Source: Neobacillus thermocopriae
GTDB lineage: Bacteria; Bacillota; Bacilli; Bacillales; Cytobacillaceae
Reading direction: 5' to 3'
NCBI RefSeq assembly: GCF_010975035.1
Contig: NZ_JAAIUV010000004.1
Span: 62,001-126,000 of the forward strand
Length of the DNA stretch: 64,000 nucleotides
Of the stretch, positions 1 through 64,000 are shown piece by piece. The notes beneath the pieces were generated by a model. That model was given only the letters and a program-made list of their open reading frames with translations, was not told the origin of the DNA and made no database searches. The translations under genes and the position numbers were made by a program. The first letter of the stretch is position 1, and each line of letters opens with the position of its first letter.

Positions 1-684
1 GGACATCTTTAATTTTTTCTCATGTTGAAATTTTTGATATATGTAATCTGCTGCCGCAAGTACGATTAAACTAGCAGAAGCAGCAAAGCCCATTTGGATA
101 ACGAATGAACCAATTAATCTAGCAGAATCAATTAAGTTTTTTTCGCCCATGATTAAAAGTTCATTTTTCTGCTTCCAAATTACCCAGAAAACGATAGCAG
201 ATGTAATAATAATTTTTAAACACGATTTTACTAATTCGACTAATGCCCGCAGGGAAAACATTTGTTTCAGTCCTTGAAGTGGGTTTAATTTTCCAAAATT
301 GAATTTTAGTAATCCAATATTGAACATAAAACCAACTTGAATGTAGTTCGCAATCACACCTGCTGCGAGTGAGATTGCTAACATCGGAGCTGTTATTTTT
401 ACACTTTCCCATAATAGTTGGTTAAACAAAGCCTGTGTACTAGAAATGGTGAGTTCTAAATTCATATATTCTTTAAAACTATGGCGATAAAGGGATAAAC
501 ACCCTTCTATTAAACTTTTGCCGCCAACTAATAAAAATCCGAAGGAAAATAGCAGTGTTAGGGCTGATGAAACCTCCATACTTTTGGCAATCTGCCCTTT
601 TTTTCGTGCCTCCCTTCGTTTATTCGGTGTTGCTTTTTCCGTTTTTTCTCCGGAAAACAATTGCAAATCCAAACGAAGCAGCAT
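1..684 (-). CDS. flhB: Flagellar export gate protein FlhB (3' part cut by window edge)
   Basis: FlhB is the membrane switch protein of the flagellar type III export apparatus; it changes substrate specificity from hook to filament proteins. About 228 N-terminal residues are visible. They begin MLLRLDLQLFSGEKTEKATP and continue with the basic stretch KRREARKKGQIAKS typical of the family, followed by hydrophobic segments. The ATG at 684 lies 2 bp past the fliR stop codon, so the two are translationally close. The C-terminal cytoplasmic domain with the NPTH autocleavage site lies outside the window. The assignment rests on sequence plus its place after fliR. Confidence 0.93.
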   Translation of the reverse strand, partial: MLLRLDLQLFSGEKTEKATPNKRREARKKGQIAKSMEVSSALTLLFSFGFLLVGGKSLIEGCLSLYRHSFKEYMNLELTISSTQALFNQLLWESVKITAPMLAISLAAGVIANYIQVGFMFNIGLLKFNFGKLNPLQGLKQMFSLRALVELVKSCLKIIITSAIVFWVIWKQKNELLIMGEKNLIDSARLIGSFVIQMGFAASASLIVLAAADYIYQKFQHEKKLKMS

Positions 685-686
685 GG

Positions 687-1460
687 TTATGCCCCCATTA
701 TTTTCAAGATTGATCCAATCGAATCAATCATGTTTTCAAAAAGTATTTTTAGCAAATAGAAGAAACTTGGTAGAACTAAAATATAAATCAAAAAATGGAT
801 CAAAATTTTGATTGGTGGTGCAATGGCTATAATATTCATCTGTGGGACTGTTCTTGAAATGATCCCTAACGCAACATCAACAATAAACAATGTCCCAATG
901 ATTGGAAGTGCCATCATAAATCCAATCATAAACATTTGTTTAAAACAATCTAAGATAAAAGTAGAAACTTTACCATCCATCCAAGAAGGAATGATAGCCG
1001 TTAAAGAAATCCAGTCAAAGCTTGCTAAAATCCCTTGAATGAGCAGATGGTGACCATCTATCGAAAGCATTACTAAAATGGCTAACATATTTTTTAAACG
1101 CCCCGTCAGTTGGGTATTTGTTTCAAAGGTTGGATCAAAAAGATTTGCCATGAAAAAACCAATTTGAATATCCAACAAAGAACCTGCCATTTGGACCGAA
1201 TAAAACAAGATACCGGTAGATAGCCCTATGGTTATTCCGACAAAAATTTCTTTAAGTATCAATAAAGCCAATTCCCATAATGGCAATGACGAGAGATTAG
1301 GTTCGTCTACCAATCCAACACACAGCAAACTAAGAATGGTACTGAGGCCAATTTTGTATTGTGCGGGAAGCTGCCGGCCTGAAAATATGGGAGCAGAAAC
1401 CATAAAGGATGTGATGCGAACAAAAATTAACAAAAAGCTCCATAAATATGATGCATCCAT
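687..1460 (-). CDS. fliR: Flagellar export gate protein FliR
   Basis: FliR is an integral membrane part of the FliP5Q4R1 export gate at the centre of the MS ring. The 257-residue product has the usual family length and is almost entirely hydrophobic with about six membrane segments. It opens with SFLLIFVRITSFMVSAPIFS, as FliR proteins do. It sits between fliQ (9 bp upstream) and flhB (2 bp downstream) in the standard fliO-P-Q-R-flhB order, so it is co-transcribed and probably co-translated with them. Confidence 0.95.
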   Translation of the reverse strand: MDASYLWSFLLIFVRITSFMVSAPIFSGRQLPAQYKIGLSTILSLLCVGLVDEPNLSSLPLWELALLILKEIFVGITIGLSTGILFYSVQMAGSLLDIQIGFFMANLFDPTFETNTQLTGRLKNMLAILVMLSIDGHHLLIQGILASFDWISLTAIIPSWMDGKVSTFILDCFKQMFMIGFMMALPIIGTLFIVDVALGIISRTVPQMNIIAIAPPIKILIHFLIYILVLPSFFYLLKILFENMIDSIGSILKIMGA

Positions 1461-1469
1461 ATTACTTTC

Positions 1470-1739
1470 CTACCCCACAAATTGTGAGAGATTCCCTAAT
1501 AAGTTTTCTGTGAATTCAACTACATGTCGCAACATCCAGGAACCAAAGAAAAGAATGGATAAAAAAACAGCAATAATCTTTGGAACAAACGCCATGGTTT
1601 GATCTTGAATCTGTGTTGCCGCCTGAAAAATACTAATAAGAAGCCCGACGATTAAGGCAACTCCTACTACTGGCGCAATGACAATTAAGATGGTGTATAT
1701 GGATTCTTGGGCAATTTTCAATACTAATTCCGCGGCCAT
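1470..1739 (-). CDS. fliQ: Flagellar export gate protein FliQ
   Basis: FliQ is a small two-helix membrane protein of the export gate. The product is 89 residues, the normal size, with two hydrophobic hairpin segments (about residues 14-38 and 50-75) and the conserved stretch AATQIQDQT between them. An upstream GTG at 1748 is in frame, but the AGGAAG ribosome site is 8 nt from the ATG at 1739 and abuts the GTG, so 1739 was chosen. Confidence 0.94.
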   Translation of the reverse strand: MAAELVLKIAQESIYTILIVIAPVVGVALIVGLLISIFQAATQIQDQTMAFVPKIIAVFLSILFFGSWMLRHVVEFTENLLGNLSQFVG

Positions 1740-1754
1740 GAATAACACTTCCTT

Positions 1755-2498
1755 TTAAAAACTTCTAAGTAACGATTCTACAATTAAATGCCATCCATCT
1801 ACTAAAATGAACAATAAGATTTTAAATGGCAAAGAAATCATGACCGGTGGGAGCATCATCATCCCCATCGACATTAACACACTAGAAACAATCATATCGA
1901 TGACCAAAAAAGGAATAAAGATCATGAATCCCATTTGAAAGGCCGTCTTCAATTCACTAATAGCAAAAGCTGGTACTAAGGCTTTTAATGGAATATCGTT
2001 CATTTCCTTTGGTTTTTCCAATTTTGCATAATCTAAAAATAAGGCTAAGTCCTTCTGACGTGTGTGTTTTGCCATAAATTCCTTTAATGGAATACTAGCT
2101 TGTTTAAAAGCTTCTTCTTGAGTAAGCTCACCAGCCAAAAATGGTTTTAAAGCTGTCTGATTCATTTCTGAAAATGTGGGTGCCATGATAAAAAATGTCA
2201 TAAACAAAGCCAAACCAATTAACACTTGATTGGGTGGAATTTGTTGGGTTCCTAAAGCATTTCGAACAAAGCCCAATACCACAATGATGCGAGTAAAGCA
2301 TGTCATTAATATCAAGATTGCAGGTGCAATGGATAGAATGGTAATCAACAAGATTATTCGCATGGTTGTCGAGACTTTTTCTGGATCATCAGAGCCCAAA
2401 TCTAATCCAGGAAGAATGGCTGCAGAAGGTTCAGCAACAGGTACAAGGAACAAAGCTCCTACCAACAATGGCAAGATAAGGGCAATTTTTCTTAACAT
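1755..2498 (-). CDS. fliP: Flagellar export gate protein FliP
   Basis: FliP forms the core pentamer of the export gate. The 247-residue protein starts with a cleavable signal peptide (hydrophobic run about 5-22), a known feature of FliP. It then shows the signature segment TCFTRIIVVLGFVRNALGTQ near residue 67, and ends with paired membrane helices containing VSSVLMSMGMMMLPP. Its start lies 3 bp from the fliO stop and it is followed 15 bp later by fliQ. Confidence 0.96.
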   Translation of the reverse strand: MLRKIALILPLLVGALFLVPVAEPSAAILPGLDLGSDDPEKVSTTMRIILLITILSIAPAILILMTCFTRIIVVLGFVRNALGTQQIPPNQVLIGLALFMTFFIMAPTFSEMNQTALKPFLAGELTQEEAFKQASIPLKEFMAKHTRQKDLALFLDYAKLEKPKEMNDIPLKALVPAFAISELKTAFQMGFMIFIPFLVIDMIVSSVLMSMGMMMLPPVMISLPFKILLFILVDGWHLIVESLLRSF

Positions 2499-2501
2499 AG
2501 C

Positions 2502-3065
2502 CTATTCCTCCTCGTTAACCCGCTGGATCTTCTTCAAATGCTTTTTGAACATCGTCGTCCAGTTTTGTTTTAAATGTAAGTTATCCCCTTTGAATGCCTG
2601 CACTTCCCCCTGATTTTCAATCTCCTCCAGGAGATGCTGATACTCTTCACCTTGAGAGATGGTACGAAGCAAGGTAATCGATTCGCCAACACCGACAATA
2701 TAGATGGTCTGTCCAATTAATAATATTTGCAATGATTTGTTATTTCCAAGTGGATGGGTTCCCAATGGTAAAATAAGTCCATTTGATTGCATATGCCTGC
2801 TTCTTTTTGATAAATATCGCAAAATCAAAATCAGCAACGCAATAACAAATACAAACGAAAATATAAATTTGATAAATGAGGGAAGGAAACTATCTGATTG
2901 GCGATCCTTTTTCACTTTTGATGGGGAAGAAGTTTTTTTCTCCCCATTTTGGATGGTTTCATAAACGGAAGATTCGCCACCAGATGATGAATTTGCGGCA
3001 AAATTGGTGGGTTGAACGGAAAATAAGTATAAAAATACAATAAAAAAGAACATGAGGCGTTTCAT
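2502..3065 (-). CDS. fliO: Flagellar biosynthesis protein FliO (FliZ)
   Basis: FliO is an accessory membrane protein that helps assemble FliP. The 187-residue product has an N-terminal signal or anchor (MKRLMFFFIVFLYLFSV), a polar Ser/Lys-rich stretch, one membrane helix at about residues 64-82, and a cytoplasmic domain with LILPLGTHPLGNNKSLQIL, the usual FliO_MopB pattern. It precedes fliP with a 3-bp gap. Similarity in this family is weak, so position carries much of the call. Confidence 0.88.
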   Translation of the reverse strand: MKRLMFFFIVFLYLFSVQPTNFAANSSSGGESSVYETIQNGEKKTSSPSKVKKDRQSDSFLPSFIKFIFSFVFVIALLILILRYLSKRSRHMQSNGLILPLGTHPLGNNKSLQILLIGQTIYIVGVGESITLLRTISQGEEYQHLLEEIENQGEVQAFKGDNLHLKQNWTTMFKKHLKKIQRVNEEE

Positions 3066-3096
3066 AACTTTCTCCTTCCTTGGAGTACACTTTCTA

Positions 3097-3948
3097 TTAT
3101 TTTAAGTTTGCAGTGATTTGCGCTGCTAGTTTAGCGTTCTTTTTCGCCAATTCCGTCAAAATTTGAGAACGGCTTTGAGAACTTAGATTTTTCATCAAGT
3201 CTGTGACCATTTGGGAATTGGTTGACATCATCGATTCAATCACGATAGCAGCCTGCCCAGGAGGCATTCCTGAAATCGTTTCAGTCAGAGTGGCCATTGG
3301 ATTGGCTTGATTTTGAACGATTCCTTGTAATTGAGACTTTAATGCTTCTAAATCAGTTGCTTCCAGATTAGAAATTTCTTTTAGTAGCATTGTAATTTCT
3401 CCTGCCTTATTTGTGTCTTTCATACTAGCAAGAATACTGCTCTGTTGGTTTTGTGTGAGCTGAGAAACAATGATCGATGCATCCTCTAGTGACATAGTCG
3501 AAAGAATGGCAGCAGCTTTAGATGGCTGCATGTTAGCATAAATATTGGCCATTTGTTTCATTTGTTCTTTCATTTTTTTTGTTTGTTTTTCTTCAAGCTG
3601 CTTTTGTAAGTCTTCATTATATTGTTTTAAATTCTCTAATTCGCTTTGATTGGTTTCTAGTTTTTCATTTAATTCATTTATTTTTTGATCTTTCTTTTTC
3701 AAGTTTTTTTGACTTTGTTCATATCTTCTCTGCCAGTCCTCAACATCCTCATCATTCCCAGCATAAAAATCTTCCGAGTCAGAAATCCATTCGTTTAAGA
3801 CAGGAACTTTATTTCCTACATTTTTTACAGATTTCCATACTGGTATGTCTAAGAAATTAATGACAATAACGACCACAATGATCGTCAAGAGAATGGGTAT
3901 TCCAAAGAAAAGAAAGGAATGGAATTTCCCTTGCTGATTTTCTTCCAT
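3097..3948 (-). CDS. MotE/YlxF-like protein with MgtE N-terminal-type domain
   Basis: The 283-residue protein has one N-terminal membrane helix (about 10-30), a long coiled coil (about 68-135, rich in K, E, Q), and a C-terminal alpha-helical repeat domain. The repeats include MQPSKAAAILSTMSLEDASI and MPPGQAAIVIESM, the MgtE intracellular N-domain fold. B. subtilis YlxF sits at the same place after fliJ. Related MotE proteins act as periplasmic stator chaperones in other bacteria, but that role is inferred here. The gene is 12 bp downstream of fliJ and 31 bp upstream of fliO. Confidence 0.82.
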   Translation of the reverse strand: MEENQQGKFHSFLFFGIPILLTIIVVVIVINFLDIPVWKSVKNVGNKVPVLNEWISDSEDFYAGNDEDVEDWQRRYEQSQKNLKKKDQKINELNEKLETNQSELENLKQYNEDLQKQLEEKQTKKMKEQMKQMANIYANMQPSKAAAILSTMSLEDASIIVSQLTQNQQSSILASMKDTNKAGEITMLLKEISNLEATDLEALKSQLQGIVQNQANPMATLTETISGMPPGQAAIVIESMMSTNSQMVTDLMKNLSSQSRSQILTELAKKNAKLAAQITANLK

Positions 3949-3960
3949 TATTATTACTCC

Positions 3961-4395
3961 TTACACTTTTCGAAAATAGCGCAAAACAGCCATTTCATCC
4001 ATTAGCGCTTGTTCTTCCTGAATCAGCCGTTTTTGAAAAGCTTCCAAAGATTTTGCCTTCCACTGGTTCCAAATTTTTGCTTCTTTTGTTTTATCAATAA
4101 GAACTTGTTGCTTCTTCTCTACTTCTTGATGAAGTTCATAAGAATGATTTTCAAGGTCCTTCAGTTGTTGGTTAATATAATCTACTTCTTCCTGTAGATG
4201 TAAAAAGTCCGATACTTTTTTGAGATTCACTTGATCGTATTGCTTGAGGATTTGTTCTTTCGAATTTTTGAATCCTTCTATTTTTTCTTGAACCTCTAAT
4301 TGTTGGAGTCTAATAGAACCATATTCTTGCTCGGCAAGTTCCTTTTCTTTTTCTTTTACATCTAACACTTTTTGAAAAGAAAATTGATATTTCAT
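3961..4395 (-). CDS. fliJ: Flagellar export chaperone/stalk protein FliJ
   Basis: FliJ is the coiled-coil stalk of the export ATPase complex and resembles the gamma subunit of F1. The 144-residue product begins MKYQFSFQKVLDVKEKEKEL, the typical FliJ opening, and is almost wholly charged heptad-like helix with no membrane segment. Its ATG overlaps the fliI stop codon in a TAATG arrangement, indicating coupled translation. Confidence 0.92.
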   Translation of the reverse strand: MKYQFSFQKVLDVKEKEKELAEQEYGSIRLQQLEVQEKIEGFKNSKEQILKQYDQVNLKKVSDFLHLQEEVDYINQQLKDLENHSYELHQEVEKKQQVLIDKTKEAKIWNQWKAKSLEAFQKRLIQEEQALMDEMAVLRYFRKV

Positions 4396-5714
4396 TACAT
4401 CATCGCTCCAAATTGTGATTGTAAAAAGGATATTGCCTCATCAAAGTTGGAAGTTTCATATATTCCTTGTCGTAAAAATTGATCCATTTTCGGTTTCAGA
4501 CGTAATGCCATATCAATATCGCGATTTGAACCTTTTTTATAGGCCCCAATATTGATTAAATCTTCTGCATCATGATAAGCGGCAAGAAATTTCTTAAAAT
4601 TACGTGCTGCATTTTGATGTTCATCCGATGTAATCTCCGTCATTACCCGGCTAGCACTTGCCAACACATCTATGGCTGGATAAATTCCTTTCCCACCAAT
4701 GGCACGGTTTAGCACAATATGTCCATCCAAAATTCCTCTTACTGCATCTGCAATCGGTTCATTCATATCGTCCCCGTCTACCAAAACGGTGTAAATCGCA
4801 GTGATGGACCCCTTCGGACCGGTTCCTGCACGTTCCAACAATTGTGGAAGCATAGCAAATACGGAAGGTGTATACCCTTTTGTCGTAGGTGGCTCTCCAA
4901 TAGCAAGTCCTATTTCTCTTTGCGCCATCGCAAATCGAGTGACAGAATCCATGACAAGCATGACATCCTTACCTTGATCGCGGAAATACTCAGCAATCGC
5001 CGTTGCGGTCAGTGCCCCTTTGATGCGAATCAGTGCCGGCTGGTCAGAGGTTGCGACAATAACAACCGATTTTTTCAAACCTTCTTCTCCTAAATTTTGT
5101 TCGATAAAATCAAGAACCTCTCGGCCTCGTTCACCGATTAAGGCAATGACGTTTACATCTGCGGTTGTATTACGAGCAATCATCCCTAATAACGTACTTT
5201 TTCCAACTCCACTTCCGGCAAAAATCCCCATTCTTTGCCCTTTTCCCATCGTTAACAGACCATCAATGGTTCGTACGCCTACACTTAAAGGAGTATGAAT
5301 TCGTGGACGTGTAAGCGGGTTAGGTGGTTTAGCATTGATTTGAACCTCTTCTAATCCTAAAGGTATTGGCTTTCCATCCAGCGGTTGCCCGAGTCCATCG
5401 AGAATTCTACCAAGTAATGGATGGCCCGCCTTCACCGTTATAGGCTTTCCACTCGCAACGACATCACAACCGGGCCCAATGGCTTGGACTTCTCCAAGTG
5501 GCATAAGAAGAACTTTATTCTCTTTAATCCCTACGACTTCTGCTTGAATGGAGGTTTCGGATTGAGCAGGATAAATTGTACATAATTCTCCAATCCGCAC
5601 ATCCGGACCTTGAGATTCAATTGTCAGTCCAATAATTTGTGTGATTTTTCCATTGACTCGAACCGGATCGATTTTGCGAATGAGCTTGATGTATTTATCC
5701 GCTGATAATTTCAC
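4395..5714 (-). CDS. fliI: Flagellum-specific ATPase FliI
   Basis: FliI is the hexameric ATPase of flagellar protein export, homologous to the F1 beta subunit. Visible motifs are Walker A GSGVGKSTLLG, Walker B VMLVMDSVTRFA, and the family segment GEPPTTKGYTPSVFAMLPQL. The open frame extends upstream to 5783, but the GTG at 5714 has an AAGGGAG site 7 nt away and gives 439 residues, matching the family; it overlaps the end of fliH by 20 nt. Confidence 0.96.
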   Translation of the reverse strand: MKLSADKYIKLIRKIDPVRVNGKITQIIGLTIESQGPDVRIGELCTIYPAQSETSIQAEVVGIKENKVLLMPLGEVQAIGPGCDVVASGKPITVKAGHPLLGRILDGLGQPLDGKPIPLGLEEVQINAKPPNPLTRPRIHTPLSVGVRTIDGLLTMGKGQRMGIFAGSGVGKSTLLGMIARNTTADVNVIALIGERGREVLDFIEQNLGEEGLKKSVVIVATSDQPALIRIKGALTATAIAEYFRDQGKDVMLVMDSVTRFAMAQREIGLAIGEPPTTKGYTPSVFAMLPQLLERAGTGPKGSITAIYTVLVDGDDMNEPIADAVRGILDGHIVLNRAIGGKGIYPAIDVLASASRVMTEITSDEHQNAARNFKKFLAAYHDAEDLINIGAYKKGSNRDIDMALRLKPKMDQFLRQGIYETSNFDEAISFLQSQFGAMM

Positions 5715-6525
5715 TTTCCTGCTCCCTTCTCGCTTCAAGCAAGACCTTTTTGATTTCTTCCATTTGCGTGTCAATTCTCGCATCTATACTTCCATAGGCT
5801 GTCCGAATCACACACCCTTTTGCAGAAACAGAATGATCCGGCAAAATTTTGATTTCCGTTTCCCCATTCACTACGGCATTGAGATGGGCTCTCTGTCCTT
5901 GGATCCATTCAAAATCATCAGGATGAACACAAACAGTAATTGACTCTTTCTCTTTAAAGCGGAGAATATGCTGTTTCACTAATTCTAAAAAAGCCTCAGG
6001 ATGGTCAGTCAATTCTTGTTTGATAATTTGGGAAGCAATTGCCGTACTTAGTTCAAGTAAAAATGGTTCTGCTTCTGAAATGATTTTGGCCTTCTGCTCA
6101 TAAGCCTGTTCCAATAATTGTTGAGCTTGTTCAATAAACGATTGGTATTCTTGCCGAATATCATCTTCAGCTTGTCGTTTCCCTTGTTCATAACCATCTT
6201 GAAAACCTTTTTTCTGTGATTCCATCGTTAAGGCTTCCATCTTTTTCTCCTTTTCTTCCCACCATTGTTTCATTTTTTCTTCTGCTTCCACTTCAATTTG
6301 ACGCGCCTTTTGTTTTGCCATATCTATGATTGTTTGTGCTTTGGCATCAGCTTCATCAATAATTTGATTTGCTTTATGTACTGCTTCTGTCGTTGTATGT
6401 TGAAGTGAAGAAGGAGAAATGAATTCCCCATTTATTTTGATTGGAATCAATGGCTGTGTAATTACTTTTACATCTTCTTTTAATGCCAAATGGTCCGCCT
6501 TAAATACTTTAGAGTAAGATTTCAT
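5695..6525 (-). CDS. fliH: Flagellar assembly protein FliH
   Basis: FliH is the peripheral stalk-like regulator that binds FliI and docks it to the C ring. The product, about 276 residues, has an extended Ala/Glu/Gln-rich helix with AxxxG-like spacing (about residues 60-130) and a C-terminal domain containing ITVCVHPDDFEWI and DARIDTQMEEIKKVLL. Two adjacent ATG codons (6528 and 6525) follow a GAGGTGG site; 6525 gives better spacing. The start overlaps the fliG end by 17 nt. Confidence 0.92.
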   Translation of the reverse strand: MKSYSKVFKADHLALKEDVKVITQPLIPIKINGEFISPSSLQHTTTEAVHKANQIIDEADAKAQTIIDMAKQKARQIEVEAEEKMKQWWEEKEKKMEALTMESQKKGFQDGYEQGKRQAEDDIRQEYQSFIEQAQQLLEQAYEQKAKIISEAEPFLLELSTAIASQIIKQELTDHPEAFLELVKQHILRFKEKESITVCVHPDDFEWIQGQRAHLNAVVNGETEIKILPDHSVSAKGCVIRTAYGSIDARIDTQMEEIKKVLLEARREQESEIISG

Positions 6526-7519
6526 CATTTCCACCTCGAGCGATGACCAATTCACCTGTATCTTCTAAGCGACGAATAACAGATACAATTCTGCCTTGTG
6601 CTTCCTCCACATCTTTCACCCTGACAGGTCCAAGATATTGCATTTCTTCTTCAAATGTTTCAACCATACGCTGTGACATATTTTCGTAAATAATCTTTTT
6701 AACCTCTGGACTAGCCGCTTTTAATGCTAAAAGCAAGTCATGATTTTCCACTTCTTGAATAACACGTTGGATAGCCCGTCGATCAAGGGTAATAATATCC
6801 TCAAATACAAACATCCGTTTTTTGATTTCTTCTACTAATTCACGATCTTTTTTCCCTAGATGATCTAAAATATTTCTCTCCGTACCCCTATCTACACCGT
6901 TTAGAATGTTAACAACAGAATCAATTCCTCCAACCACGCTATAATCTTGCTGTATTGTGGCTGAAAGCTTCTGTTCCAAAATTTGTTCCACTTCCTGAAT
7001 CACTTCCGGAGATGTTTGCTCTAATAAAGCTATTCTTCGAGCTACATCCGTCTGCAATTCCTCTGGTAAGGAAGAAAGAATGATGGATGCCTGCTCTGGG
7101 TCCAAATGAGCCAATACAAGAGCAATCGTTTGAGGATGCTCATTCTGCAAAAAGTGATAAATTTGCATAGGATCAATTCGTCGTGCAAAATCAAACGGCT
7201 TGACCTGAAGCTGTGCTGTTAAACGCTGGATGATCTGCTTGGCCCGTTCCTTGCCTAGAGCGGTTTCCAATAAGTCTTGCGCATAGCTGATACCGCCTGT
7301 TGTCAAATAATCTTGAGCAATGCACATCTCATGGAATTCTTTTAGCACTTCCTCTTTTTCTTTGGAATTGACTTTTCGAATACTGGCAATAGCCAAGGTT
7401 AGTTGCTCAATTTCATTTTCCGGCAAGTGCTTAAATACCTTAGAGGATGCTTCCTTCCCCATTGATATAAGTAAAATTGCTGCTTTTTGTTTCCCGGTCA
7501 ATTTGAGTACAGAAGCCAT
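6509..7519 (-). CDS. fliG: Flagellar motor switch protein FliG
   Basis: FliG forms the upper C ring and converts stator movement into rotation. The 336-residue product has the family motif NEHPQTIALVLAHLDPEQAS in the middle domain and the C-terminal torque helix DIITLDRRAIQRVIQEVENH with its conserved charged residues. The ATG at 7519 is preceded by GAGGAGAGGTG; the longer frame from 7540 runs inside fliF and was rejected. Confidence 0.96.
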   Translation of the reverse strand: MASVLKLTGKQKAAILLISMGKEASSKVFKHLPENEIEQLTLAIASIRKVNSKEKEEVLKEFHEMCIAQDYLTTGGISYAQDLLETALGKERAKQIIQRLTAQLQVKPFDFARRIDPMQIYHFLQNEHPQTIALVLAHLDPEQASIILSSLPEELQTDVARRIALLEQTSPEVIQEVEQILEQKLSATIQQDYSVVGGIDSVVNILNGVDRGTERNILDHLGKKDRELVEEIKKRMFVFEDIITLDRRAIQRVIQEVENHDLLLALKAASPEVKKIIYENMSQRMVETFEEEMQYLGPVRVKDVEEAQGRIVSVIRRLEDTGELVIARGGNDEILL

Positions 7520-7523
7520 TGAA

Positions 7524-9134
7524 TCACCTCTCCTCCTCATTTAGCCAAGTGCGAATAACTTTGGAAAAATCTTCAGGTCTTTGATCAAGTAATTTCTTTA
7601 ATTGGTTTTCAACTGACATTTCCTGTTCAACGAAATAATCTTCGGTTTCTATTTCTTTCATCGGCTGTGGAATGAATGGTTCATAGGCAACTAAATCCTC
7701 TTCTTCTACCTGATTTTGCTTACTTCTACGTAACAACCACCAAATAAGTAAACCTGCTGCCACAATTCCTCCTCCAATGGCGGCTAAAAGGTAGATCCAA
7801 TTTGTCTCTGATTCTTGTTGTTCGGTCTCATTCTTAGCAAACGAATGTGGAAAAATGGTGATTCGTTGATCAATTTCATTTTGTGAAAGTTCAGGATGAC
7901 CAAGGGCCGTTCTGACCGTATTTGCTACAATATTACGAATGCTCTCTTCTGTAGCTCTTGGAAGCTGATCAGGATTTTCCGGATCAGGTTCAACGCCGAC
8001 ATTGATTGTAATATCTTCTATTGCGTAAGGACTTTTAACAATTTCATTTTGAATACGATTTACTTCGTAATTTACTCGCTCTTGCATTTCTTCATAATTA
8101 CTATCTCCGGTTGAGCTTTCACCAGTATAACCTGGTACATCCGTTTCACCTGTACCAACGACACCACCTGTACTACCTCCGCTTTCAGTGGAAGTTTTGG
8201 AACTTTTCTCCGAGCTAATGACAATGCCATTATTATTTTCATCAGTCGGTTTAACAAGATTTTCTTGAACTTTGACCTTATCAAAATTCAATTTCACAAA
8301 GGTATGTACATATACTTTTTCCGTACCAAGAATCGTTCCAAGTAATTGTTGAAGACTTTGTTGGATATCCCGTTCGATATTTTTCTTAATCTTTTGCTGC
8401 TCAGAGTATTTATCAAGTGATTGGTCGTCCAATTCTGCATCTTCCAAGGCCAAAGTTTCACTATACTGGTTCATAATCGTAATGTTTTCAACTGGTAAAT
8501 TTGGCACACTTCTTGATACGAGCGTATACAATGCCCGAATTTGCTGAGAATTTAATTTTGTTCCTGGTTCCACTTCTACCATAACGGATGCAGTCGCTTT
8601 TTCTTCTTCATCTGAACGAATAAAGACAGACTCTTCCGGTAAAGTTAAGATTACTTCTGCGTTTTTGATGCCATCGACATTCTTAATGACTTCTGCTACC
8701 TGATTTTGTAATGCTTCCCGTTCGAGAATATCGTATTGTCGATCTGTTGCTCCAAAGTTTAAGTTTTGACTAAATATGCTGTAATTAATGCTGTTATCTT
8801 TTGGATAGCCTTCAGATGCTAGACTAACTACTAAATCAGCAGCTTCTTTTTGCGGCACAAGTAACATAGTGCCATTTTCAGATATTTTATAATCTGTAAA
8901 ACCTTGTTTATCCAATTCAGCTTTAATATCTCCTACTTCACGCTGACTCAATTGACCATTATATAGTGGTACATAATGTGGCCGTGAAGCAAAAAAAATA
9001 AAGGTTGATAGTGAAGCTGAAATGAAAATAAATGATCCTATGATGAACCATTTTTGTTTCTTACTTCGGGCATTCCAATACCCTTGAAATTTTTCTTTAG
9101 TTTGTTTGATTTGATCTATCCATGATCGATTCAT
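7524..9134 (-). CDS. fliF: Flagellar MS-ring protein FliF
   Basis: FliF is the base on which the flagellum is built. The 536-residue product has membrane helices at about 28-48 and 441-463, with a large periplasmic region between. The N-terminal part shows ring-building motifs (GQLSQREVGDIKAELDKQG), and a Ser/Gly/Thr-rich linker lies near residue 310. The acidic C-terminus (VIRTWLNEEER) is the FliG-binding tail. It lies 33 bp after fliE and 4 bp before fliG. Confidence 0.97.
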   Translation of the reverse strand: MNRSWIDQIKQTKEKFQGYWNARSKKQKWFIIGSFIFISASLSTFIFFASRPHYVPLYNGQLSQREVGDIKAELDKQGFTDYKISENGTMLLVPQKEAADLVVSLASEGYPKDNSINYSIFSQNLNFGATDRQYDILEREALQNQVAEVIKNVDGIKNAEVILTLPEESVFIRSDEEEKATASVMVEVEPGTKLNSQQIRALYTLVSRSVPNLPVENITIMNQYSETLALEDAELDDQSLDKYSEQQKIKKNIERDIQQSLQQLLGTILGTEKVYVHTFVKLNFDKVKVQENLVKPTDENNNGIVISSEKSSKTSTESGGSTGGVVGTGETDVPGYTGESSTGDSNYEEMQERVNYEVNRIQNEIVKSPYAIEDITINVGVEPDPENPDQLPRATEESIRNIVANTVRTALGHPELSQNEIDQRITIFPHSFAKNETEQQESETNWIYLLAAIGGGIVAAGLLIWWLLRRSKQNQVEEEDLVAYEPFIPQPMKEIETEDYFVEQEMSVENQLKKLLDQRPEDFSKVIRTWLNEEER

Positions 9135-9167
9135 TACTCACCCCGCCCAGCTTTACATAAACATCCA

Positions 9168-9470
9168 TTATAATTGCATTCGCATCATTTCATGATAAGC
9201 TTCCACTGCTTTATCCCTAACAGTGACCGTTAATTCCAGTGCGATCTTTGCTTTTTGGGACGCAATTGTCACATCGTGAATGTTTTCAATCTGACCAGCT
9301 GCAGCTTGAACTGAAAGATTGGAAGCCTGTTTTACCGTATTATCAACCTGTTGCAAATACCCTTGCAGGACATTAGCAAATGAAGTTTTTGTTTGGTTAA
9401 AACCCACTTTTTGATAAGGATTTTGATTAATTTTGATTGAACCAACTTGTTGAATTCCATTCAATGGCAC
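9168..9470 (-). CDS. fliE: Flagellar hook-basal body protein FliE
   Basis: FliE joins the MS ring to the proximal rod and is an early export substrate. The product has 100 residues, the usual size. It contains SFANVLQGYLQQVDNTVKQA and the well-conserved C-terminal part VTIASQKAKIALELTVTVRD ending in EAYHEMMRMQL. It lies between flgC and fliF, as in B. subtilis. Confidence 0.94.
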   Translation of the reverse strand: MPLNGIQQVGSIKINQNPYQKVGFNQTKTSFANVLQGYLQQVDNTVKQASNLSVQAAAGQIENIHDVTIASQKAKIALELTVTVRDKAVEAYHEMMRMQL

Positions 9471-9482
9471 TTCTATTCACTC

Positions 9483-9926
9483 CTAACGCCCTATCTCTAA
9501 GGCCTTTAACATTAGAGATTTACCTGTGTTAAATGCTGTAACATTGGCCTCATACGCCCTGGAAGTAGCTAGTAGATCTACCATTTCCTTCGATAGGTCT
9601 ACATTTGGCATCTTTACATATCCTTGGGCATCTGCATCGGGATGTGATGGATCATATACTAACTTGAAAGGTGTTTGATCCTCAGCAATCTTTGTTACCC
9701 TCACCCCTTGCAATTCCGATCGAGTTTGAAGCTGACCTTGTAATACTTGGTTAAACGTCCTTTCCCTTGGTTCCATTAAAACCGTTTTGCGGCGATATGG
9801 TTCCCATTTCCCATCAACGAATGTTCCTCTCGTTGTTTGTGCATTAGCTATATTAGAGGAAACGACATCCATTCGAAGACGCTGTGCGGATAAGGCTGAA
9901 GCACTAATATTTAAAGAATCAAACAT
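9483..9926 (-). CDS. flgC: Flagellar rod protein FlgC
   Basis: FlgC is a proximal rod subunit. The 147-residue protein begins with the rod/hook N-terminal motif SALSAQRLRMDVVSSNIANA followed by TRGTFVDGKWEPY, and ends with the matching C-terminal helix YEANVTAFNTGKSLMLKALE. It follows flgB by 3 bp and precedes fliE by 12 bp. Confidence 0.96.
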   Translation of the reverse strand: MFDSLNISASALSAQRLRMDVVSSNIANAQTTRGTFVDGKWEPYRRKTVLMEPRERTFNQVLQGQLQTRSELQGVRVTKIAEDQTPFKLVYDPSHPDADAQGYVKMPNVDLSKEMVDLLATSRAYEANVTAFNTGKSLMLKALEIGR

Positions 9927-9929
9927 ACG

Positions 9930-10322
9930 TTATACCCTTCCTTTAATGGCAATCGATAATTGCTGGAATTCACTATTTATTTGTTCTGTGAGTGTATAAT
10001 ACCATAGTGAATTTTTTCCCATCCGAGTCATTTCTTCATCTATGTCCACATTACTTTGGTTATTTTGCATCACAGTTTCCGTATTTTCGACAATTTTTGC
10101 CACTGGTACATTAGAAGACTGCCCGATAGTGAAATGTCGAGGATCTGTCTGTTTCCCTACAAATTTTGTTTGATTAGCGAGCTGTTTTTTCAAAATATCT
10201 TCAAAAACTACTTGTTTCGCTTTATATCCTGGTGTCTCAGCATTGGCGATATTTTGGGAAATGGCCTGTTGCCGTAAGCTTGCTGCATTTAAAGCAGAAT
10301 GTAGGAGACCAATTTTTTGCAT
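9930..10322 (-). CDS. flgB: Flagellar rod protein FlgB
   Basis: FlgB is a proximal rod subunit and the first gene of the basal-body and export block. It contains ALNAASLRQQAISQNIANAE and TPGYKAKQV, the standard rod-protein start. The open frame reaches 10340, but ATG 10322 has a GGAGGGAG site 5 nt upstream and gives 130 residues, the B. subtilis length. The 150 bp upstream holds no sigma-D element; a clear sigma-A promoter could not be fixed. Confidence 0.95.
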   Translation of the reverse strand: MQKIGLLHSALNAASLRQQAISQNIANAETPGYKAKQVVFEDILKKQLANQTKFVGKQTDPRHFTIGQSSNVPVAKIVENTETVMQNNQSNVDIDEEMTRMGKNSLWYYTLTEQINSEFQQLSIAIKGRV

Positions 10323-10476
10323 ACTGACTCCCTCCTTCAAAAAATTTTGATTCCGTCAAAAAACCATAAAAAAACATACTTAATACTATATGTAAAAAGC
10401 AAATGGCGTTTCTTCGATATGTATGTCTCTATATTCCTAATTAGGTTCATAGTTTCAAAAAATTAAAACCCATTTA

Positions 10477-11130
10477 TTAAACTTTGAATTGATTAAAATA
10501 GCGGTTGACTCCTGATACCCAATGATTATTTAATCCTGTTGGGTCATTTTTCGCACCGATCGGCGCATACTTACCACCGATTTTTGAAATCGTAGTCAAA
10601 CCTTTATCTAAATAATTCTTACTTAAATTGCGTGCCATATCCATGATGCTATCTTCAACAGACTGATAATGTTTCAATCCATTTGGCCCCATCATCCCTG
10701 CCACATTATTTTTTACTATTGCGGCACGAGATTTGCCATTTCCTGTTTCATGAATGGCAATGGCTGCCAATAAAGCAGGATTAATATTATATCTTTGACC
10801 GGCTTGTACAAAAGCTTCCCCCATACCAGCCAGTTTTCCTTTTAGTTGATGATTGAGTTTTTCCGGACTAACTGGTTCATATCGTAAAGAATCGTTTTGA
10901 GAAATATGCCTTAATTCAATTGAATCCATTGATGGCAATTTATTCATAATGGGAGCAGCTTCTATCGTTTTTTGATTTTGCTGTTCTTGTTGAATCAACA
11001 ACTGATTGAGAATGGTCGAGAACAGATTATCACTATTTAAAGTAGCATCCATTTGTGATCTTAGCTTTTCATTTCGGGAAATCGTATTAATCATCATGGT
11101 TTTTGTCAACCAATCATCACCAATAAACAC
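10477..11130 (-). CDS. Flagellar-locus peptidoglycan hydrolase (glucosaminidase/lytic transglycosylase-like)
   Basis: The product, about 217 residues, has a Gln-rich N-terminal part and a C-terminal muralytic domain. The segment NPALLAAIAIHETGNGKSRA carries the likely catalytic Glu, followed by NNVAGMMG and a Tyr/Asn-rich end. This is the pattern of glucosaminidase/SLT-like enzymes that open peptidoglycan for the rod. No signal peptide is visible, so the protein may leave through the flagellar export gate like FlgJ (inference). GTG 11130 has AAAGGGGG at good spacing; TTG 11133 is an alternative. Confidence 0.8.
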   Translation of the reverse strand: MFIGDDWLTKTMMINTISRNEKLRSQMDATLNSDNLFSTILNQLLIQQEQQNQKTIEAAPIMNKLPSMDSIELRHISQNDSLRYEPVSPEKLNHQLKGKLAGMGEAFVQAGQRYNINPALLAAIAIHETGNGKSRAAIVKNNVAGMMGPNGLKHYQSVEDSIMDMARNLSKNYLDKGLTTISKIGGKYAPIGAKNDPTGLNNHWVSGVNRYFNQFKV

Positions 11131-11184
11131 CAAGTAGCCCCCTTTCTACTGTAAATTACAGAATATGTCGAAAATTGTCATTAT

Positions 11185-11505
11185 TTATAGAGCCGAATCT
11201 ACTAATAGTTTACTAATCTCTGACACTAATTCATCAGATAACCTAGAGAGATACTTTAGTTTTCCATCTTTAAATTTGGCTTCCACCAATATAATAGTAT
11301 TTGAGAATCGTTCAGTTTTTAATACAAGTATTTGCTTTTGATTGTAGACAAGATTTTTTATCATGAAATAGGTCCGGTTAATCGGTTCTCCGACAGTTAT
11401 TTTAACCGGTTTTGTGAAATATGGTCTATTCCTTTTATAGTGTTTATAATGATAAATGATGGCACCTTTTTGGTTTTTCCCTCGATTTATTGGTTGATTA
11501 ATCAT
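11185..11505 (-). CDS. Small basic protein of unknown function
   Basis: Not recognised. The product is 106 residues, basic in its first half (many K, R, Y; HYKHYKRNRPYFTKPVKITV) and ending in an amphipathic helix, with no signal peptide or membrane segment. The ATG at 11505 has AGAGGAAC 4 nt upstream, so the longer frame to 11550 is unlikely. An extended -10 (TGCTATAAT on the minus strand, 11561-11569) lies about 55 nt upstream and a Spo0A-box-like TGTCGAA lies at 11532-11538. It sits between fliT and the muralytic gene, which suggests but does not prove a motility role. Confidence 0.55.
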   Translation of the reverse strand: MINQPINRGKNQKGAIIYHYKHYKRNRPYFTKPVKITVGEPINRTYFMIKNLVYNQKQILVLKTERFSNTIILVEAKFKDGKLKYLSRLSDELVSEISKLLVDSAL

Positions 11506-11560
11506 ATTGGTTCCTCTTATGGTAAAAATGTTTCGACAATTCTCGATCAAAATCTGCAGA

Positions 11561-11569
11561 ATTATAGCA
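11561..11569 (-). promoter_or_regulatory. Extended -10 promoter element upstream of the small basic protein gene
   Basis: On the minus strand the sequence reads TGCTATAAT, a perfect extended -10 for sigma-A, with no good -35. A 0A-box-like heptamer (TGTCGAA, minus strand, 11532-11538) lies just downstream of the predicted start site, where binding would repress. Confidence 0.45.
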
Positions 11570-11671
11570 AAATATTAATAAAATTTACCTATAATTATAT
11601 TTTAAACAAAAATTTGGATAATACAATAGGTAAAATCGTGCTGAATACTAGTAAAATATGTCGAAAAACAA

Positions 11672-11711
11672 AAAATATAGGTCTAAATTTAGGTATTTAG
11701 ACCTATATTTT
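11672..11711 (-). terminator. Terminator of fliS-fliT
   Basis: A 17-bp perfect inverted repeat (arms at 11672-11688 and 11695-11711, 6-nt loop) lies 8 bp past the fliT stop. On the minus strand it is followed by TTTTTTGTTTTT. Confidence 0.85.
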
Positions 11712-11718
11712 AAAAATT

Positions 11719-12072
11719 TTATTTTTTTGCATCTACAAATATACCATTTGTTTGTTTTATATAGGATTGGTACATATTCGATAATTGTTTATTCTTTTTG
11801 ATTCGGGTTATTGATATTTTTGCCTCATCTATGTTCTTTTTTAATAGAGCCTGACTTTTTTGATCGATTTGAAAGGCTTTTTTTAATTGGTCTTTTGCTT
11901 TCTGGCTATAGGTAAAATCCGGTATGTCCGCTTTATACGAATCTACTTTTCTCATAAGTACATCTCTATTATTTAACAAGTCTTCAAATCGCTCGAAGTT
12001 TCCATGAATAAGTGTTTCGTTCATTTCCTTCGTTGTTTCGAAAATAGCTTGAATCCATTCTTCTATTATCAT
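11719..12072 (-). CDS. fliT: Flagellar protein FliT (FliD chaperone-like)
   Basis: The product is a 117-residue all-helical, charged protein (MIIEEWIQAIFETTKEMNET; YKADIPDFTYSQKAKDQLKK) directly after fliS. FliT proteins are short helical chaperones for the cap protein FliD and are poorly conserved, so position carries the call. The gene lies 23 bp after fliS and ends at a strong terminator. Confidence 0.8.
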   Translation of the reverse strand: MIIEEWIQAIFETTKEMNETLIHGNFERFEDLLNNRDVLMRKVDSYKADIPDFTYSQKAKDQLKKAFQIDQKSQALLKKNIDEAKISITRIKKNKQLSNMYQSYIKQTNGIFVDAKK

Positions 12073-12095
12073 GGTTGACCCTTAAACTTTCCTTA

Positions 12096-12464
12096 TTATT
12101 TCTTTTTCATCGCCATTGCCCAAGTTTCAGACAATTCTACGGCATACCCTTCTATTTCATTCAAAATTTCTTCGTCTTTCTTTAAATTCGCTTCAACCAA
12201 TCGATTCTTCATATAATCATACATGGTCAGTAATTGTTCAGATATTGGATAGCCCTTTTTCAGGGTTACCATTAATTCACTGATAATATCTTGTGCTCTT
12301 AAATTATATCGATGACTTTCCTCCATATTTCGATTTTGAATAGCTATTTTGGAAAGTCTGATGAACTTGACTAATCCTTGATATAACATATGTGTTAGTT
12401 CTTCCGGGCTAGCAGTTGTTACAGCTTGTGTTTGGTAAGTTTGATATGGATTTTTTATTGTCAT
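12096..12464 (-). CDS. fliS: Flagellin export chaperone FliS
   Basis: FliS binds the C-terminus of flagellin and keeps it unfolded for export; in B. subtilis it also works with FliW and CsrA in flagellin homeostasis. The 122-residue product shows the family start NPYQTYQTQAVTTASPEELT, followed by MLYQGLVKFIRLS and the C-terminal ELSETWAMAMKK. It is preceded by a sigma-D-type promoter, and fliT follows in the same unit. Confidence 0.95.
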   Translation of the reverse strand: MTIKNPYQTYQTQAVTTASPEELTHMLYQGLVKFIRLSKIAIQNRNMEESHRYNLRAQDIISELMVTLKKGYPISEQLLTMYDYMKNRLVEANLKKDEEILNEIEGYAVELSETWAMAMKKK

Positions 12465-12503
12465 CTACATTCTCCCTTCTAAATCCATGCCTTCTCCGTT
12501 TGA

Positions 12504-12530
12504 TTATCGGAACGAATGAAAAATAGTTAA
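12504..12530 (-). promoter_or_regulatory. Sigma-D promoter of fliS-fliT
   Basis: On the minus strand: -35 TTAA (12527-12530), 15-bp spacer, -10 TCCGATAA (12504-12511). It matches TAAA-N15-GCCGATAA with one mismatch in each box and lies 40 bp upstream of fliS. Confidence 0.7.
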
Positions 12531-12567
12531 GAGGAGAAGGGAAAATTATTTGTGGACAAACTAGATA

Positions 12568-13485
12568 TCAACTACCCGTTGCTTTGTCCGTTCCAACTTT
12601 TAGTACAACACCAGAGCCATCAATTAAGTAATTCAGCCTTTGATTATACGATTTTAAATTTTGAATTTTAGCTGCATCCCCAAGTTGATTAAAGGCACTA
12701 ATTTCTTTGGCTAATTTCGCAATCTCTTGCTGCAATTCATCATTTCGCTTCTTTTCCAGCATTAATTGCTGTTCTTTTTGCTTAAGCTGTTCCTTCAATG
12801 CTTCTTTTTCTCGTTGATTTTCAGCCTTTATTTTATTAAGCTGTTGAGCTGCGTCTCTATTTTGAAGAGCCATATTTGTCAATTGATACAAGCTGCCCAG
12901 TAGCTCGTGCAATTGAATACCTGGAATTTGTTCTACATTCGTAATTAATCCTGACAATATATCAAGCAAATTCATGTTTTGAGGTTGTTGATTAGAATTG
13001 TTTGGAAAAACAGGATTACTTTCAGGCAATGCTTCGGTAGAAATTACAGGTATTTCTTTTTCTGTGATCGTTGTAAAATGGTACCCATTGAGATTATTCG
13101 CTTGTTGCCCTTCATTTTCTTTTACAAGAGAATAATATTTGTAATTGACGGATTGATATCCACGATTTAATAATGCAGCCACTTCCTTCAATAATTCGGT
13201 AATATTATTGACAGACTCTTCTTGCCTTTCTTTAATATATTGAAACATAAAGTCAATTTCATTTTTTGACCATTTACGATTCACTTTTTTCGCTTCAGAC
13301 AGAAGATCAGAAGAAGGCTTGATGGTTAGAAACATTAGATTGTTATAATAAAAAACTAACGTATTCTCCCTTAATCCATGCTTTTTCTCCAATTCAGAAA
13401 TAAAAATATCTTCATCCAAATTTTTATTTTTATGCTTTTCTAATACCTCTTTCATTTCAAACAGAGCCAATTTTAAACTCATCAT
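12568..13485 (-). CDS. SANT/Myb-like helical protein with coiled coil, unknown function
   Basis: A 305-residue protein of unknown role. Residues about 68-118 (RKWSKNEIDFMFQYIKERQE then LLNRGYQSVNYKYY) resemble the SANT/Myb-like fold seen in RsfA-type regulators, with Trp and aromatic residues spaced as in a helix-turn-helix. Residues about 215-270 form a K/E/Q-rich coiled coil, and the C-terminus is a small globular tail. No signal peptide. It is a single gene between the PilZ gene and fliS. A DNA-binding role is possible; a flagellar role is inferred from position only. Confidence 0.7.
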   Translation of the reverse strand: MMSLKLALFEMKEVLEKHKNKNLDEDIFISELEKKHGLRENTLVFYYNNLMFLTIKPSSDLLSEAKKVNRKWSKNEIDFMFQYIKERQEESVNNITELLKEVAALLNRGYQSVNYKYYSLVKENEGQQANNLNGYHFTTITEKEIPVISTEALPESNPVFPNNSNQQPQNMNLLDILSGLITNVEQIPGIQLHELLGSLYQLTNMALQNRDAAQQLNKIKAENQREKEALKEQLKQKEQQLMLEKKRNDELQQEIAKLAKEISAFNQLGDAAKIQNLKSYNQRLNYLIDGSGVVLKVGTDKATGS

Positions 13486-13675
13486 CCTACCTCCTGACTT
13501 TGATCGTTGAGGTATTTTTTATTCAAATCAAAGAAAATGTTTTTTACAAAATATATAGTTTTACTTGAATCAGACATTAAATACTTCGAATGTTTGTCTA
13601 TTTTTTTGGGTGTCAATCAAAAACAGAAATAAAATGTTACAATTTTTCAAAAATTATTATACAAAATGTGTCATC

Positions 13676-13695
13676 AATTGTAAAATATTACAATT
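13676..13695. repeat. Perfect inverted repeat in the intergenic region
   Basis: AATTGTAA-AATA-TTACAATT is a palindrome with 8-bp arms in a very AT-rich stretch between the PilZ gene and the SANT-like gene. It has no T-run, so it may be an operator rather than a terminator. A related half-site (TTACAATTT) lies at about 13637-13645. Confidence 0.4.
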
Positions 13696-13708
13696 AAATG
13701 TAAATAAA

Positions 13709-13738
13709 AAATACTTCTTTCCTATTAAAGAAGTATTT
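13709..13738 (-). terminator. Terminator of the PilZ gene
   Basis: A 12-bp perfect stem (13709-13720 with 13727-13738) with T-runs on either side, so it could act on both strands. It lies 26 bp past the PilZ gene stop. Confidence 0.8.
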
Positions 13739-13764
13739 TTTATTTACATATGATATTGTGAAAT

Positions 13765-14385
13765 TTACTTCAAACGTATTTGTCTTAGTTTATAATTACA
13801 AAATTGAATAATTTTCATCTGATCTTTTTGATTAAGTTTAGTAAATTGAACAGCTACATTTTTTAGAGATTCGTCCTTATTCATTTGAATCCGTTTGACC
13901 TGTCCGACAAAGTTGATGGGTGTAGAATCATTATTGTGAGAAGTTGGAACGATTAACGTTCCAGTCATCTCGCTACCTTCCTGTAATTCCAAATCAGTCT
14001 TGCACGTAAATCGTAACCCGCCTCCACTAATATCAAGTGTTGTTACTGTAGTATCATTAACAATTAAATCCAAATTAGCCTTAACACGAAAGTTATCACG
14101 CCTCTGAACTCTGACAATCTCATTTTCAATTGGTTTCGTAATTCGTAACAATGGTACGGTACCATTTTTTCTACCAATGACATGGGAATCAAATTTATAT
14201 TTGTTTTCATTGATTAAGTAGCTGATTTCCAATTTATCGCCTTCTGATATATGCCCCATGATGGTTCGAAGCATGGGAAAAACTATCAAAATTTCATTCT
14301 CCTCTATTTCAGCAACAATGGACTTACATGTCTTATTGACATTTTTTAGTTCAATCATAATATTCTGACTTATTTTTGGATACAT
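13765..14385 (-). CDS. PilZ-domain c-di-GMP receptor, YcgR/YpfA-type flagellar brake
   Basis: The product, about 206 residues, has an N-terminal YcgR-N-like beta domain and a C-terminal PilZ domain. The c-di-GMP-binding signature is visible: RRDNFR (RxxxR) near residue 96 and DISGGGL (DxSxxG) about 25 residues later. YpfA/DgrA proteins bind c-di-GMP and slow the motor through MotA; that role is inferred. ATG 14385 was taken, with GTG 14397 as an alternative; neither has a strong ribosome site. It stands between two terminators. Confidence 0.85.
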   Translation of the reverse strand: MYPKISQNIMIELKNVNKTCKSIVAEIEENEILIVFPMLRTIMGHISEGDKLEISYLINENKYKFDSHVIGRKNGTVPLLRITKPIENEIVRVQRRDNFRVKANLDLIVNDTTVTTLDISGGGLRFTCKTDLELQEGSEMTGTLIVPTSHNNDSTPINFVGQVKRIQMNKDESLKNVAVQFTKLNQKDQMKIIQFCNYKLRQIRLK

Positions 14386-14452
14386 GGAATCAAACACCCG
14401 CTTAATTTTATATAATCCTACTTTTATACTACTTTATCTTTATGAAAAATAA

Positions 14453-14486
14453 AAGGGCAAAACAATTGAATATTTGTTTTGCCCTT
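14453..14486 (-). terminator. Terminator of the flgM-flgN-flgK-flgL unit
   Basis: A 13-bp perfect stem (14453-14465 with 14474-14486) begins 5 bp past the flgL stop and is followed on the minus strand by TTTATTTTT. Confidence 0.85.
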
Positions 14487-14490
14487 CAAT

Positions 14491-15393
14491 TTAGCGCAGA
14501 AAATCTACTAAAGATGGCTGGATTATACGAGCACCGGCAGATAAGGCTGCTCGATGAACATTTTCCTGTGCCTTTAGATCTATAATCACTCTAGTAATGT
14601 CTGCATCTTCTTCTTTTGATAACAAACTCACGGCTGATAATTCTAGTCCTTCTAAACGGGTCGAACTTAATTCCATCCGGTTCATTCTAGCCCCTAAATC
14701 GGCACGAATCTGTAAAACATGGTCCAATTGTTGATCCAATTTACTTAATAGATCAGAAGATTGATTATTTTCAGCTTGAAATTCATTTACAATGTTTTTC
14801 AATACTTTAAATATCCCGCCGTCTCCGTCATTATTAAACACTTGAACCCCAGGGACATTAATCTGTACATGGTTGTTTGGACCCACTTGTAATTCTAGTT
14901 TACCTTCATTCTTGCTTAGAAAACCTTTTTCCGTACCGGAATCATCCAATCCATATGGAGGGTTTTTCACATCTGTTCCGGCAAAAAGATATCTTCCTGC
15001 CATTTGCGTATTAGCAATTTCTCCAAGATGCTCCTTTAGCTGATTGATTTCTTCTGCGATGGCTTTCCGGTCATTTCCACCATTGGTACCATTCAGCCCC
15101 TGGACAGTTAGCTCACGTACCCGATGTAGGACTGAAATGACCTCATCAAGTGCCTCATCCGTGCTAGTCATCCAAGAAAGTCCATCTTCCGCATTACGCT
15201 TGTATTGATCGATTTCATTTAGTGAAGATCGAAAATACATGCTTCGAACAGCCACTACAGGATCGTCTGATGGTTTCGTTATTTTCTTGCCGGTAGAAAG
15301 TTGTTCCTGATATTTCGCCATTGCACTATTACTTCGCTGCAGGTTAAATAACATATTTTGATTTAACATACTTTGTGTTACACGCGAACTCAT
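14491..15393 (-). CDS. flgL: Hook-filament junction protein FlgL (HAP3)
   Basis: FlgL joins the hook to the filament. The 300-residue protein has flagellin-like ends: N-terminal LQRSNSAMAKYQEQLSTGKK and ITKPSDDPV, and C-terminal helices TRLEGLELSAVSLLSKEEDA. AGRYLFAGT is a FlgL hallmark. ATG 15393 has AGGAGTG 5 nt upstream. It lies 13 bp after flgK. Confidence 0.96.
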   Translation of the reverse strand: MSSRVTQSMLNQNMLFNLQRSNSAMAKYQEQLSTGKKITKPSDDPVVAVRSMYFRSSLNEIDQYKRNAEDGLSWMTSTDEALDEVISVLHRVRELTVQGLNGTNGGNDRKAIAEEINQLKEHLGEIANTQMAGRYLFAGTDVKNPPYGLDDSGTEKGFLSKNEGKLELQVGPNNHVQINVPGVQVFNNDGDGGIFKVLKNIVNEFQAENNQSSDLLSKLDQQLDHVLQIRADLGARMNRMELSSTRLEGLELSAVSLLSKEEDADITRVIIDLKAQENVHRAALSAGARIIQPSLVDFLR

Positions 15394-15406
15394 ACCATCA
15401 CTCCTG

Positions 15407-16855
15407 CTACAATCCTACTCTGCCCATTCCATTAATGATCTTGTCCAAACATTGATCCATTACTGTTACCATGCGTGCTGCAGCATTATAAGCCTGCTGG
15501 AATTTAATCATATTGGCCATTTCTTCATCGAGAGAGACACCGGAAACTGACTGACGACGATTCTCAACCTGATGAATGATCACTTCAGAATTCTCTTTCA
15601 TCCGGCTTGCTTCTTGTGAATCAATTCCTAATTGAGCAATGATATTACGGTAAAAATCATCCAATGTAGAAGTGGTCCCATTAAACTCCAAGCTGTTATC
15701 AAATTTAATATCCGCGATCTTTTTGGCATTTTCTCCATTCCCTGAGGAAGACATCCCGGAACCAGGCGCTTCTTCTCTTGCTGCTGCTATTAAATCTAAT
15801 GACTCCATGATGGCTTTGTTGACATTGATATTTCCGGCAGAATCCCCGATAAAAAAGGAATATTTTTCAGTTGATTCTCCTGAAATATTCTTTAAATTTA
15901 GTCCTTCTTCATGTAGGTTATTGACAGCCTCGATCAGTTGTTTAGCTAATGTATTGATTTGATCCTTGATGTTCGGGATGATCCCCCCATCAGTGGTTCC
16001 AAACGATTCAATCCGGCCTAGTAATTCTCCCGATTCCAATATGACTTTATTTCCATTTAGTTTGATTTCATTGGGATCGATCATTGTACCCGATTCGTCG
16101 AAGCCTATGGTTAGTTGAGATGATTGATCTCCGGAGACTAAAACACTATCACCTATCGAAACTGTTACCATTCCATTCTTATCAGGAACAGTATTAACAT
16201 TGACAATTTTTGATAATTGATCGAGTAATAAATCCCTTTGGTCATATAAATCATTAGGCTCATAATTATTGATGACCAAGCGGGAGATTTGTGAATTAAG
16301 ATTGGCAATTTGATTGGCAAGTGAATTAACTTCCTTTGTTTTGGCCATGATGACGTTTTTTAGATCGTTTTGCAGCTGTGTAAGTGAATCAGACAAGAAA
16401 TGAAATGTTTCCGCTACTGCCACCCCTTTTTGTCTGATGACTGCCCTGGCGGCTGTACTTTCCGGATTTTTCGCAAGTTCTTGCCAACCTTTCCAAAACT
16501 CATCCATCACGAAGGCTAATCCCGTATCAGAAGGTTCATTCATAAATTCCTCGATTTTGGATAGGGTGTCACTCTTTGCTTCCCAATAACCTAAATTTTT
16601 ATTTTCTCCACGAAGCTGAACATCCAAATATTCTTCTCTTAAGCGGACGAGTTTACTGACATCAACACCCGTTCCTAATTGATGATTATGCATTCCGGGA
16701 ACAGATAAAGCGGTGGTGGCTTGCATTTCAGCCCGTTGGCGTGTATAACCAATTGTATTTGCATTGGCAATATTGTGTCCGGTCGTGGTCAGTGCCGATT
16801 GTTGTGCGGAAAGTGCCCTTCGTCCAATCTCTAAACCATGGAAGGTAGAAACCAT
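15407..16855 (-). CDS. flgK: Hook-associated protein FlgK (HAP1)
   Basis: FlgK is the first junction protein on the hook. The 482-residue product starts with the rod/hook motif ALSAQQSALTTTGHNIANAN, followed by TIGYTRQRAEM. It ends in SGVSLDEEMANMIKFQQAYN plus AAARMVTVMDQCLDKIINGM, both strong FlgK signatures. It is co-transcribed with flgM, flgN and flgL. Confidence 0.97.
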   Translation of the reverse strand: MVSTFHGLEIGRRALSAQQSALTTTGHNIANANTIGYTRQRAEMQATTALSVPGMHNHQLGTGVDVSKLVRLREEYLDVQLRGENKNLGYWEAKSDTLSKIEEFMNEPSDTGLAFVMDEFWKGWQELAKNPESTAARAVIRQKGVAVAETFHFLSDSLTQLQNDLKNVIMAKTKEVNSLANQIANLNSQISRLVINNYEPNDLYDQRDLLLDQLSKIVNVNTVPDKNGMVTVSIGDSVLVSGDQSSQLTIGFDESGTMIDPNEIKLNGNKVILESGELLGRIESFGTTDGGIIPNIKDQINTLAKQLIEAVNNLHEEGLNLKNISGESTEKYSFFIGDSAGNINVNKAIMESLDLIAAAREEAPGSGMSSSGNGENAKKIADIKFDNSLEFNGTTSTLDDFYRNIIAQLGIDSQEASRMKENSEVIIHQVENRRQSVSGVSLDEEMANMIKFQQAYNAAARMVTVMDQCLDKIINGMGRVGL

Positions 16856-16874
16856 TTAACCCCCATCCTTTCCT

Positions 16875-17360
16875 CTATATTTTTGCATCTAATAAGCTAG
16901 CAAAACGATTGGCTTTCTCAGGTCCATATCCAATAGAAGGCTCTTTACTAACAAACATTCCGATCGAGTACTGAATATATGAAAGGGATGATTGGATCAA
17001 CTGTTGATTGCTCTCATTAATCTTACGTATTTCCTCGATGACATCCCGTAGCTGACTAGCGATGAGGTTTAGATTGGATTTTGCTTCTTCATCTACCAGA
17101 AAATCCAGTAATTTTTCTACTGTTATTGCGGATCCAACATATCCTTTTTCTTTCATATATTCCGCGACGAGCCTCATTCGCTCCTCTTCTAATCGTTGTA
17201 TTTCATCCGTGCAGGAATTCACTCGATAAATGATTGAATGTAAAGCGGACATATCACCATCCACAAGTGCAGATCTTTTTTCTTTTGTTGCATCTAATAG
17301 CTTCTTATGAATCTCGAGCATTGTTTCCATTACTTGAATAATTGGTTTTACAGATCCCAT
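16875..17360 (-). CDS. flgN: FlgN-type chaperone (YvyG)
   Basis: FlgN is the export chaperone for FlgK and FlgL. The 161-residue product is mainly helical with a charged N-terminal half (MLEIHKKLLDATKEKRSALV) and a Gln-rich C-terminal helix (NESNQQLIQSSLSYIQYSI). It has the usual FlgN length and sits in the standard flgM-flgN-flgK order. Confidence 0.92.
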   Translation of the reverse strand: MGSVKPIIQVMETMLEIHKKLLDATKEKRSALVDGDMSALHSIIYRVNSCTDEIQRLEEERMRLVAEYMKEKGYVGSAITVEKLLDFLVDEEAKSNLNLIASQLRDVIEEIRKINESNQQLIQSSLSYIQYSIGMFVSKEPSIGYGPEKANRFASLLDAKI

Positions 17361-17370
17361 TTACTTTCTC

Positions 17371-17646
17371 CTACTTGGAATAATTGTTCCAAAAATCGAT
17401 CATTTTTTCAGCGATTTTCTTACTGTCCACATGATAGGTTCCTGCTGCAATTTGCTGTTTTAATTCTTGAACACGATTTTGCCGTTCGGTTTGTCCAGAC
17501 TTCATGGCTTCGGCAATTTCCCGGCCGCGTGAAGATATTTCTACTTCCGTTGAAGTGGGTGTATTTTTTGATGATTGCTTTATATTGAAACGGTTCGCTT
17601 GATTATGGTAGGAATAAAAACCGTATCTCGTATCATTAATTCTCAT
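17371..17646 (-). CDS. flgM: Anti-sigma-D factor FlgM
   Basis: FlgM binds sigma-D and blocks late flagellar genes until the hook is complete. The 91-residue product has an unstructured N-terminus and the conserved C-terminal part EISSRGREIAEAMKSGQT, then VQELKQQIAAGTYHVDSKKI, the sigma-binding helices. Its own promoter matches the sigma-D consensus perfectly, consistent with the known feedback loop. Confidence 0.95.
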   Translation of the reverse strand: MRINDTRYGFYSYHNQANRFNIKQSSKNTPTSTEVEISSRGREIAEAMKSGQTERQNRVQELKQQIAAGTYHVDSKKIAEKMIDFWNNYSK

Positions 17647-17677
17647 TTACCGTTGCCTCCTATTCCTTTATTTATTC

Positions 17678-17704
17678 ATATCGGCTAATCATATCGTAAG
17701 TTTA
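17678..17704 (-). promoter_or_regulatory. Sigma-D promoter of flgM-flgN-flgK-flgL
   Basis: On the minus strand: TAAA (17701-17704), 15-bp spacer, GCCGATAT (17678-17685), identical to the B. subtilis sigma-D consensus. It lies 31 bp upstream of flgM. Confidence 0.9.
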
Positions 17705-17810
17705 GTGGATTCGAATAAAAAATCGATGAGTATATCTTATAAACCATTAACTTATTCATTATAGCAAAGTGATTGGTATTTTTGTGATCGGAGTAGTATG
17801 ATTCATGACA

Positions 17811-17834
17811 AAAAAAGGGAGCAATATTGCCCCC
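17811..17834 (-). terminator. Terminator of the downstream chemoreceptor gene
   Basis: GGGAGCAAT/ATTGCCCCC forms a hairpin with one mismatch, 7 bp past the stop codon, followed on the minus strand by seven T residues. Confidence 0.7.
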
Positions 17835-17841
17835 TAGAATG

Positions 17842-19860
17842 TTACCATTTGAATTTCTTCAATTCTTGATCAAGTTGTTCAGCTAAATCTTTTAATCCAC
17901 CAGCATGTTGGGTAAAGGAATTCATCGTAACAGAAATTTCTTCTGCAGAAGCAGATACCTGCTCGGTGGCTGCTGCAGTCTGCTCGGAAACGGCTGTTAT
18001 GCTGTCCATCTCTTGATTAATCGTATCTTTGTTGGATTGACTTTCCTTAACAGACTGTTCAACCCCTTCTACTTTTGAGGCCAGTTCACGAATTGCCTCT
18101 AAAATTTCATGGAAGATTCCTTTTGTTTCTGACATTGCAAGATCCTGTTCAGCCACAGCTTGATTAGTACGCTCCATCGCCACCACTGCTTTTTTCACCA
18201 CATTTTTAATACTGTCTACAATATGCTTAATTTCATCCGCTGATGCTTTGGATTGCTCTGCCAGTTTCCTTACCTCATTAGCAACAACTGCAAATCCTCT
18301 TCCGTGTTCTCCTGCTCTTGCAGATTCGATGGAAGCATTCAGTGATAGCAAGTTAGTTTGATCTGTGATCTTGGTAATGGCATCAATAATCGTATTAATT
18401 TCTTCCATGCGCACTTCGACTTCTTTAATAATCGAAGCCACTTCATTTGTCGACGATTTGGTTTCAGAAGCTTTCCCTGTGAGTACTCCAACTTGGGCCA
18501 AACCTTTATTACTTAATTCCATCGTTTGCTGCGACACTTGATTCATATTGCCTGTAACAACTGAAATATCATCCAGCTGTTGTGATAAATCTTTCATGGA
18601 ATCATAGCCCACTTGGATATTTTTTGCTTGCAATCCGGCCCCTTGAGCAATTTCTTCAATAGCCAGTGCCACTTCAGACAAGGCAGCATTCGTTTCCTGC
18701 GTCATCGCCGATAAATGTGCAGAGGTATCTAATACCGATTTTGAAGTTTCTCCAACTTTACGAAGTGAAACCGATAACTGATCCATCATATCGTTAAAGC
18801 TTTGCTCCAAAATCTTGAATTCATCTTTTGCGTTGATTGATACTCTCGCCGTAAAATCGCCTTTAGCTGCTCTTTCTAATGCTTCTTTCATCATTAAAAT
18901 TTGTTTACCGATCCGTCCACCAAAGGAATAGGCGAAGAGACCAGAAAACACTGCAAAAATAGCTGTAAACAGCCATCCAATTTGATTAATTTTTTTTCCA
19001 CTCTCTTCAATTTCTGATTGTTCTAAGGCCGAAACAAACTTCCATCCTGTTTTCGGGTTTGTGGTATAGGCGGAAAATTTATCTGCTCCATTTAATTCAT
19101 AATGACTTATTCCTTCTTCTTGCTTCTTCAGATCGTCCCAGAGGGAAAGTTTGGTCACCATGTCCGAACCAATTTGTTTTTCATCAGGATGGGTAATAAA
19201 TTGGCCATCCTTTCCAATGATTGTCATATAACCATGGTCACCAATGACGATTTTATTAATCGAATTGGAGAAAGCTTTTAAATTTAAGTCAATGGCTGCC
19301 ACCCCGACAATTTCTCCGTATTTATCTTTTACCGCACGGGAGATGGTCAGAACGAATTTATTGGTGATGGCATCATGGTACGGTTTACTGTAATAAACCT
19401 CCCCATTTTGTTCCACTGCTCCTGTAAACCATTCCCTATTCGTCGGATCATACCCATCTGGCAGTTCTTGTTTCGGAGCCAAAATCATCTGTTTATTGGT
19501 TGAAGCAAAATAAACATTTTCATATTCAAGATTGGTTTTTAAGGCATTTTCAAGTAAATAAAAGCTTTTTGTGGAGTTGTCAGCATTTGAATAAAAATCT
19601 GTAAAATAGGCATTACTTGCTAATAATTGTAGCTGAGCCACTACTCCATCCATTTTGTAATCGAGACCCGCACTAGCCTGTTTTGTTACCTCCAAAGTTG
19701 AACTTGTAATCTCATCGTACATGACATTTTTTGAGACTTGACCAGAAATAGCGGCAATAGAAATGGCAGGAATTAATGCGAACGCCATCATCCCGGCAAT
19801 TAACTTCGTTTTCTTGCTATTCCAATTAAACTGTATAGTAGTTTTCTTTTTTTTCTCCAT
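17842..19860 (-). CDS. Methyl-accepting chemotaxis protein, dCache type (copy 1)
   Basis: A transmembrane chemoreceptor of about 672 residues. In order it has a basic N-terminus, a membrane helix (about 22-44), an extracellular dCache-type sensor (about 50-285, with [20 protein letters not shown] and [14 protein letters not shown]), a second helix (about 290-315), HAMP, and a long signalling hairpin whose tip reads [20 protein letters not shown]. The start is ATG 19860, which has GGAGGG upstream; the frame extends to 19896. It is a close paralogue of the next gene. The ligand is unknown. Confidence 0.93.
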
Positions 19861-19919
19861 GCTGCCCTCCATTTGTTGATTTTTTATCCTATTCAAAAAA
19901 TTGATATGGATAGTAATAA

Positions 19920-19946
19920 GTATCGGTCCTTCCCCATTAAAGTTTA
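19920..19946 (-). promoter_or_regulatory. Sigma-D promoter of chemoreceptor copy 1
   Basis: On the minus strand: TAAA (19943-19946), 15-bp spacer, ACCGATAC (19920-19927). Good match to the sigma-D consensus, 60 bp upstream of the gene. Confidence 0.8.
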
Positions 19947-19968
19947 GTAGATTTCGAAAATATAAAAA

Positions 19969-20006
19969 GAACTGCCATTTAGCCGAATATTTGACTCTGG
20001 CAGCTC
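19969..20006 (-). terminator. Terminator of chemoreceptor copy 2
   Basis: GAGCTGCCA pairs with TGGCAGTTC on the minus strand (one G-U pair), followed by TTTTT. It lies 14 bp past the stop of copy 2 and before the sigma-D promoter of copy 1. Confidence 0.75.
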
Positions 20007-20019
20007 ATTAGTGAGAATC

Positions 20020-22038
20020 CTATGATAATTTAAACTTGTGAATTTCTTGATCCAGCTGTTCGGCCAACTCTTTCAATCCGCTGGCATGCTGGGTAAAGGA
20101 ATTCATCGTTACCGAGATTTCTTCTGTCGAAGCAGAAACTTCCTCCGTTGCAGCTGCGGTTTGTTCCGATACCGCTGTTATACTGTCCATTTCTTGATTA
20201 ATCGTCTCTTTGTTCGATTGGCTTTCCTTTACAGATGCTTCTACACCTTCCACTTTTTCAGCCAAATCACGAATCGCCACTAAAATTTCATGGAAGATCG
20301 TTTTTGTTTCCGAAACAGCTTTATCCTGTTCGGTTACGGCCCTATTCGTTCTTTCCATTGCTTCGACCGCTTTTTTCACAACGGCTTTAATATTATCCAC
20401 GATCTTTTTAATTTCATCTGCTGAAGCCTTGGACTGTTCAGCTAATTTTCTTACTTCATTCGCGACTACCGCAAAGCCTTTCCCATGTTCTCCCGCTCTC
20501 GCCGATTCAATCGAAGCATTGAGGGAAAGGAGGTTGGTTTGGTCGGTAATTTTCGTAATCGCCTCAATAATTGTGTTGATTTCCTCCATTTTCATTTCCA
20601 CTTCTTTAATAATGGATGTAACTTCATTTGTGGAGGATTTTGTCTCTAATGCCTTTTCAGTAAGGACGCCTACTTGTTCCAATCCTTTGTTACTCAATTT
20701 CATTGATTGACGAGAAACATCGTTCATATTCTCCGTCACCACATGAATCTCATCAAGTTGTTGAGAAAGTCCTTTCATTGATTCATAGCCGACTTGGACA
20801 TTTTTTGCTTGCAAACCAGCGCCTTGGGCTATTTCTTCAATAGCGATGGCCACTTCTGACAAAGCTGCATTTGTTTCTCGCGTCATCACGGACAAATGAG
20901 CCGAGGTTTCCAAAACAGACTTCGAAGTATTGCCAACCTTTTGTAGAGAGGTTGATAGCTGCTCCATCATATGGTTAAAGCTTTGTTCTAGCTCTTTAAA
21001 TTCATCTTTCGTGTTTACTGAAACTCTGGCAGTAAAATCTCCTTTTGAAGCCGTTTCCAACGCATCTTTTACGACGAGGATATTATTCGCAATTCTTCGG
21101 CTAATCCAATATCCGGCAAGGGCTGAAACGAAAGCGAAAATGGCGGAGAGCAGCCAGCTCATATTACGAACCTTTTCGGCCGTTTCCATCATTTCTGAGC
21201 GATCCATTTGGGTGACAAATTTCCAGCCTGTTTGTTCATTGGTCATAAAAGCAGAAAAATACTTTCCTCCATTTAATTCAAATTCTCCATATCCCTCTTT
21301 TTCTTCCTTCACTTGATTCCAAATAGAAAGTTTAGCTAGTTGATCGGAACCAATCAACTTTGATTCAGGGTGATAAATATACTTTCCATCTTCTCCAATT
21401 AATGTTAAAAAGCCTTCTTTACCAACCTTTATCTCACTTAAAGATTTCGAGAAATTACCCATATCAAGATCAATCGCCATAACCCCTACGAGTTGGCCAG
21501 TTTTATCCTTGACCGCCTGGGAAAGAGTTAGAACCATTTGCCCCGTTCCTTCATCTTGATATGGTTCGCTGTAATATATCTTTCCGTCCTTTTCGACAGC
21601 CCCTATGAACCAATCACGTTCTGTTGGATCATAGTCATCAGGAAGTTCCGAATTAGGTGCACTTAACATATCCTTCTTCGTTGAACCGAAGTAAACAAAG
21701 GTATAGTCTTTATTTGTTTTTAACACTTCCTCTAATAAATGATAGCCATCGGTTGAATTTCCATCATGTTGATAAAATTCAGTAAAATTTACGTTATTGG
21801 CAAGCAATGTTAATTGGCTCACAACACCATCAATTTTGTTATCAAGGCTTGAACTCGCAATTTTAGTTACTTCTAGCGTCGAGTTTGCTGTTTGTTCATG
21901 TGTGACTTTTTGTGTGATGGCATTAGATAGTAAAGCAATCAAAATCGTAGGAATCATCACGATGGCAAGCATAGTGGCGATTAATTTCGTTTTCGCACTG
22001 TTAAGTGTAAAGCGTTGTTTTTGCTGGTTTTCGGTTTT
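20020..22038 (-). CDS. Methyl-accepting chemotaxis protein, dCache type (copy 2)
   Basis: A second chemoreceptor with the same architecture and length as copy 1: membrane helix (about 18-40), dCache sensor with [20 protein letters not shown], second helix, HAMP, and signalling domain with [20 protein letters not shown]. The cytoplasmic half is nearly the same as in copy 1, while the sensor halves differ more, as after a tandem duplication with changed ligand choice. GTG 22038 with GGGGG upstream was preferred to ATG 22074. Confidence 0.92.
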
Positions 22039-22089
22039 CACGGTAAACCCCCATCCATATTGATAATGAAACAAATTTCTTTTTCCTAA

Positions 22090-22116
22090 TTATCGGCAGA
22101 TGAAAAAAATAGTTTA
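22090..22116 (-). promoter_or_regulatory. Sigma-D promoter of chemoreceptor copy 2
   Basis: On the minus strand: TAAA (22113-22116), 15-bp spacer, GCCGATAA (22090-22097). Near-perfect match. Confidence 0.88.
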
Positions 22117-22133
22117 TAATATAAAAAAAGAAA

Positions 22134-22165
22134 AAAGTATTTAGTCAATTCAAACTAAATACTTT
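22134..22165 (-). terminator. Terminator of flaG-DUF6470
   Basis: A 12-bp perfect stem (22134-22145 with 22154-22165) 5 bp past the DUF6470 stop, followed on the minus strand by a T-rich run. Confidence 0.85.
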
Positions 22166-22169
22166 TGGT

Positions 22170-22745
22170 TTATCTAATATGGTTTATTTTCGTTCCAGAA
22201 AAGTGAATGTCTAGCTTTTGTTTTTGCCGCAGATAGATTTCCACTTTCCCAGGGGTGTAGTAATGAATTGGTTTATTTTGAACCGCATTGATTTCTGCTC
22301 CCCCAAGTTTCCAGTGAATATGCAGTTCAGTTGGAATATAATTGATTTTCACTGAACCATGGCTAGGAATAAATGCAATATTAAAATCGGCTGGCAACGG
22401 TACTGCCTTTTCAAACGCAATATCAGCGATGGCATTAGTATTTTTCTCAATGGTTGCGAGTTGATCGCCTTCCTGAGCGATTTGGGCAATCGCTTCCAAT
22501 CCGGCCTGTTTGGAGTATTCTGCCATATCCTTGCTTAACACACTTAATCGTTTAACATTCAACTCATTCCAAGCCTGTTCCTGGTCAATTTCTAGACGTG
22601 CAGGTATCCGGTCAATCGTCATGGTAGCTTTCGTCTGTTTGATTGAGAGGTCTGCTGGTTTTTGTTGAATTTCCTGAATCGGCGGAGTAGTACGAATACC
22701 AATACGGGCAGGAGTCTGGTTGATTTGTATTTGTGGGATCTGCAT
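22170..22745 (-). CDS. DUF6470 (YviE-type) flagellar-locus protein
   Basis: A 191-residue protein rich in beta-like repeats of the form IxIxQTPARIGI / LSIKQTKATMTI / IPARLEIDQEQAW at the N-terminus, then a helical middle and a C-terminal beta part (GSVKINYIPTELHIHWKLGG). This matches YviE/DUF6470, which lies near flgL and fliW in B. subtilis; its function is unknown. Here it follows flaG by 45 bp. ATG 22745 has GGTGA 5 nt upstream. Confidence 0.8.
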   Translation of the reverse strand: MQIPQIQINQTPARIGIRTTPPIQEIQQKPADLSIKQTKATMTIDRIPARLEIDQEQAWNELNVKRLSVLSKDMAEYSKQAGLEAIAQIAQEGDQLATIEKNTNAIADIAFEKAVPLPADFNIAFIPSHGSVKINYIPTELHIHWKLGGAEINAVQNKPIHYYTPGKVEIYLRQKQKLDIHFSGTKINHIR

Positions 22746-22790
22746 ACATTCACCGACTTTCAAGGTTTATGAAAGAAAATTCTCATATGC

Positions 22791-23138
22791 CTATGCTTTT
22801 TTATCAACCATAAGGCCCACATATTCCGTCATAGCGGCATACATATCCAATAACTTTTTTGAAGGAATTTCTTTAACCACTTCATTCGTCCGTTCATCAA
22901 TGATCGCTACATAATATTCTTGTAATTCTTCATGAAACTCAAATTTCAGATGTGTATTCGATGCCTTCAAAAACTCATTCATGCTGTTGACCACTTTTTC
23001 TGTAGTCTCTTTGGCCTGTTGTTTCTGAGGTGGTTCTTGCTGCTGTTCAGCGGAAATATTATTCACCATCGGAGTCTTTTCTATTGGTTTTACCTGATAA
23101 TCCGTTGGTTGATTTTGATTCATCAACTTCTCAATCAC
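22791..23138 (-). CDS. flaG: FlaG-family flagellar protein
   Basis: FlaG (YvyC in B. subtilis) influences filament length and normally lies between hag and fliD. The 115-residue product has a Gln/Pro-rich N-terminus and the family core THLKFEFHEELQEYYVAIID, with TNEVVKEIPSKKLLDMYAAM at the C-terminus. GTG 23138 has GGGGGAAG 5 nt away. Here it sits just downstream of hag, but fliD is upstream of csrA. Confidence 0.92.
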   Translation of the reverse strand: MIEKLMNQNQPTDYQVKPIEKTPMVNNISAEQQQEPPQKQQAKETTEKVVNSMNEFLKASNTHLKFEFHEELQEYYVAIIDERTNEVVKEIPSKKLLDMYAAMTEYVGLMVDKKA

Positions 23139-23172
23139 GGAACTTCCCCCTATTTAATATTGTTATTTCAGA

Positions 23173-23200
23173 TTATCGGATTAGAAGGTGGAAATGTTTA
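23173..23200 (-). promoter_or_regulatory. Sigma-D-type promoter of flaG-DUF6470
   Basis: On the minus strand: TAAA (23197-23200), 16-bp spacer, TCCGATAA (23173-23180). Good boxes with a spacer 1 bp longer than usual. It lies about 35 bp upstream of flaG. Confidence 0.7.
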
Positions 23201-23260
23201 GGTGTTATGTAGAATATGGAAAAAAATTTCGTTTCACTTTCTTTAAAATATAATAAAAAA

Positions 23261-23283
23261 GACTTTGGGTCTCCCCCAAAGCC
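23261..23283 (-). terminator. Terminator of hag
   Basis: CTTTGGG/CCCAAAG stem (23263-23269 with 23275-23281) 14 bp past the hag stop, followed on the minus strand by TCTTTTTTATT. Confidence 0.85.
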
Positions 23284-23296
23284 TCTTTTATTAAAA

Positions 23297-24561
23297 TTAA
23301 CGAAGAAGTTGTAAAACTGCCTGTGGTTGTTGATTTGCTTGAGCAAGCATTGCCTGAGCTGCTTGAGCAAGAATAGAGTTCTTCGTTTGGTTCATCATTT
23401 CTTTCGCCATCGTGCGAACATTTGCTTTCACAAATGACTAGACTATATCTTCACCCTCTGATAATCAGTAGGGGTCGGGCACTTCGGATTCACAATGCTG
23501 ATGGACATTGTTTCACCTATGGATTTCATCATCATAGCTTACGCCTTAGATGGTCTATCCTAGTCGTTGAACCTTCTCCAGAGTTTCCTCACAGGAGCTT
23601 GGCTGCTGATTGCCCAAATCTTTTCTTTTTTCAAACCATCACGCCTGTCGTTTCCGACTACGTTGTGGTAAGAAAAGCTCTAAGGGGTTTCCAGCAATTC
23701 ACCCGATTATACTCACTAGCCGTTACCAGCTAGGACGACTGTGCTTTTCGCTGCCATTTAAGCAGTTAAAGCATAATCTACGTCACGAACACGAGATTCT
23801 GCTGCTGATAAGTTTTCAGAAGATGTATTTAAATTATTTATTGTGTGTTCTAAACGGTTTTGATAAGCACCCAATTTGGAACGTTCAGCGGACACAGTAT
23901 CAATTGCTGATTGGATAGTCGTAACAGCTGCTGTAGCTGTTGCCGCATCAGTAGAAATATCTATACCCTTAGTTGCGGTAGCTTGACCTGAAGTACCAGC
24001 AGTCTCAGCATCGGTACCAGTACCATCATCAACGCCTAAAGTATGTGCATCCATAGCCTTTATTGTTAAGGTAATTGTTTGGCCTTCATTAGCACCGATT
24101 TGGAATGTTAAATCTTGACCAATAGTAGTATTTGAAGCATCTCTTGAACCATCAAGTAACTTCATTGTGTTGAACTCAGTTGTATTAGAAATTCTTGTAA
24201 TTTCTTTTGCAAGTTCATCAACTTCCTCTTGAAGTCTTGTTCGGTCATCAGATGTATTAGTATCATTGGAAGCTTGTATTGCTAATTCACGCATACGTTG
24301 AAGAATGCTGTGAGTTTCATTTAATGCACCTTCAGCAGTTTGAATTAGGGAAATTCCATCTTGTGCGTTTTTAGCAGCCATATCCAATCCACGAATTTGT
24401 CCACGCATTTTTTCAGAGATTGCTAGACCAGCAGCATCATCGGCTGCACTATTGATACGAAGTCCAGATGATAATTTTTCCATAGATTTCATTTGTGCGT
24501 TGTTTGCTGCACCTAGCTGACGATAAGTATTTAGTGCTGCGATATTGTGGTTAATACGCAT
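23297..24561 (-). CDS. hag: Flagellin Hag, split by a group I intron (join 23761..24561 and 23297..23410)
   Basis: Flagellin is the filament subunit. Exon 1 (267 codons) starts [20 protein letters not shown], has the D1 motif [20 protein letters not shown], and ends [15 protein letters not shown]. An in-frame TAA follows at once. The missing C-terminal helix ([20 protein letters not shown] ... VLQLLR, 37 codons) lies 350 nt downstream in the same strand and phase. Between them is a folded group I intron, so this is a split gene, not a pseudogene. The spliced product would be 304 residues. AAGGAGG precedes the ATG. Flagellins usually read RDVDMAKEMM here, so YALTA is extra. Confidence 0.93.
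23411..23760 (-). ncRNA. ORF-less group I intron (subgroup IA-like) inside hag
   Basis: The 350-nt intron contains every group I core part. P1 pairs exon end CUGCU (23765-23761) with guide GGCAG (23755-23751), putting a U-G pair at the 5' splice site. P2 is 23733-23716. P3 pairs UCGGGU (23706-23701) with GCCCGA (23480-23475). P4 pairs UUGCUG (23697-23692) with CAGCAG (23608-23603). P7 pairs GACUA (23565-23561) with UAGUC in AAGAUAUAGUC (23451-23441). P5, P6 and P8 hairpins are present, as is P9 with a GAAA loop. P9.0 (GU/AC) abuts the terminal G at 23411. Extra hairpins between P7 and P3' suggest subgroup IA. No homing endonuclease ORF exists. Confidence 0.93.
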
Positions 24562-24630
24562 AAGTATTTTTCCTCCTTAAATCAATGTAAGTCTTTTTGA
24601 AAATAATTTATAACAAACCCATTGGGTCTA

Positions 24631-24657
24631 TTATCAATATGGAAATGAATAGTTTTA
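24631..24657 (-). promoter_or_regulatory. Candidate sigma-D promoter of hag
   Basis: On the minus strand: TAAA (24654-24657), 15-bp spacer, ATTGATAA (24631-24638). The last five -10 bases match GCCGATAA, the first three do not. It would give a leader of about 60 nt ending in AAGGAGGA, a likely CsrA target. Confidence 0.6.
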
Positions 24658-24672
24658 AAGAGTATGTACTAT

Positions 24673-25002
24673 TTAGTTTTCTGCTTGAAGAATACCGTTG
24701 TACAATTCTTCTCGAGAAATAGTAATTTCTTTTGGTGCATCAATGGCGAGGCGGTTTAGGCCGGATTTAGTTTGGAGCATGGTTACTTTTACGTCTTCTC
24801 CAATCAAAAAGGTGTCGCCAATAATTCTTGCACCTTTCTTTAACTTTCTAGTACAGTTTGGATGTTGTTTTACTCGATGAACACGGATGTGCTTAGGCGC
24901 ATCAAACGTTAATCGGAGCATAGAACCTATTTGCGAAATAGTAACTTTTACTTCATTACCAATGATCACGGATTGTCCAATTTCTCGACCGATAATGAGC
25001 AT
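24673..25002 (-). CDS. csrA: CsrA-type RNA-binding protein with two CsrA units in one chain
   Basis: CsrA binds GGA motifs in mRNA leaders; in Bacillus it represses hag translation and is countered by FliW. A normal CsrA has 60-75 residues. This one has 109 and reads as two copies. Residues 1-43 are MLIIGREIGQSVIIG ... LRLTFDAPKHIRVHR. After a basic linker (VKQHPNCTRKLKKG), a second copy runs RIIGDTFLIGEDVKVTMLQ ... LAIDAPKEITISREELY plus the C-terminal helix. Both copies keep the DAPK turn and the Arg of the RNA-binding edge. Only the second has the end helix. ATG 25002 has GGGGGA at 7 nt. A frame-intact single ORF rules out a pseudogene. Confidence 0.88.
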   Translation of the reverse strand: MLIIGREIGQSVIIGNEVKVTISQIGSMLRLTFDAPKHIRVHRVKQHPNCTRKLKKGARIIGDTFLIGEDVKVTMLQTKSGLNRLAIDAPKEITISREELYNGILQAEN

Positions 25003-25042
25003 GTTACCATCCCCCAAAGGTTCAATTACCTTACACTTCTAT

Positions 25043-25069
25043 TTATCGGGAATAGATGAGAATTGTTTA
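25043..25069 (-). promoter_or_regulatory. Proximal sigma-D promoter of csrA
   Basis: On the minus strand: TAAA (25066-25069), 15-bp spacer, CCCGATAA (25043-25050). It lies 40 bp upstream of the csrA start. Confidence 0.8.
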
Positions 25070-25140
25070 GTATTTTTTTAATAAATTTTTCTAGCCAACG
25101 GAAGTTTTGATAAGTTCTAAAATCCCTTTGGTATTCTTCT

Positions 25141-25167
25141 TTATCGGACGTTTAATAAGATTGTTTA
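25141..25167 (-). promoter_or_regulatory. Distal sigma-D promoter of csrA
   Basis: On the minus strand: TAAA (25164-25167), 15-bp spacer, TCCGATAA (25141-25148). It is a second good match 98 bp upstream of the first, reading in the same direction with no gene between. Confidence 0.65.
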
Positions 25168-25225
25168 CTGTTGGTAAGCTATAAAACTCTAAAAAATCTT
25201 TTATTTCTAGTTGCTAAGTAGATAA

Positions 25226-25258
25226 AAAAATACCGCCCAATAAATGGACGGGTATTTA
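25226..25258 (-). terminator. Terminator of fliD
   Basis: AAATACC pairs with GGTATTT, enclosing an imperfect GC-rich inner stem. It overlaps the fliD stop and is followed on the minus strand by seven T residues. Confidence 0.75.
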
Positions 25259-26830
25259 CATTCCGAGCTGTTGATATAACCAGGAACTCTGGGAGTTCAT
25301 TTGTTGAAGGGCTTTTTCCATGGCTGTAAATTGTCGCCAAAGTCTTTCTTCATATGCCTTAATCTTCACTTGTTCTCGATTAATATTTTCATCCAAGTTT
25401 TTTAATTGTTTTGCCATAAAACTTTGTGTATCAACAGAAGAGGAGATGGAACCAGAAAGTTTAATCAACTGTGATGTGGTTTCATTTAACCGCTCATATA
25501 TTCTCCAGGCAAATCCACTTTGATCGTGTATATTTTTGTTATTTACTGTTGTGGATTTTGGATCCTCACTTGCTGCTTTTGTTGTGAATAGTATTTTGAC
25601 ATCTTCTAAATTCGATTGTAAAACTGCCTTAAGTTTTTCTTCATTCAGCTCCAATTTCCCTTTGTCCAAATAGTTGGAGGAAAAATCAATGCCAATCTCT
25701 TTTAATGAATGGAAGGCTCCATCATTTTGTACCATAGTGGAAAGACTGTTACGCATTTCTGCTAGAAACGAACTGATCGTGGAATCATTTGCCAACAGAC
25801 CGCTCTTTGCCTTTTCTTCCCATAGCTTAATTTCGTTTTCTTTCATTTCTTTTTTTTGTTCGTCGAGTAGTGGTGGATAATCCCGATATCGTTTTTCCGT
25901 TAATCGGTCGTTCAAATCTTTAATCAGCTCATTGTATTTATCGACAAAGGTCTTAATACGGTTAAAAATAGCGTCCGTATCATTTTTTGTCATGATATTA
26001 ACGGATTGACCTATCTCAGTCGCACCTTTAATCGTAAAGGTTACACCATCATACGTGAAGGAGTTTGTATCTGAGCGGAATTCCAGACCATTGATCCACA
26101 TTTTTGCTGGGCTCGCATTTGTTCCTTTAATCACCGACATATTTGGACTTGACTGATAGGATCCCTCTGTGATTGATCCTGCTGTTAAGCCTAACTGGGC
26201 TAAAAGATTTGAATTCCCTTCTTCAAGTTTTATATCAAAACCTTCCCCTGCCATATCATTTGAAAAAGTAAACGATTTTTCCGTTGCAGAATAGGAGGCG
26301 GTGATTGGACTGTTATTCGTGATTTCACTTAGTACGGTTGAAAGAGTATCAGTTAGATTAAATTCGTATGCCACCCCATTGATTCTGATAGATGTTTTTC
26401 CCGTTCCATCCGCTGACCCATCTTCGACGCCTAATTCGGCAAGTGTTTTAGATGGATCTAAACCTGTTGACAAGAAAAATTTAACGGTAGCAGTGGTTGC
26501 CGGTTTGGCGGGTTGTACATCTTTAATTTCATAAGAAGACAATGATTGTTTCCCGCTGACTGTTGCTGAAAGAATGCTCTCATTGGTGGATATGGCAATC
26601 TGCTTATTAAAACTTGATTGCAAGCGTAAATCTCTCATGGCCCGGTTAAATTCATCCACCTTTTTGTTCACATCACGATAAGCGTCTGTTTTCCAGGTGG
26701 TCCATGTTTTCGTTTGCTGCATTTTGTATAATCGGGCGCTTTGTGCACGGACTAAACTATCCACAATCTCATCTGTGTTCATCCCAGATGCGAGGCCACT
26801 TACCCGCAGCGTATTACTAGTATTGATCAT
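25256..26830 (-). CDS. fliD: Flagellar filament cap protein FliD (HAP2)
   Basis: FliD caps the filament and folds incoming flagellin. The product, about 524 residues, begins with the family start RVSGLASGMNTDEIVDSLV and continues with ARLYKMQQTKTWTTWKTDAY. It has a variable beta-rich middle and ends in the conserved helix MEKALQQMNSQSSWLYQQLG. The frame opens at GTG 26839, but ATG 26830 fits the GGTGA site better. It is a single-gene unit with its own sigma-D promoter and terminator, unlike the fliD-fliS-fliT operon of B. subtilis. Confidence 0.96.
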   Translation of the reverse strand: MINTSNTLRVSGLASGMNTDEIVDSLVRAQSARLYKMQQTKTWTTWKTDAYRDVNKKVDEFNRAMRDLRLQSSFNKQIAISTNESILSATVSGKQSLSSYEIKDVQPAKPATTATVKFFLSTGLDPSKTLAELGVEDGSADGTGKTSIRINGVAYEFNLTDTLSTVLSEITNNSPITASYSATEKSFTFSNDMAGEGFDIKLEEGNSNLLAQLGLTAGSITEGSYQSSPNMSVIKGTNASPAKMWINGLEFRSDTNSFTYDGVTFTIKGATEIGQSVNIMTKNDTDAIFNRIKTFVDKYNELIKDLNDRLTEKRYRDYPPLLDEQKKEMKENEIKLWEEKAKSGLLANDSTISSFLAEMRNSLSTMVQNDGAFHSLKEIGIDFSSNYLDKGKLELNEEKLKAVLQSNLEDVKILFTTKAASEDPKSTTVNNKNIHDQSGFAWRIYERLNETTSQLIKLSGSISSSVDTQSFMAKQLKNLDENINREQVKIKAYEERLWRQFTAMEKALQQMNSQSSWLYQQLGM

Positions 26831-26889
26831 TGTTTTCACTCACCATCTTTCAAAACGATAAACGATTCTAGTAAAATACTTTGTTAGTA

Positions 26890-26916
26890 TTATCGGCTAT
26901 AAAGCAAAATTGTTTA
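26890..26916 (-). promoter_or_regulatory. Sigma-D promoter of fliD
   Basis: On the minus strand: TAAA (26913-26916), 15-bp spacer, GCCGATAA (26890-26897), a near-perfect sigma-D promoter 60 bp upstream of fliD. Confidence 0.9.
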
Positions 26917-26941
26917 TAGGACATTTTTAAAAAAGAAAAAA

Positions 26942-26960
26942 AGAGACGTTAGCCGTCTCT
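26942..26960 (-). terminator. Terminator of the cheA-flhP unit
   Basis: AGAGACG/CGTCTCT stem with a 5-nt loop that includes the end of flhP, followed on the minus strand by TTTTTTTCTTTT. Confidence 0.85.
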
Positions 26961-27801
26961 ATTTCAAAATATTGTTCGCTATTCCCATCATTTGGTCCGC
27001 ATAGGAAACAGCTCTCGCATTCATTTGGAAGCTTCTTTGTGCCGTCATCAAATCCGTCATTTCTTTCACTAAATTCACATTCGAACCTTCTAAGTATCCA
27101 GATGAGAGCTGTATTTCCTCAAGCTGCAAGGGCCTTACATAGTCCGTTGGAGTTGTCCCATTTGGAAGAACAGTGGAATCGATTGCATAAAGATTTTCAC
27201 CCATATTTTTTAATAGATGTGGATTTTCAATGTCAACCAAGCCTATTCTCTGTGGCGAGATCATAGTCGTCCCATCACCGTTTTTATTTTTTAATTGAAT
27301 ACGGCCTGTTGGATCCATTTTGATTTCATATTGTCCATTTAATGTTATCGGATTACCATTTTGATCTAGAAGGTGTCCGCCACTGCTGTGGACTAAATGA
27401 TAGATTCCAGGTTGAGTAGGATGGGGACTTAAATGAAAACTTCCATCACGGGTGAATCGTATTTCTCCTGTTACGGGATCGGTGATTTGGAAGAAGCCCT
27501 TCCCTTGAATCATTAGATCGAACGGGTTTCCTGTTTCCATCGCTTGGCCTTGAGCCATATCAAGCTGAGAAATCCCAGCGCGGACACCATAACCAACGCG
27601 GATGCCGTTCGGAGTCAACCGGCCAACTTCTTCATTTGTACGTTCTTGGTTATGAATCTGTGAAGCTAATAATTCTGAAAACGTCTGATCTTTCCGCTTA
27701 AAACCAGGGGTATTGACGTTGGCCACATTATTTGCCGACGTATCTATTTTTTGCTGATACGCTTGCAAGGCTCCTGAAGAAATGAAAAGAGATGTATTCA
27801 A
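26959..27801 (-). CDS. flhP: Flagellar rod/hook-basal body protein FlhP
   Basis: FlhP is a distal-rod protein of the FlgF/FlgG family. The 280-residue product starts SSGALQAYQQKIDTSANNVA then NVNTPGFKRKD, has the central segment DLMIQGKGFFQITDP, and ends with the signature SNVNLVKEMTDLMTAQRSFQ. It follows flhO by 23 bp, as in B. subtilis flhO-flhP, and is the last gene of its unit. Confidence 0.92.
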   Translation of the reverse strand: MNTSLFISSGALQAYQQKIDTSANNVANVNTPGFKRKDQTFSELLASQIHNQERTNEEVGRLTPNGIRVGYGVRAGISQLDMAQGQAMETGNPFDLMIQGKGFFQITDPVTGEIRFTRDGSFHLSPHPTQPGIYHLVHSSGGHLLDQNGNPITLNGQYEIKMDPTGRIQLKNKNGDGTTMISPQRIGLVDIENPHLLKNMGENLYAIDSTVLPNGTTPTDYVRPLQLEEIQLSSGYLEGSNVNLVKEMTDLMTAQRSFQMNARAVSYADQMMGIANNILK

Positions 27802-27824
27802 ATTCCTTCTCTCCTATTCTGCAA

Positions 27825-28712
27825 TTATCCGTTTATTTTGCCTACAGAGTACAGCTGTTGTAATGATTGATCATACACACCGATCACCTTTTGGTTGGCC
27901 TCATAACCGCGTAAAGCCACCATCATATCGGTGATCGTTTGCCCCGGGTCCACATTCGACTGTTCCAAATACCCCTGCTGAAGTGTCAATCCAGGATAAT
28001 CGGTTATGTTTTGAACGAGAGGTAATGGGGCAGCTGTCTGATACACATTCCCTCCCAGTCGCCGTAGTTCCAGTGGATTTTGAGCGATAGCTATACCAAT
28101 TTGACCTACGACTCTACGATTTGTCGGATCATCCGAGGTCATGGTTATTTGTCCCTTTTCATCAATGGTTAATTTTTCTTTACTAAACTCACCTCTAAGT
28201 TGGATCGGCATTCCGTTCGATCCTAGCACCCGATACCCGTCAGCAGTTATTATGTTCCCATTCGCGTCTACATCCCACTTCCCATTCCGTGTATAACCAA
28301 CTGTTCCGTCTGGAAGCTGAACAGCGAAAAACGCGGATGGCTTCACTTGGCGGCCATTCACTTCTTGCAACGGAATTCCAGAGTCTTCAATCGCCACATC
28401 TAACGGAAGATCGGTTTGGACAATTGCGCCCTGTTGGAAGTTAGGAATTCTTTCTTGGGCATATACCCCGTTTACGAGTACCCCGATTGGAGCCGGTTGT
28501 GCCGGATTTTGCGACACTCCGGCTGCAAAACCAGTCTTACTTTGTTCAAAGTCACGAATCCGGCTCAGTAAAAGTTTCGGAAAAGAGCGAAGGACGGTAT
28601 CATCCTTTTTATATCCGGGGGTTTGAGCATTCGCCAAGTTTTCTGCTAATGCCTCTTGTTTCCGCTCCAATGAAAACATTCCCGAAGCAGCGGAATACAA
28701 GCCTCTAATCAT
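27825..28712 (-). CDS. flhO: Flagellar rod/hook-basal body protein FlhO
   Basis: FlhO is a rod protein of the same family as FlhP. The 295-residue product has MIRGLYSAASGMFSLERKQE then LAENLANAQTPGYKKDD at the N-terminus and LEQSNVDPGQTITDMMVALR at the C-terminus. The frame begins at 28718, but AGGAGA touches that ATG and is 6 nt from ATG 28712, which was preferred. Confidence 0.92.
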   Translation of the reverse strand: MIRGLYSAASGMFSLERKQEALAENLANAQTPGYKKDDTVLRSFPKLLLSRIRDFEQSKTGFAAGVSQNPAQPAPIGVLVNGVYAQERIPNFQQGAIVQTDLPLDVAIEDSGIPLQEVNGRQVKPSAFFAVQLPDGTVGYTRNGKWDVDANGNIITADGYRVLGSNGMPIQLRGEFSKEKLTIDEKGQITMTSDDPTNRRVVGQIGIAIAQNPLELRRLGGNVYQTAAPLPLVQNITDYPGLTLQQGYLEQSNVDPGQTITDMMVALRGYEANQKVIGVYDQSLQQLYSVGKING

Positions 28713-28727
28713 GGTCATTCTCCTTTC

Positions 28728-29156
28728 TTATTTGGAAGATGGTCCGGCTAGTTGCAAGATGAAAGAAACTTCCCCCACACCTTTTTCCAGTTTTTTAGAA
28801 ATTTGTTCCACGGAATAGCCTTGTTGATGTAAATCGAAAATTTCTTTGTAACGATCTTGTAAAAATAAATGCTGGTTATGGTTGGAATGGGACGTTTGCG
28901 GAATCGACAACTCCAATGATTGTCTAGTCGCCTCCCACTTTCCCAATTCTTTAAGGACTTCCGCATGATGTTTCTCCATCATTGTTTTCAACTCGTTCCA
29001 TTCACGATTCCAAATCATTTGTTGTTCAGCGAATTTTTTCAATAAGTCTAGCTGAACATTTCCTTTCTGTTTATTTGTTCCTTTCATCAATAATAGGAAC
29101 ATACCAATCCCATTTAGCAGTAATAAGGCAATGATGATATAGTCAATCAAAAACAC
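28728..29156 (-). CDS. SwrB/YlxL-like membrane-anchored protein (DUF6115)
   Basis: The 142-residue protein has one N-terminal membrane helix (about 4-24), a charged helical middle, and a small C-terminal helix-turn-helix-like segment YKEIFDLHQQGYSVEQISKK followed by LEKGVGEVSFILQL. SwrB of B. subtilis has the same plan and promotes assembly of the export gate. The match is to this family pattern, not residue by residue. Here it lies between the DUF327 gene and flhO. Confidence 0.78.
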   Translation of the reverse strand: MFLIDYIIIALLLLNGIGMFLLLMKGTNKQKGNVQLDLLKKFAEQQMIWNREWNELKTMMEKHHAEVLKELGKWEATRQSLELSIPQTSHSNHNQHLFLQDRYKEIFDLHQQGYSVEQISKKLEKGVGEVSFILQLAGPSSK

Positions 29157-29194
29157 ATCCCTCCTTTACACTCTTTCAATTGGAGTAGGTTGGG

Positions 29195-29638
29195 TTAAGT
29201 ATAAAGGTTTATTAGTAATCCTTTGATTTCTCCGATTTTCTCTAAAATCGTTAAACCGTCCTTTTGTTGGTTTAACACATGATTTGTTAATTCCAATAGC
29301 TTACGGTCTAACACTTGTATTGTCTTCAATGTTTTATTGCCTCCATAAAAATCCCATGTTTCCGTTTGATACAAACCCATTCCGTTTTTCGTAACTTCAT
29401 CCATAAACCTTTTTACAAGCTCTTTATATTTACGAAGCTCTTGAAAGGTTGGTTTTTCACTTAAAATATGCCCTTGTTGATCGATTTCTCCTAACAGCTG
29501 CTGTAAGTGATCCTGTGTTAGTTCCTTCGTATAGGTGTGCATGATCTTTTGGAAAGATGCGGCGTTCGTGGAAAAACGGTCACTCGAGTTAAAGCGGAGA
29601 TCCCCCATATTGATCCGTGACATTTCTTGAATTTTCAA
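29195..29638 (-). CDS. DUF327 (YaaR-family) protein
   Basis: The 147-residue helical protein shows the DUF327 core SFQKIMHTYTKELTQDHLQQ, YKELVKRFMDEVTKNGMGLY and the end LEKIGEIKGLLINLYT. YaaR function is unknown. In B. subtilis it lies far from the flagellar loci, so finding it between a cheW paralogue and the SwrB-like gene links the family to chemotaxis or flagella by context only. Confidence 0.85.
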   Translation of the reverse strand: MKIQEMSRINMGDLRFNSSDRFSTNAASFQKIMHTYTKELTQDHLQQLLGEIDQQGHILSEKPTFQELRKYKELVKRFMDEVTKNGMGLYQTETWDFYGGNKTLKTIQVLDRKLLELTNHVLNQQKDGLTILEKIGEIKGLLINLYT

Positions 29639-29673
29639 CGGGACTCACCTCTGATTTAAGAATCACATCCAGC

Positions 29674-30159
29674 TTAATCTTGAAAAACTTCTTTGATTTC
29701 TTTCAGCTCATCGATATTTGTTGTTTTTTCCAGAAGTTTTTCAATATCTAATAGAATGATTAACCGGTCATCCATTTTCGAGATCCCTTTCAAATAGGAA
29801 ACATCTTTAGAGTCTAATAGATTCGGATGTTGGATGGTATCAAGCTTGATATCTAATACATCCGTTGCTGCGTCGACAATGAGACCGATTTGCTTATCCT
29901 CGACCTGAACTAAAATGATTCTACAAGAATCACTTGGTACTAGCGCTTCACCCATCAAAGCGGAACGTAGATCAACCAACGGTGTAACCACCTCTCTCAT
30001 GACGGTTACCCCAAGTACATGTGCCGGGCGGTTTGGATAGGAGGTAATTTCTTGCATACGCTCAATCGAAATCACTTGATTAATATGTACACCATACTCC
30101 TCTTCACCCACTTTAAAAATGAGTGCTTTAAAATCTGTCATATCGATTTGACCTTGCAT
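29674..30159 (-). CDS. Second CheW-like chemotaxis coupling protein
   Basis: The 161-residue CheW-domain protein (FKALIFKVGEEEYGVHINQV, RPAHVLGVTVMREVVTPLVD, IGLIVDAATDVLDI) lies directly after cheW. It has about 20 extra C-terminal residues (TTNIDELKEIKEVFQD) but no receiver domain, so it is not a full CheV. CheW proteins couple receptors to CheA. The MREVVTPLVD segment differs from the usual LRG in the first copy. AGAGGGGA precedes the ATG. Confidence 0.9.
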   Translation of the reverse strand: MQGQIDMTDFKALIFKVGEEEYGVHINQVISIERMQEITSYPNRPAHVLGVTVMREVVTPLVDLRSALMGEALVPSDSCRIILVQVEDKQIGLIVDAATDVLDIKLDTIQHPNLLDSKDVSYLKGISKMDDRLIILLDIEKLLEKTTNIDELKEIKEVFQD

Positions 30160-30192
30160 AAGATCCCCTCTACTTTCATTAATAAAACAAAA

Positions 30193-30612
30193 TTACTTGA
30201 CTTCTGTTTTTACGAGTTCTTCCATTTTTAATAGAATAATCAAGCGGCCACTGAAATTGACAATTCCCCCGAAAGCATCAAACTCCATTCGTCCAGATAG
30301 CTCCATTTCCAATTCATCACGGGACACATCGATGACATCACTCGTTTGGTCAACAATAAAACCTAGTTCAATATCTTCATATTTTGAGATAATGATACGA
30401 GTATGGTCCGTAAAATTGGTCTCACCAATATTTAATTTTTTACGAAGATCAATAATCGGTATGACATTCCCGCGAAGATTCATCAAGCCTTTTACATATG
30501 ACGGAGCATTTGGGACCCGGGTAATTGGTTGAATACGTTCAATTGACTGGACGAATTCGATATCCAGTGCATACTCTTCTTCCCCCAACTTAAAGACAAT
30601 GATCTTGACCAT
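30193..30612 (-). CDS. cheW: Chemotaxis coupling protein CheW
   Basis: CheW bridges chemoreceptors and CheA. The 139-residue product has IIVFKLGEEEYALDIEFVQS, the hallmark VKGLMNLRGNVIPIIDLRKK, and LGFIVDQTSDVIDV. It follows cheA by 15 bp. ATG 30612 fits the AGAGG site better than ATG 30618. Confidence 0.95.
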   Translation of the reverse strand: MVKIIVFKLGEEEYALDIEFVQSIERIQPITRVPNAPSYVKGLMNLRGNVIPIIDLRKKLNIGETNFTDHTRIIISKYEDIELGFIVDQTSDVIDVSRDELEMELSGRMEFDAFGGIVNFSGRLIILLKMEELVKTEVK

Positions 30613-30627
30613 TTCCATCCTCTAGAC

Positions 30628-32649
30628 TCACCCTTTCTCATTAAAAAACTGATTGGTGTCAATGATTAAAGCGACTTCACCATTTCCAAGGATGGTAGCT
30701 CCAGAAATCCCTTGCAATTGATTTAAGTAGCGGCCTAGTGGTTTCAATACAATTTCCTGCTGCCCAAGGACAGTGTCTGTCACTAATCCGATTGTTTGAT
30801 CCCCTTTTCTTACAATCACAATATATAACGGTTGGTTCACTTTCGGTGATTCGACTTGTGGAACTTGGAAAACCTCTTTTAATTCAATCAATGGCACCAC
30901 TTGCCCACGGAATTGAATCACTTTTTGTCCATGCAAAGTATAAACTTCGTTATCGGAATTGGTTGTTATCTCTACAATCGAATTAAATGGGATCGCATAT
31001 ATTTCTTCTGCCACTTTAACTAGCATGGAATAAATAATGGACAAGGATAATGGTAGCTGAATTCGGAAGGCCGATCCTTGCTCAGGCGTCGAATCGATGG
31101 TGATCGTTCCGCCTAATGATTCAATTTTTGTTTTGACGACATCCAGCCCCACGCCACGGCCAGAAATATCTGAAATTTTATCGGCTGTGCTAAATCCTGA
31201 AGAGAAAATCAATGAATATACTTGTTGATCGGAAAGGGAATAGGATTCCTCTTCCGAGATAACGCCACGCTCAATCGCTTTCTTCAATACTTTTTCACGA
31301 TTAATGCCCTTTCCATCGTCTACCACTTCAATAAATACATGGTTTCCGCTATGGTAGGCTTTGAGCAAAATCCTACCTTCTTCGGGCTTATTGTTGGCTA
31401 TTCTTTCATCGGTAGATTCTAAGCCATGGTCCAACGCATTTCTTAGCAAATGAACAAGTGGATCACCGATTTCATCTATGACTGTACGATCTAATTCTGT
31501 TTCAGCTCCCTCAACAACTAGCTGAACCTTTTTATTTAAGTCTTTAGCCAAATCTCTTACCATCCGTGGGAACCGATTAAACACCTGTTCAACCGGCACC
31601 ATTCGCATATTTAACACTAGGCCTTGGAGATCCGTTGAGATCCTTGTCATATGTTCCACTGTCTCGATCAAATCTGGTATCTGGGATTTCCTGGCGATTT
31701 GTTCTAATCGACCGCGGTCAATAATTAATTCACTGAATAAATTCATGAGCCGATCCAGTTTTTCAATATCAACACGTATGGACTTTGTTACCGGTTTTTT
31801 CTTTGTTTCACTGGCTTTCTGATTTTCTTTCCCTTTTCTTGGCTTGTCCGTTACATTTGGATTTAAGTGGTTTTGTTTGTCTGTATTCCCCAATTCTTGT
31901 TCCGTTTTCTCCGTAACGATTACTGCCTTTACTTCAGAAATATTGGTTAGTTGTGCTTCGATTTTTAACCGATCATGGTGGGACAATAGTAATAATGTAA
32001 ACGAATCCCCAAATTGATCTTCTTCAATTTGTTCAACAGGGGGATCAGTTTGGATAATTTCTCCCAAATCTTCTGCTGCTTGAAATACCATGTAAGCACG
32101 AACAGATTTCATCACACAGCGCTCATCAAGCTTGACGTAAACCTCGTAAACATGATTCCCTAATTTTCTAGCTTCCTGTATGATGGAACGCTGAAATTCA
32201 TCAATCACCAGTTCTTTTGTAGTTGCAGCTTCATTTTGAGCGGATACTCTTTCTTCATCATGGATGATGGAAGGATTTTGAATCGATTGTAACTTCCTAA
32301 CAATTTCTGTTACATCTTCTGTTCCATCTCCTCCTTGCTCAATGTTGTCCACCATTTTGGCGATTAAGTCTACACACGTAAACACGACATTCATTATTTC
32401 TTCCGTTATTCTTAATTCTGATTGGCGGATCATATCAAGGACATTTTCCATTTCATGTGTTAATGAAGCAAGATCATCAAATCCCATTGAGGCTGCCATC
32501 CCTTTTAAAGTGTGGGCGGAGCGGAAAATTTCATTGACTATGTCGATATTTTCGGGCTCTATCTCTAGTTTTAATAGTTCGTCGTTTATCGCTTGTACAT
32601 GTTCCTTTGATTCTTCGATAAACAACTCTAAGTAATTATTTAAATCCAT
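30628..32649 (-). CDS. cheA: Chemotaxis histidine kinase CheA
   Basis: CheA autophosphorylates on a P1 histidine and passes phosphate to CheY and CheB. The 673-residue product has P1 with RSAHTLKGMAASMGF (His about 46), a P2 region, the P3 dimer helices, P4 ATPase boxes (DPLVHLLRNALDHGLES, DDGKGINR, ISGRGVGLDVVKTK), and a CheW-like P5. ATG 32649 has AGGGGAG at 8 nt and matches the B. subtilis length; the frame extends to 32694. Confidence 0.97.
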   Translation of the reverse strand: MDLNNYLELFIEESKEHVQAINDELLKLEIEPENIDIVNEIFRSAHTLKGMAASMGFDDLASLTHEMENVLDMIRQSELRITEEIMNVVFTCVDLIAKMVDNIEQGGDGTEDVTEIVRKLQSIQNPSIIHDEERVSAQNEAATTKELVIDEFQRSIIQEARKLGNHVYEVYVKLDERCVMKSVRAYMVFQAAEDLGEIIQTDPPVEQIEEDQFGDSFTLLLLSHHDRLKIEAQLTNISEVKAVIVTEKTEQELGNTDKQNHLNPNVTDKPRKGKENQKASETKKKPVTKSIRVDIEKLDRLMNLFSELIIDRGRLEQIARKSQIPDLIETVEHMTRISTDLQGLVLNMRMVPVEQVFNRFPRMVRDLAKDLNKKVQLVVEGAETELDRTVIDEIGDPLVHLLRNALDHGLESTDERIANNKPEEGRILLKAYHSGNHVFIEVVDDGKGINREKVLKKAIERGVISEEESYSLSDQQVYSLIFSSGFSTADKISDISGRGVGLDVVKTKIESLGGTITIDSTPEQGSAFRIQLPLSLSIIYSMLVKVAEEIYAIPFNSIVEITTNSDNEVYTLHGQKVIQFRGQVVPLIELKEVFQVPQVESPKVNQPLYIVIVRKGDQTIGLVTDTVLGQQEIVLKPLGRYLNQLQGISGATILGNGEVALIIDTNQFFNEKG

Positions 32650-32708
32650 TGTCCAAACTCCCCTTGCCATTTTGGATACAAAAGGTAAGCACATTCAAGT
32701 ATGATAAA

Positions 32709-32760
32709 AAAGCGAGAGTGACCGGAACTGGCACGATTTGTCCAATACACATCTCGCTTT
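32709..32760 (-). terminator. Structured hairpin/terminator between cheY and cheA
   Basis: AAAGCGAGA (32709-32717) pairs with TCTCGCTTT (32752-32760). The 34-nt loop holds a second small stem (GTGCC with GGTCAC, one bulge). On the minus strand it ends in TTTTTT. It separates cheY from cheA, so cheA may be read by partial read-through or its own promoter, which could not be found. Confidence 0.7.
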
Positions 32761-32830
32761 CCTAATAATAAACATAGCGATATATAATTGCCGGTTACTT
32801 ATTTTGATTGGAAATACTAGTAATCTAATT

Positions 32831-33193
32831 CTAGCTTCCTAATACTCTTTTAATCGATTCCATTACTCGATCGGCTTGGAAAGGTTTTACCACAAAATCT
32901 TTTGCCCCCGCTTGAATAGCTTCCAATACCATTGGCTGTTGTCCCATGGCTGAGCACATAATGATGTTTGCAGCTGGATCCATTGCTCTTATATTTTTAA
33001 CAGCCGTTATTCCATCCATTTCAGGCATCGTAATGTCCATAGTTACAATATCAGGTTGAAGTTCACGATATTTTTCAACCGCATCCGCTCCATTAACAGC
33101 TTCACCGACAACTTCATACCCATTTTTAACTAAAATATCCTTTAACATCATTCTCATAAATGCAGCATCATCAACGATTAGTACACTAGCCAT
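32831..33193 (-). CDS. cheY: Chemotaxis response regulator CheY
   Basis: CheY-P binds FliM and changes rotation. The 120-residue receiver domain has the acidic pair in LIVDDAAFMR, the phospho-acceptor Asp in DIVTMDITMPEMDG (about residue 54), and the conserved Lys in DFVVKPF. ATG 33193 follows GGAGTG. It comes 35 bp after fliY, as in B. subtilis fliM-fliY-cheY. Confidence 0.96.
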   Translation of the reverse strand: MASVLIVDDAAFMRMMLKDILVKNGYEVVGEAVNGADAVEKYRELQPDIVTMDITMPEMDGITAVKNIRAMDPAANIIMCSAMGQQPMVLEAIQAGAKDFVVKPFQADRVMESIKRVLGS

Positions 33194-33228
33194 ATTAATA
33201 GGCACTCCTTCCTTCATATCTGTGAAGT

Positions 33229-34356
33229 TTAATTTGTCATTTTTGAAAGTCGATCAATCGGATTAATAATATCTGTAATCCGTACGCCAAAGTTTTCTTC
33301 GATCACAACCACTTCCCCTTTGGCGACTAGCTTTTGGTTTGCAAGCACATCGACCGGTTCTCCAGCTAATTTATCGAGTTCAATCACAGAGCCTGGCCCC
33401 AATTCTAATATTTTGCGAATCGGCATTTCCGTCCGTCCTAATTCCACTGTAATGGTCAACGGAATATCATAAAGCAAATCGATATTTCCTATACCCGCAC
33501 TTGGAGCTACTGGTTCTGTAAAAGCAGAAAATTCAACCTTCTGAACGTTCGCTTGTTGTGCAGTACTTTTGCTATGTGAAACAGAAGCAGCACTTGGTAG
33601 TTCAATATTTACCTTTTGATGCCCCGCTCCCCCATTTTGTAGGGTAGCATTTTGTACGGGAGATGATTCTTTTACAGTATTGGTAGGTGTTTCATTGCCT
33701 CCATTCAAAATTTGGTGAATCATTTCCTTCCCAAAAGACAGAGGAATAAACTGAATCATGTTAGAATCAATCAGGCTGCCAATCTTTAAACGAAAACGTA
33801 CCTGAATAATGATATTGTCTTCAAGCTGATTCAATTTTTTCGGCGGAAAACCAAGTACATCTATGGTAGGTGGAGATATATCCACTTTTTTATGGAAGAT
33901 GGTAGACATGGATGTAGCGGCTGAACCCATCATTTGATTCATGGCTTCTTGGACAGCACTTAAATGTAGTTCTGTTAGCTCTGGGTCCACCGTTGTCCCA
34001 TCACCGCCCATCATAAGATTGGCAATAATTTTCGCATCTTCTTCTCTAATCATGAGAAGATTTTTCCCGCGAAGTCCACTTGTATAATCTACATGAACGG
34101 CTACACGTTTTTCTTGGATTTCCTCTTCAATATGCTCCCGCTCAATAACGGAAAGTGTCGGAGTTGTGATTTCTACCCGTTGATTCAATAAAGTGGAGAG
34201 AGCGGTGGTGGAACTTCCTAAAGCAATATTCCCAATCTCCCCTAATGCATCTATCTCAATTGGATTTAAGAAATCTTCGATCAACAAACTGCTTTTCTCT
34301 TTAAATTGATTGAACAGCGCATTGATCTCTTCTTGAGAGAGTACACCCTCATTCAT
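33229..34356 (-). CDS. fliY: Flagellar switch protein and CheY-P phosphatase FliY
   Basis: FliY is the Gram-positive switch protein (FliN plus CheC-like phosphatase). The 375-residue product has an N-terminal CheY-binding peptide LSQEEINALFNQF shared with FliM, two CheC phosphatase motifs (EIGNIALGSSTTALSTLL and EAMNQMMGSAATSMS), a Pro/Ser/Gln-rich linker, and a C-terminal SpoA/FliN domain ending near GVRITDIINP. ATG 34356 is 1 bp past the fliM stop; an earlier in-frame ATG at 34368 is possible. Confidence 0.95.
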   Translation of the reverse strand: MNEGVLSQEEINALFNQFKEKSSLLIEDFLNPIEIDALGEIGNIALGSSTTALSTLLNQRVEITTPTLSVIEREHIEEEIQEKRVAVHVDYTSGLRGKNLLMIREEDAKIIANLMMGGDGTTVDPELTELHLSAVQEAMNQMMGSAATSMSTIFHKKVDISPPTIDVLGFPPKKLNQLEDNIIIQVRFRLKIGSLIDSNMIQFIPLSFGKEMIHQILNGGNETPTNTVKESSPVQNATLQNGGAGHQKVNIELPSAASVSHSKSTAQQANVQKVEFSAFTEPVAPSAGIGNIDLLYDIPLTITVELGRTEMPIRKILELGPGSVIELDKLAGEPVDVLANQKLVAKGEVVVIEENFGVRITDIINPIDRLSKMTN

Positions 34357-34357
34357 C

Positions 34358-35332
34358 CTACTGTTCATCTCCCTCCGTTTGGATGATTTGTTCAATTTGG
34401 ACTGCATAACGTCCCTTTTGAATCCCAGGATTCCCTAAGAATCTGGATGTTTTTCCTAATTTAATATGAATTTTATCCATATCAATTCCAATGACATCTC
34501 CAACCTGCAATTGCATTAACTCAGAAACAGGCAAGGTTGCCTGACCGAGCTCAGCTATCACAGGTACATGTACATGATCGAGATTTTGTTTTAATTTATC
34601 CTGCTGAGGGATATTTTTTTTTGTCATCGAAGTCAGCCATTGTTGTGTTGAAAGTTTCGGAAGTACTGGTTCAACAATGTGATGCGGAAGGCATATGGTC
34701 ATCCTTCCGGTAATTTCACCAATTGTTGTCTTTAATGCGATGATAATCATCGTGTCATTTGGTGAAGCCAGCTGCAGGAACTGTGGATTTGATTCTATTA
34801 CTTCCATTTTCAATTCAATACTTTCAATATTTTTCCACCCTTCTGGGTACAATTCAAATCCACGAGCAAAAACTTTTTGGATCAACACTGTTTCGATTTC
34901 TGTTAATGACCCGTCCCGGGTGGTAGGGTCACCATGTCCTCCCAATAGACGCTCAATTACCCCATAAGCTACTTGCGGGTTAATTTCCATGACCATTTTC
35001 CCATCCATTGGTTGAACATCAAAAACGGTCAAAATCGTTTTTGATGGAATGGAAGCAATAAATTCATTGTAGGTTACTTGGTCAACTAAATCGATTTCAA
35101 TTTGAACAAGCGTTCTCAACTGGGCAGACAAATAGGATGTCAACAGCCTTGTAAAATTCTCATGAATACGCATGATGCTTCGCAATTGTTCTTTTGAGTA
35201 ACGCATCGCACGTTTAAAATCATATACTTTCACTTTTTCCTTCGTCTCAGTCACATCGGCAGCTTGAATTTCTCCGCTATTTAATGCTGATAGAAGGGCA
35301 TCGATTTCTTGCTGTGATAATACTTCTGCCAA
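34358..35332 (-). CDS. fliM: Flagellar motor switch protein FliM
   Basis: FliM is the C-ring protein that receives CheY-P. The 324-residue product has the N-terminal CheY-binding peptide LSQQEIDALLSAL, a CheC-like middle domain (MRIHENFTRLLTSYLSAQLR, VIERLLGGHG) and a C-terminal SpoA domain (LQVGDVIGIDMDKIHIKL). It precedes fliY in the usual order. Confidence 0.97.
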   Translation of the reverse strand: MAEVLSQQEIDALLSALNSGEIQAADVTETKEKVKVYDFKRAMRYSKEQLRSIMRIHENFTRLLTSYLSAQLRTLVQIEIDLVDQVTYNEFIASIPSKTILTVFDVQPMDGKMVMEINPQVAYGVIERLLGGHGDPTTRDGSLTEIETVLIQKVFARGFELYPEGWKNIESIELKMEVIESNPQFLQLASPNDTMIIIALKTTIGEITGRMTICLPHHIVEPVLPKLSTQQWLTSMTKKNIPQQDKLKQNLDHVHVPVIAELGQATLPVSELMQLQVGDVIGIDMDKIHIKLGKTSRFLGNPGIQKGRYAVQIEQIIQTEGDEQ

Positions 35333-35387
35333 ATGGCATCCCCCTAACTCTTCCCTGAGTTACCGATTCTATTCGTCTATCAAACTA

Positions 35388-36326
35388 TTATCGTTTTAAA
35401 TTTACGATTTCCTCTAAAATCGAATCTGAGGTAGTAATGGTTCTTGAATTGGCTTGGAATCCACGTTGGGCGACGATCATTTCTGTAAATTCTTCTGTTA
35501 AATCTACATTCGACATTTCTAATACACCGGAATTGATTTGACCACCATTTATGTCCCGAATACGGCCGATTTCTGGTTCAGCTCCTACCGTATTCACTGC
35601 ATTACCCGTTACTTCAAACATGGTATTACCAACCTTTTTTAATCCAGCTGGGTTCGGAACAATAGCGGTACCAAGAGAAATAATATTTGGAGAATCACCA
35701 TTCTCTTCTAAATAGTAATCTGTACCATTAAATGCTAACTTACCGCTCTTTCCATCCTCATTTACAACATTAATATTTCCTTGTGTATCAATCGAATAAG
35801 AGACAAATTTTTTATCTGCGACAGTATCCTCATCTATTTTGATTCGAAGCTTTAAATATTCCCCTGGATTGTTAGTATCCTCGACCACACCTGTTACAAA
35901 GTAACCATTGGCATTGACTAAATAGCCATTCGCATCTCGTGTAAAATTCCCTGCTTTCGTTAAATAGGTTGGCATGTTTTCTAAATCGTAACCACCTATA
36001 CCAGATGCTGGGGACAAAACAAAAAATGCATCTCCATCAATGGCTAAATCGGTTCCTACATTCGTGGTCATCGGGCTTCCTGGGGTATGAAGTGTATCAA
36101 TGGAACCAATTTTTGTCCCTAGACCTATCTGCATGGGATTTATCCCACCAGTTTGGGCCGTTGGACTGGTTGCGCCGGATATATTTTGATTAAGAATATC
36201 TTGAAACAATACACGACTTTTCTTGAATCCAACCGTATTGACATTGGCTACGTTATTTCCGATGACGTCAAGTTTTGTTTGAAACCCTTTCATTCCTGAA
36301 ACACCTGAGTATAATGACTTTAACAT
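35388..36326 (-). CDS. flgE: Flagellar hook protein FlgE
   Basis: FlgE is the hook subunit. The 312-residue product has the hook/rod start MLKSLYSGVSGMKGFQTKLD then VIGNNVANVNTVGFKKSRV, a central domain (LAIDGDAFFVLSP, LTKAGNFTRDANGYLVNANG), and the C-terminal signature LEMSNVDLTEEFTEMIVAQR. It is 11 bp downstream of flgD and about 50 residues longer than the B. subtilis hook protein, with the extra length in the middle. Confidence 0.95.
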   Translation of the reverse strand: MLKSLYSGVSGMKGFQTKLDVIGNNVANVNTVGFKKSRVLFQDILNQNISGATSPTAQTGGINPMQIGLGTKIGSIDTLHTPGSPMTTNVGTDLAIDGDAFFVLSPASGIGGYDLENMPTYLTKAGNFTRDANGYLVNANGYFVTGVVEDTNNPGEYLKLRIKIDEDTVADKKFVSYSIDTQGNINVVNEDGKSGKLAFNGTDYYLEENGDSPNIISLGTAIVPNPAGLKKVGNTMFEVTGNAVNTVGAEPEIGRIRDINGGQINSGVLEMSNVDLTEEFTEMIVAQRGFQANSRTITTSDSILEEIVNLKR

Positions 36327-36337
36327 GTTGCTCCTCC

Positions 36338-36781
36338 TTATCCATTGTTACTAGTTTCTTCTATCTTTTGTCTAATCTCAGTTACCTTTTCGATAGCAAT
36401 CTTTTCTTCCCCAACCAAATAAAAATAGTTTCCGTCCTGGACCGTTACTCCGATGACTTCACCACTTACAGGTGTAGTTGAACCATCCGGCATCCAAGTA
36501 ATGATTTTCCCAATCGATGAGGAATATTGATTAATTTGATGATTGGCAAACTTTTCAAAGGCTTTATTCAAATTCGTCATTTGTTCTAATGAACTAAACG
36601 TTGCCATTTGAGCAATAAAATCTTTATCTTGTAATGGACTACCAGGGTCTTGATTGGCAAGCTGTGTCACTAAAATTCGAAGAAAATCGTCCTTTCCAAG
36701 ACTATTTTTCTGTTCAGCTGGCTTCGTATGATTATATGTAGAATGATGATTCACTGTGGTAATATCTACCCAGCTGGTCAT
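36338..36781 (-). CDS. flgD: Hook assembly (cap) protein FlgD
   Basis: FlgD caps the growing hook. The 147-residue product has the family core LGKDDFLRILVTQLANQDPG and DKDFIAQMATFSSLEQMTNL, then a C-terminal beta part. ATG 36781 has AAGGAG 9 nt upstream; the frame to 36847 lies inside fliK and was rejected. Confidence 0.95.
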   Translation of the reverse strand: MTSWVDITTVNHHSTYNHTKPAEQKNSLGKDDFLRILVTQLANQDPGSPLQDKDFIAQMATFSSLEQMTNLNKAFEKFANHQINQYSSSIGKIITWMPDGSTTPVSGEVIGVTVQDGNYFYLVGEEKIAIEKVTEIRQKIEETSNNG

Positions 36782-36797
36782 TTTATTTGACTCCTTT

Positions 36798-38291
36798 CTA
36801 AGCGGTGAAATCAATTGACGATATTGCTCTGCTAGGTCCGTAACCATAATTAGACATAGCGGTCTCGTAACTGATTTCTTGATCCACTTCCTGAAGTTTG
36901 TTGGATCCCCCTTGTGTTAGTTGATTCTTTCCTTTCTCCTGTTTGGAATGATTAAAGCTTCCATCGTGAGAAAAGGAGAAACCCCACTGGTTTATATCGG
37001 TAGATGCAGGAGTTTGGATAATTTCCATTTTTTGAATTTGAATTCCTTGCTGTTGCAATACTTGTTTTAGCTGCTGAAGCTGACCTTCCAGCGCTTCTTT
37101 TGCGGCAGCAGTTTCTGTGACAATATGAGCAGAAACTTTCCCTTCCTGGGTGGAAATAGTCACTTCCAACCGCCCCAAATGGTCAGGGGTTAAAAGAAAA
37201 TGAGCCTCTGTCCTCCCAAATTGTCCGTGTTTAAGCTTACATTGACCAATCCAGCTTTCCATTTCCGGAACAAAATGCGCCAGTGACATTTTTGGCACCG
37301 GATTTTGATCGGATGGAACATAGTTGGTATCCATAACCGGTACCCTATTTCCTACTATAGAAAGACCGTTAATCGGGGAAAATACTTCATTTTTATCCAA
37401 ACTTACACGAGACTTTTGGATAGATTGAACAGCCTTCCCGTTATCTTTCACTATTTGGTGAGATTTCATTATGCTTGTATTTAATCTATCTAATACAAGT
37501 TGCATTTGGTTAACGAAATCCTGTGATTTGTAGTTGTCTCTTCCATTTATTTGGTCTAGAAACTGATTGATTTTCTCGGTTAATTGCATCGTTTCTATTG
37601 CCTGTTGTGGACTGTTTTCAATAACTGTTTCAAACAACTGAACGATTCCAGTTCTCAAATCCCCGGTAAATGGTTGTAACCATGGCAGCCATTTGGGAGG
37701 CAATGGAACTTTCCTTTCATTAAATGACTGATTCACATTAAGATTTTCTGTATGTATACTGGTTGGCTGCTCTCTGTTAAGTTCTACTTCGGTTTTAGAG
37801 AATAAAGACATATCGATATTTTCCGTCTCTAGCTTGGCTTGCTGCATTTTATTTAGTTCCAAATTGTTTTTTAAGGACGAAGGAATTTCGTTGTTTTCCC
37901 TCTCTTCACCTATTGGTTGCAATTGGTTTAGTTCTACCTCAGTTTTTGTGTGTAGAGATATTTCTGTATCCTCCGTCTCTATTTTGGCTTGTTGATTTTG
38001 ATTCAATTGGGCAAGCAAGTCCGATAACATTTCAACAAGCTGCCATAAATTTTCTTCTTGAGAACATTCTGAAACCGATTCTTTTGGTTCTGTACCATCT
38101 AATATTTCATTTTCTTGCAAAGGTAATTTCGTTTGATTGTCCCTTGCATCCAATGGTTGCAGCACATTCGTGAATATTGCCAAAATTCGATTAAATAGAT
38201 CTCCTGTTTGTTGAAACCTTAATGATCCTTGAGAAGGATCAATATTTCGGGGATTTATTTGATTTATTTTGATAAGATTTTGAATCTCCAA
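36798..38291 (-). CDS. fliK: Flagellar hook-length control protein FliK
   Basis: FliK measures hook length and triggers the FlhB switch. The 497-residue protein has a long, low-complexity N-terminal ruler and a C-terminal Flg_hook domain with FLLTPDHLGRLEVTISTQEG, VSAHIVTETAAAKEALEGQL and a closing PSxxxSSIDFTA tail. TTG 38291 is preceded by GGGAGGT at about 6 nt. Two copies of a 27-residue unit (QQAKIETEDTEISLHTKTEV and QQAKLETENIDMSLFSKTEV, plus ELN-x-x-QP) lie in the ruler, pointing to internal duplication. Confidence 0.92.
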   Translation of the reverse strand: MEIQNLIKINQINPRNIDPSQGSLRFQQTGDLFNRILAIFTNVLQPLDARDNQTKLPLQENEILDGTEPKESVSECSQEENLWQLVEMLSDLLAQLNQNQQAKIETEDTEISLHTKTEVELNQLQPIGEERENNEIPSSLKNNLELNKMQQAKLETENIDMSLFSKTEVELNREQPTSIHTENLNVNQSFNERKVPLPPKWLPWLQPFTGDLRTGIVQLFETVIENSPQQAIETMQLTEKINQFLDQINGRDNYKSQDFVNQMQLVLDRLNTSIMKSHQIVKDNGKAVQSIQKSRVSLDKNEVFSPINGLSIVGNRVPVMDTNYVPSDQNPVPKMSLAHFVPEMESWIGQCKLKHGQFGRTEAHFLLTPDHLGRLEVTISTQEGKVSAHIVTETAAAKEALEGQLQQLKQVLQQQGIQIQKMEIIQTPASTDINQWGFSFSHDGSFNHSKQEKGKNQLTQGGSNKLQEVDQEISYETAMSNYGYGPSRAISSIDFTA

Positions 38292-38340
38292 ACAGTAACC
38301 TCCCTTCTTTGGGAATGTCCCATTCAATTATTTCCATTTC

Positions 38341-38369
38341 ATTATAATACAAAGTTGCATATTTCGACA
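38341..38369 (-). promoter_or_regulatory. Candidate fliK-operon promoter with Spo0A-box-like -35
   Basis: On the minus strand there is a perfect -10 TATAAT (38341-38346). Exactly 17 bp upstream is TGTCGA, part of TGTCGAA (38363-38369), the 0A-box core. An activator box in place of a -35 is the layout of Spo0A-activated sigma-A promoters. It lies about 50 bp upstream of fliK. Confidence 0.5.
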
Positions 38370-38449
38370 CGAGATTTTTTGATTCCTATGAATTCCATTC
38401 TATGTTTTTTGATCGTTTTTTATGTGGAACGTTTCTTTTCATTTTAAGG

Positions 38450-39532
38450 CTATATCACTGCCATGATTTGCTGAAACATTTTTGATAAGAGAAACTGACC
38501 ATCCGCAAACCCAGCTTCTAGTACCGCTTTTGGCATTCCATATACGACACAGGATTCCTCTGCCTCAACAAATACTGTTCCACGATGTTTTTTCACCTGG
38601 CCACATCCTTCCATTCCATCCACTCCCATCCCTGTTAAGATTATGACCAATAGACGCTCAGCAAAAATAGGAGCAGCCGAAGTTAATGAAATATTAATGG
38701 AAGGTTTAAACATGGTTTTTTTCGCATCTTCCTGATGGTTAACGATAAATTGAACCGTTCCGTCCAATTTTTTTTCAAATTGAGTTTGGTATCCTGAAGG
38801 CGCAATATAGATGTTTCCAGGCAATATGGTCTCACCATTTTGAGCTTCTTTTACATGTAATTCACATATACTGTCAAACCTGTCTGCCAATGGTTTCGTA
38901 AAACCAGATGGCATGTGCTGGGCGACAACAATGGGAACAGGAAAATCCTTTGGAAAATAAGGCAGGATTGCTTTTAAAGCTGAAGGACCTCCAGTAGAAC
39001 AGCCAATAAACACTAAATCAAAGGCAAGGCGTTTATTTTTACTTGCCCGCTGTATTTGCAGTTGATTGGAATCAAAAATTGTTGACGTTTTTGTTTCGAT
39101 AACTCTTTTTTCGTACGAAACTTTCGGAAGTTTAGCTTCAATAATTTCTTTTAATCGGTTCAAAAACTCATTTATCTGACTATTTTCTGCTTGATTTTTT
39201 ATAAGGGAGTCCTTTAGAAAGAAATCAACTGCTCCCAATTCCAATGCTTTTACTGTCTCTTTCGCCCCTTCTTTGGTGAAAGAGCTTAACATGACGATAG
39301 GCGTAGGGAAAGTTTTCATTATATGATCTAATGCCGCCAATCCGTTCATTTCAGGCATTTCAATATCCATTGTTACAAGATCTGGCTGAAGCCTCTCCAC
39401 TTTTTCAATGGCATCCAATCCATTCCTTGCAATCCCCACAACCGTAAAGAGTGGATCATTTTCAAGTATTTGACAAATCGCTCTTCTCATAAAAGCCGAG
39501 TCATCAACGACTAATATACCGTACTTCTTCAT
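38450..39532 (-). CDS. cheB: Chemotaxis methylesterase/response regulator CheB
   Basis: CheB removes methyl groups from receptors. The 360-residue product has an N-terminal receiver (LVVDDSAFMRR; DLVTMDIEMPEMNG) and a C-terminal methylesterase with the Ser in IGCSTGGPSALK, the His in VAQHMPSGFT, and the Asp in LTGMGVDGMEGC. It overlaps the cheR end by 29 nt. Confidence 0.96.
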   Translation of the reverse strand: MKKYGILVVDDSAFMRRAICQILENDPLFTVVGIARNGLDAIEKVERLQPDLVTMDIEMPEMNGLAALDHIMKTFPTPIVMLSSFTKEGAKETVKALELGAVDFFLKDSLIKNQAENSQINEFLNRLKEIIEAKLPKVSYEKRVIETKTSTIFDSNQLQIQRASKNKRLAFDLVFIGCSTGGPSALKAILPYFPKDFPVPIVVAQHMPSGFTKPLADRFDSICELHVKEAQNGETILPGNIYIAPSGYQTQFEKKLDGTVQFIVNHQEDAKKTMFKPSINISLTSAAPIFAERLLVIILTGMGVDGMEGCGQVKKHRGTVFVEAEESCVVYGMPKAVLEAGFADGQFLLSKMFQQIMAVI

Positions 39533-40343
39533 GCTGTTTTAGTTCCTTTCGATAGTAAAAAGTCTTATCTGAATCTATCTTTTGAAACCCTAAGTCCAAA
39601 TCCGTAATGGATTCAGCATGACCAAGGAACAAGTATCCGCCAGGCGTTAATTTTTGGTATAAATTGCGAATTACTTTTTTTGTTGTTTCTTGATCAAAAT
39701 AGATTAAGACATTTCTACAAAATATGATATCCACTTCACCTATTGGGGCAAATCGGTCTGCTTCCAAAAGGTTTAAGTGGTGAAATTCAACCATATCCCT
39801 TATGTTTTTTATGATTTTATAACCGCCATCCTGTTCGACAAAATACTTCTTCATCAAGACTTTAGGTATTCTTCGGAAAGCAAAAGAGCTGTTGTGATAC
39901 CAAGCATTTTTTGCTTTTTCTAATACCTTTTTATTAATATCTGTGCCAATGATTTGGACTGAACCAGGTGGGAATTTTTTTGTTTCTTGTATAAGCATGG
40001 CTAGTGTATAAGGTTCCTCTCCAGTCGAACATGCTGCACTCCAAATCCTTATCGGGCGGGTATGTATTTCCTCCTTCAGCTTAGGAAGCACGTTTGAACA
40101 ACATTCGTTTAATTGATGCTCTTCCCGATAGAAATAGGTTTCGTTTATTGTTAATATCTCAATCAAATGATCCCATTCTAACGGTGACATTTTTAAGTAT
40201 TTACCATATTCCCAATAGGTTAAATTTAATTCTTTCACTCTTTTTGATATCTTTTCTCTTAGTGTCATCAGACGGTCTGTATAATTTAAACCACAATATT
40301 GATAAATCATTCGACTTAATTCTACTAAACCATTTTCTATCAT
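39504..40343 (-). CDS. cheR: Chemotaxis methyltransferase CheR
   Basis: CheR methylates chemoreceptors with S-adenosylmethionine. The product of about 279 residues has the helical N-domain, the Arg/Tyr-rich NETYFYREEHQ, the SAM loop WSAACSTGEEPYTLAM, and DIIFCRNVLIYFDQ. ATG 40343 fits the AAGGTG site; the frame opens at 40352. In B. subtilis cheR lies elsewhere and cheB heads cheA, so the cheR-cheB pair is a local arrangement. Confidence 0.95.
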   Translation of the reverse strand: MIENGLVELSRMIYQYCGLNYTDRLMTLREKISKRVKELNLTYWEYGKYLKMSPLEWDHLIEILTINETYFYREEHQLNECCSNVLPKLKEEIHTRPIRIWSAACSTGEEPYTLAMLIQETKKFPPGSVQIIGTDINKKVLEKAKNAWYHNSSFAFRRIPKVLMKKYFVEQDGGYKIIKNIRDMVEFHHLNLLEADRFAPIGEVDIIFCRNVLIYFDQETTKKVIRNLYQKLTPGGYLFLGHAESITDLDLGFQKIDSDKTFYYRKELKQHEEVRYISR

Positions 40344-40463
40344 GAGCATCACCTTTTTTAGTCATATGAACAAATTTCTATTTATTATAATAAAAAATTT
40401 TTTTGATTGACTAGAATCGAAATAAATTATATATCAAAATATTAACAATAATCACTATCAAAC

Positions 40464-40490
40464 TAAACAAAAAAAGAATATTGTCGAAAA
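40464..40490 (+). promoter_or_regulatory. motAB promoter region: sigma-D-like boxes overlapping a Spo0A-box-like heptamer
   Basis: TAAA (40464-40467), a 15-bp spacer and GTCGAAAA (40483-40490) make a weak sigma-D promoter. The same bases contain TGTCGAA (40482-40488); its TGTCGA stands 16 bp upstream of TACAAT (40504-40509), an alternative sigma-A reading with a 0A box at -35. Which one is used cannot be told from sequence. Confidence 0.5.
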
Positions 40491-40547
40491 TAATAGTGTG
40501 TCATACAATTACTTTAGTAAAATCCAAACAGGTTAAAGGAGTTTATA

Positions 40548-41330
40548 ATGTCTAGTCTTATTGGTATTTTGATTGCAATGCTTGTCGTGGGGATTGGGAT
40601 GATTTTGAAAGGGGCTTCCTTAACGGCATTAGTGAATCCCGCAGCTTTATTAATTATCTTTGGTGGTACGATTGCCACGATTATTATTGCTTTTCCATTT
40701 AGTGAATTTAAGAAGTTACCTATTTTGTTCAAAATCGCACTATTTGAACCTAAACTCCCGAGCAAAACGGATCAAATTGCTAGTCTAGTGAATTGTGCAG
40801 AAATTGCGAAAAAAGAAGGAATTCTAGCATTGGAAGAAATCGCTTTAAACACAACAGACCCTTTTTATAAAAAAGGATTAGAATTAATTATCGACGGGTA
40901 TGATATCGAATTCATTGAAGAAATTTTATTCGATGAATTAGAAGCCATTGATAGGCGCCATAAAACCGGAGCCTCCATTTTTACACAAGCTGGAACGTAT
41001 GCCCCGACTTTAGGGGTACTTGGGGCAGTCGTTGGTCTCGTTGCCTCACTCGGAAATTTAGAAGATGTAAACGAAATTGGTCATTCCATTTCAGCAGCTT
41101 TTATTGCTACATTATTTGGTATTTTTTCCGGGTATGTACTTTGGCACCCTTTGGCAAACAAATTAAAACGGATTTCAAAAAGAGAGCAAGAATTGAAGCT
41201 TCTAACCATCGAAGGGTTGCTTGCTATTTATAAAGGAGTTTCCCCAAGTGCCTTGGAAAAGAAATTATCTGCCTCTCTTCCTCCAAAAGAACGGAAATAT
41301 CTTGAAATGGTAATGGAGGATGAATCATGA
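40548..41330 (+). CDS. motA: Flagellar stator protein MotA
   Basis: MotA is the ring-forming subunit of the proton-driven stator. The 260-residue product has four membrane helices (about 3-21, 30-50, 145-165, 178-198), the cytoplasmic loop with charged residues, and TYAPTLGVLGAVVGLVASL, the conserved third-helix Pro/Gly pattern. AAAGGAG precedes the ATG. It overlaps motB by 4 nt. Confidence 0.96.
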   Translation: MSSLIGILIAMLVVGIGMILKGASLTALVNPAALLIIFGGTIATIIIAFPFSEFKKLPILFKIALFEPKLPSKTDQIASLVNCAEIAKKEGILALEEIALNTTDPFYKKGLELIIDGYDIEFIEEILFDELEAIDRRHKTGASIFTQAGTYAPTLGVLGAVVGLVASLGNLEDVNEIGHSISAAFIATLFGIFSGYVLWHPLANKLKRISKREQELKLLTIEGLLAIYKGVSPSALEKKLSASLPPKERKYLEMVMEDES

Positions 41331-42064
41331 GGAAAAAGCGGAGAAGATTTGATGATGAGCATGAAGAACATATTAATGAATCTTGGCTCATTCCATATGC
41401 GGACATTCTAACTTTATTATTGGCATTATTTATCGTTCTGTTTGCATCCAGTATTATTGACGCAGAGAAGTTTAGATCGATTATGGAATCCTTTAAGTCT
41501 GAGCTAACTGGTACAAAAATTGATCATACTACAAGTCTTTCTGTTCAGCTTCCAGCAGATAAAAAGCCTGTTGAGGAAAATTCGGAAGAAGCGAGGAAAG
41601 AACAGGCCGAACTTGATGAATTACTATCAAAATTAGAAAAGTTTATCACAGAAAACAATTTGCAGGCAGTTATTACTTTGCAAGATTCAAAAAGGGGTGT
41701 AGAAATCGCCTTAAAGGAAGTCATCTTATTTGATCAAGGGAAAGCCGATTTAAAGGAATCTTCCTACCCAACCTTAGATGTGTTAGTGAATTTAGCTAAA
41801 ACTGTTTCAAACCCAATAAGTATTGAAGGCCATACAGATAATGTACCAATAAAAAATTCCAAATTTCCATCCAACTGGGAGCTCTCCTCGGCCAGAGCTG
41901 TTAGCGTCCTTCACTATTTTGCCTCTAAAGGCATTGCCCAAGACCGAATGCAGTTTGTGGGATATGGAGAATTCAAGCCACTCTATCCAAATGATACAGA
42001 AGAACATAAACAATCGAACCGTAGAGTTAATATTGTCATTTTAAGAGTAAATAAATCATCATGA
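41327..42064 (+). CDS. motB: Flagellar stator protein MotB
   Basis: MotB anchors the stator to peptidoglycan and carries the proton-binding Asp. The 245-residue product has a basic N-terminus, one membrane helix WLIPYADILTLLLALFIVLF with that Asp, a plug/linker, and an OmpA-like domain (ISIEGHTDNVPI, WELSSARAVSVLHYF, RRVNIVIL). It is coupled to motA by ATGA overlap. Confidence 0.96.
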   Translation: MRKKRRRFDDEHEEHINESWLIPYADILTLLLALFIVLFASSIIDAEKFRSIMESFKSELTGTKIDHTTSLSVQLPADKKPVEENSEEARKEQAELDELLSKLEKFITENNLQAVITLQDSKRGVEIALKEVILFDQGKADLKESSYPTLDVLVNLAKTVSNPISIEGHTDNVPIKNSKFPSNWELSSARAVSVLHYFASKGIAQDRMQFVGYGEFKPLYPNDTEEHKQSNRRVNIVILRVNKSS

Positions 42065-42068
42065 AAGA

Positions 42069-42116
42069 AATGCTGACACTTAAAAGATCGTAATCTTAGA
42101 GTGTCAGCATTTTTGT
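42069..42116 (+). terminator. Terminator of motAB
   Basis: AATGCTGACACT pairs perfectly with AGTGTCAGCATT (42069-42080 with 42100-42111) and is followed by TTTTGTC. It may also serve the convergent GNAT gene. Confidence 0.85.
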
Positions 42117-42120
42117 CATT

Positions 42121-42984
42121 CTAATTCATCCTTTTCACCATTTGCACCTGTTCTGTTGTTTTTTGAAAACCGTTTGCCTGTAAATATTGAATGGCCGGAT
42201 TCGATAGCGAGCTATTTATTGTCATAAATTCCACTTGATTGCCTACCTCACCTGAAATACTGAAAAGAATCATATCCATGATCTCCCTATGTATCTCGCA
42301 AAATAGCTCAAGCTGGTAGATAATCACTTTTTCTACTTTGCCTTCTTTACTCCAAATTCTTCTGTACAAACAATAACAAAGAATATTGTTCTCACTGTCA
42401 TAATAAATTTGAGACTCACCAGCTTTCACACTTTGCCACTGACACTGCCATGGTACATTTTCATGATAAAACGGTTTTTGGGAAAGCTGTTCCGGGCGAA
42501 TGGCTTTTACCTGAATGGATGTGTCCAGTTTAGTGGCAAATTCTCGAGTTCCATTTAATAAAACAAGGGAATCGACTATTTCATAACCAAAACGTTTGTA
42601 TAAACGAATAGCTCTTTCATTTTCTTTAATGGCTTCCAAGCTGGCGACTTCGATCCCCTCTTTTTCATAGATCTTAAGGACCTCTTCCATTAATAGCCTT
42701 GAAACCCCTTTTCCTCGGTATTCCGGTGCAACCCCAGTTCCTCCGTTCCATGCCATCTTCTTTCCGTTTAATGTTCGGATCCCATTCACAAGAATAGCGA
42801 CAGGCTCCTCTCCATGAAATGCCACAAAGGAAAGATTCATGGATAATCCTTCATTGACCATTCGATGAAAAAAAGTATCAGGAGTCATTTCGATTTTAAT
42901 GTAATAGCCTTCAAAACCGCGGTTCCATGCCTTTATAATGTCTTCTATTCTACACTCCGTTAATTTTTTAAAATTTATCTCCAT
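42121..42984 (-). CDS. GNAT-family N-acetyltransferase
   Basis: The 287-residue protein has a GNAT domain in its first half. The acetyl-CoA loop appears as GVAPEYRGKGVSRLLMEEVL, followed by ENERAIRLYKRFGYEIV. The second half is a less conserved domain, as in two-domain GNAT proteins. The substrate is unknown. It is a single gene converging on motB. Confidence 0.85.
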   Translation of the reverse strand: MEINFKKLTECRIEDIIKAWNRGFEGYYIKIEMTPDTFFHRMVNEGLSMNLSFVAFHGEEPVAILVNGIRTLNGKKMAWNGGTGVAPEYRGKGVSRLLMEEVLKIYEKEGIEVASLEAIKENERAIRLYKRFGYEIVDSLVLLNGTREFATKLDTSIQVKAIRPEQLSQKPFYHENVPWQCQWQSVKAGESQIYYDSENNILCYCLYRRIWSKEGKVEKVIIYQLELFCEIHREIMDMILFSISGEVGNQVEFMTINSSLSNPAIQYLQANGFQKTTEQVQMVKRMN

Positions 42985-43189
42985 CTATACTCCCCCTTAA
43001 TATGAACGGATCATCTCTCTTTTATTAATAATGCAAATAATTTGAATATTATTTCGAAATAAAAAAAATAAAAGTTTGAAATTCATTTATACTGTTCAAA
43101 AGTGTTTATTTTTTCTTCTTATAACAAAAGATAAAACAGATATTCTTTTTGAATATCATCGTTTCAAAATCCTAAGATGAGGTGATTGG

Positions 43190-43342
43190 ATGAGCTACAG
43201 AGATGGAATTGACGCACAGTCAGCGAAGTTTCTTCATACCTGGACAAGACCAAAACATCAAAAGTCGCAGGTTAACGGTCAAACTCGAGGCACAGTATCC
43301 TCCATCATCTTAAGGACTAATGCTAAGGCCCACCGCTGGTAA
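43190..43342 (+). CDS. Small ORF of unknown function (50 codons)
   Basis: Not recognised. The ORF encodes a basic 50-residue peptide (MSYRDGIDAQSAKFLHTWTR, ending RTNAKAHRW) with several His, Arg and Trp residues and no membrane segment. GATGAGGTG lies 5 nt before the ATG, and a long terminator hairpin follows, both supporting expression. The 205 bp upstream is very AT-rich with no clear promoter. Confidence 0.45.
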   Translation: MSYRDGIDAQSAKFLHTWTRPKHQKSQVNGQTRGTVSSIILRTNAKAHRW

Positions 43343-43397
43343 GGGATTAGCATAGAAACGATTAGCGGAAGTATCCTTTTTACTTCCAAAAATGTAA

Positions 43398-43440
43398 GAA
43401 AAACCTTTTCTTGATCATGTTGATCAGGAAGAGGTTTTTC
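43398..43440. terminator. Long terminator-like hairpin before the second GNAT gene
   Basis: GAAAAACC/GGTTTTTC (43398-43405 with 43133+300 = 43433-43440) encloses a second perfect-to-near-perfect stem TTCTTGATCA/TGATCAGGAA. It ends in GGTTTTTC on the plus strand. Confidence 0.65.
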
Positions 43441-43531
43441 TCCTTGTATAGGATTTTTCTTATTGATGAAAAGAATAGGATCAATTAACATTAAAGACAA
43501 GTTTATTTATTTTTCCTTTAGGAGAGAGCCT

Positions 43532-44035
43532 ATGTATCAAGATTACCAAATTAGAGACGCAAAACTGGATGATTTACCAGCCATTATCGAGATTTATAAT
43601 TCCACCATTGCAAGTAGAATGGTGACAGCGGATACAGAACCGGTTAGTGTGAAAGATCGACTTCAATGGTTCCATGAACACTCACCAACATTTCGCCCAC
43701 TTTGGGTTGTAGAGGAACATGGAACAATCTGTGGATGGCTAAGTTTTCAATCGTTTTATGGGAGACCTGCCTATCAGGCTACAGCTGAAATCAGCATTTA
43801 TATCCATCCGGATTATCGAGGAAAACGATTAGGCAAATATCTTCTCCAAAAAGCAATAGATGACTGTCCAAAATTACATATAAAAACCTTACTTGGATTT
43901 ATTTTTGCCCATAATGAACCTAGTTTAAAGTTATTTTACAGCCATGGTTTTGAGAAATGGGCTCATCTGCCGAAAGTGGCAGAGTTGGACCGTGTAGAAA
44001 GAGATTTACTGATCCTTGGAAAAAGAATAGGATAA
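43532..44035 (+). CDS. GNAT-family N-acetyltransferase (phosphinothricin acetyltransferase-like)
   Basis: The 167-residue product resembles phosphinothricin/methionine sulfoximine acetyltransferases: IRDAKLDDLPAIIEIYNSTI, WVVEEHGTICGWLSFQSF, and the acetyl-CoA loop IHPDYRGKRLGKYLLQKAID, then GFIFAHNEPSLKLFYSHGFE. ATG 43532 has TAGGAGAG 5 nt upstream; the frame from 43463 was not used. The true substrate is unknown. Confidence 0.88.
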   Translation: MYQDYQIRDAKLDDLPAIIEIYNSTIASRMVTADTEPVSVKDRLQWFHEHSPTFRPLWVVEEHGTICGWLSFQSFYGRPAYQATAEISIYIHPDYRGKRLGKYLLQKAIDDCPKLHIKTLLGFIFAHNEPSLKLFYSHGFEKWAHLPKVAELDRVERDLLILGKRIG

Positions 44036-44092
44036 ATACCATTATTTTTGTAGATCCTCCTCTCAACAGTTAGAGACGAGGATTTGATACAA

Positions 44093-45232
44093 TTAATTGC
44101 CCTGATTGCCCTGATTCCCCTGCTCGCCAGATGGCGAGCTTCCCTTCTTATTATATCGAATAAAAGCAATAATAAGTAGAATAATGGGCAAAATAATTTG
44201 CATTGGCCAATGAATAAAGTAAGGAGCATATTTCAAACCTTCCACAACATGTTCGGAATAACTTTCCGCAATCGTTAAAGATGCTATTAAAATTAATAAT
44301 CCGATTGGATAAGTAATAATCCTTTGATTTTTTAATTGAAAAAGATCCGCACTCCCCGCAACTGCAGCATAATAAAAAATCGTCACTTTGAAAAACCCGG
44401 CAATCACTAGATAAATCATAAAAAAAACATCTAGCCGTTCAATAAATTCAGCTATTTCAATCCTCCCAATTGTATTTAAAAGAGGAAAGGAGGAACGTGA
44501 CAATGGTATTACACCAAGAACAGAAATATTGATGATGACTGTAATGGTTATATTGATGCCTGCTAATATCATCCCACCCAAACAGGCCCACTTTGCTTTT
44601 TTCTGATCATTAACAAATGGGAGCAACATCGTACAAACAATCATTTCACCGAATGGAAACGTTAATGTTTGTCCAATAACCGCTTTAAAAATAGGCTTCC
44701 AACCATTTTCATAAATGGGCAAAAGGTTTCCCCAATGAATCTCTCCTGAAGAAATAATTAAAATAAATCCCACAATCGCCAAAAGATATATAACCATGAT
44801 ATAAAACTGTCCAACTCTGGCAATGACTTCAATCCCCTTATGGATCGCATAAAAAATTGTTAACATCATTAGTGTATTAATGACAAAAAGGGGGGTAGTC
44901 GTATAGATAGCTGAAACTAGCAGGGCTCCAAAATCGCGCAACACCCTGGCAGCGATGTACAAAAAATAAATAATATAGAGGAATCCTATGATCTTCCCAA
45001 TCCATTTTCCCATGATTTTTTGAGCATAGCTAGTAAGAGGGAGGTCCGGGAAAAATTTATATAGACGGTAATAAATCAGAAAGAGGAGAATTCCTCCCAA
45101 TAGACCTAATAAAATGGCTATCCAAGCATCTTGCTTCGCCTCGCCTCCTAAATTAAACAGAATGGCGCTCCCCATTTCAAATAAAACAATTAAAACAAAT
45201 AATTGAGATCCATTGATTTTTGCATTCTCCAT
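44093..45232 (-). CDS. Spore germinant receptor subunit B (GerAB/GerKB permease type)
   Basis: The product of about 379 residues is a ten-helix membrane protein of the spore germination permease family. It starts NGSQLFVLIVLFEMGSAIL and contains GIEVIARVGQFYIMVIYLLA and PFGEMIVCTMLLP. It forms the germinant-binding part of the receptor in the spore inner membrane. The C-terminus ends in a Gly/Gln/Asn repeat (QGNQGNQGN). It is the last gene of an A-C-B operon. ATG 45232 follows GGGAGGG. Confidence 0.9.
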   Translation of the reverse strand: MENAKINGSQLFVLIVLFEMGSAILFNLGGEAKQDAWIAILLGLLGGILLFLIYYRLYKFFPDLPLTSYAQKIMGKWIGKIIGFLYIIYFLYIAARVLRDFGALLVSAIYTTTPLFVINTLMMLTIFYAIHKGIEVIARVGQFYIMVIYLLAIVGFILIISSGEIHWGNLLPIYENGWKPIFKAVIGQTLTFPFGEMIVCTMLLPFVNDQKKAKWACLGGMILAGINITITVIINISVLGVIPLSRSSFPLLNTIGRIEIAEFIERLDVFFMIYLVIAGFFKVTIFYYAAVAGSADLFQLKNQRIITYPIGLLILIASLTIAESYSEHVVEGLKYAPYFIHWPMQIILPIILLIIAFIRYNKKGSSPSGEQGNQGNQGN

Positions 45233-45268
45233 TTTCTGCTGCCCTCCCACTTTCAATTGATGTCAACT

Positions 45269-46483
45269 TCATTTTTTTAAATCTACCCAAAATGGGTTTG
45301 TCCGAACCCCTCCACGTCGTACATATACATCTACGTTAACTGATACATCTGATTCAGCAAAATGTTCATTCCAATTTCCTTTTAATTCTTTCCAAAGTTT
45401 TGGATTTTTACGATGAACCTTTTCTCCGAAACCAAAAATATCACTTTTTAGTTTTTGTGCTTCATGAACAGTTCTAAGGATATCATTTTTGATAAATTCT
45501 TCCGCGATTCCCCCAATTTTCGTCAGTTCATTTGGATCTTCCAGATCGATGGGCGCATTTGCCTCACTGATCCATCCTTCCGTTTTTATTGATACTTGAA
45601 AGATTGGTTTTTTGTTCATAAAGCGGACGGAGGTAGAAGTTCTTGACCTTAGTGGCACAAAATTAATCACATTTTTTTTCCCTTCCCAATCCAAATTTAG
45701 TTCCGTATTTTTCAACTTGCCCAAGACCCAGGTCGCCCCTCGAGCTTTATTGCCTTCCAGCCATCCTACTAATTTCCCTTGTCTGAAAACAGCTAATCCG
45801 TTAGCCATAATGATGGCTGAAACCTTAGAATTTTCAATGCTTTTTGGGGTCCCAATTAAATTCTTCTTCCCTATAACGATATAACCAGTTGCAATTGACT
45901 CTCTTTCAGGACTGACTACTCCATCCAAAAAATTATCAATATCAATTTTTATATCTTTTCCTAATACCTTTTCACTAATTTGAATCTGCTTTGTTATTTT
46001 GTTAACCGGCATTTGTTCTGTTATTGATAACGCGGACAAAATATCTTCTGCTTTGGCTTTTTGAGCAATGACGATTTGGGATGTTCTTCTAAAATCCGGA
46101 TCTCTTGTTAAGGCATCAAAAAACCCCAGTAATAAATTTTTATCTTTGGCAACTTTATCACTCACCACAACCAAATTTGTATGGGCATAATATAATTGCC
46201 TTCCTACTATTTTATGAACATTTCTGGATGCTTCTGTTAACGTATCCCCAGGAGATTTCACGACAGTAATGGGTGGTCCTTGAGATACGTTTCCTCCTTC
46301 CCCAGAAGTAACGTTTCTTGGAAGGATGATCTGAAATGAAACATCATATTTTTTATTTTTTCCTTTATCAATACCCAAGCCCATGATAAAGGCCAAATTT
46401 GTCATTTCATTTTGATCCCAGCAAGAGCTGAGAACAGGGGTCAACAGGAAGATGATTAATGTAGTCAGTATTTTTTTCTTCAT
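45269..46483 (-). CDS. Spore germinant receptor lipoprotein subunit C (GerAC type)
   Basis: The 404-residue protein has a lipoprotein signal with lipobox LSSC (Cys about 21) and CWDQNEMTNLAFIMGLGIDK, the standard GerC start. The rest is the three-domain GerC fold, including VSPERESIATGYIVIGKKNL. Its start overlaps the end of subunit A by 4 nt, so translation is coupled. Confidence 0.92.
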   Translation of the reverse strand: MKKKILTTLIIFLLTPVLSSCWDQNEMTNLAFIMGLGIDKGKNKKYDVSFQIILPRNVTSGEGGNVSQGPPITVVKSPGDTLTEASRNVHKIVGRQLYYAHTNLVVVSDKVAKDKNLLLGFFDALTRDPDFRRTSQIVIAQKAKAEDILSALSITEQMPVNKITKQIQISEKVLGKDIKIDIDNFLDGVVSPERESIATGYIVIGKKNLIGTPKSIENSKVSAIIMANGLAVFRQGKLVGWLEGNKARGATWVLGKLKNTELNLDWEGKKNVINFVPLRSRTSTSVRFMNKKPIFQVSIKTEGWISEANAPIDLEDPNELTKIGGIAEEFIKNDILRTVHEAQKLKSDIFGFGEKVHRKNPKLWKELKGNWNEHFAESDVSVNVDVYVRRGGVRTNPFWVDLKK

Positions 46484-48084
46484 CCTTGATCCCCCTTATT
46501 CGTTTGATCTTGACCTTGTGAAGGTGGTCCAGGTTTTTGGTTCTCCCCGGTGCGGGCTAAATTACCCTTACTAATAAATTTAGGCCGATTTTTCATCGCC
46601 CAAATAGGAAAACGAATAAATACATCTTGTTGACCACGAAGACTAAATGGAGCTAATGGCATCATGTAAGGAATGCCAAAAGACCTTAATGAACATAAAT
46701 GAATCATTATAAAAGTGATTCCTAATAAAAGTCCATAAAATCCCAAAATCGAGGCAAGAATCATAAGTATAAATCGCAATAATCTTGCGGAAATTGCCAT
46801 TGAAAAAACAGGCGTTGAGAAATTAGCAATAGCCGTAATGGATACAACAATTACCATCACAGGTGATACAAACCCTGCCTGAACCGCAGCCTGTCCAATA
46901 ACAAGTGCACCTACGATTGATACAGCCTGTCCAACCGCCCTTGGGAGACGAAGTCCTGCTTCCCTCAATATTTCGAACGTAACTTCCATGATAAAAGCCT
47001 CGACAAATGCCGGAAAGGGAACCGCTTCTCGTTGGGCGGCAATGGCAATAAGAAGAGTAGTTGGTATCATCTCTTGATGGAACGTCGTTGCTGCAATATA
47101 TAGGGAAGGGCCGATGAATGCAATAAAAAATGACAAAATACGTAAAAGGCGAATGGCTGTAGATATATCAAATCGGGAATAGTAATCATCAGGCGACTGA
47201 AAAAATTGAATAAATAACGCAGGGACAGTAACTACAAATGGAGAACTATCCACTAATATCGCCACTCTTCCTTCGAGCAGTTGAGAGGCAACGATATCCG
47301 GTCGTTCAGAATGATACGTAGTGGGGAAATTGGTCCAAGTTTGATCTTCAATTAACTGTTCAATATAACCTGAGGAAAGAACAGAATCAATATCAATCCG
47401 TTTTAGTCTCTCCTTGACTTCTTTTACAATTTTCTCATTGGCTATTCCCTTTATATACATGATTCCAATATCTGTTTGTGTTACCGTCCCAATTTTCATT
47501 GGCTCAAGCCATAAATTAGGACTTTTTATCCGCCGACGTATTAAGGCTGTATTCGTGCGTATGGTTTCGGTAAATGAATCCCTTGGCCCCCGAATGGAAA
47601 GTTGGGAGGTTGGTTCAGTGATTGCCCTCTTTTCCCACCCTTTTGTTTCTACATCAATGGCACGATTATAACCATCTAAAAAAAACAATGTATTTCCTGA
47701 CAGAAATGAATCAAACACTTCATTCCAATTTGTAATGGTTTGAATATTACCAAGACCGATCGTTTTACGCATTAGAACTTCAAACAAATTTTGATTACTA
47801 TCTACCTTACTATCTGAAATACTCTCTAAAAAAAAATCACTGATCATTTGGTTATCCGCCAAACCATCAATATAAATGGCTGTTCCTCTCAGTGAGCCGA
47901 GCTTAAAATCACGGAATACCAAATCTGAACTATTTCCTAATTCCCCTTTAATACGGAATATATTCTCATCTATGTTCCTTAAAATAACTTGATTTTCAGG
48001 TTTCTGCCGATCTAGTTCTTGACGGTAATTATCATTTTGCCTTTTTTTATTCTTGTTTTTTCGCCAATTTGATAAAATAGACAC
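46480..48084 (-). CDS. Spore germinant receptor subunit A (GerAA type)
   Basis: The product of about 534 residues has a long soluble N-terminal domain with VTQTDIGIMYIKGIANEKIV and RVAILVDSSPFVVTVPALFI. Four to five membrane helices follow (about 290-450) with EAFIMEVTFEILREAGLRLP, and a short hydrophilic tail ends GPPSQGQDQTNKGDQG. This is the GerA family hallmark. AGGAGG stands before two adjacent GTG codons (48087, 48084); the second has better spacing. Confidence 0.93.
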   Translation of the reverse strand: MSILSNWRKNKNKKRQNDNYRQELDRQKPENQVILRNIDENIFRIKGELGNSSDLVFRDFKLGSLRGTAIYIDGLADNQMISDFFLESISDSKVDSNQNLFEVLMRKTIGLGNIQTITNWNEVFDSFLSGNTLFFLDGYNRAIDVETKGWEKRAITEPTSQLSIRGPRDSFTETIRTNTALIRRRIKSPNLWLEPMKIGTVTQTDIGIMYIKGIANEKIVKEVKERLKRIDIDSVLSSGYIEQLIEDQTWTNFPTTYHSERPDIVASQLLEGRVAILVDSSPFVVTVPALFIQFFQSPDDYYSRFDISTAIRLLRILSFFIAFIGPSLYIAATTFHQEMIPTTLLIAIAAQREAVPFPAFVEAFIMEVTFEILREAGLRLPRAVGQAVSIVGALVIGQAAVQAGFVSPVMVIVVSITAIANFSTPVFSMAISARLLRFILMILASILGFYGLLLGITFIMIHLCSLRSFGIPYMMPLAPFSLRGQQDVFIRFPIWAMKNRPKFISKGNLARTGENQKPGPPSQGQDQTNKGDQG

Positions 48085-48197
48085 CACTTCCTCCTCACCT
48101 TTTCAACAAAGTTATATTGGTTATATTGCCCAAATGTCCTGTTTTTATCCAAATAGTCCAATTGTTTATCCTTTAGTGAAGGATTAGGAATTAGACG

Positions 48198-48503
48198 ATG
48201 ATTTATACTATAAACATTAAAGCGAATATTAAAGGTGTGAACCTTGTGAAACTAATTCTTGTCACAACACTACTAAGTTTTGGGCTATTTTCTGTTATCA
48301 TTGCCATGGATTTTATAATGGGTTTGACGGAAAAAAACATTATTGCAACAGCATTGAACCCATTTAAAGTGATGGAACCAAATGAATATTTTATTTTGTT
48401 TCTTTTATTTCTTGTCTTTATTATAGATATGATTGGTTTCTATCTAAACAAGAAACGACAAAGTCCATCTCAACCAAATAATGAGGGTACCCCAAAAGGA
48501 TAA
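48198..48503 (+). CDS. Small two-helix membrane protein divergent from the ger operon
   Basis: The protein of up to 101 residues has two membrane helices (about 18-38 and 65-84) and a hydrophilic tail (NKKRQSPSQPNNEGTPKG). Small two-helix D subunits accompany some germinant receptors, but those are co-directional and often shorter, so this is only a candidate. GTG 48246 has AAGGTG at 8 nt and may be the true start. A terminator overlaps its 3' end. Confidence 0.6.
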   Translation: MIYTINIKANIKGVNLVKLILVTTLLSFGLFSVIIAMDFIMGLTEKNIIATALNPFKVMEPNEYFILFLLFLVFIIDMIGFYLNKKRQSPSQPNNEGTPKG

Positions 48504-48531
48504 CTTTTTGGAGCACCCTCATTTTGTTTAT
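48483..48531 (+). terminator. Terminator of the small two-helix protein gene
   Basis: GAGGGTACCCCAAAAG pairs with CTTTTTGGAGCACCCTC with two mismatches, overlaps the last codons, and is followed by ATTTTGTTTAT. Confidence 0.8.
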
Positions 48532-48840
48532 AAAAAACCTTGTCGGTAAATGACCGAACTAATTGTTTTACTTTTCGTGGATGTAAATCTGAAACAGTCT
48601 CTAACACACTTCCAGCTCTCTGCCCCAAATTCCCACAGAAGTTTGCAGTGTTTCCTTTCCAACAACAAAGTGGGAAATTCCTCTTTAAAATTAAGCAAAA
48701 CTGTATGATAACATTTGTTTTTAGTTTATAGGTTGCAGCCTACTTTTCCCTAACTTCTTTATTATCTAGTCGTTCTTTTTCTAAAAAAAGAGACGGAATA
48801 TGATATGAATGAATGCGGCGGCGTTCTCACTGACCTATTA
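48532..48840. other. Intergenic region without a supported gene
   Basis: This stretch has one 63-codon open frame on the plus strand without a ribosome site or recognisable product. It borders the orphan holin gene, so it may be decayed prophage DNA, but no homologous segment could be recognised. Confidence 0.4.
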
Positions 48841-49107
48841 TTAGTTAGGATCATTATATTGCATAGCCCTTGAACTATCGCCATATCCTTTTGTCGTTGG
48901 ATCTTGAACAATTCCCAACATTGAAAGAATAACAAATACAGCATTAACCAAAGTGAGGATCCAATCCTCTACTGCCTCAGAGAGTTGAAAATCGGTTACT
49001 CCTAAGGAATTTAATCCCCCTAAAATGATTTGGGCCACTATAAAAAGCTGAGATATAAAGGCAATCACCCAATTCCGATTTTTTAAACGGACCTTCCAAT
49101 TTATCAT
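48841..49107 (-). CDS. Phage holin, phi LC3 family (orphan)
   Basis: The 88-residue product begins MINWKVRLKNRNWVIAFISQ, has two membrane helices, the acidic loop, and LGIVQDPTTKGYGDSSRAMQ, all typical of phi LC3-type holins. Holins make membrane lesions that release a phage endolysin. No amidase, tail or other phage gene is near, so this is a prophage remnant or a co-opted gene. ATG 49107 has AGGGG at 8 nt. Confidence 0.85.
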   Translation of the reverse strand: MINWKVRLKNRNWVIAFISQLFIVAQIILGGLNSLGVTDFQLSEAVEDWILTLVNAVFVILSMLGIVQDPTTKGYGDSSRAMQYNDPN

Positions 49108-49289
49108 TTTGTCAACCCCTTCCCCCAAGCTTACTATCTCTAATAACATATGCGTGTGACCAATCTCGGTAGTCCACGAATATCACGTTATACGCTATTT
49201 TTCATACCCAAAACAAGCTATCATTGGTCTTTTTCAATTGAAATATTTATAATAAAGTCACAACATCCCCAAAAAGGTAAGGTGAGAAT

Positions 49290-51389
49290 ATGGAAAAGCT
49301 AAATACCTACTGGGAAATGATATTGCGTTTCTGGAAAAAGAAACACTTAACACAAATATTGCTTTTACTCATTCTCGTGACCATTTTAGGAACGATTTCT
49401 TATTTTGGCTGGCTCGCAGCACGTACCAATGTTCAATCACTAAAGGATGGATTAAGTCAGCCGACCGTTATTTATGATAGGAATGGTCAAATCGCGACAA
49501 ATGCTATCACAAACCGAACAGTCGGTGTGTCAATAGAAGAACTGCCCAAACATATTCCTAATGCAGTGGTGGCGATTGAAGATGAACGTTTTTATGAACA
49601 TAATGGTTTTGACTTAAAAGGAATTGCACGTGCCTTCTTTAAAAATTTAATTGCTGGAAGGATTACTGGTGGTGGTAGTACAATTACCCAACAATTGACA
49701 AAGAACGCACTTCTTTCCCCAGAGCAAACCTATAAACGTAAAGCGGAAGAATTATTTTTAGCAGTAAAAATTGAAAAAGAATATGAAAAAAATGAAATCC
49801 TCCAAATGTATTTGAACCAAGTATATTTTGGTAGTGGTGCCTGGGGAATTGGGAATGCTTCGAAGAAATATTTTAATAAAAATATTAAGGACGTTACGAT
49901 TAGTGAAGCTGCATTATTAGCCGGTCTCCTTCAAGCACCGAACTACTATAATCCTTATAAGAATTATGATGAAGCGATTGAGAGAAGAAACGTTGTTTTA
50001 GCAAAAATGAAAGAGCATGGGATGATTACTGATGAACAATACAATCAGGCCAAAAAGGAAAAAATTCGTCTCAAAGATGGAGGAGGAAGCTTTGTCGACC
50101 GTAAGTATCCATACTATGTGGATGCCGTCATAAACGAAGCGATCACCAAATATGGTCTGACTCAAGATGAAATTTTAACTAGAGGCTACCGGATTTATAC
50201 GGAATTGGACCAAAACTTACAGAAAGGATTAGAGAAGGTTTATGCAAATAACTCCCTTTTCCCTAGAAGTATGGGAGGTAAAATGGTTCAAAGTGGCTCC
50301 GTGTTAATGGATCCTCATACAGGAGGAGTCCTTGCCCTTGTAGGAGGACGTGGGGAAACGGTATTCCGTGGGTTCAATCGGGCAACACAGCTAAAAGCTC
50401 AGCCAGGCTCTACTATTAAACCGCTTGTTGCTTACACACCTGCTCTTGAAGAAGGTTACTCCTATTCCTCCGAGTTAGTAGATGAACCGATGAGCTTTGG
50501 AAATTATAAACCAGAAAATTTCAGCAAAACCTATCAAGGCAAGGTTCCGATGTATAAGGCCTTAGAGGAATCATTAAATGTACCAACCGTATGGCTTTTA
50601 GATCAAATCGGTTTGAACAAAGGGCTTGAATCATTAGAGGAATTTGGCATCCAAGTTGAAAATGAGGATAAAAACTTGGCTATTGCTTTAGGTGGAATGA
50701 GTAAGGGGGTATCTCCTCTACAAATGGCAAATGCTTTTTCTGCTTTTGCCAATGAAGGAAAACGGCAAGATAGTCATCTCATTACAAAAATTGTCGGTCC
50801 AACTGGTGACATTATTGCAGAACATGAGGCAGAAACAACTAAAGTTACATCCAAAAAGGTCGCGAATGAAATGACCTCTATGCTATTAAATGTGGTTGAA
50901 TCGGGAACTGGTCAAAAGGCCCGGATTCCAGGGGTGCAAATAGCCGCTAAAACGGGTTCTACCCAGTTACCATACAATGATATTAATGGTACAAAAGATC
51001 AATGGATGGTCGGATATACCCCGAATCTTGTCGGAGCCGTTTGGATCGGCTTTGATCAAACGGACAGACAGCACTATCTTCCAAGCTCCAGTTCTGCAAA
51101 TGTTGTGCCGATTTTTAAGGAAATCATGAAGACATCACTCACACATTTACCGAAAGAAAATTTCGAGGTCGTTTCTGTTAATTCTTTGTTAGCGGGTGAA
51201 TCCCACCCTTATTCAAAAATCCGAGAACAAGCGGAACAAATAAGTAAAGAGTTAAATGAACACGCAGAAAAAATAGGGGAAACCATTAAAGAAAATGCCC
51301 CTGAGTGGAAAAGAAAATTGGACGAAACTATGTACCAAATAGGTAAAGGAGTCCATTCCATTATTGAAAAATTACAGGAAGCACGATAA
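49290..51389 (+). CDS. Class A penicillin-binding protein (PbpG/PBP2d-like)
   Basis: A bifunctional peptidoglycan synthase of 699 residues. It has a short cytoplasmic tail, a membrane helix (about 22-44), and a GT51 glycosyltransferase with catalytic Glu in AIEDERFYEHNGFD and GGGSTITQQLTKN. The transpeptidase has SxxK (QPGSTIKPL), SxN (SLN) and KTG (AAKTGSTQ). The C-terminal 60 residues are a charged helix. Length and order fit PbpG of B. subtilis, which acts in spores; the spore role here is inferred, with some support from the ger genes nearby. Confidence 0.88.
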   Translation: MEKLNTYWEMILRFWKKKHLTQILLLLILVTILGTISYFGWLAARTNVQSLKDGLSQPTVIYDRNGQIATNAITNRTVGVSIEELPKHIPNAVVAIEDERFYEHNGFDLKGIARAFFKNLIAGRITGGGSTITQQLTKNALLSPEQTYKRKAEELFLAVKIEKEYEKNEILQMYLNQVYFGSGAWGIGNASKKYFNKNIKDVTISEAALLAGLLQAPNYYNPYKNYDEAIERRNVVLAKMKEHGMITDEQYNQAKKEKIRLKDGGGSFVDRKYPYYVDAVINEAITKYGLTQDEILTRGYRIYTELDQNLQKGLEKVYANNSLFPRSMGGKMVQSGSVLMDPHTGGVLALVGGRGETVFRGFNRATQLKAQPGSTIKPLVAYTPALEEGYSYSSELVDEPMSFGNYKPENFSKTYQGKVPMYKALEESLNVPTVWLLDQIGLNKGLESLEEFGIQVENEDKNLAIALGGMSKGVSPLQMANAFSAFANEGKRQDSHLITKIVGPTGDIIAEHEAETTKVTSKKVANEMTSMLLNVVESGTGQKARIPGVQIAAKTGSTQLPYNDINGTKDQWMVGYTPNLVGAVWIGFDQTDRQHYLPSSSSANVVPIFKEIMKTSLTHLPKENFEVVSVNSLLAGESHPYSKIREQAEQISKELNEHAEKIGETIKENAPEWKRKLDETMYQIGKGVHSIIEKLQEAR

Positions 51390-51392
51390 TAA

Positions 51393-51415
51393 AGCACGCC
51401 GACTACCGGCGTGCT
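51393..51415. terminator. Bidirectional terminator between the PBP gene and cblS
   Basis: AGCACGCCG/CGGCGTGCT, a 9-bp perfect GC-rich stem with a 5-nt loop, lies between two convergent genes and covers the last codons of cblS. Confidence 0.8.
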
Positions 51416-52125
51416 ATTTTCATTGCATGAAAATATTCCCCTGCAATTTCTTTCATTTTTTCTTCCATATCACCCGCATAAGCCATAATGAAACATGTTG
51501 CCGGGCCGGATGATTTAACAATGTCAAGTTCTGTTATAACTTGTTCTTTTGTAAAACGGACTTGATCAAACATTTGGTTTAGTTCATATAAAATCCCCTT
51601 AGAACCAACAGGCCAAATAATCCCATGGTTCAGCCTGCTTAACCTTCGAAAAATAGACAGTGGGACAACATGTTGTTCTTGTTCAATCACTTCATTTCCA
51701 ACCAACGGTACACCAATAACAGCTAGTTTCCAATTTTCGTTGTACTCATACACCTCATTGGTGCCTCTAATATGTTGTTTACCGACAATGAACAGCCCAA
51801 TTGCTGACTGGTTCAGCTGAAAATTACTTTCTGTACTACCTGTGATGGGGATTTGAGCCAATTCCAGTTCGTGTAACCCTTTCCGTATCCCACGAACCAA
51901 TTCTTCCCAATGTTCATCCCCACAAAAATTTTGGAGGACTACACTAATTGGTTCTCCCCCTGCAGCGATACATTCCATTGCTGCGACCCTAAGTGAATAA
52001 TAGGCCAATGTTTCGTAAGGGACATGAACAAGGTCGCCCTGCTTCATCCCTATAGCACCGCTATTATCACTTGAAATAATTAAAGAATCTTCATACCCAA
52101 AAGGAATGGTAAGAATATCTCTCAT
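51403..52125 (-). CDS. cblS: Alpha-ribazole kinase CblS (AIR synthase-like)
   Basis: CblS phosphorylates alpha-ribazole, the lower-ligand nucleoside of B12, so it can be used by CobS. The 240-residue product has the PurM/ThiL-like fold start RDILTIPFGYEDSLIISSDN, GDLVHVPYETLAYYSLRVAA and ITGSTESNF. It overlaps cblT by 4 nt, the pairing known from Geobacillus and Listeria. The function is taken from that family pairing. Confidence 0.82.
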   Translation of the reverse strand: MRDILTIPFGYEDSLIISSDNSGAIGMKQGDLVHVPYETLAYYSLRVAAMECIAAGGEPISVVLQNFCGDEHWEELVRGIRKGLHELELAQIPITGSTESNFQLNQSAIGLFIVGKQHIRGTNEVYEYNENWKLAVIGVPLVGNEVIEQEQHVVPLSIFRRLSRLNHGIIWPVGSKGILYELNQMFDQVRFTKEQVITELDIVKSSGPATCFIMAYAGDMEEKMKEIAGEYFHAMKIARR

Positions 52126-52628
52126 CCTTTGATCTCACCTTTAAACAAGCGATTAGAGATGATTGGGACAAGCCGCGGGATCAATAATAATGCCAATCCT
52201 GTATTCATGGCAGACATAAGTATTAAGGAAGGAAGGACAGCCCAATAAAAACCTTTGCCAAGGATAAACAGAAATGGCAGCGGTGCCATGAACGAATTTC
52301 CTAAAATAAAAAATAGAGAAGCTACAACCTTTTTATGATGATGCCAAAAAACACCAAACATCGATACAAGAATAGCCATTTCCATACTAATCAAAAAATG
52401 CATCGGGCCTAGTTGAAAACCGCTCAACATCGCTGAAATCAAATGTCCCAATGCACCAGCAACCGCACCGGCGCCTCCACCCAAAATCGATGCAGCCAGA
52501 AGAGCTGGGAATGAATCAAGTGCGATGGAGCCAACGATGGCTGGAATTTTGATCGTGGCACCAACTACCGACAATGCAATAAACATAGACAGCCAGATCA
52601 ACTTTTTTCCTATAAGGTTATTTCTCAT
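52122..52628 (-). CDS. cblT: Alpha-ribazole transporter CblT (ECF S-component-like)
   Basis: A 168-residue membrane protein with five or six helices, of the ECF transporter S-component type (FIALSVVGATIKIPAIVGSI, LGGGAGAVAGALGHLISAML). In Geobacillus the homologous CblT brings in alpha-ribazole for CblS. ATG 52628 gives the proper length; it overlaps the adenosyltransferase gene by 11 nt. Confidence 0.82.
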   Translation of the reverse strand: MRNNLIGKKLIWLSMFIALSVVGATIKIPAIVGSIALDSFPALLAASILGGGAGAVAGALGHLISAMLSGFQLGPMHFLISMEMAILVSMFGVFWHHHKKVVASLFFILGNSFMAPLPFLFILGKGFYWAVLPSLILMSAMNTGLALLLIPRLVPIISNRLFKGEIKG

Positions 52629-53202
52629 CTTTTCTCTTACCTTCCCTGAACACTTTTGCACTTCGCACATATTCCACATCTTTTACATTCAATCGATGAT
52701 TCACTACTCGTGCTAATGCGAAGAAATAATCGGATAGACGGTTTAAATATTGCAAGGTAATTTCAGGGGCTGGCAAATCCGATTTTTCCAACTTTACCAC
52801 TAAGCGTTCCGCCCTTCTTGTTACCGTTCTTGCAATATGAATGGTAGCTGCAGGTTTCGATCCTCCAGGTAAAATAAACCGTTCAAGTTCGGGCGCCTCT
52901 TCCATATATTCATCAATTTTCTTTTCCAAATATTCGACGGACTCTTTTTGAAGCTTTCCTTCGCGTCTTTTCGACACATTTGCTAGGTCGCCACCACAAT
53001 CAAATAATTCATGCTGAATTTTTTCTAGATCTGCCAATACATCGTGAAAAAGTTCCGGATCCAATTCTTGTATGGCCTGACCAACAAAGCAATTCACTTC
53101 ATCCACTGTTCCGTATGCTTCTACACGGATATCATCCTTATCTACCCTACCGCCAATTAAACTCGTTTTCCCTTTATCCCCTGTTCTTGTATAAATTCTC
53201 AT
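52618..53202 (-). CDS. PduO-type corrinoid adenosyltransferase
   Basis: Transfers the adenosyl group of ATP to cob(I)alamin or cobinamide. The 194-residue helical protein has the ATP loop IYTRTGDKGKTSLIGG at its start, then VEAYGTVDEVNCFVGQA, and the trimer motif ARTVTRRAERLVVKL with the conserved Arg cluster, as in PduO. It is 10 bp downstream of the CobU-like gene. Confidence 0.93.
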   Translation of the reverse strand: MRIYTRTGDKGKTSLIGGRVDKDDIRVEAYGTVDEVNCFVGQAIQELDPELFHDVLADLEKIQHELFDCGGDLANVSKRREGKLQKESVEYLEKKIDEYMEEAPELERFILPGGSKPAATIHIARTVTRRAERLVVKLEKSDLPAPEITLQYLNRLSDYFFALARVVNHRLNVKDVEYVRSAKVFREGKRKDEK

Positions 53203-53212
53203 TTGTTTCCCC

Positions 53213-53647
53213 TCACTTTATCGATTGGTTCATTCCATACCAAATAACATCAATCTTATCGGATTTTGCGGCCAGATCTTGAAAAGCCCAACCTGTCACA
53301 TCTCGCCATAATCGATTTTCCGCTTCCAATGGAACAATGCCTTTTGTGATATCTGTCCCGATCACAACGATTTGTCGTTCCGGTTTTTCTTTTTCCCATG
53401 AGGACCATTGGTTCAAATAGTGATTCCATAATTCACGAGACTTAGTAGAATTGTGAATCTCCGTTAATTTTTTGATCCATTGTTCAGCACCCTCGAGAAT
53501 GATCAAATTTCGATCGATTCCATTGAGATTTATTGGGATAAGATCATTTTTATACGCGGATATCCATGGGTCATCTTTTGTTACACGATAGGTTTTCTTT
53601 ACCCATGCCTTTTTACCGTTAAAGGCACCTCCTGTAATGAAATGCAC
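53213..53647 (-). CDS. CobU-like P-loop protein (degenerate paralogue)
   Basis: The 144-residue protein resembles CobU at both ends: a P-loop-like start FITGGAFNGKK and the C-terminal ENRLWRDVTGWAFQDLAAKS. It lacks the CobU guanylylation region containing the active-site His and is shorter than true CobU (191 residues at 55822-56397). Its nucleotide loop differs from GxxxxGKS by ending in KK. The role is unknown. Confidence 0.7.
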   Translation of the reverse strand: MHFITGGAFNGKKAWVKKTYRVTKDDPWISAYKNDLIPINLNGIDRNLIILEGAEQWIKKLTEIHNSTKSRELWNHYLNQWSSWEKEKPERQIVVIGTDITKGIVPLEAENRLWRDVTGWAFQDLAAKSDKIDVIWYGMNQSIK

Positions 53648-54210
53648 CGTTCTCCCCTCCTAAGCTGTTCCCGTTTAAAGATCAATTCAAATCCTTGATC
53701 ATGGGGTACCTGCCAACTCCAAAACTCCTTTTTCACGGGAGCAAACTTTGATAACAGAAATTTAATGGGGCCTCCGTGAGTAATGATGGCAGCGCTCTTA
53801 AATGGACCTGACAAAATTTTTTCAATGACCGTATTCCATCCTGCTTCGACTCTATGAATAAATTCCAAATAGGATTCCCCATTTGGTGGGCTGAACCGTT
53901 CAGGAGCAGTGAGCCAATACTGATAAAGAGAGTCATGTTTTAAATCTTCATATGTTTTCCCTTCCCATTGTCCAAAATTCAATTCCCTGAACTCTTTTAA
54001 TCGAATAGGAACGGCCTGTGGGAAAAGCATTTTTCCTGTTAATATACATCGCGTAAGGTCACTAGAAAAATAACAATCATACATTCTCATTTGTGAGTTA
54101 TCTATAGAAGTCGGACATAATGGTGAATCGCTCCATCCCAAATAAGCCTTTCGTTTATTTTCTTCTGTTAAGCCGTGACGAAATAATGCAATAACCACAA
54201 GGTCATCCAT
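53599..54210 (-). CDS. cobC: Histidine phosphatase, alpha-ribazole phosphatase CobC-like
   Basis: CobC removes the phosphate from alpha-ribazole phosphate or adenosylcobalamin phosphate in the last steps of B12 assembly. The 203-residue product has the catalytic RHG in [13 protein letters not shown], the second-site ELNFGQWEG, and ITHGGPI with the second His. It overlaps both neighbours (49 nt and 43 nt), showing tight coupling. Confidence 0.85.
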   Translation of the reverse strand: MDDLVVIALFRHGLTEENKRKAYLGWSDSPLCPTSIDNSQMRMYDCYFSSDLTRCILTGKMLFPQAVPIRLKEFRELNFGQWEGKTYEDLKHDSLYQYWLTAPERFSPPNGESYLEFIHRVEAGWNTVIEKILSGPFKSAAIITHGGPIKFLLSKFAPVKKEFWSWQVPHDQGFELIFKREQLRRGERCISLQEVPLTVKRHG

Positions 54211-54956
54211 AATCCCACTTCAGTCCCTTCCACAGCAGCTCCCAGTACATCACCTGTCATTCCGCCGAACCATTTCATAGACTTCCTGCGCCAAAAATAT
54301 AAGGAAATAACGGCAGCCAATAACATAATTCCTGTCTGTACGAATTCATGAATCAATAGTATGACTAATAAAATGAATCCAACTAAATAAAATAGATAGA
54401 TGAATAGTGATTTCACATCTGCAGCTTTTTGAAACAAATACCCTAAACCTTCCTGTTTAGCTGATTTTACTGATAGAAGGAGACATCCCATGACCATTTT
54501 GCTAAAGAATGGAATAGCAGCAATCAAAAGATAGGTGGACGTCATAGGGTTTCTCGTCATCTCATAAATAAAGAAAAGCCGCATGCTCAATAAAACAATG
54601 ACAGATAGGACACCAAAAGCTCCTGTTCGTGGATCCTTCATAATCGAAAGTCTTTTTTCTTGATCCCTATAAGAAAAATAAGCGTCACTCGTATCCATCC
54701 AGCCATCTAGATGAATTCCACCTGTCAGGAATATAGTCATAAGCCAAAGAATAAATGCGGAAGCCAAATGGGTAAATGGTGAAAACTCAACGAAACAATA
54801 TAATAAGAGAGAATAAATGATTCCCTGTAGTAGGCCCAACAGTGGAAAAGCCTGGACAGCTTTTTTTAAATGTTCCGGATCCATCGGAAATTCCTTATTA
54901 ATTGGTATGGCTGTAAAAAATTGAACGGTTATGAGAAAACCTCTAATAAAGCTCAT
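54168..54956 (-). CDS. cobS: Adenosylcobinamide-GDP ribazoletransferase CobS
   Basis: CobS joins adenosylcobinamide-GDP to alpha-ribazole (phosphate). The 262-residue membrane protein has [12 protein letters not shown] near the start and the catalytic segment [20 protein letters not shown] with its Asp residues, then [19 protein letters not shown]. Six or more helices. It overlaps the cobQ-like gene by 4 nt. Confidence 0.95.
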
Positions 54957-55825
54957 GTTTTATGTCCCCATTGGGAGATCATATCTTTTAGCAGCTCCCA
55001 TTTCAGGTGAGGCTTCATAAAAGAAGCAAGCCGTTCATAACGTTGATCCATCTCCACATGATCAGCCGCATTTTGAACCGTCATATCACTGACCGGATTG
55101 TCCTTAACCGATAAGGAATCCTCTTCATCAATCATGTGATTTTCCATATAGGGAATGACCCCCAACACAGGAATTCCTGTTTTCTCTTCTAGCCATTGAA
55201 CACCATCAACAAATAAAGCTGGATCTCCGGAAAATTTATTAATGATTACCCCTACCACTCTATTTCGATCTGCAGGTTCAAGTAGCTCCAGTGTTCCAAC
55301 AATACTGGCAAAAACTCCGCCCCGTTCAATATCAGCTACAAGAACGACCGGCACATCCGCTAGTTGAGCCACCTTCATATTTACAAGGTCCCTATCCTTT
55401 AAGTTAATTTCTACCGGGCTACCGGCACCTTCAATCACAACCAACTCAAAGTGCTTCTCCAACTGTTCAAGGGATTGTTTAACGGCCTTTAACCCTTTTT
55501 CATAAAATTGATCACGATACTTTTGCCCCGATATGTTCCCTATTGATTTTCCTAATAAAACAGTCTCCGAACTGTGATTTGGACGTGGTTTTAACACAAT
55601 TGGGTTCATCCATACGGTTGCCTCAATTTTAGCTGCTTCCGCCTGAATCGCCTGAGCTCTACTAATTTCACTTCCATCTGGAAGAATACAAGAAAAATTG
55701 GACATGTTTTGGGATTTAAATGGAGCCACTTTAACTCCTTCATTGGCAAAAAGCCGGCAAAGGGCAGTTGCGATTAAACTTTTCCCTACATTGGATGATG
55801 TGCCTTGAATCATTACACCTTTCAT
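54953..55825 (-). CDS. CobQ/CbiP-like protein lacking the glutaminase domain
   Basis: Full CobQ amidates cobyrinic acid a,c-diamide and has about 500 residues. This protein has 290. The ATP-binding N-domain is complete: [63 protein letters not shown]. It then jumps to a tail ([20 protein letters not shown]) that resembles the CobQ end. The whole GATase-like domain (about 200 residues) is missing without a frameshift, so cobyric acid synthesis is unlikely. It overlaps cobU by 4 nt. Confidence 0.85.
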
Positions 55826-56397
55826 TGCCTCATTCCTTTCATCATAATGGGAATTCCTGCTTCCACTAAATAAGCCTGATCCGCCAAATTCACTAAAAAC
55901 TGATGGATTTGCCCTAATAACTTTCCATACATCAATATGAAATGATCATGAAAAATCGGTTCATGTAATACTTCATTACTTACCACAATGACCGTCTTTG
56001 CCCGATTTCTCAGCTCCATAATCCCTGTTTGAATCCTCTCTTTCACTGCAGCTAAATCACTTTCATCCAAATTTCTATTAGCAACAAATAACTGGTTATT
56101 TAATAAAGTAGTCACACAGTCAAGTAAAATAATATCATTCTCGGAAATCTTGCTAGCCAAATCGCCAATATTTACTGGTTGCTCTAACGTTCTCCAAATG
56201 GACCCTTTTGCTAGTCGATCACGCTGATGCTTTTCAATCCGTAATTTCATTTCCCGATCCGAAGGTACCCCGGTCGCAATATATGTAAGCTTTCCACCGG
56301 TTTTATCTGCAAACTCAGTAGCTAGTCGTTCTGCAAAACTGCTTTTCCCGCTTCGTACTCCTCCGGTGATAAAAATTAATGATGAAGATGCCGCCAA
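55822..56397 (-). CDS. cobU: Bifunctional adenosylcobinamide kinase/guanylyltransferase CobU
   Basis: CobU phosphorylates adenosylcobinamide and adds GMP. The 191-residue product has the P-loop [18 protein letters not shown], the region [11 protein letters not shown] with the guanylyl-accepting His, [17 protein letters not shown], and [12 protein letters not shown]. It overlaps cobD by 22 nt. Confidence 0.95.
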
Positions 56398-57455
56398 TGC
56401 GCTAACACCTCCAGAAGTTGATTATTATCATCAACACTTTTTATCGCAAAACGGAGCCATCTGCCCTCTAATCCAGGGAAATTATAGGTATGACGTGGAA
56501 TAACCCCTTTTTTTAACAAATATTCAAACAATAGAAATTGATCATTGATATAAGGATCCTGAAGTAAATAAAAATTAATTTTGGATGGCGAAACGATAAA
56601 ATCTAGTTCCTTCAACAAATCAACTAAACGCTTTCGTTCCTTTGAAATAAATTCTTGTGTTTTCTTTATAAACGATTGTTCTTGGAATAACAGTTCCCCA
56701 GATAAGAGGGCAATCGTATTGACACTCCAATGAGGTTGAAATGGACGGAGCTTTTTGATAGTTTCTGGCTGAGCAATTAAATATCCAAGTCGTAGACCAG
56801 GAATAGCGAACATTTTCGTCATGGATCGAATAATGATTACATTTGAATATTGATGAATGGTAGGAATAACGGAATCATATTCACTTAAAAAATCATAAAA
56901 TGCTTCATCAAGAATGACTTGGCAATTGTGTTTCTCGCATTCCTCGATCAATGCCATCATCGTGGAATGAGGATATTGAACTCCTGTTGGATTGTTGGGA
57001 TTACATACAAATACCGCATCCGCTTCCTTTATTTTCGAATGCCATTCATTCAGATCCAGTTCGAAATCCGGTTCTTTTAATTGGTGGTATAAAATTTCAC
57101 AACCGTTAGCACGGCAGGCTGTTTCATATTCTGAAAAAGTAGGTTGAACCAATAACACTTTTTTTCCCGCAAGCATTCGGGCAATGAGAAAGATCAGCTC
57201 TGCCCCTCCATTCCCTACTAAAATAGAATCAACGGATATTTGCTCTTTATCTGCGATGATCATTTTCAAATTGGCCGCATTTGGATCTGGATAAACCATC
57301 ATTTCTTCATAAAAATGGTTCCAGTTTCTTTTCAGAACCTCCGGTGGCCCCAAAGGATTGATATTTGCACTAAAATCTAGATACACCTTAGGCAGCGCCA
57401 TCCCCAATTCATTATAAAGATATTGCGGATTTGAGCCATGTGATGGCCAGCTCAA
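56376..57455 (-). CDS. cobD: Threonine-phosphate decarboxylase CobD
   Basis: A PLP enzyme making (R)-1-amino-2-propanol phosphate for CbiB. The 359-residue product starts with FSANINPLGPP, has VGNGGAELIFLIARML, VCNPNNPTGVQYP, the DEAFYDF motif and the PLP Lys in IIRSMTKMFAIPGLRLGYLI, as in class I/II aminotransferase-like CobD. It overlaps cbiB by 44 nt. Confidence 0.93.
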   Translation of the reverse strand: MSWPSHGSNPQYLYNELGMALPKVYLDFSANINPLGPPEVLKRNWNHFYEEMMVYPDPNAANLKMIIADKEQISVDSILVGNGGAELIFLIARMLAGKKVLLVQPTFSEYETACRANGCEILYHQLKEPDFELDLNEWHSKIKEADAVFVCNPNNPTGVQYPHSTMMALIEECEKHNCQVILDEAFYDFLSEYDSVIPTIHQYSNVIIIRSMTKMFAIPGLRLGYLIAQPETIKKLRPFQPHWSVNTIALLSGELLFQEQSFIKKTQEFISKERKRLVDLLKELDFIVSPSKINFYLLQDPYINDQFLLFEYLLKKGVIPRHTYNFPGLEGRWLRFAIKSVDDNNQLLEVLAHWRHLHH

Positions 57456-58395
57456 AACCCATTCCTCCCATCCATAAAAAAAGTAGAAATAGTAAGACCG
57501 TTCTCGTTAAAATCACATTAGCTTTCGGGATATGCATGGCTTCAATCGGAACAATAGGTTCACCTATTTTGGCACGGTTAGATATAATGCCTTTATAATA
57601 GTTGACTCCGCCAAGTTGAATACCTAATAGGGAAGCTACTGCCGCCTCTCCCCATCCACTGTTCGGGCTAGGATGTTTTTTAGCATCACGGAATAAAATG
57701 ATCCACGCCTCTTTTTTGCTCATTTTTTCTGAACGGTTACCAAGCAACATCAGCATTCCAGTCAATCGACTTGGAATCCAGTTCATCACGTCATCCCATT
57801 TGGCTGATGCCCATCCGAAATCTTTATATCGATCATTGATATGACCAACCATGGAGTCACACGTATTCGTCGCCCGATAAACCATTGCAAGTGGAGCCCC
57901 ACCAAGAAGCGCCCAAAATAATGGTGCCGTTACACCATCACTCGTATTTTCTGCAACCGTTTCAATGGCCCCGCGTGCAACTTCTCCTTCGCTTAAGGTT
58001 TCCGTATCTCTTCCGACGATATAGGATAATTTTTTTCTCGCTTCCACCAAATTTCCTTCTATTAATGGATGATAAACTTCGAGAGCCGCTTCCTTTAAAC
58101 TTTTTTGAGCAATGGTTGAAGCTATGATGATACTTTCGACACCAATACCTAATATAGGATGAATCTTATATGCGATGAAAACGATAACAAAAGATATAGA
58201 AAAAACGGTCAATAAGACAATAAGAAGTAGCGCCGCTCCCTTCCATCTTTTTGATTTTCCTTTATTCCATCGCTTATCTAATAAAGAAATTAAAGAACCA
58301 ATCCATCTTACTGGATGTGGCCAATTTGGAGGATCTCCAATGAGCAAATCGATTACATAGGCCATTGTGATCGCTATTAAGTGGTTTACCATCAT
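57412..58395 (-). CDS. cbiB: Adenosylcobinamide-phosphate synthase CbiB
   Basis: CbiB joins aminopropanol (phosphate) to adenosylcobyric acid. The 327-residue membrane protein has YVIDLLIGDPPNWPHPVRWI at its start, then IVGRDTETLSEGEVARGAIE and TVAENTSDGVTAPLFWALLG, the strongest family block. It overlaps the BtuD-CbiZ gene by 4 nt. Confidence 0.95.
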   Translation of the reverse strand: MMVNHLIAITMAYVIDLLIGDPPNWPHPVRWIGSLISLLDKRWNKGKSKRWKGAALLLIVLLTVFSISFVIVFIAYKIHPILGIGVESIIIASTIAQKSLKEAALEVYHPLIEGNLVEARKKLSYIVGRDTETLSEGEVARGAIETVAENTSDGVTAPLFWALLGGAPLAMVYRATNTCDSMVGHINDRYKDFGWASAKWDDVMNWIPSRLTGMLMLLGNRSEKMSKKEAWIILFRDAKKHPSPNSGWGEAAVASLLGIQLGGVNYYKGIISNRAKIGEPIVPIEAMHIPKANVILTRTVLLFLLFLWMGGMGFELAITWLKSAISL

Positions 58396-59870
58396 CCTCG
58401 TTTCCTCATTTGAGATTTTTGAATGGCTTTTGTTGTACAGTCGTATACAGCCTTGCTTATAAGTTTTCCTAGAGGTGTAATAGAGCCGGCATACTCGAGC
58501 TGCTTCCCTTTTTGACTGGCTGCGATTAAGATACTATCTGTTGAAGTACCAGTCGCAATCGTTTCGGTTATTTTGTCACGTATTTTTAAATCATTCATGG
58601 CCTTTGTTTTAGCCTCTGTAGCAATCATAATACTTTGGATAAATGCTTCTTCTGTCAGTTCGCCATTCACGAATATCCACGTATTAATTGTTCCAGGAAC
58701 CACTTCATAAGAATGCAGTTCCGCTTTGGAGCAATCAATGGCATTGCCAACTCCAGCCGTGATCACCACTAAGATGGAAAAATCATCTGAATCAACATAG
58801 CTATATACAACATCCTCTAGATTGACCGCTGTCATCATCCCAATGGTCTCAGTTGGATCAAATCCATTTCCTTTTAAATATGTGGCCATTTCCTCACGAT
58901 GATTACGACAGTTATAGTCTTTGCTGACATGCCGGTTAACAAATGTCCGGTGCCAACCCGTCCCCGACCCAATCACTCCAGACGACATCGTTCTTAATGG
59001 GATCGGAGATTTTAAAGTAATAAATTCGTCATGAATTTCTAACATCGTTTCATTGATTTCAAAAGGAAAAGATTGTTTTGCTCCATCCGGTAGTAGCACC
59101 ATTTGCGGAGCAGGTACTGTCGGATGAGGATGCTTTTGAATGTTGGTATGGTACACTTCTTTAATTCTTTCTTCCTTTAGAACTTCATTGGGAACATCGT
59201 TAATTTTTATTTTCCCATTTTCAAGCAGAAGCAAGCGATCACAATAAAGTCCAGCTAAATTCAAATCATGAAAAATAGAAACGACCGTTAAATCATTTTC
59301 AAATGTCCAGCGTTTTAAAGAATCAAGCAACTCTTTTTGATAAGATAAATCCAAGTGATTGGTCGGTTCATCTAAGAAAAGGATTTCTGGCTCCTGAGCT
59401 AAGGCTTGCGCCAAGAACACTCGTTGCCTTTCCCCACCTGATAGCTCTTGTAGTTTTTTGTTTTGAAAAGCTTCCACCCCAATTTGTCGCATAACCGTTT
59501 TAACGACTTTTTCATCTTCTTGACTCCATGACTGAAGCAACCCCTTTTGATGGGCATACCGTCCTAATGAGACGGTTTCTTTAACCGTATAGGAAAAGAA
59601 TTGTGAAGTATGCTGGGATACGACCGCCACTTTTCGAGCGAGCTGTTTGGCACTATACTCTTTCAAATTCTTTCCATCAATTAAGATTCTACCTGTATGC
59701 AGCGGCAAAATCCCACTGAGCATTTTTAAAAGTGTTGTTTTTCCACTTCCGTTCGGGCCAAGAATCCCAAATAATTCTCCTTTCCTTACTTCAAAGGAAA
59801 TATCTTTAAGTATCATCTCACCAGAGTAGCCACCGGATAATTGATGTACAGAAATTATTTCTTTACCCAC
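58392..59870 (-). CDS. BtuD-CbiZ fusion: corrinoid ABC ATPase plus adenosylcobinamide amidohydrolase
   Basis: A 492-residue two-domain protein. The first 255 residues are an ABC ATPase with Walker A GILGPNGSGKTTLLKML, signature ELSGGERQRVFLAQALAQEP and Walker B ILFLDEPTNHLDLS. The last 230 are CbiZ, with SSGVIGSGTGWHRTFVNRHV, VITAGVGNAIDCS, PGTINTWIFV and TGTSTDSILIAAS. CbiZ cleaves the aminopropanol arm of adenosylcobinamide to give cobyric acid. GTG 59870 has GGAGGAA at good spacing, inside the end of btuC; an upstream frame to 59924 was rejected. Confidence 0.93.
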   Translation of the reverse strand: MGKEIISVHQLSGGYSGEMILKDISFEVRKGELFGILGPNGSGKTTLLKMLSGILPLHTGRILIDGKNLKEYSAKQLARKVAVVSQHTSQFFSYTVKETVSLGRYAHQKGLLQSWSQEDEKVVKTVMRQIGVEAFQNKKLQELSGGERQRVFLAQALAQEPEILFLDEPTNHLDLSYQKELLDSLKRWTFENDLTVVSIFHDLNLAGLYCDRLLLLENGKIKINDVPNEVLKEERIKEVYHTNIQKHPHPTVPAPQMVLLPDGAKQSFPFEINETMLEIHDEFITLKSPIPLRTMSSGVIGSGTGWHRTFVNRHVSKDYNCRNHREEMATYLKGNGFDPTETIGMMTAVNLEDVVYSYVDSDDFSILVVITAGVGNAIDCSKAELHSYEVVPGTINTWIFVNGELTEEAFIQSIMIATEAKTKAMNDLKIRDKITETIATGTSTDSILIAASQKGKQLEYAGSITPLGKLISKAVYDCTTKAIQKSQMRKRG

Positions 59871-60921
59871 GTTTATTCCTCCCCCTTCTTTGCAACAGGA
59901 TCGCAGCAAATACTGGTGCACCAATAAGTGCCGTGATCACCCCGATTGGTAATTCTGTTGGAGAAATAATGGTTCTAGAAAGCAAGTCCGCTAAGATTAA
60001 AAACCCGCTACCAGTCAAAATCGATAATGGTAAAAGATGCTTATGATCTGGCCCCCACAAAATTCTGCAAAGATGTGGGATCACAAGACCGACAAATCCA
60101 ATGGTTCCTGATACCGCCACGGCTGCCCCTGTTAAGATGGATGCAGCCAATAAGATAAGGAACTTTCTTTTTCTCACATCCACCCCTAAATGCTGGGCTC
60201 TTTCTTCTCCGAAAGACATGGCATTTAATTCCTTAGCTTGAAAGATTAATAGGAAAGAGCCAATGATAAAAAATGGAAGAATGATTTTGATGTATTCCCA
60301 GCCTCGCATGGATACACTTCCAAGAAGCCAACCGATAATTTGTCGGAGCTCATCACCGGTTAGAGCGATCATGAGAGAAATGAATGCCCCTAAGAAAGAA
60401 CTTAATATGATACCAGTTAATATAATGGTTTCTACTTTCATCGCTCGATCAATTTGACGAGCAAAAATAAGAACTAAAAAAATAGATAGAAAAGAAAACA
60501 AAATACTAAGAACAGGCAATGTATAGGAACCAATGAATGGAATAGAAAGGTGAAAAAATAATGTTAAAACGGCTCCCACAGAAGCTCCAGATGAAACTCC
60601 TAATGTGTAAGGATCTGCCAATGGGTTTCTAAGTAGCCCTTGAAAGGCTGCACCGGCAATCGCAAGAGCAGCCCCAACAAGTCCTGACAAAATGACTCTC
60701 GGCAAACGAATATTCATCACAATACTCGTGAACATCGGTTCGATATCATAGGTCAGTCCCGCAAAAAGTTTTGACCCGATGATTTGAATAATAGTTAAAA
60801 TCGGAACAGAAACCGTTCCGATTGAAATAGCAAATATCATAGAAATAATAAGAAATAGGAATGCAATGGTGTAAGCTAAATAAGTATTAGTTAAAAACTT
60901 CCGGATAGATAGCCTTTGCAA
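59863..60921 (-). CDS. btuC: Corrinoid ABC transporter permease BtuC
   Basis: The 352-residue FecCD/BtuC permease has about ten helices with the family blocks IRLPRVILSGLVGAALAIAG, AAFQGLLRNPLADPYTLGVS, and GTIGFVGLVIPHLCRILWGP, GSGFLILADLLSR. The only plausible start is TTG 60921 (GAGGA just upstream), inside the end of btuF (35-nt overlap). Confidence 0.93.
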   Translation of the reverse strand: MQRLSIRKFLTNTYLAYTIAFLFLIISMIFAISIGTVSVPILTIIQIIGSKLFAGLTYDIEPMFTSIVMNIRLPRVILSGLVGAALAIAGAAFQGLLRNPLADPYTLGVSSGASVGAVLTLFFHLSIPFIGSYTLPVLSILFSFLSIFLVLIFARQIDRAMKVETIILTGIILSSFLGAFISLMIALTGDELRQIIGWLLGSVSMRGWEYIKIILPFFIIGSFLLIFQAKELNAMSFGEERAQHLGVDVRKRKFLILLAASILTGAAVAVSGTIGFVGLVIPHLCRILWGPDHKHLLPLSILTGSGFLILADLLSRTIISPTELPIGVITALIGAPVFAAILLQRRGRNKRG

Positions 60922-61846
60922 GATCCTCTACTCCTTCAACAATCCTTGGACCTGAGCGGGTGACTCGATCAGAATGAATATCAATGACTTGCTTATTCTT
61001 AATCGCCGTCACATTTTCCCAGCCTTTTCTACTTAATACTTGTTCAGCTGAATTCTCAACATAATATCCATAGGTCGTAATAATGACATCAGGATTTTTT
61101 TGAATCATCGCTTCTTGATCCATTTTGATCCAGCCTTCTTGATCTGCCGCAATATTTTCAGCATTTATCCAACTAAGCATTTCATTCATAAAAGTATTAT
61201 TACCTGTAGTATAAATTTCTGGTGCAGGTGAGACCTCAATTAACACCTTTTTCTTTTCTTTAATTTCAGCAACCTTTGTTTTTAAATCTGCTAATCTCTT
61301 CTTCATATCGGCAATCAATTTTTCTGCATTCTCTGATTCGCCAGTTGCTTTTCCAATCATCTTAATAGAGTCATAAACATGTTCAAAATTTTGTGCATCA
61401 TTTACGACTAATACAGGAATACCTACATCTTTCAGCTGTTGTAACGCAGCTTCCGAATTCAGAGCTGTGGATGCGTGAGCTAGGACTAAATCTGGTTTTA
61501 ATGAAATGATTTTTTCTAGATTAATTTCCGTACCACCGATTTTCTCTTTTTTTGCTGCTTCCTCCGGATAATTATCAAAATCGGACACACCAACTACTTC
61601 ATCTCCAAGACCTAATGCGAAAGCAATTTCGGTATTACTTGGAATTAATGAAACAATTTTTTCAGGCTTCTTCTCAATTTTCACTACTTGATCGGAAGCA
61701 TCTTTCATAGAAACTGGAAAATCTTTCACTTCCGCTTTTTCTTCAACGTTCTTTTCCTTTTGAACTTGCTCTTTTGATTCACCACATCCGGCCAATCCAC
61801 CGATGGTTAATATTAATACGAGTAAAAATCCAAAAAACCTTTTCAT
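60887..61846 (-). CDS. btuF: Corrinoid-binding lipoprotein BtuF
   Basis: The 319-residue periplasmic-type binding protein has a lipoprotein signal with lipobox LAGC (Cys about 21), then KIEKKPEKIVSLIPSNTEIA and FALGLGDEVVGVSDFDNYPE, typical of cobalamin-binding proteins, and a long linker helix. It is the first gene of the operon, downstream of a cobalamin riboswitch. Confidence 0.92.
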   Translation of the reverse strand: MKRFFGFLLVLILTIGGLAGCGESKEQVQKEKNVEEKAEVKDFPVSMKDASDQVVKIEKKPEKIVSLIPSNTEIAFALGLGDEVVGVSDFDNYPEEAAKKEKIGGTEINLEKIISLKPDLVLAHASTALNSEAALQQLKDVGIPVLVVNDAQNFEHVYDSIKMIGKATGESENAEKLIADMKKRLADLKTKVAEIKEKKKVLIEVSPAPEIYTTGNNTFMNEMLSWINAENIAADQEGWIKMDQEAMIQKNPDVIITTYGYYVENSAEQVLSRKGWENVTAIKNKQVIDIHSDRVTRSGPRIVEGVEDLAKAIYPEVFN

Positions 61847-61908
61847 GTAAAATCCCCCTGCTTACTTGTGTGAGTCCATTTTCTGTACATGTGTTATAAA
61901 AACAAAAA

Positions 61909-61933
61909 AACATCCCTGCTTATGAAGGATGTT
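61909..61933 (-). terminator. Riboswitch-controlled terminator upstream of btuF
   Basis: AACATCC/GGATGTT stem with an 11-nt loop, followed on the minus strand by TTTTTTTG, between the cobalamin aptamer and btuF. This is the expected expression platform: B12 binding should favour termination. Confidence 0.75.
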
Positions 61934-61984
61934 GGCATGAACATACAATAATATCCATTATTGTTGTTTCGTTTCCACCCCCCT

Positions 61985-62175
61985 ATCCTCGTAGGTTTTT
62001 GGCGTACTTGAAATAGGCAGGTCTCCTGGCTCATGAATCATCGCTTCCTATGTCTTCCCATCGTTCAGACAGTGACAATGTATAGGTCGCTCCTCATTTA
62101 CAGTGGCGGGACCGCGTTGGATTTTCACCAAACTTCCCTTTTAAGTTAAAAACTTATGTCCATAAAGTTTTTAAA
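61985..62175 (-). promoter_or_regulatory. Cobalamin (AdoCbl) riboswitch
   Basis: On the minus strand the hallmarks occur in order: GGTGAAAATCC (62119-62129), GCGGTCCCGCCACTGT (62100-62115), GGGAAGAC, and the B12 box GAGCCAGGAGACCTGCC (62016-62032). These are the conserved parts of the cobalamin aptamer. It lies in the leader of the B12 uptake and salvage operon, so the whole operon should be shut off by adenosylcobalamin. Outer limits are approximate. Confidence 0.95.
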
Positions 62176-62261
62176 CACCTATTTCTATGTATTCAGTTTT
62201 TATCTAATTCAATTATAAAGAATACAAAATGATTTGTATATCATTTTTTCGACAATTCTTT

Positions 62262-62732
62262 TTATTTTTCGAAACTTCTACTTAAATTGGCCATTTCAAT
62301 CGCTACGGCAGCCGCTTCCCATCCTTTATTACCGGCTTTCGTACCAGCGCGTTCGATTGCCTGCTCAATAGAATCCGTCGTTAACACACCAAAAACGACT
62401 GGTAAACCGGAGTTTAATGCTACGGTATTTACTCCTTTGGCCACTTCATTGCATACATAGTCAAAATGTGGTGTGGATCCACGGATAACAGCCCCTAATG
62501 TTATGACCGCATCATATTTTTTGCTATTAGCCATTTTTTGTGCAATTAGTGGAATTTCGAATGCCCCTGGCACCCATGCAATATCTACGTCTTTCTCCTC
62601 TACTCCATGTCTTTTTAACGCATCTTGAGCTCCACTTAATAACTTGCTCGTAATAAACTCATTAAAACGCCCTACAACAATTCCAATTCTTAATCCAGTA
62701 CCTACTAAATTGCCTTCAAAAATACGTCCCAT
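62262..62732 (-). CDS. ribH: 6,7-Dimethyl-8-ribityllumazine synthase RibH
   Basis: RibH condenses the pyrimidine intermediate with dihydroxybutanone phosphate. The 156-residue product has [55 protein letters not shown] and [20 protein letters not shown], all family blocks. It is the last rib gene of the operon. Confidence 0.96.
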
Positions 62733-62770
62733 CTTAAACCCTCCAAGTAAATGATTGTTTATTCTCTTTT

Positions 62771-63400
62771 TTAATGACGAAGATGTTGTTCATGATGTTC
62801 TTTCTTCGTCCGGTATTCAATCAAATCTTTAATGGTAATGAATTTTAAATGAAAGCGATCCGCTATTTTACGAAGCTCAGGAACACGGGCCATTGTCCCA
62901 TCTTCATTCATGATTTCACAAATGACACCAGCAGGCTTGGCACCCGCCAACTTTGCGAGGTCTACTGCTGCTTCTGTATGACCGTTTCGGCGAAGGACAC
63001 CGCCCTCCTTAGCGATTAATGGAAAGATATGTCCCGGCCTTTTGAAATCCTCTGGTTTTGAATTCGGATCCATCATACTTAATATCGTAGCTGATCGTTC
63101 AAATGCTGATATTCCTGTTGTCGTATATTTATGGTCAATACTTACGGTAAAGGCCGTTCCATGAGAATCCGTATTGACTGTTACCATAGGTGACAGATCA
63201 AGTTTTCGTGCTAGTTCTTCTTCAATTGGTACACATATCAGTCCTCTCCCATGGGTGGCCATAAAATTGATAATATCAGGTGTGGCTTTTTCTGCTAAAG
63301 CGATGAAATCACCTTCATTTTCCCTGTCCTCATCATCACAAACAATGATGACTTTCCCATTTTTCAAATCTTCAATCGCTTCTTCAATAGTATCGAACAT
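62771..63400 (-). CDS. ribB: 3,4-Dihydroxy-2-butanone-4-phosphate synthase RibB (no RibA domain)
   Basis: RibB makes dihydroxybutanone phosphate from ribulose 5-phosphate. The 209-residue product has [60 protein letters not shown] and [20 protein letters not shown]. In most bacilli this domain is fused to GTP cyclohydrolase II (RibBA, about 400 residues). Here it stops after [16 protein letters not shown], and the 38 bp before ribH cannot hold the second domain. ATG 63400 follows AAGGAG. Confidence 0.92.
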
Positions 63401-63441
63401 GCTGATCACTCCTTTCATGATTTCCTGACTGACCTAAAATG

Positions 63442-64000
63442 TTAGTAAAATCCATTTTCTTCTAAAAATTTTTCCGTTATTCCCTTCTTTTTATTTTGTG
63501 CTGGTTCGCTTGAAACATGGGTCAAAAAGTGCGCGACATATTTTCCTATCATGTCACACTCCAAATTCACGATATCTCCAGGACCTTTTAGCCCTAAAAC
63601 AGACTCAGACAAAGTATGGGGAATAATAGATAATATAAAGCCTTCATCAGATACACCAAATACCGTCAAACTTGTCCCATCGACCGCAATAGAACCTTTA
63701 TAAATCACATATTTCATAATTTCCGGTCCAGCCGTAATTTCATAGTAGACGGCGTTTTCGTACGCTCTTTTCTTCTTGATCATCCCGATTCCATCTACAT
63801 GACCGGAAACAAAATGACCACCAAATCTCCCGTTAGCGGCCATCGCCCGTTCCAGATTAACCTTTGAACCTCGGGTAACCTCGTTTAGACTTGTGGCCTT
63901 TACAGTTTCTGGCATGACATCTACTGTAAAGCTATTTCCAGTAAATGAGGTTACGGTTAAACACACGCCATTAACGGCAATACTGTCTCCTAAATGGATA
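63442..64000 (-). CDS. ribE: Riboflavin synthase alpha subunit RibE (start beyond window)
   Basis: Riboflavin synthase converts two lumazine molecules to riboflavin. The visible part contains LGDSIAVNGVCLTVTSF, then ERAMAANGRFGGHFVSGHVD and GSIAVDGTSLTVFGVSD, the two lumazine-synthase-binding barrel repeats. The frame runs to the window edge; about 30 N-terminal residues are missing. The usual upstream ribD and FMN riboswitch would lie outside. Confidence 0.93.
   Translation of the reverse strand, partial: IHLGDSIAVNGVCLTVTSFTGNSFTVDVMPETVKATSLNEVTRGSKVNLERAMAANGRFGGHFVSGHVDGIGMIKKKRAYENAVYYEITAGPEIMKYVIYKGSIAVDGTSLTVFGVSDEGFILSIIPHTLSESVLGLKGPGDIVNLECDMIGKYVAHFLTHVSSEPAQNKKKGITEKFLEENGFY

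Follow-up and report, generated by a model that had tools for sequence, protein, structure and literature searches.

Tandem CsrA of Neobacillus, a conserved CsrA variant and likely single-chain pseudo-dimer

CsrA and its closest relatives

CsrA is an RNA-binding regulator that ordinarily acts as a pair of identical chains, with FliW as its usual partner. Each RNA face combines beta1 from one subunit with beta5 from the other, L4 and R44 being critical, and the R44A substitution abolishes regulation by E. coli CsrA (PMC7652899). The need for two RNA faces in the dimer has so far been tested with engineered, half-dead heterodimers; in those with one R44A subunit, full repression of glgC needed both faces, according to the summary of this work in PMC7652899 (Mercante 2009). 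Variation on the homodimer is exemplified by RsmN/RsmF of Pseudomonas aeruginosa, a CsrA variant of altered chain topology which is a homodimer of one-unit chains carrying a helix insert (PMC3791407). A further group, for which no paper was found, comprises short CsrA paralogues (about 50 amino acids, MLVLGRKPGEY...RGE) encoded in Bacilli and Clostridia directly upstream of hag and separate from fliW-csrA. They occupy loci L074-L126 and L168-L170 (e.g., L097:6001-6795 and L078:5980-7481), often as two genes in a row, and in three Bacillaceae the first of these genes has cysteine for R6, a hint of heterodimers.

The window, a 64,000-nucleotide stretch of the Neobacillus thermocopriae genome, contains a csrA gene that carries two CsrA units in one chain. 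Its parts are as follows.

24673..25002, minus strand: tandem (double) csrA, 109 amino acids, sole csrA of the genome (PF02599 profile match)
24871..25002, minus strand: CsrA unit 1, residues 1-44, with beta1 intact, beta5 eroded and no C-terminal helix (PF02599, 40.6 bits; conservation; DSSP)
24829..24870, minus strand: residues 45-58, basic linker that passes into the degenerate unit 2 beta1 (net charge; coil in the AF2 model)
24676..24828, minus strand: CsrA unit 2, residues 59-109, with beta5 and C-terminal helix intact (PF02599, 45.8 bits)
24982..24999, minus strand: beta1 of unit 1 (LIIGRE), one half of the likely conserved composite RNA face (R6 in 26/26 sequences, position 7 acidic in 26/26)
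24706..24726, minus strand: beta5 of unit 2 (ITISREE), second half of that face (R44, E45 and E46 equivalents each in 26/26)

The reading frame runs from an ATG through 109 codons to its stop codon with no internal stops. A profile search finds PF02599 twice in this frame, at residues 1-43 (40.6 bits) and 59-104 (45.8 bits); each unit scores above 27 bits and passes the curated cut-off, and the whole protein scores 82.5 bits. The DAPK turn is found in both units, and the original prediction of two CsrA units in one intact 109-residue chain is borne out. Like CsrA, RsmA and RsmE, the protein belongs to NCBIfam TIGR00202 and NF002469 as well as PF02599, and it is the only CsrA that the profile search recovers from this genome, which is 99.97% complete. 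Additional weak PF02599 matches in three other genomes (G012, G028 and G032) were rejected as S1-domain-like proteins. Natural tandem CsrA was described in none of the open-access full texts searched, subscription papers lying outside that search. Tandem CsrA is a new variant of CsrA, real and conserved.

It shares with the CsrA/RsmA/RsmE homodimers the face built from beta1 and the opposing beta5 with R6 and R44, and, in unit 2, the C-terminal helix. It differs from them in holding both subunits in one chain, in its single conserved face, in an acidic residue 7 and in the helix-less unit 1. RsmN likewise departs from the usual chain topology, but with one unit per chain where tandem CsrA has two. 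The short CsrAs also lie directly upstream of hag and are the type to which the tandem units score closest; however, they are encoded by separate genes, usually keep both R6 and R44, and have hag leaders that keep GGA hairpins.

Conservation and predicted fold of the two halves

Residue conservation was compared among 26 tandem, 38 canonical and 41 short CsrA sequences. R44 is invariant in canonical (38/38) and short (41/41) proteins and in tandem unit 2 (26/26), but is present in unit 1 of only 8/26 (Fisher p 7e-8, a value that ignores relatedness and so overstates the evidence, although six different states occur at this position in unit 1). E46 follows the same pattern, being found in 38/38 canonical proteins, 40/41 short proteins and 26/26 second units but in 0/26 first units, where lysine replaces it in 25/26; the E45 equivalent of unit 2 is present in 26/26. 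In beta1 the asymmetry is reversed. R6, kept in 38/38 canonical and 38/41 short proteins, is found in 26/26 first units and 20/26 second units, and where beta1 ordinarily has L2 and I/V3, unit 2 has varied, often basic residues. The RNA-face residues (L4/R6 and R44) are therefore kept in the composite of unit 1 beta1 and unit 2 beta5 and not in the other face. If the pairing is between unit 1 and unit 2, the conservation amounts to exactly one composite face; pairing of unit 1 with unit 1 and unit 2 with unit 2 would leave no intact face.

These patterns make it likely, with considerable confidence, that tandem CsrA is a single-chain pseudo-dimer, and likely too, if with less assurance, that it has a single conserved RNA face. 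A pseudo-dimer with unequal RNA sites had been suggested from the window; conservation in the 26 relatives is its main support, and the inequality goes further than was guessed, the key arginines of one composite site being present in all 26 tandem sequences and the opposite site being eroded. The prediction had also placed a key arginine in each unit. Both are there in the window protein, as R43 (VHR, unit 1) and R97 (SRE, unit 2), but the first is not a conserved feature, given its presence in only 8/26 relatives; the N. vireti homologue, for instance, does not have it. Engineered heterodimers with one R44A subunit offer a parallel, with a single working RNA face; they are, however, laboratory-made, while the asymmetry of tandem CsrA is natural and lies in one chain. 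Even the conserved face could bind RNA more weakly, since position 7 is acidic in unit 1 of 26/26 tandem proteins (almost every other CsrA has K or R there) and L4 is conservatively replaced by V or I.

Could both faces nevertheless work? A pseudo-dimer with two functional, unequal RNA sites might use for the second whatever arginines and lysines remain in unit 1 beta5, together with the basic linker. The linker is basic in 26/26, as was predicted, with a net charge over residues 43-60 of +7 in the window protein and +4 to +8 in the 26 relatives. The R44 position of unit 1 is R or K in 16/26, and with R43 retained the second site may still work in the window species. The same position is, however, Q, S, P or T in 10/26, lysine has replaced E46 of unit 1 in 25/26, and unit 2 has a degenerate beta1; R44A kills regulation by E. 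coli CsrA (PMC7652899), and the second GGA hairpin is gone from the hag leaders. Two working sites are accordingly considered rather unlikely.

An AF2 model of the tandem chain, built with 20 relatives and with strands assigned by DSSP, has a pLDDT of 83 and a pTM of 0.74. Unit 1 contains strands at residues 2-5, 11-14, 18-25, 28-34 and 41-44, a coil spans residues 45-58, and unit 2, with no separate beta1, contains strands at 59-67, 71-77, 83-88 and 95-97 followed by a helix at 98-108. As predicted, the C-terminal helix is confined to unit 2. In the tandem chain both beta1 and beta5 of the first unit take shape, as does beta5 of the second, whereas a canonical CsrA chain (residues 1-52) modelled alone forms no beta1, beta5 or helix, as expected because its partner strand sits in another subunit. 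The model thus suggests that the normally exchanged strands find their partner within the same chain. Structure prediction of the monomer had been proposed as a check, and its outcome is mixed: the strand pattern fits two units, but Foldseek matched the model to no CsrA structure in the PDB, although the canonical control was matched. This may reflect the changed environment of the swapped strands, or a wrong model. A sequence search of the PDB matched CsrA chains over unit 2, and Foldseek against BFVD gave weak full-length matches, one of them named "Carbon storage regulator" (E 1e-3, TM 0.46, rmsd 7.2).

The Foldseek result would also suit units that pair between chains, their exchange building higher oligomers, as no compact CsrA unit was recognised. 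Natural CsrA dimers are strand-exchanged, and pairing of unit 1 with unit 2 across chains would yield identical faces. Against this, the AF2 single chain makes the normally exchanged strands with no partner chain, which the canonical chain alone does not, and inter-chain assembly is judged improbable.

Flagellin locus, RNA sites and FliW

Tandem csrA sits between fliD and hag (gene names by sequence resemblance), with the following features around it.

25142..25167, minus strand: second sigma-D-like promoter box upstream of csrA (TAAA-N16-CCGATA)
25044..25069, minus strand: sigma-D-like promoter box upstream of csrA (TAAA-N16-CCGATA)
25009..25018, minus strand: GGAUGG run in the csrA Shine-Dalgarno region (leader sequence)
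24608..24635, minus strand: dyad-symmetric element between csrA and hag (sequence symmetry)
23776..24561, minus strand: hag (flagellin) exon 1
23411..23775, minus strand: group I intron within hag (Rfam RF00028, 86.6 bits, match 23419-23789; boundaries approximate)
23297..23410, minus strand: hag exon 2, ending LQLLR

The start of hag lies 111 nucleotides downstream of csrA in the window and 92-155 nucleotides downstream in relatives, in agreement with the predicted adjacency. A sigma-D-like box is found upstream of csrA in 20/20 tandem loci and no such box in the csrA-hag gap of the window; the description of the gene as strongly promoted thus gains partial support, from two predicted boxes. 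The late flagellar locus, the position of csrA beside hag and the sigma-D-like boxes all recall the Hag-FliW-CsrA system of Bacillus subtilis. The dyad element follows the pattern GATAATA-rr-CCC-nnn-GGG-TTATTATA; in some species a change in one arm is matched in the other. It also stands upstream of hag in relatives that lack csrA, and is therefore probably not a CsrA site; a similar form occurs in Paenibacillus and Tepidibacter. A group I intron interrupts hag close to its 3' end, with exon 2 after it, and was the only element above gathering score in the Rfam scan. Such introns are already known in flagellin genes of thermophilic Bacillus and Geobacillus (PMC3984707).

Hag leaders were taken from loci gathered through CsrA searches, a non-random sample. 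A hairpin with GGA in its loop was found in 14/16 canonical (FliW/CsrA) loci (expected 3.0) and 19/19 short-csrA loci (expected 3.8), and in 2/24 tandem loci (expected 2.3), which is chance level. In the other 22/24 all that remains is the Shine-Dalgarno GGAGG, expected there anyway. The csrA genes themselves present a similar picture: GGA-loop hairpins flank short csrA upstream in 15/41 and downstream in 32/42, and tandem csrA in 1/20 and 0/20, respectively, not above chance. Hag had been named as the expected target; it does adjoin csrA, but with the hairpin missing in 22/24 tandem loci its standing as target is uncertain. In about half of 20 tandem csrA relatives, as judged by eye, AGGAUG overlies the gene's own Shine-Dalgarno sequence, and this AGGAUG/GGAUGG run is a possible candidate for a single CsrA site serving autoregulation. 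One protein face and at most one RNA site would be the simplest joint reading of protein and leaders, though the data would fit just as well if hag were no longer a target.

In the short-csrA loci, the stop codon is followed by a GGA-loop hairpin (32/42; e.g., L097, L120 and L074), in some cases ahead of a terminator-like CTCGTCCTTTTT; a further hairpin of this kind stands before the hag Shine-Dalgarno sequence. The whole region looks like a multi-site CsrA leader or a sponge.

The disappearance of GGA-loop hairpins near csrA and hag, the acidic position 7 and the lack of the gene in 41/61 Neobacillus genomes, some still with a csrA-type flagellar locus and hag, could also mean that CsrA-like RNA binding has been lost, the protein working through protein contacts or being a decaying remnant. 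This too is improbable. Across 26 sequences one face never varies in its R6, R44, E45 and E46 equivalents, the frames are intact with sigma-D boxes upstream, and decay would not spare one composite face.

No FliW (PF02623) was found in this genome, in the Neobacillus genomes (0/61) or in the two outlying genomes with tandem csrA (0/2), nor canonical CsrA in any tandem genome tested. By comparison, FliW is present in 6/6 genomes of four sister genera and 23/24 genomes of other families, nearly all of these FliW-bearing genomes having an ordinary single-unit CsrA. Control of tandem CsrA by FliW is thus rejected for the tandem genomes tested, and the altered FliW control that had been proposed is not supported. 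Tandem loci therefore differ from the B. subtilis system in lacking FliW, canonical CsrA and the GGA hairpin of the hag leader.

How might such a regulator act? The best overall explanation, which we think likely, is a single-chain CsrA with one RNA face that functions without FliW. The two halves would fold together like the subunits of an ordinary intertwined dimer, and the two chain ends would bring beta1 of the first unit together with beta5 of the second to make one RNA-binding face. On the other side, unit 1 beta5, unit 2 beta1 and the basic linker would make up a face that has lost its specific residues and is mainly scaffold. Such a gene probably arose when short csrA genes next to flagellin fused or were duplicated, in a lineage from which canonical csrA and fliW were lost. 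Probably expressed together with hag from sigma-D promoters, it would repress translation at one unstructured GGA site overlapping the Shine-Dalgarno sequence of its own mRNA and perhaps of hag, with no bridging of two RNA sites and no need of FliW. More tentatively, single-face CsrA may have replaced the flagellin switch of FliW, CsrA dimer and two sites, the second protein face being lost alongside the second RNA site of the hag leader; we would put this at somewhat less than an even chance.

One lineage appears to have gone to a single face without engineering; its roughly 20 species serve as replicates, and sister species that lack csrA as natural controls. Tandem CsrA would also offer a single-chain scaffold in which each face is separately mutable, and a flagellin-linked regulator operating without FliW.

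Distribution and origin

Tandem csrA occurs in 20/61 Neobacillus genomes, the double proteins being about 50-66% identical to that of the window, and in two unrelated genomes outside the Neobacillus family (G372 and G464). The proposed search for similar double proteins thus succeeded, and such recurrence means that the gene is neither chance nor an assembly fusion. It is rare more widely, with 4/397 genomes in an even sample of the order (three of them Neobacillus) and 2/399 in a sample of the class, the window genome included. In every locus checked it adjoins hag, and flagellin is present in 20/20 Neobacillus genomes with tandem csrA as against 24/41 of the remainder. As the two outliers belong to other families, transfer of the locus is possible.

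In a tree of CsrA units, the first units fall in one clade (support 0.999) and the second units in another (0.963), which puts one fusion or duplication earlier than the sampled species. The short-type profile outscores the canonical profile for unit 1 in 23/26 and unit 2 in 25/26 (mean margin 5-6 bits); neither tandem unit joined the short type in the tree. Judged from the profile scores alone, the protein probably descends from short csrA genes linked to flagellin that fused or were duplicated. In csrA-less relatives, tblastn matches to csrA between fliD and hag were at chance level only, and the gene appears to have been deleted.

Three Neobacillus loci (L157, L158 and L159) have a flagellar locus of the same type with no csrA upstream of hag and represent natural losses; sigma-D-like boxes are still present in the gap upstream of hag in L158 and L159. 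Five further flagellated, csrA-less Neobacillus (L160-L164) have a different layout, with hag about 1-1.6 kb from a flagellin-like gene that is probably flgL. CsrA-like proteins also occur in phages, as single units in P52 and KarBoss. Two viral contigs (L188 and L199) encode an uncertain double-like protein of about 106-118 amino acids, with a CsrA-like beta1 at the N-terminus and a CsrA-like beta4-beta5 (AIDAPRE..ILRG) at the C-terminus, which is possibly another pseudo-dimeric CsrA.
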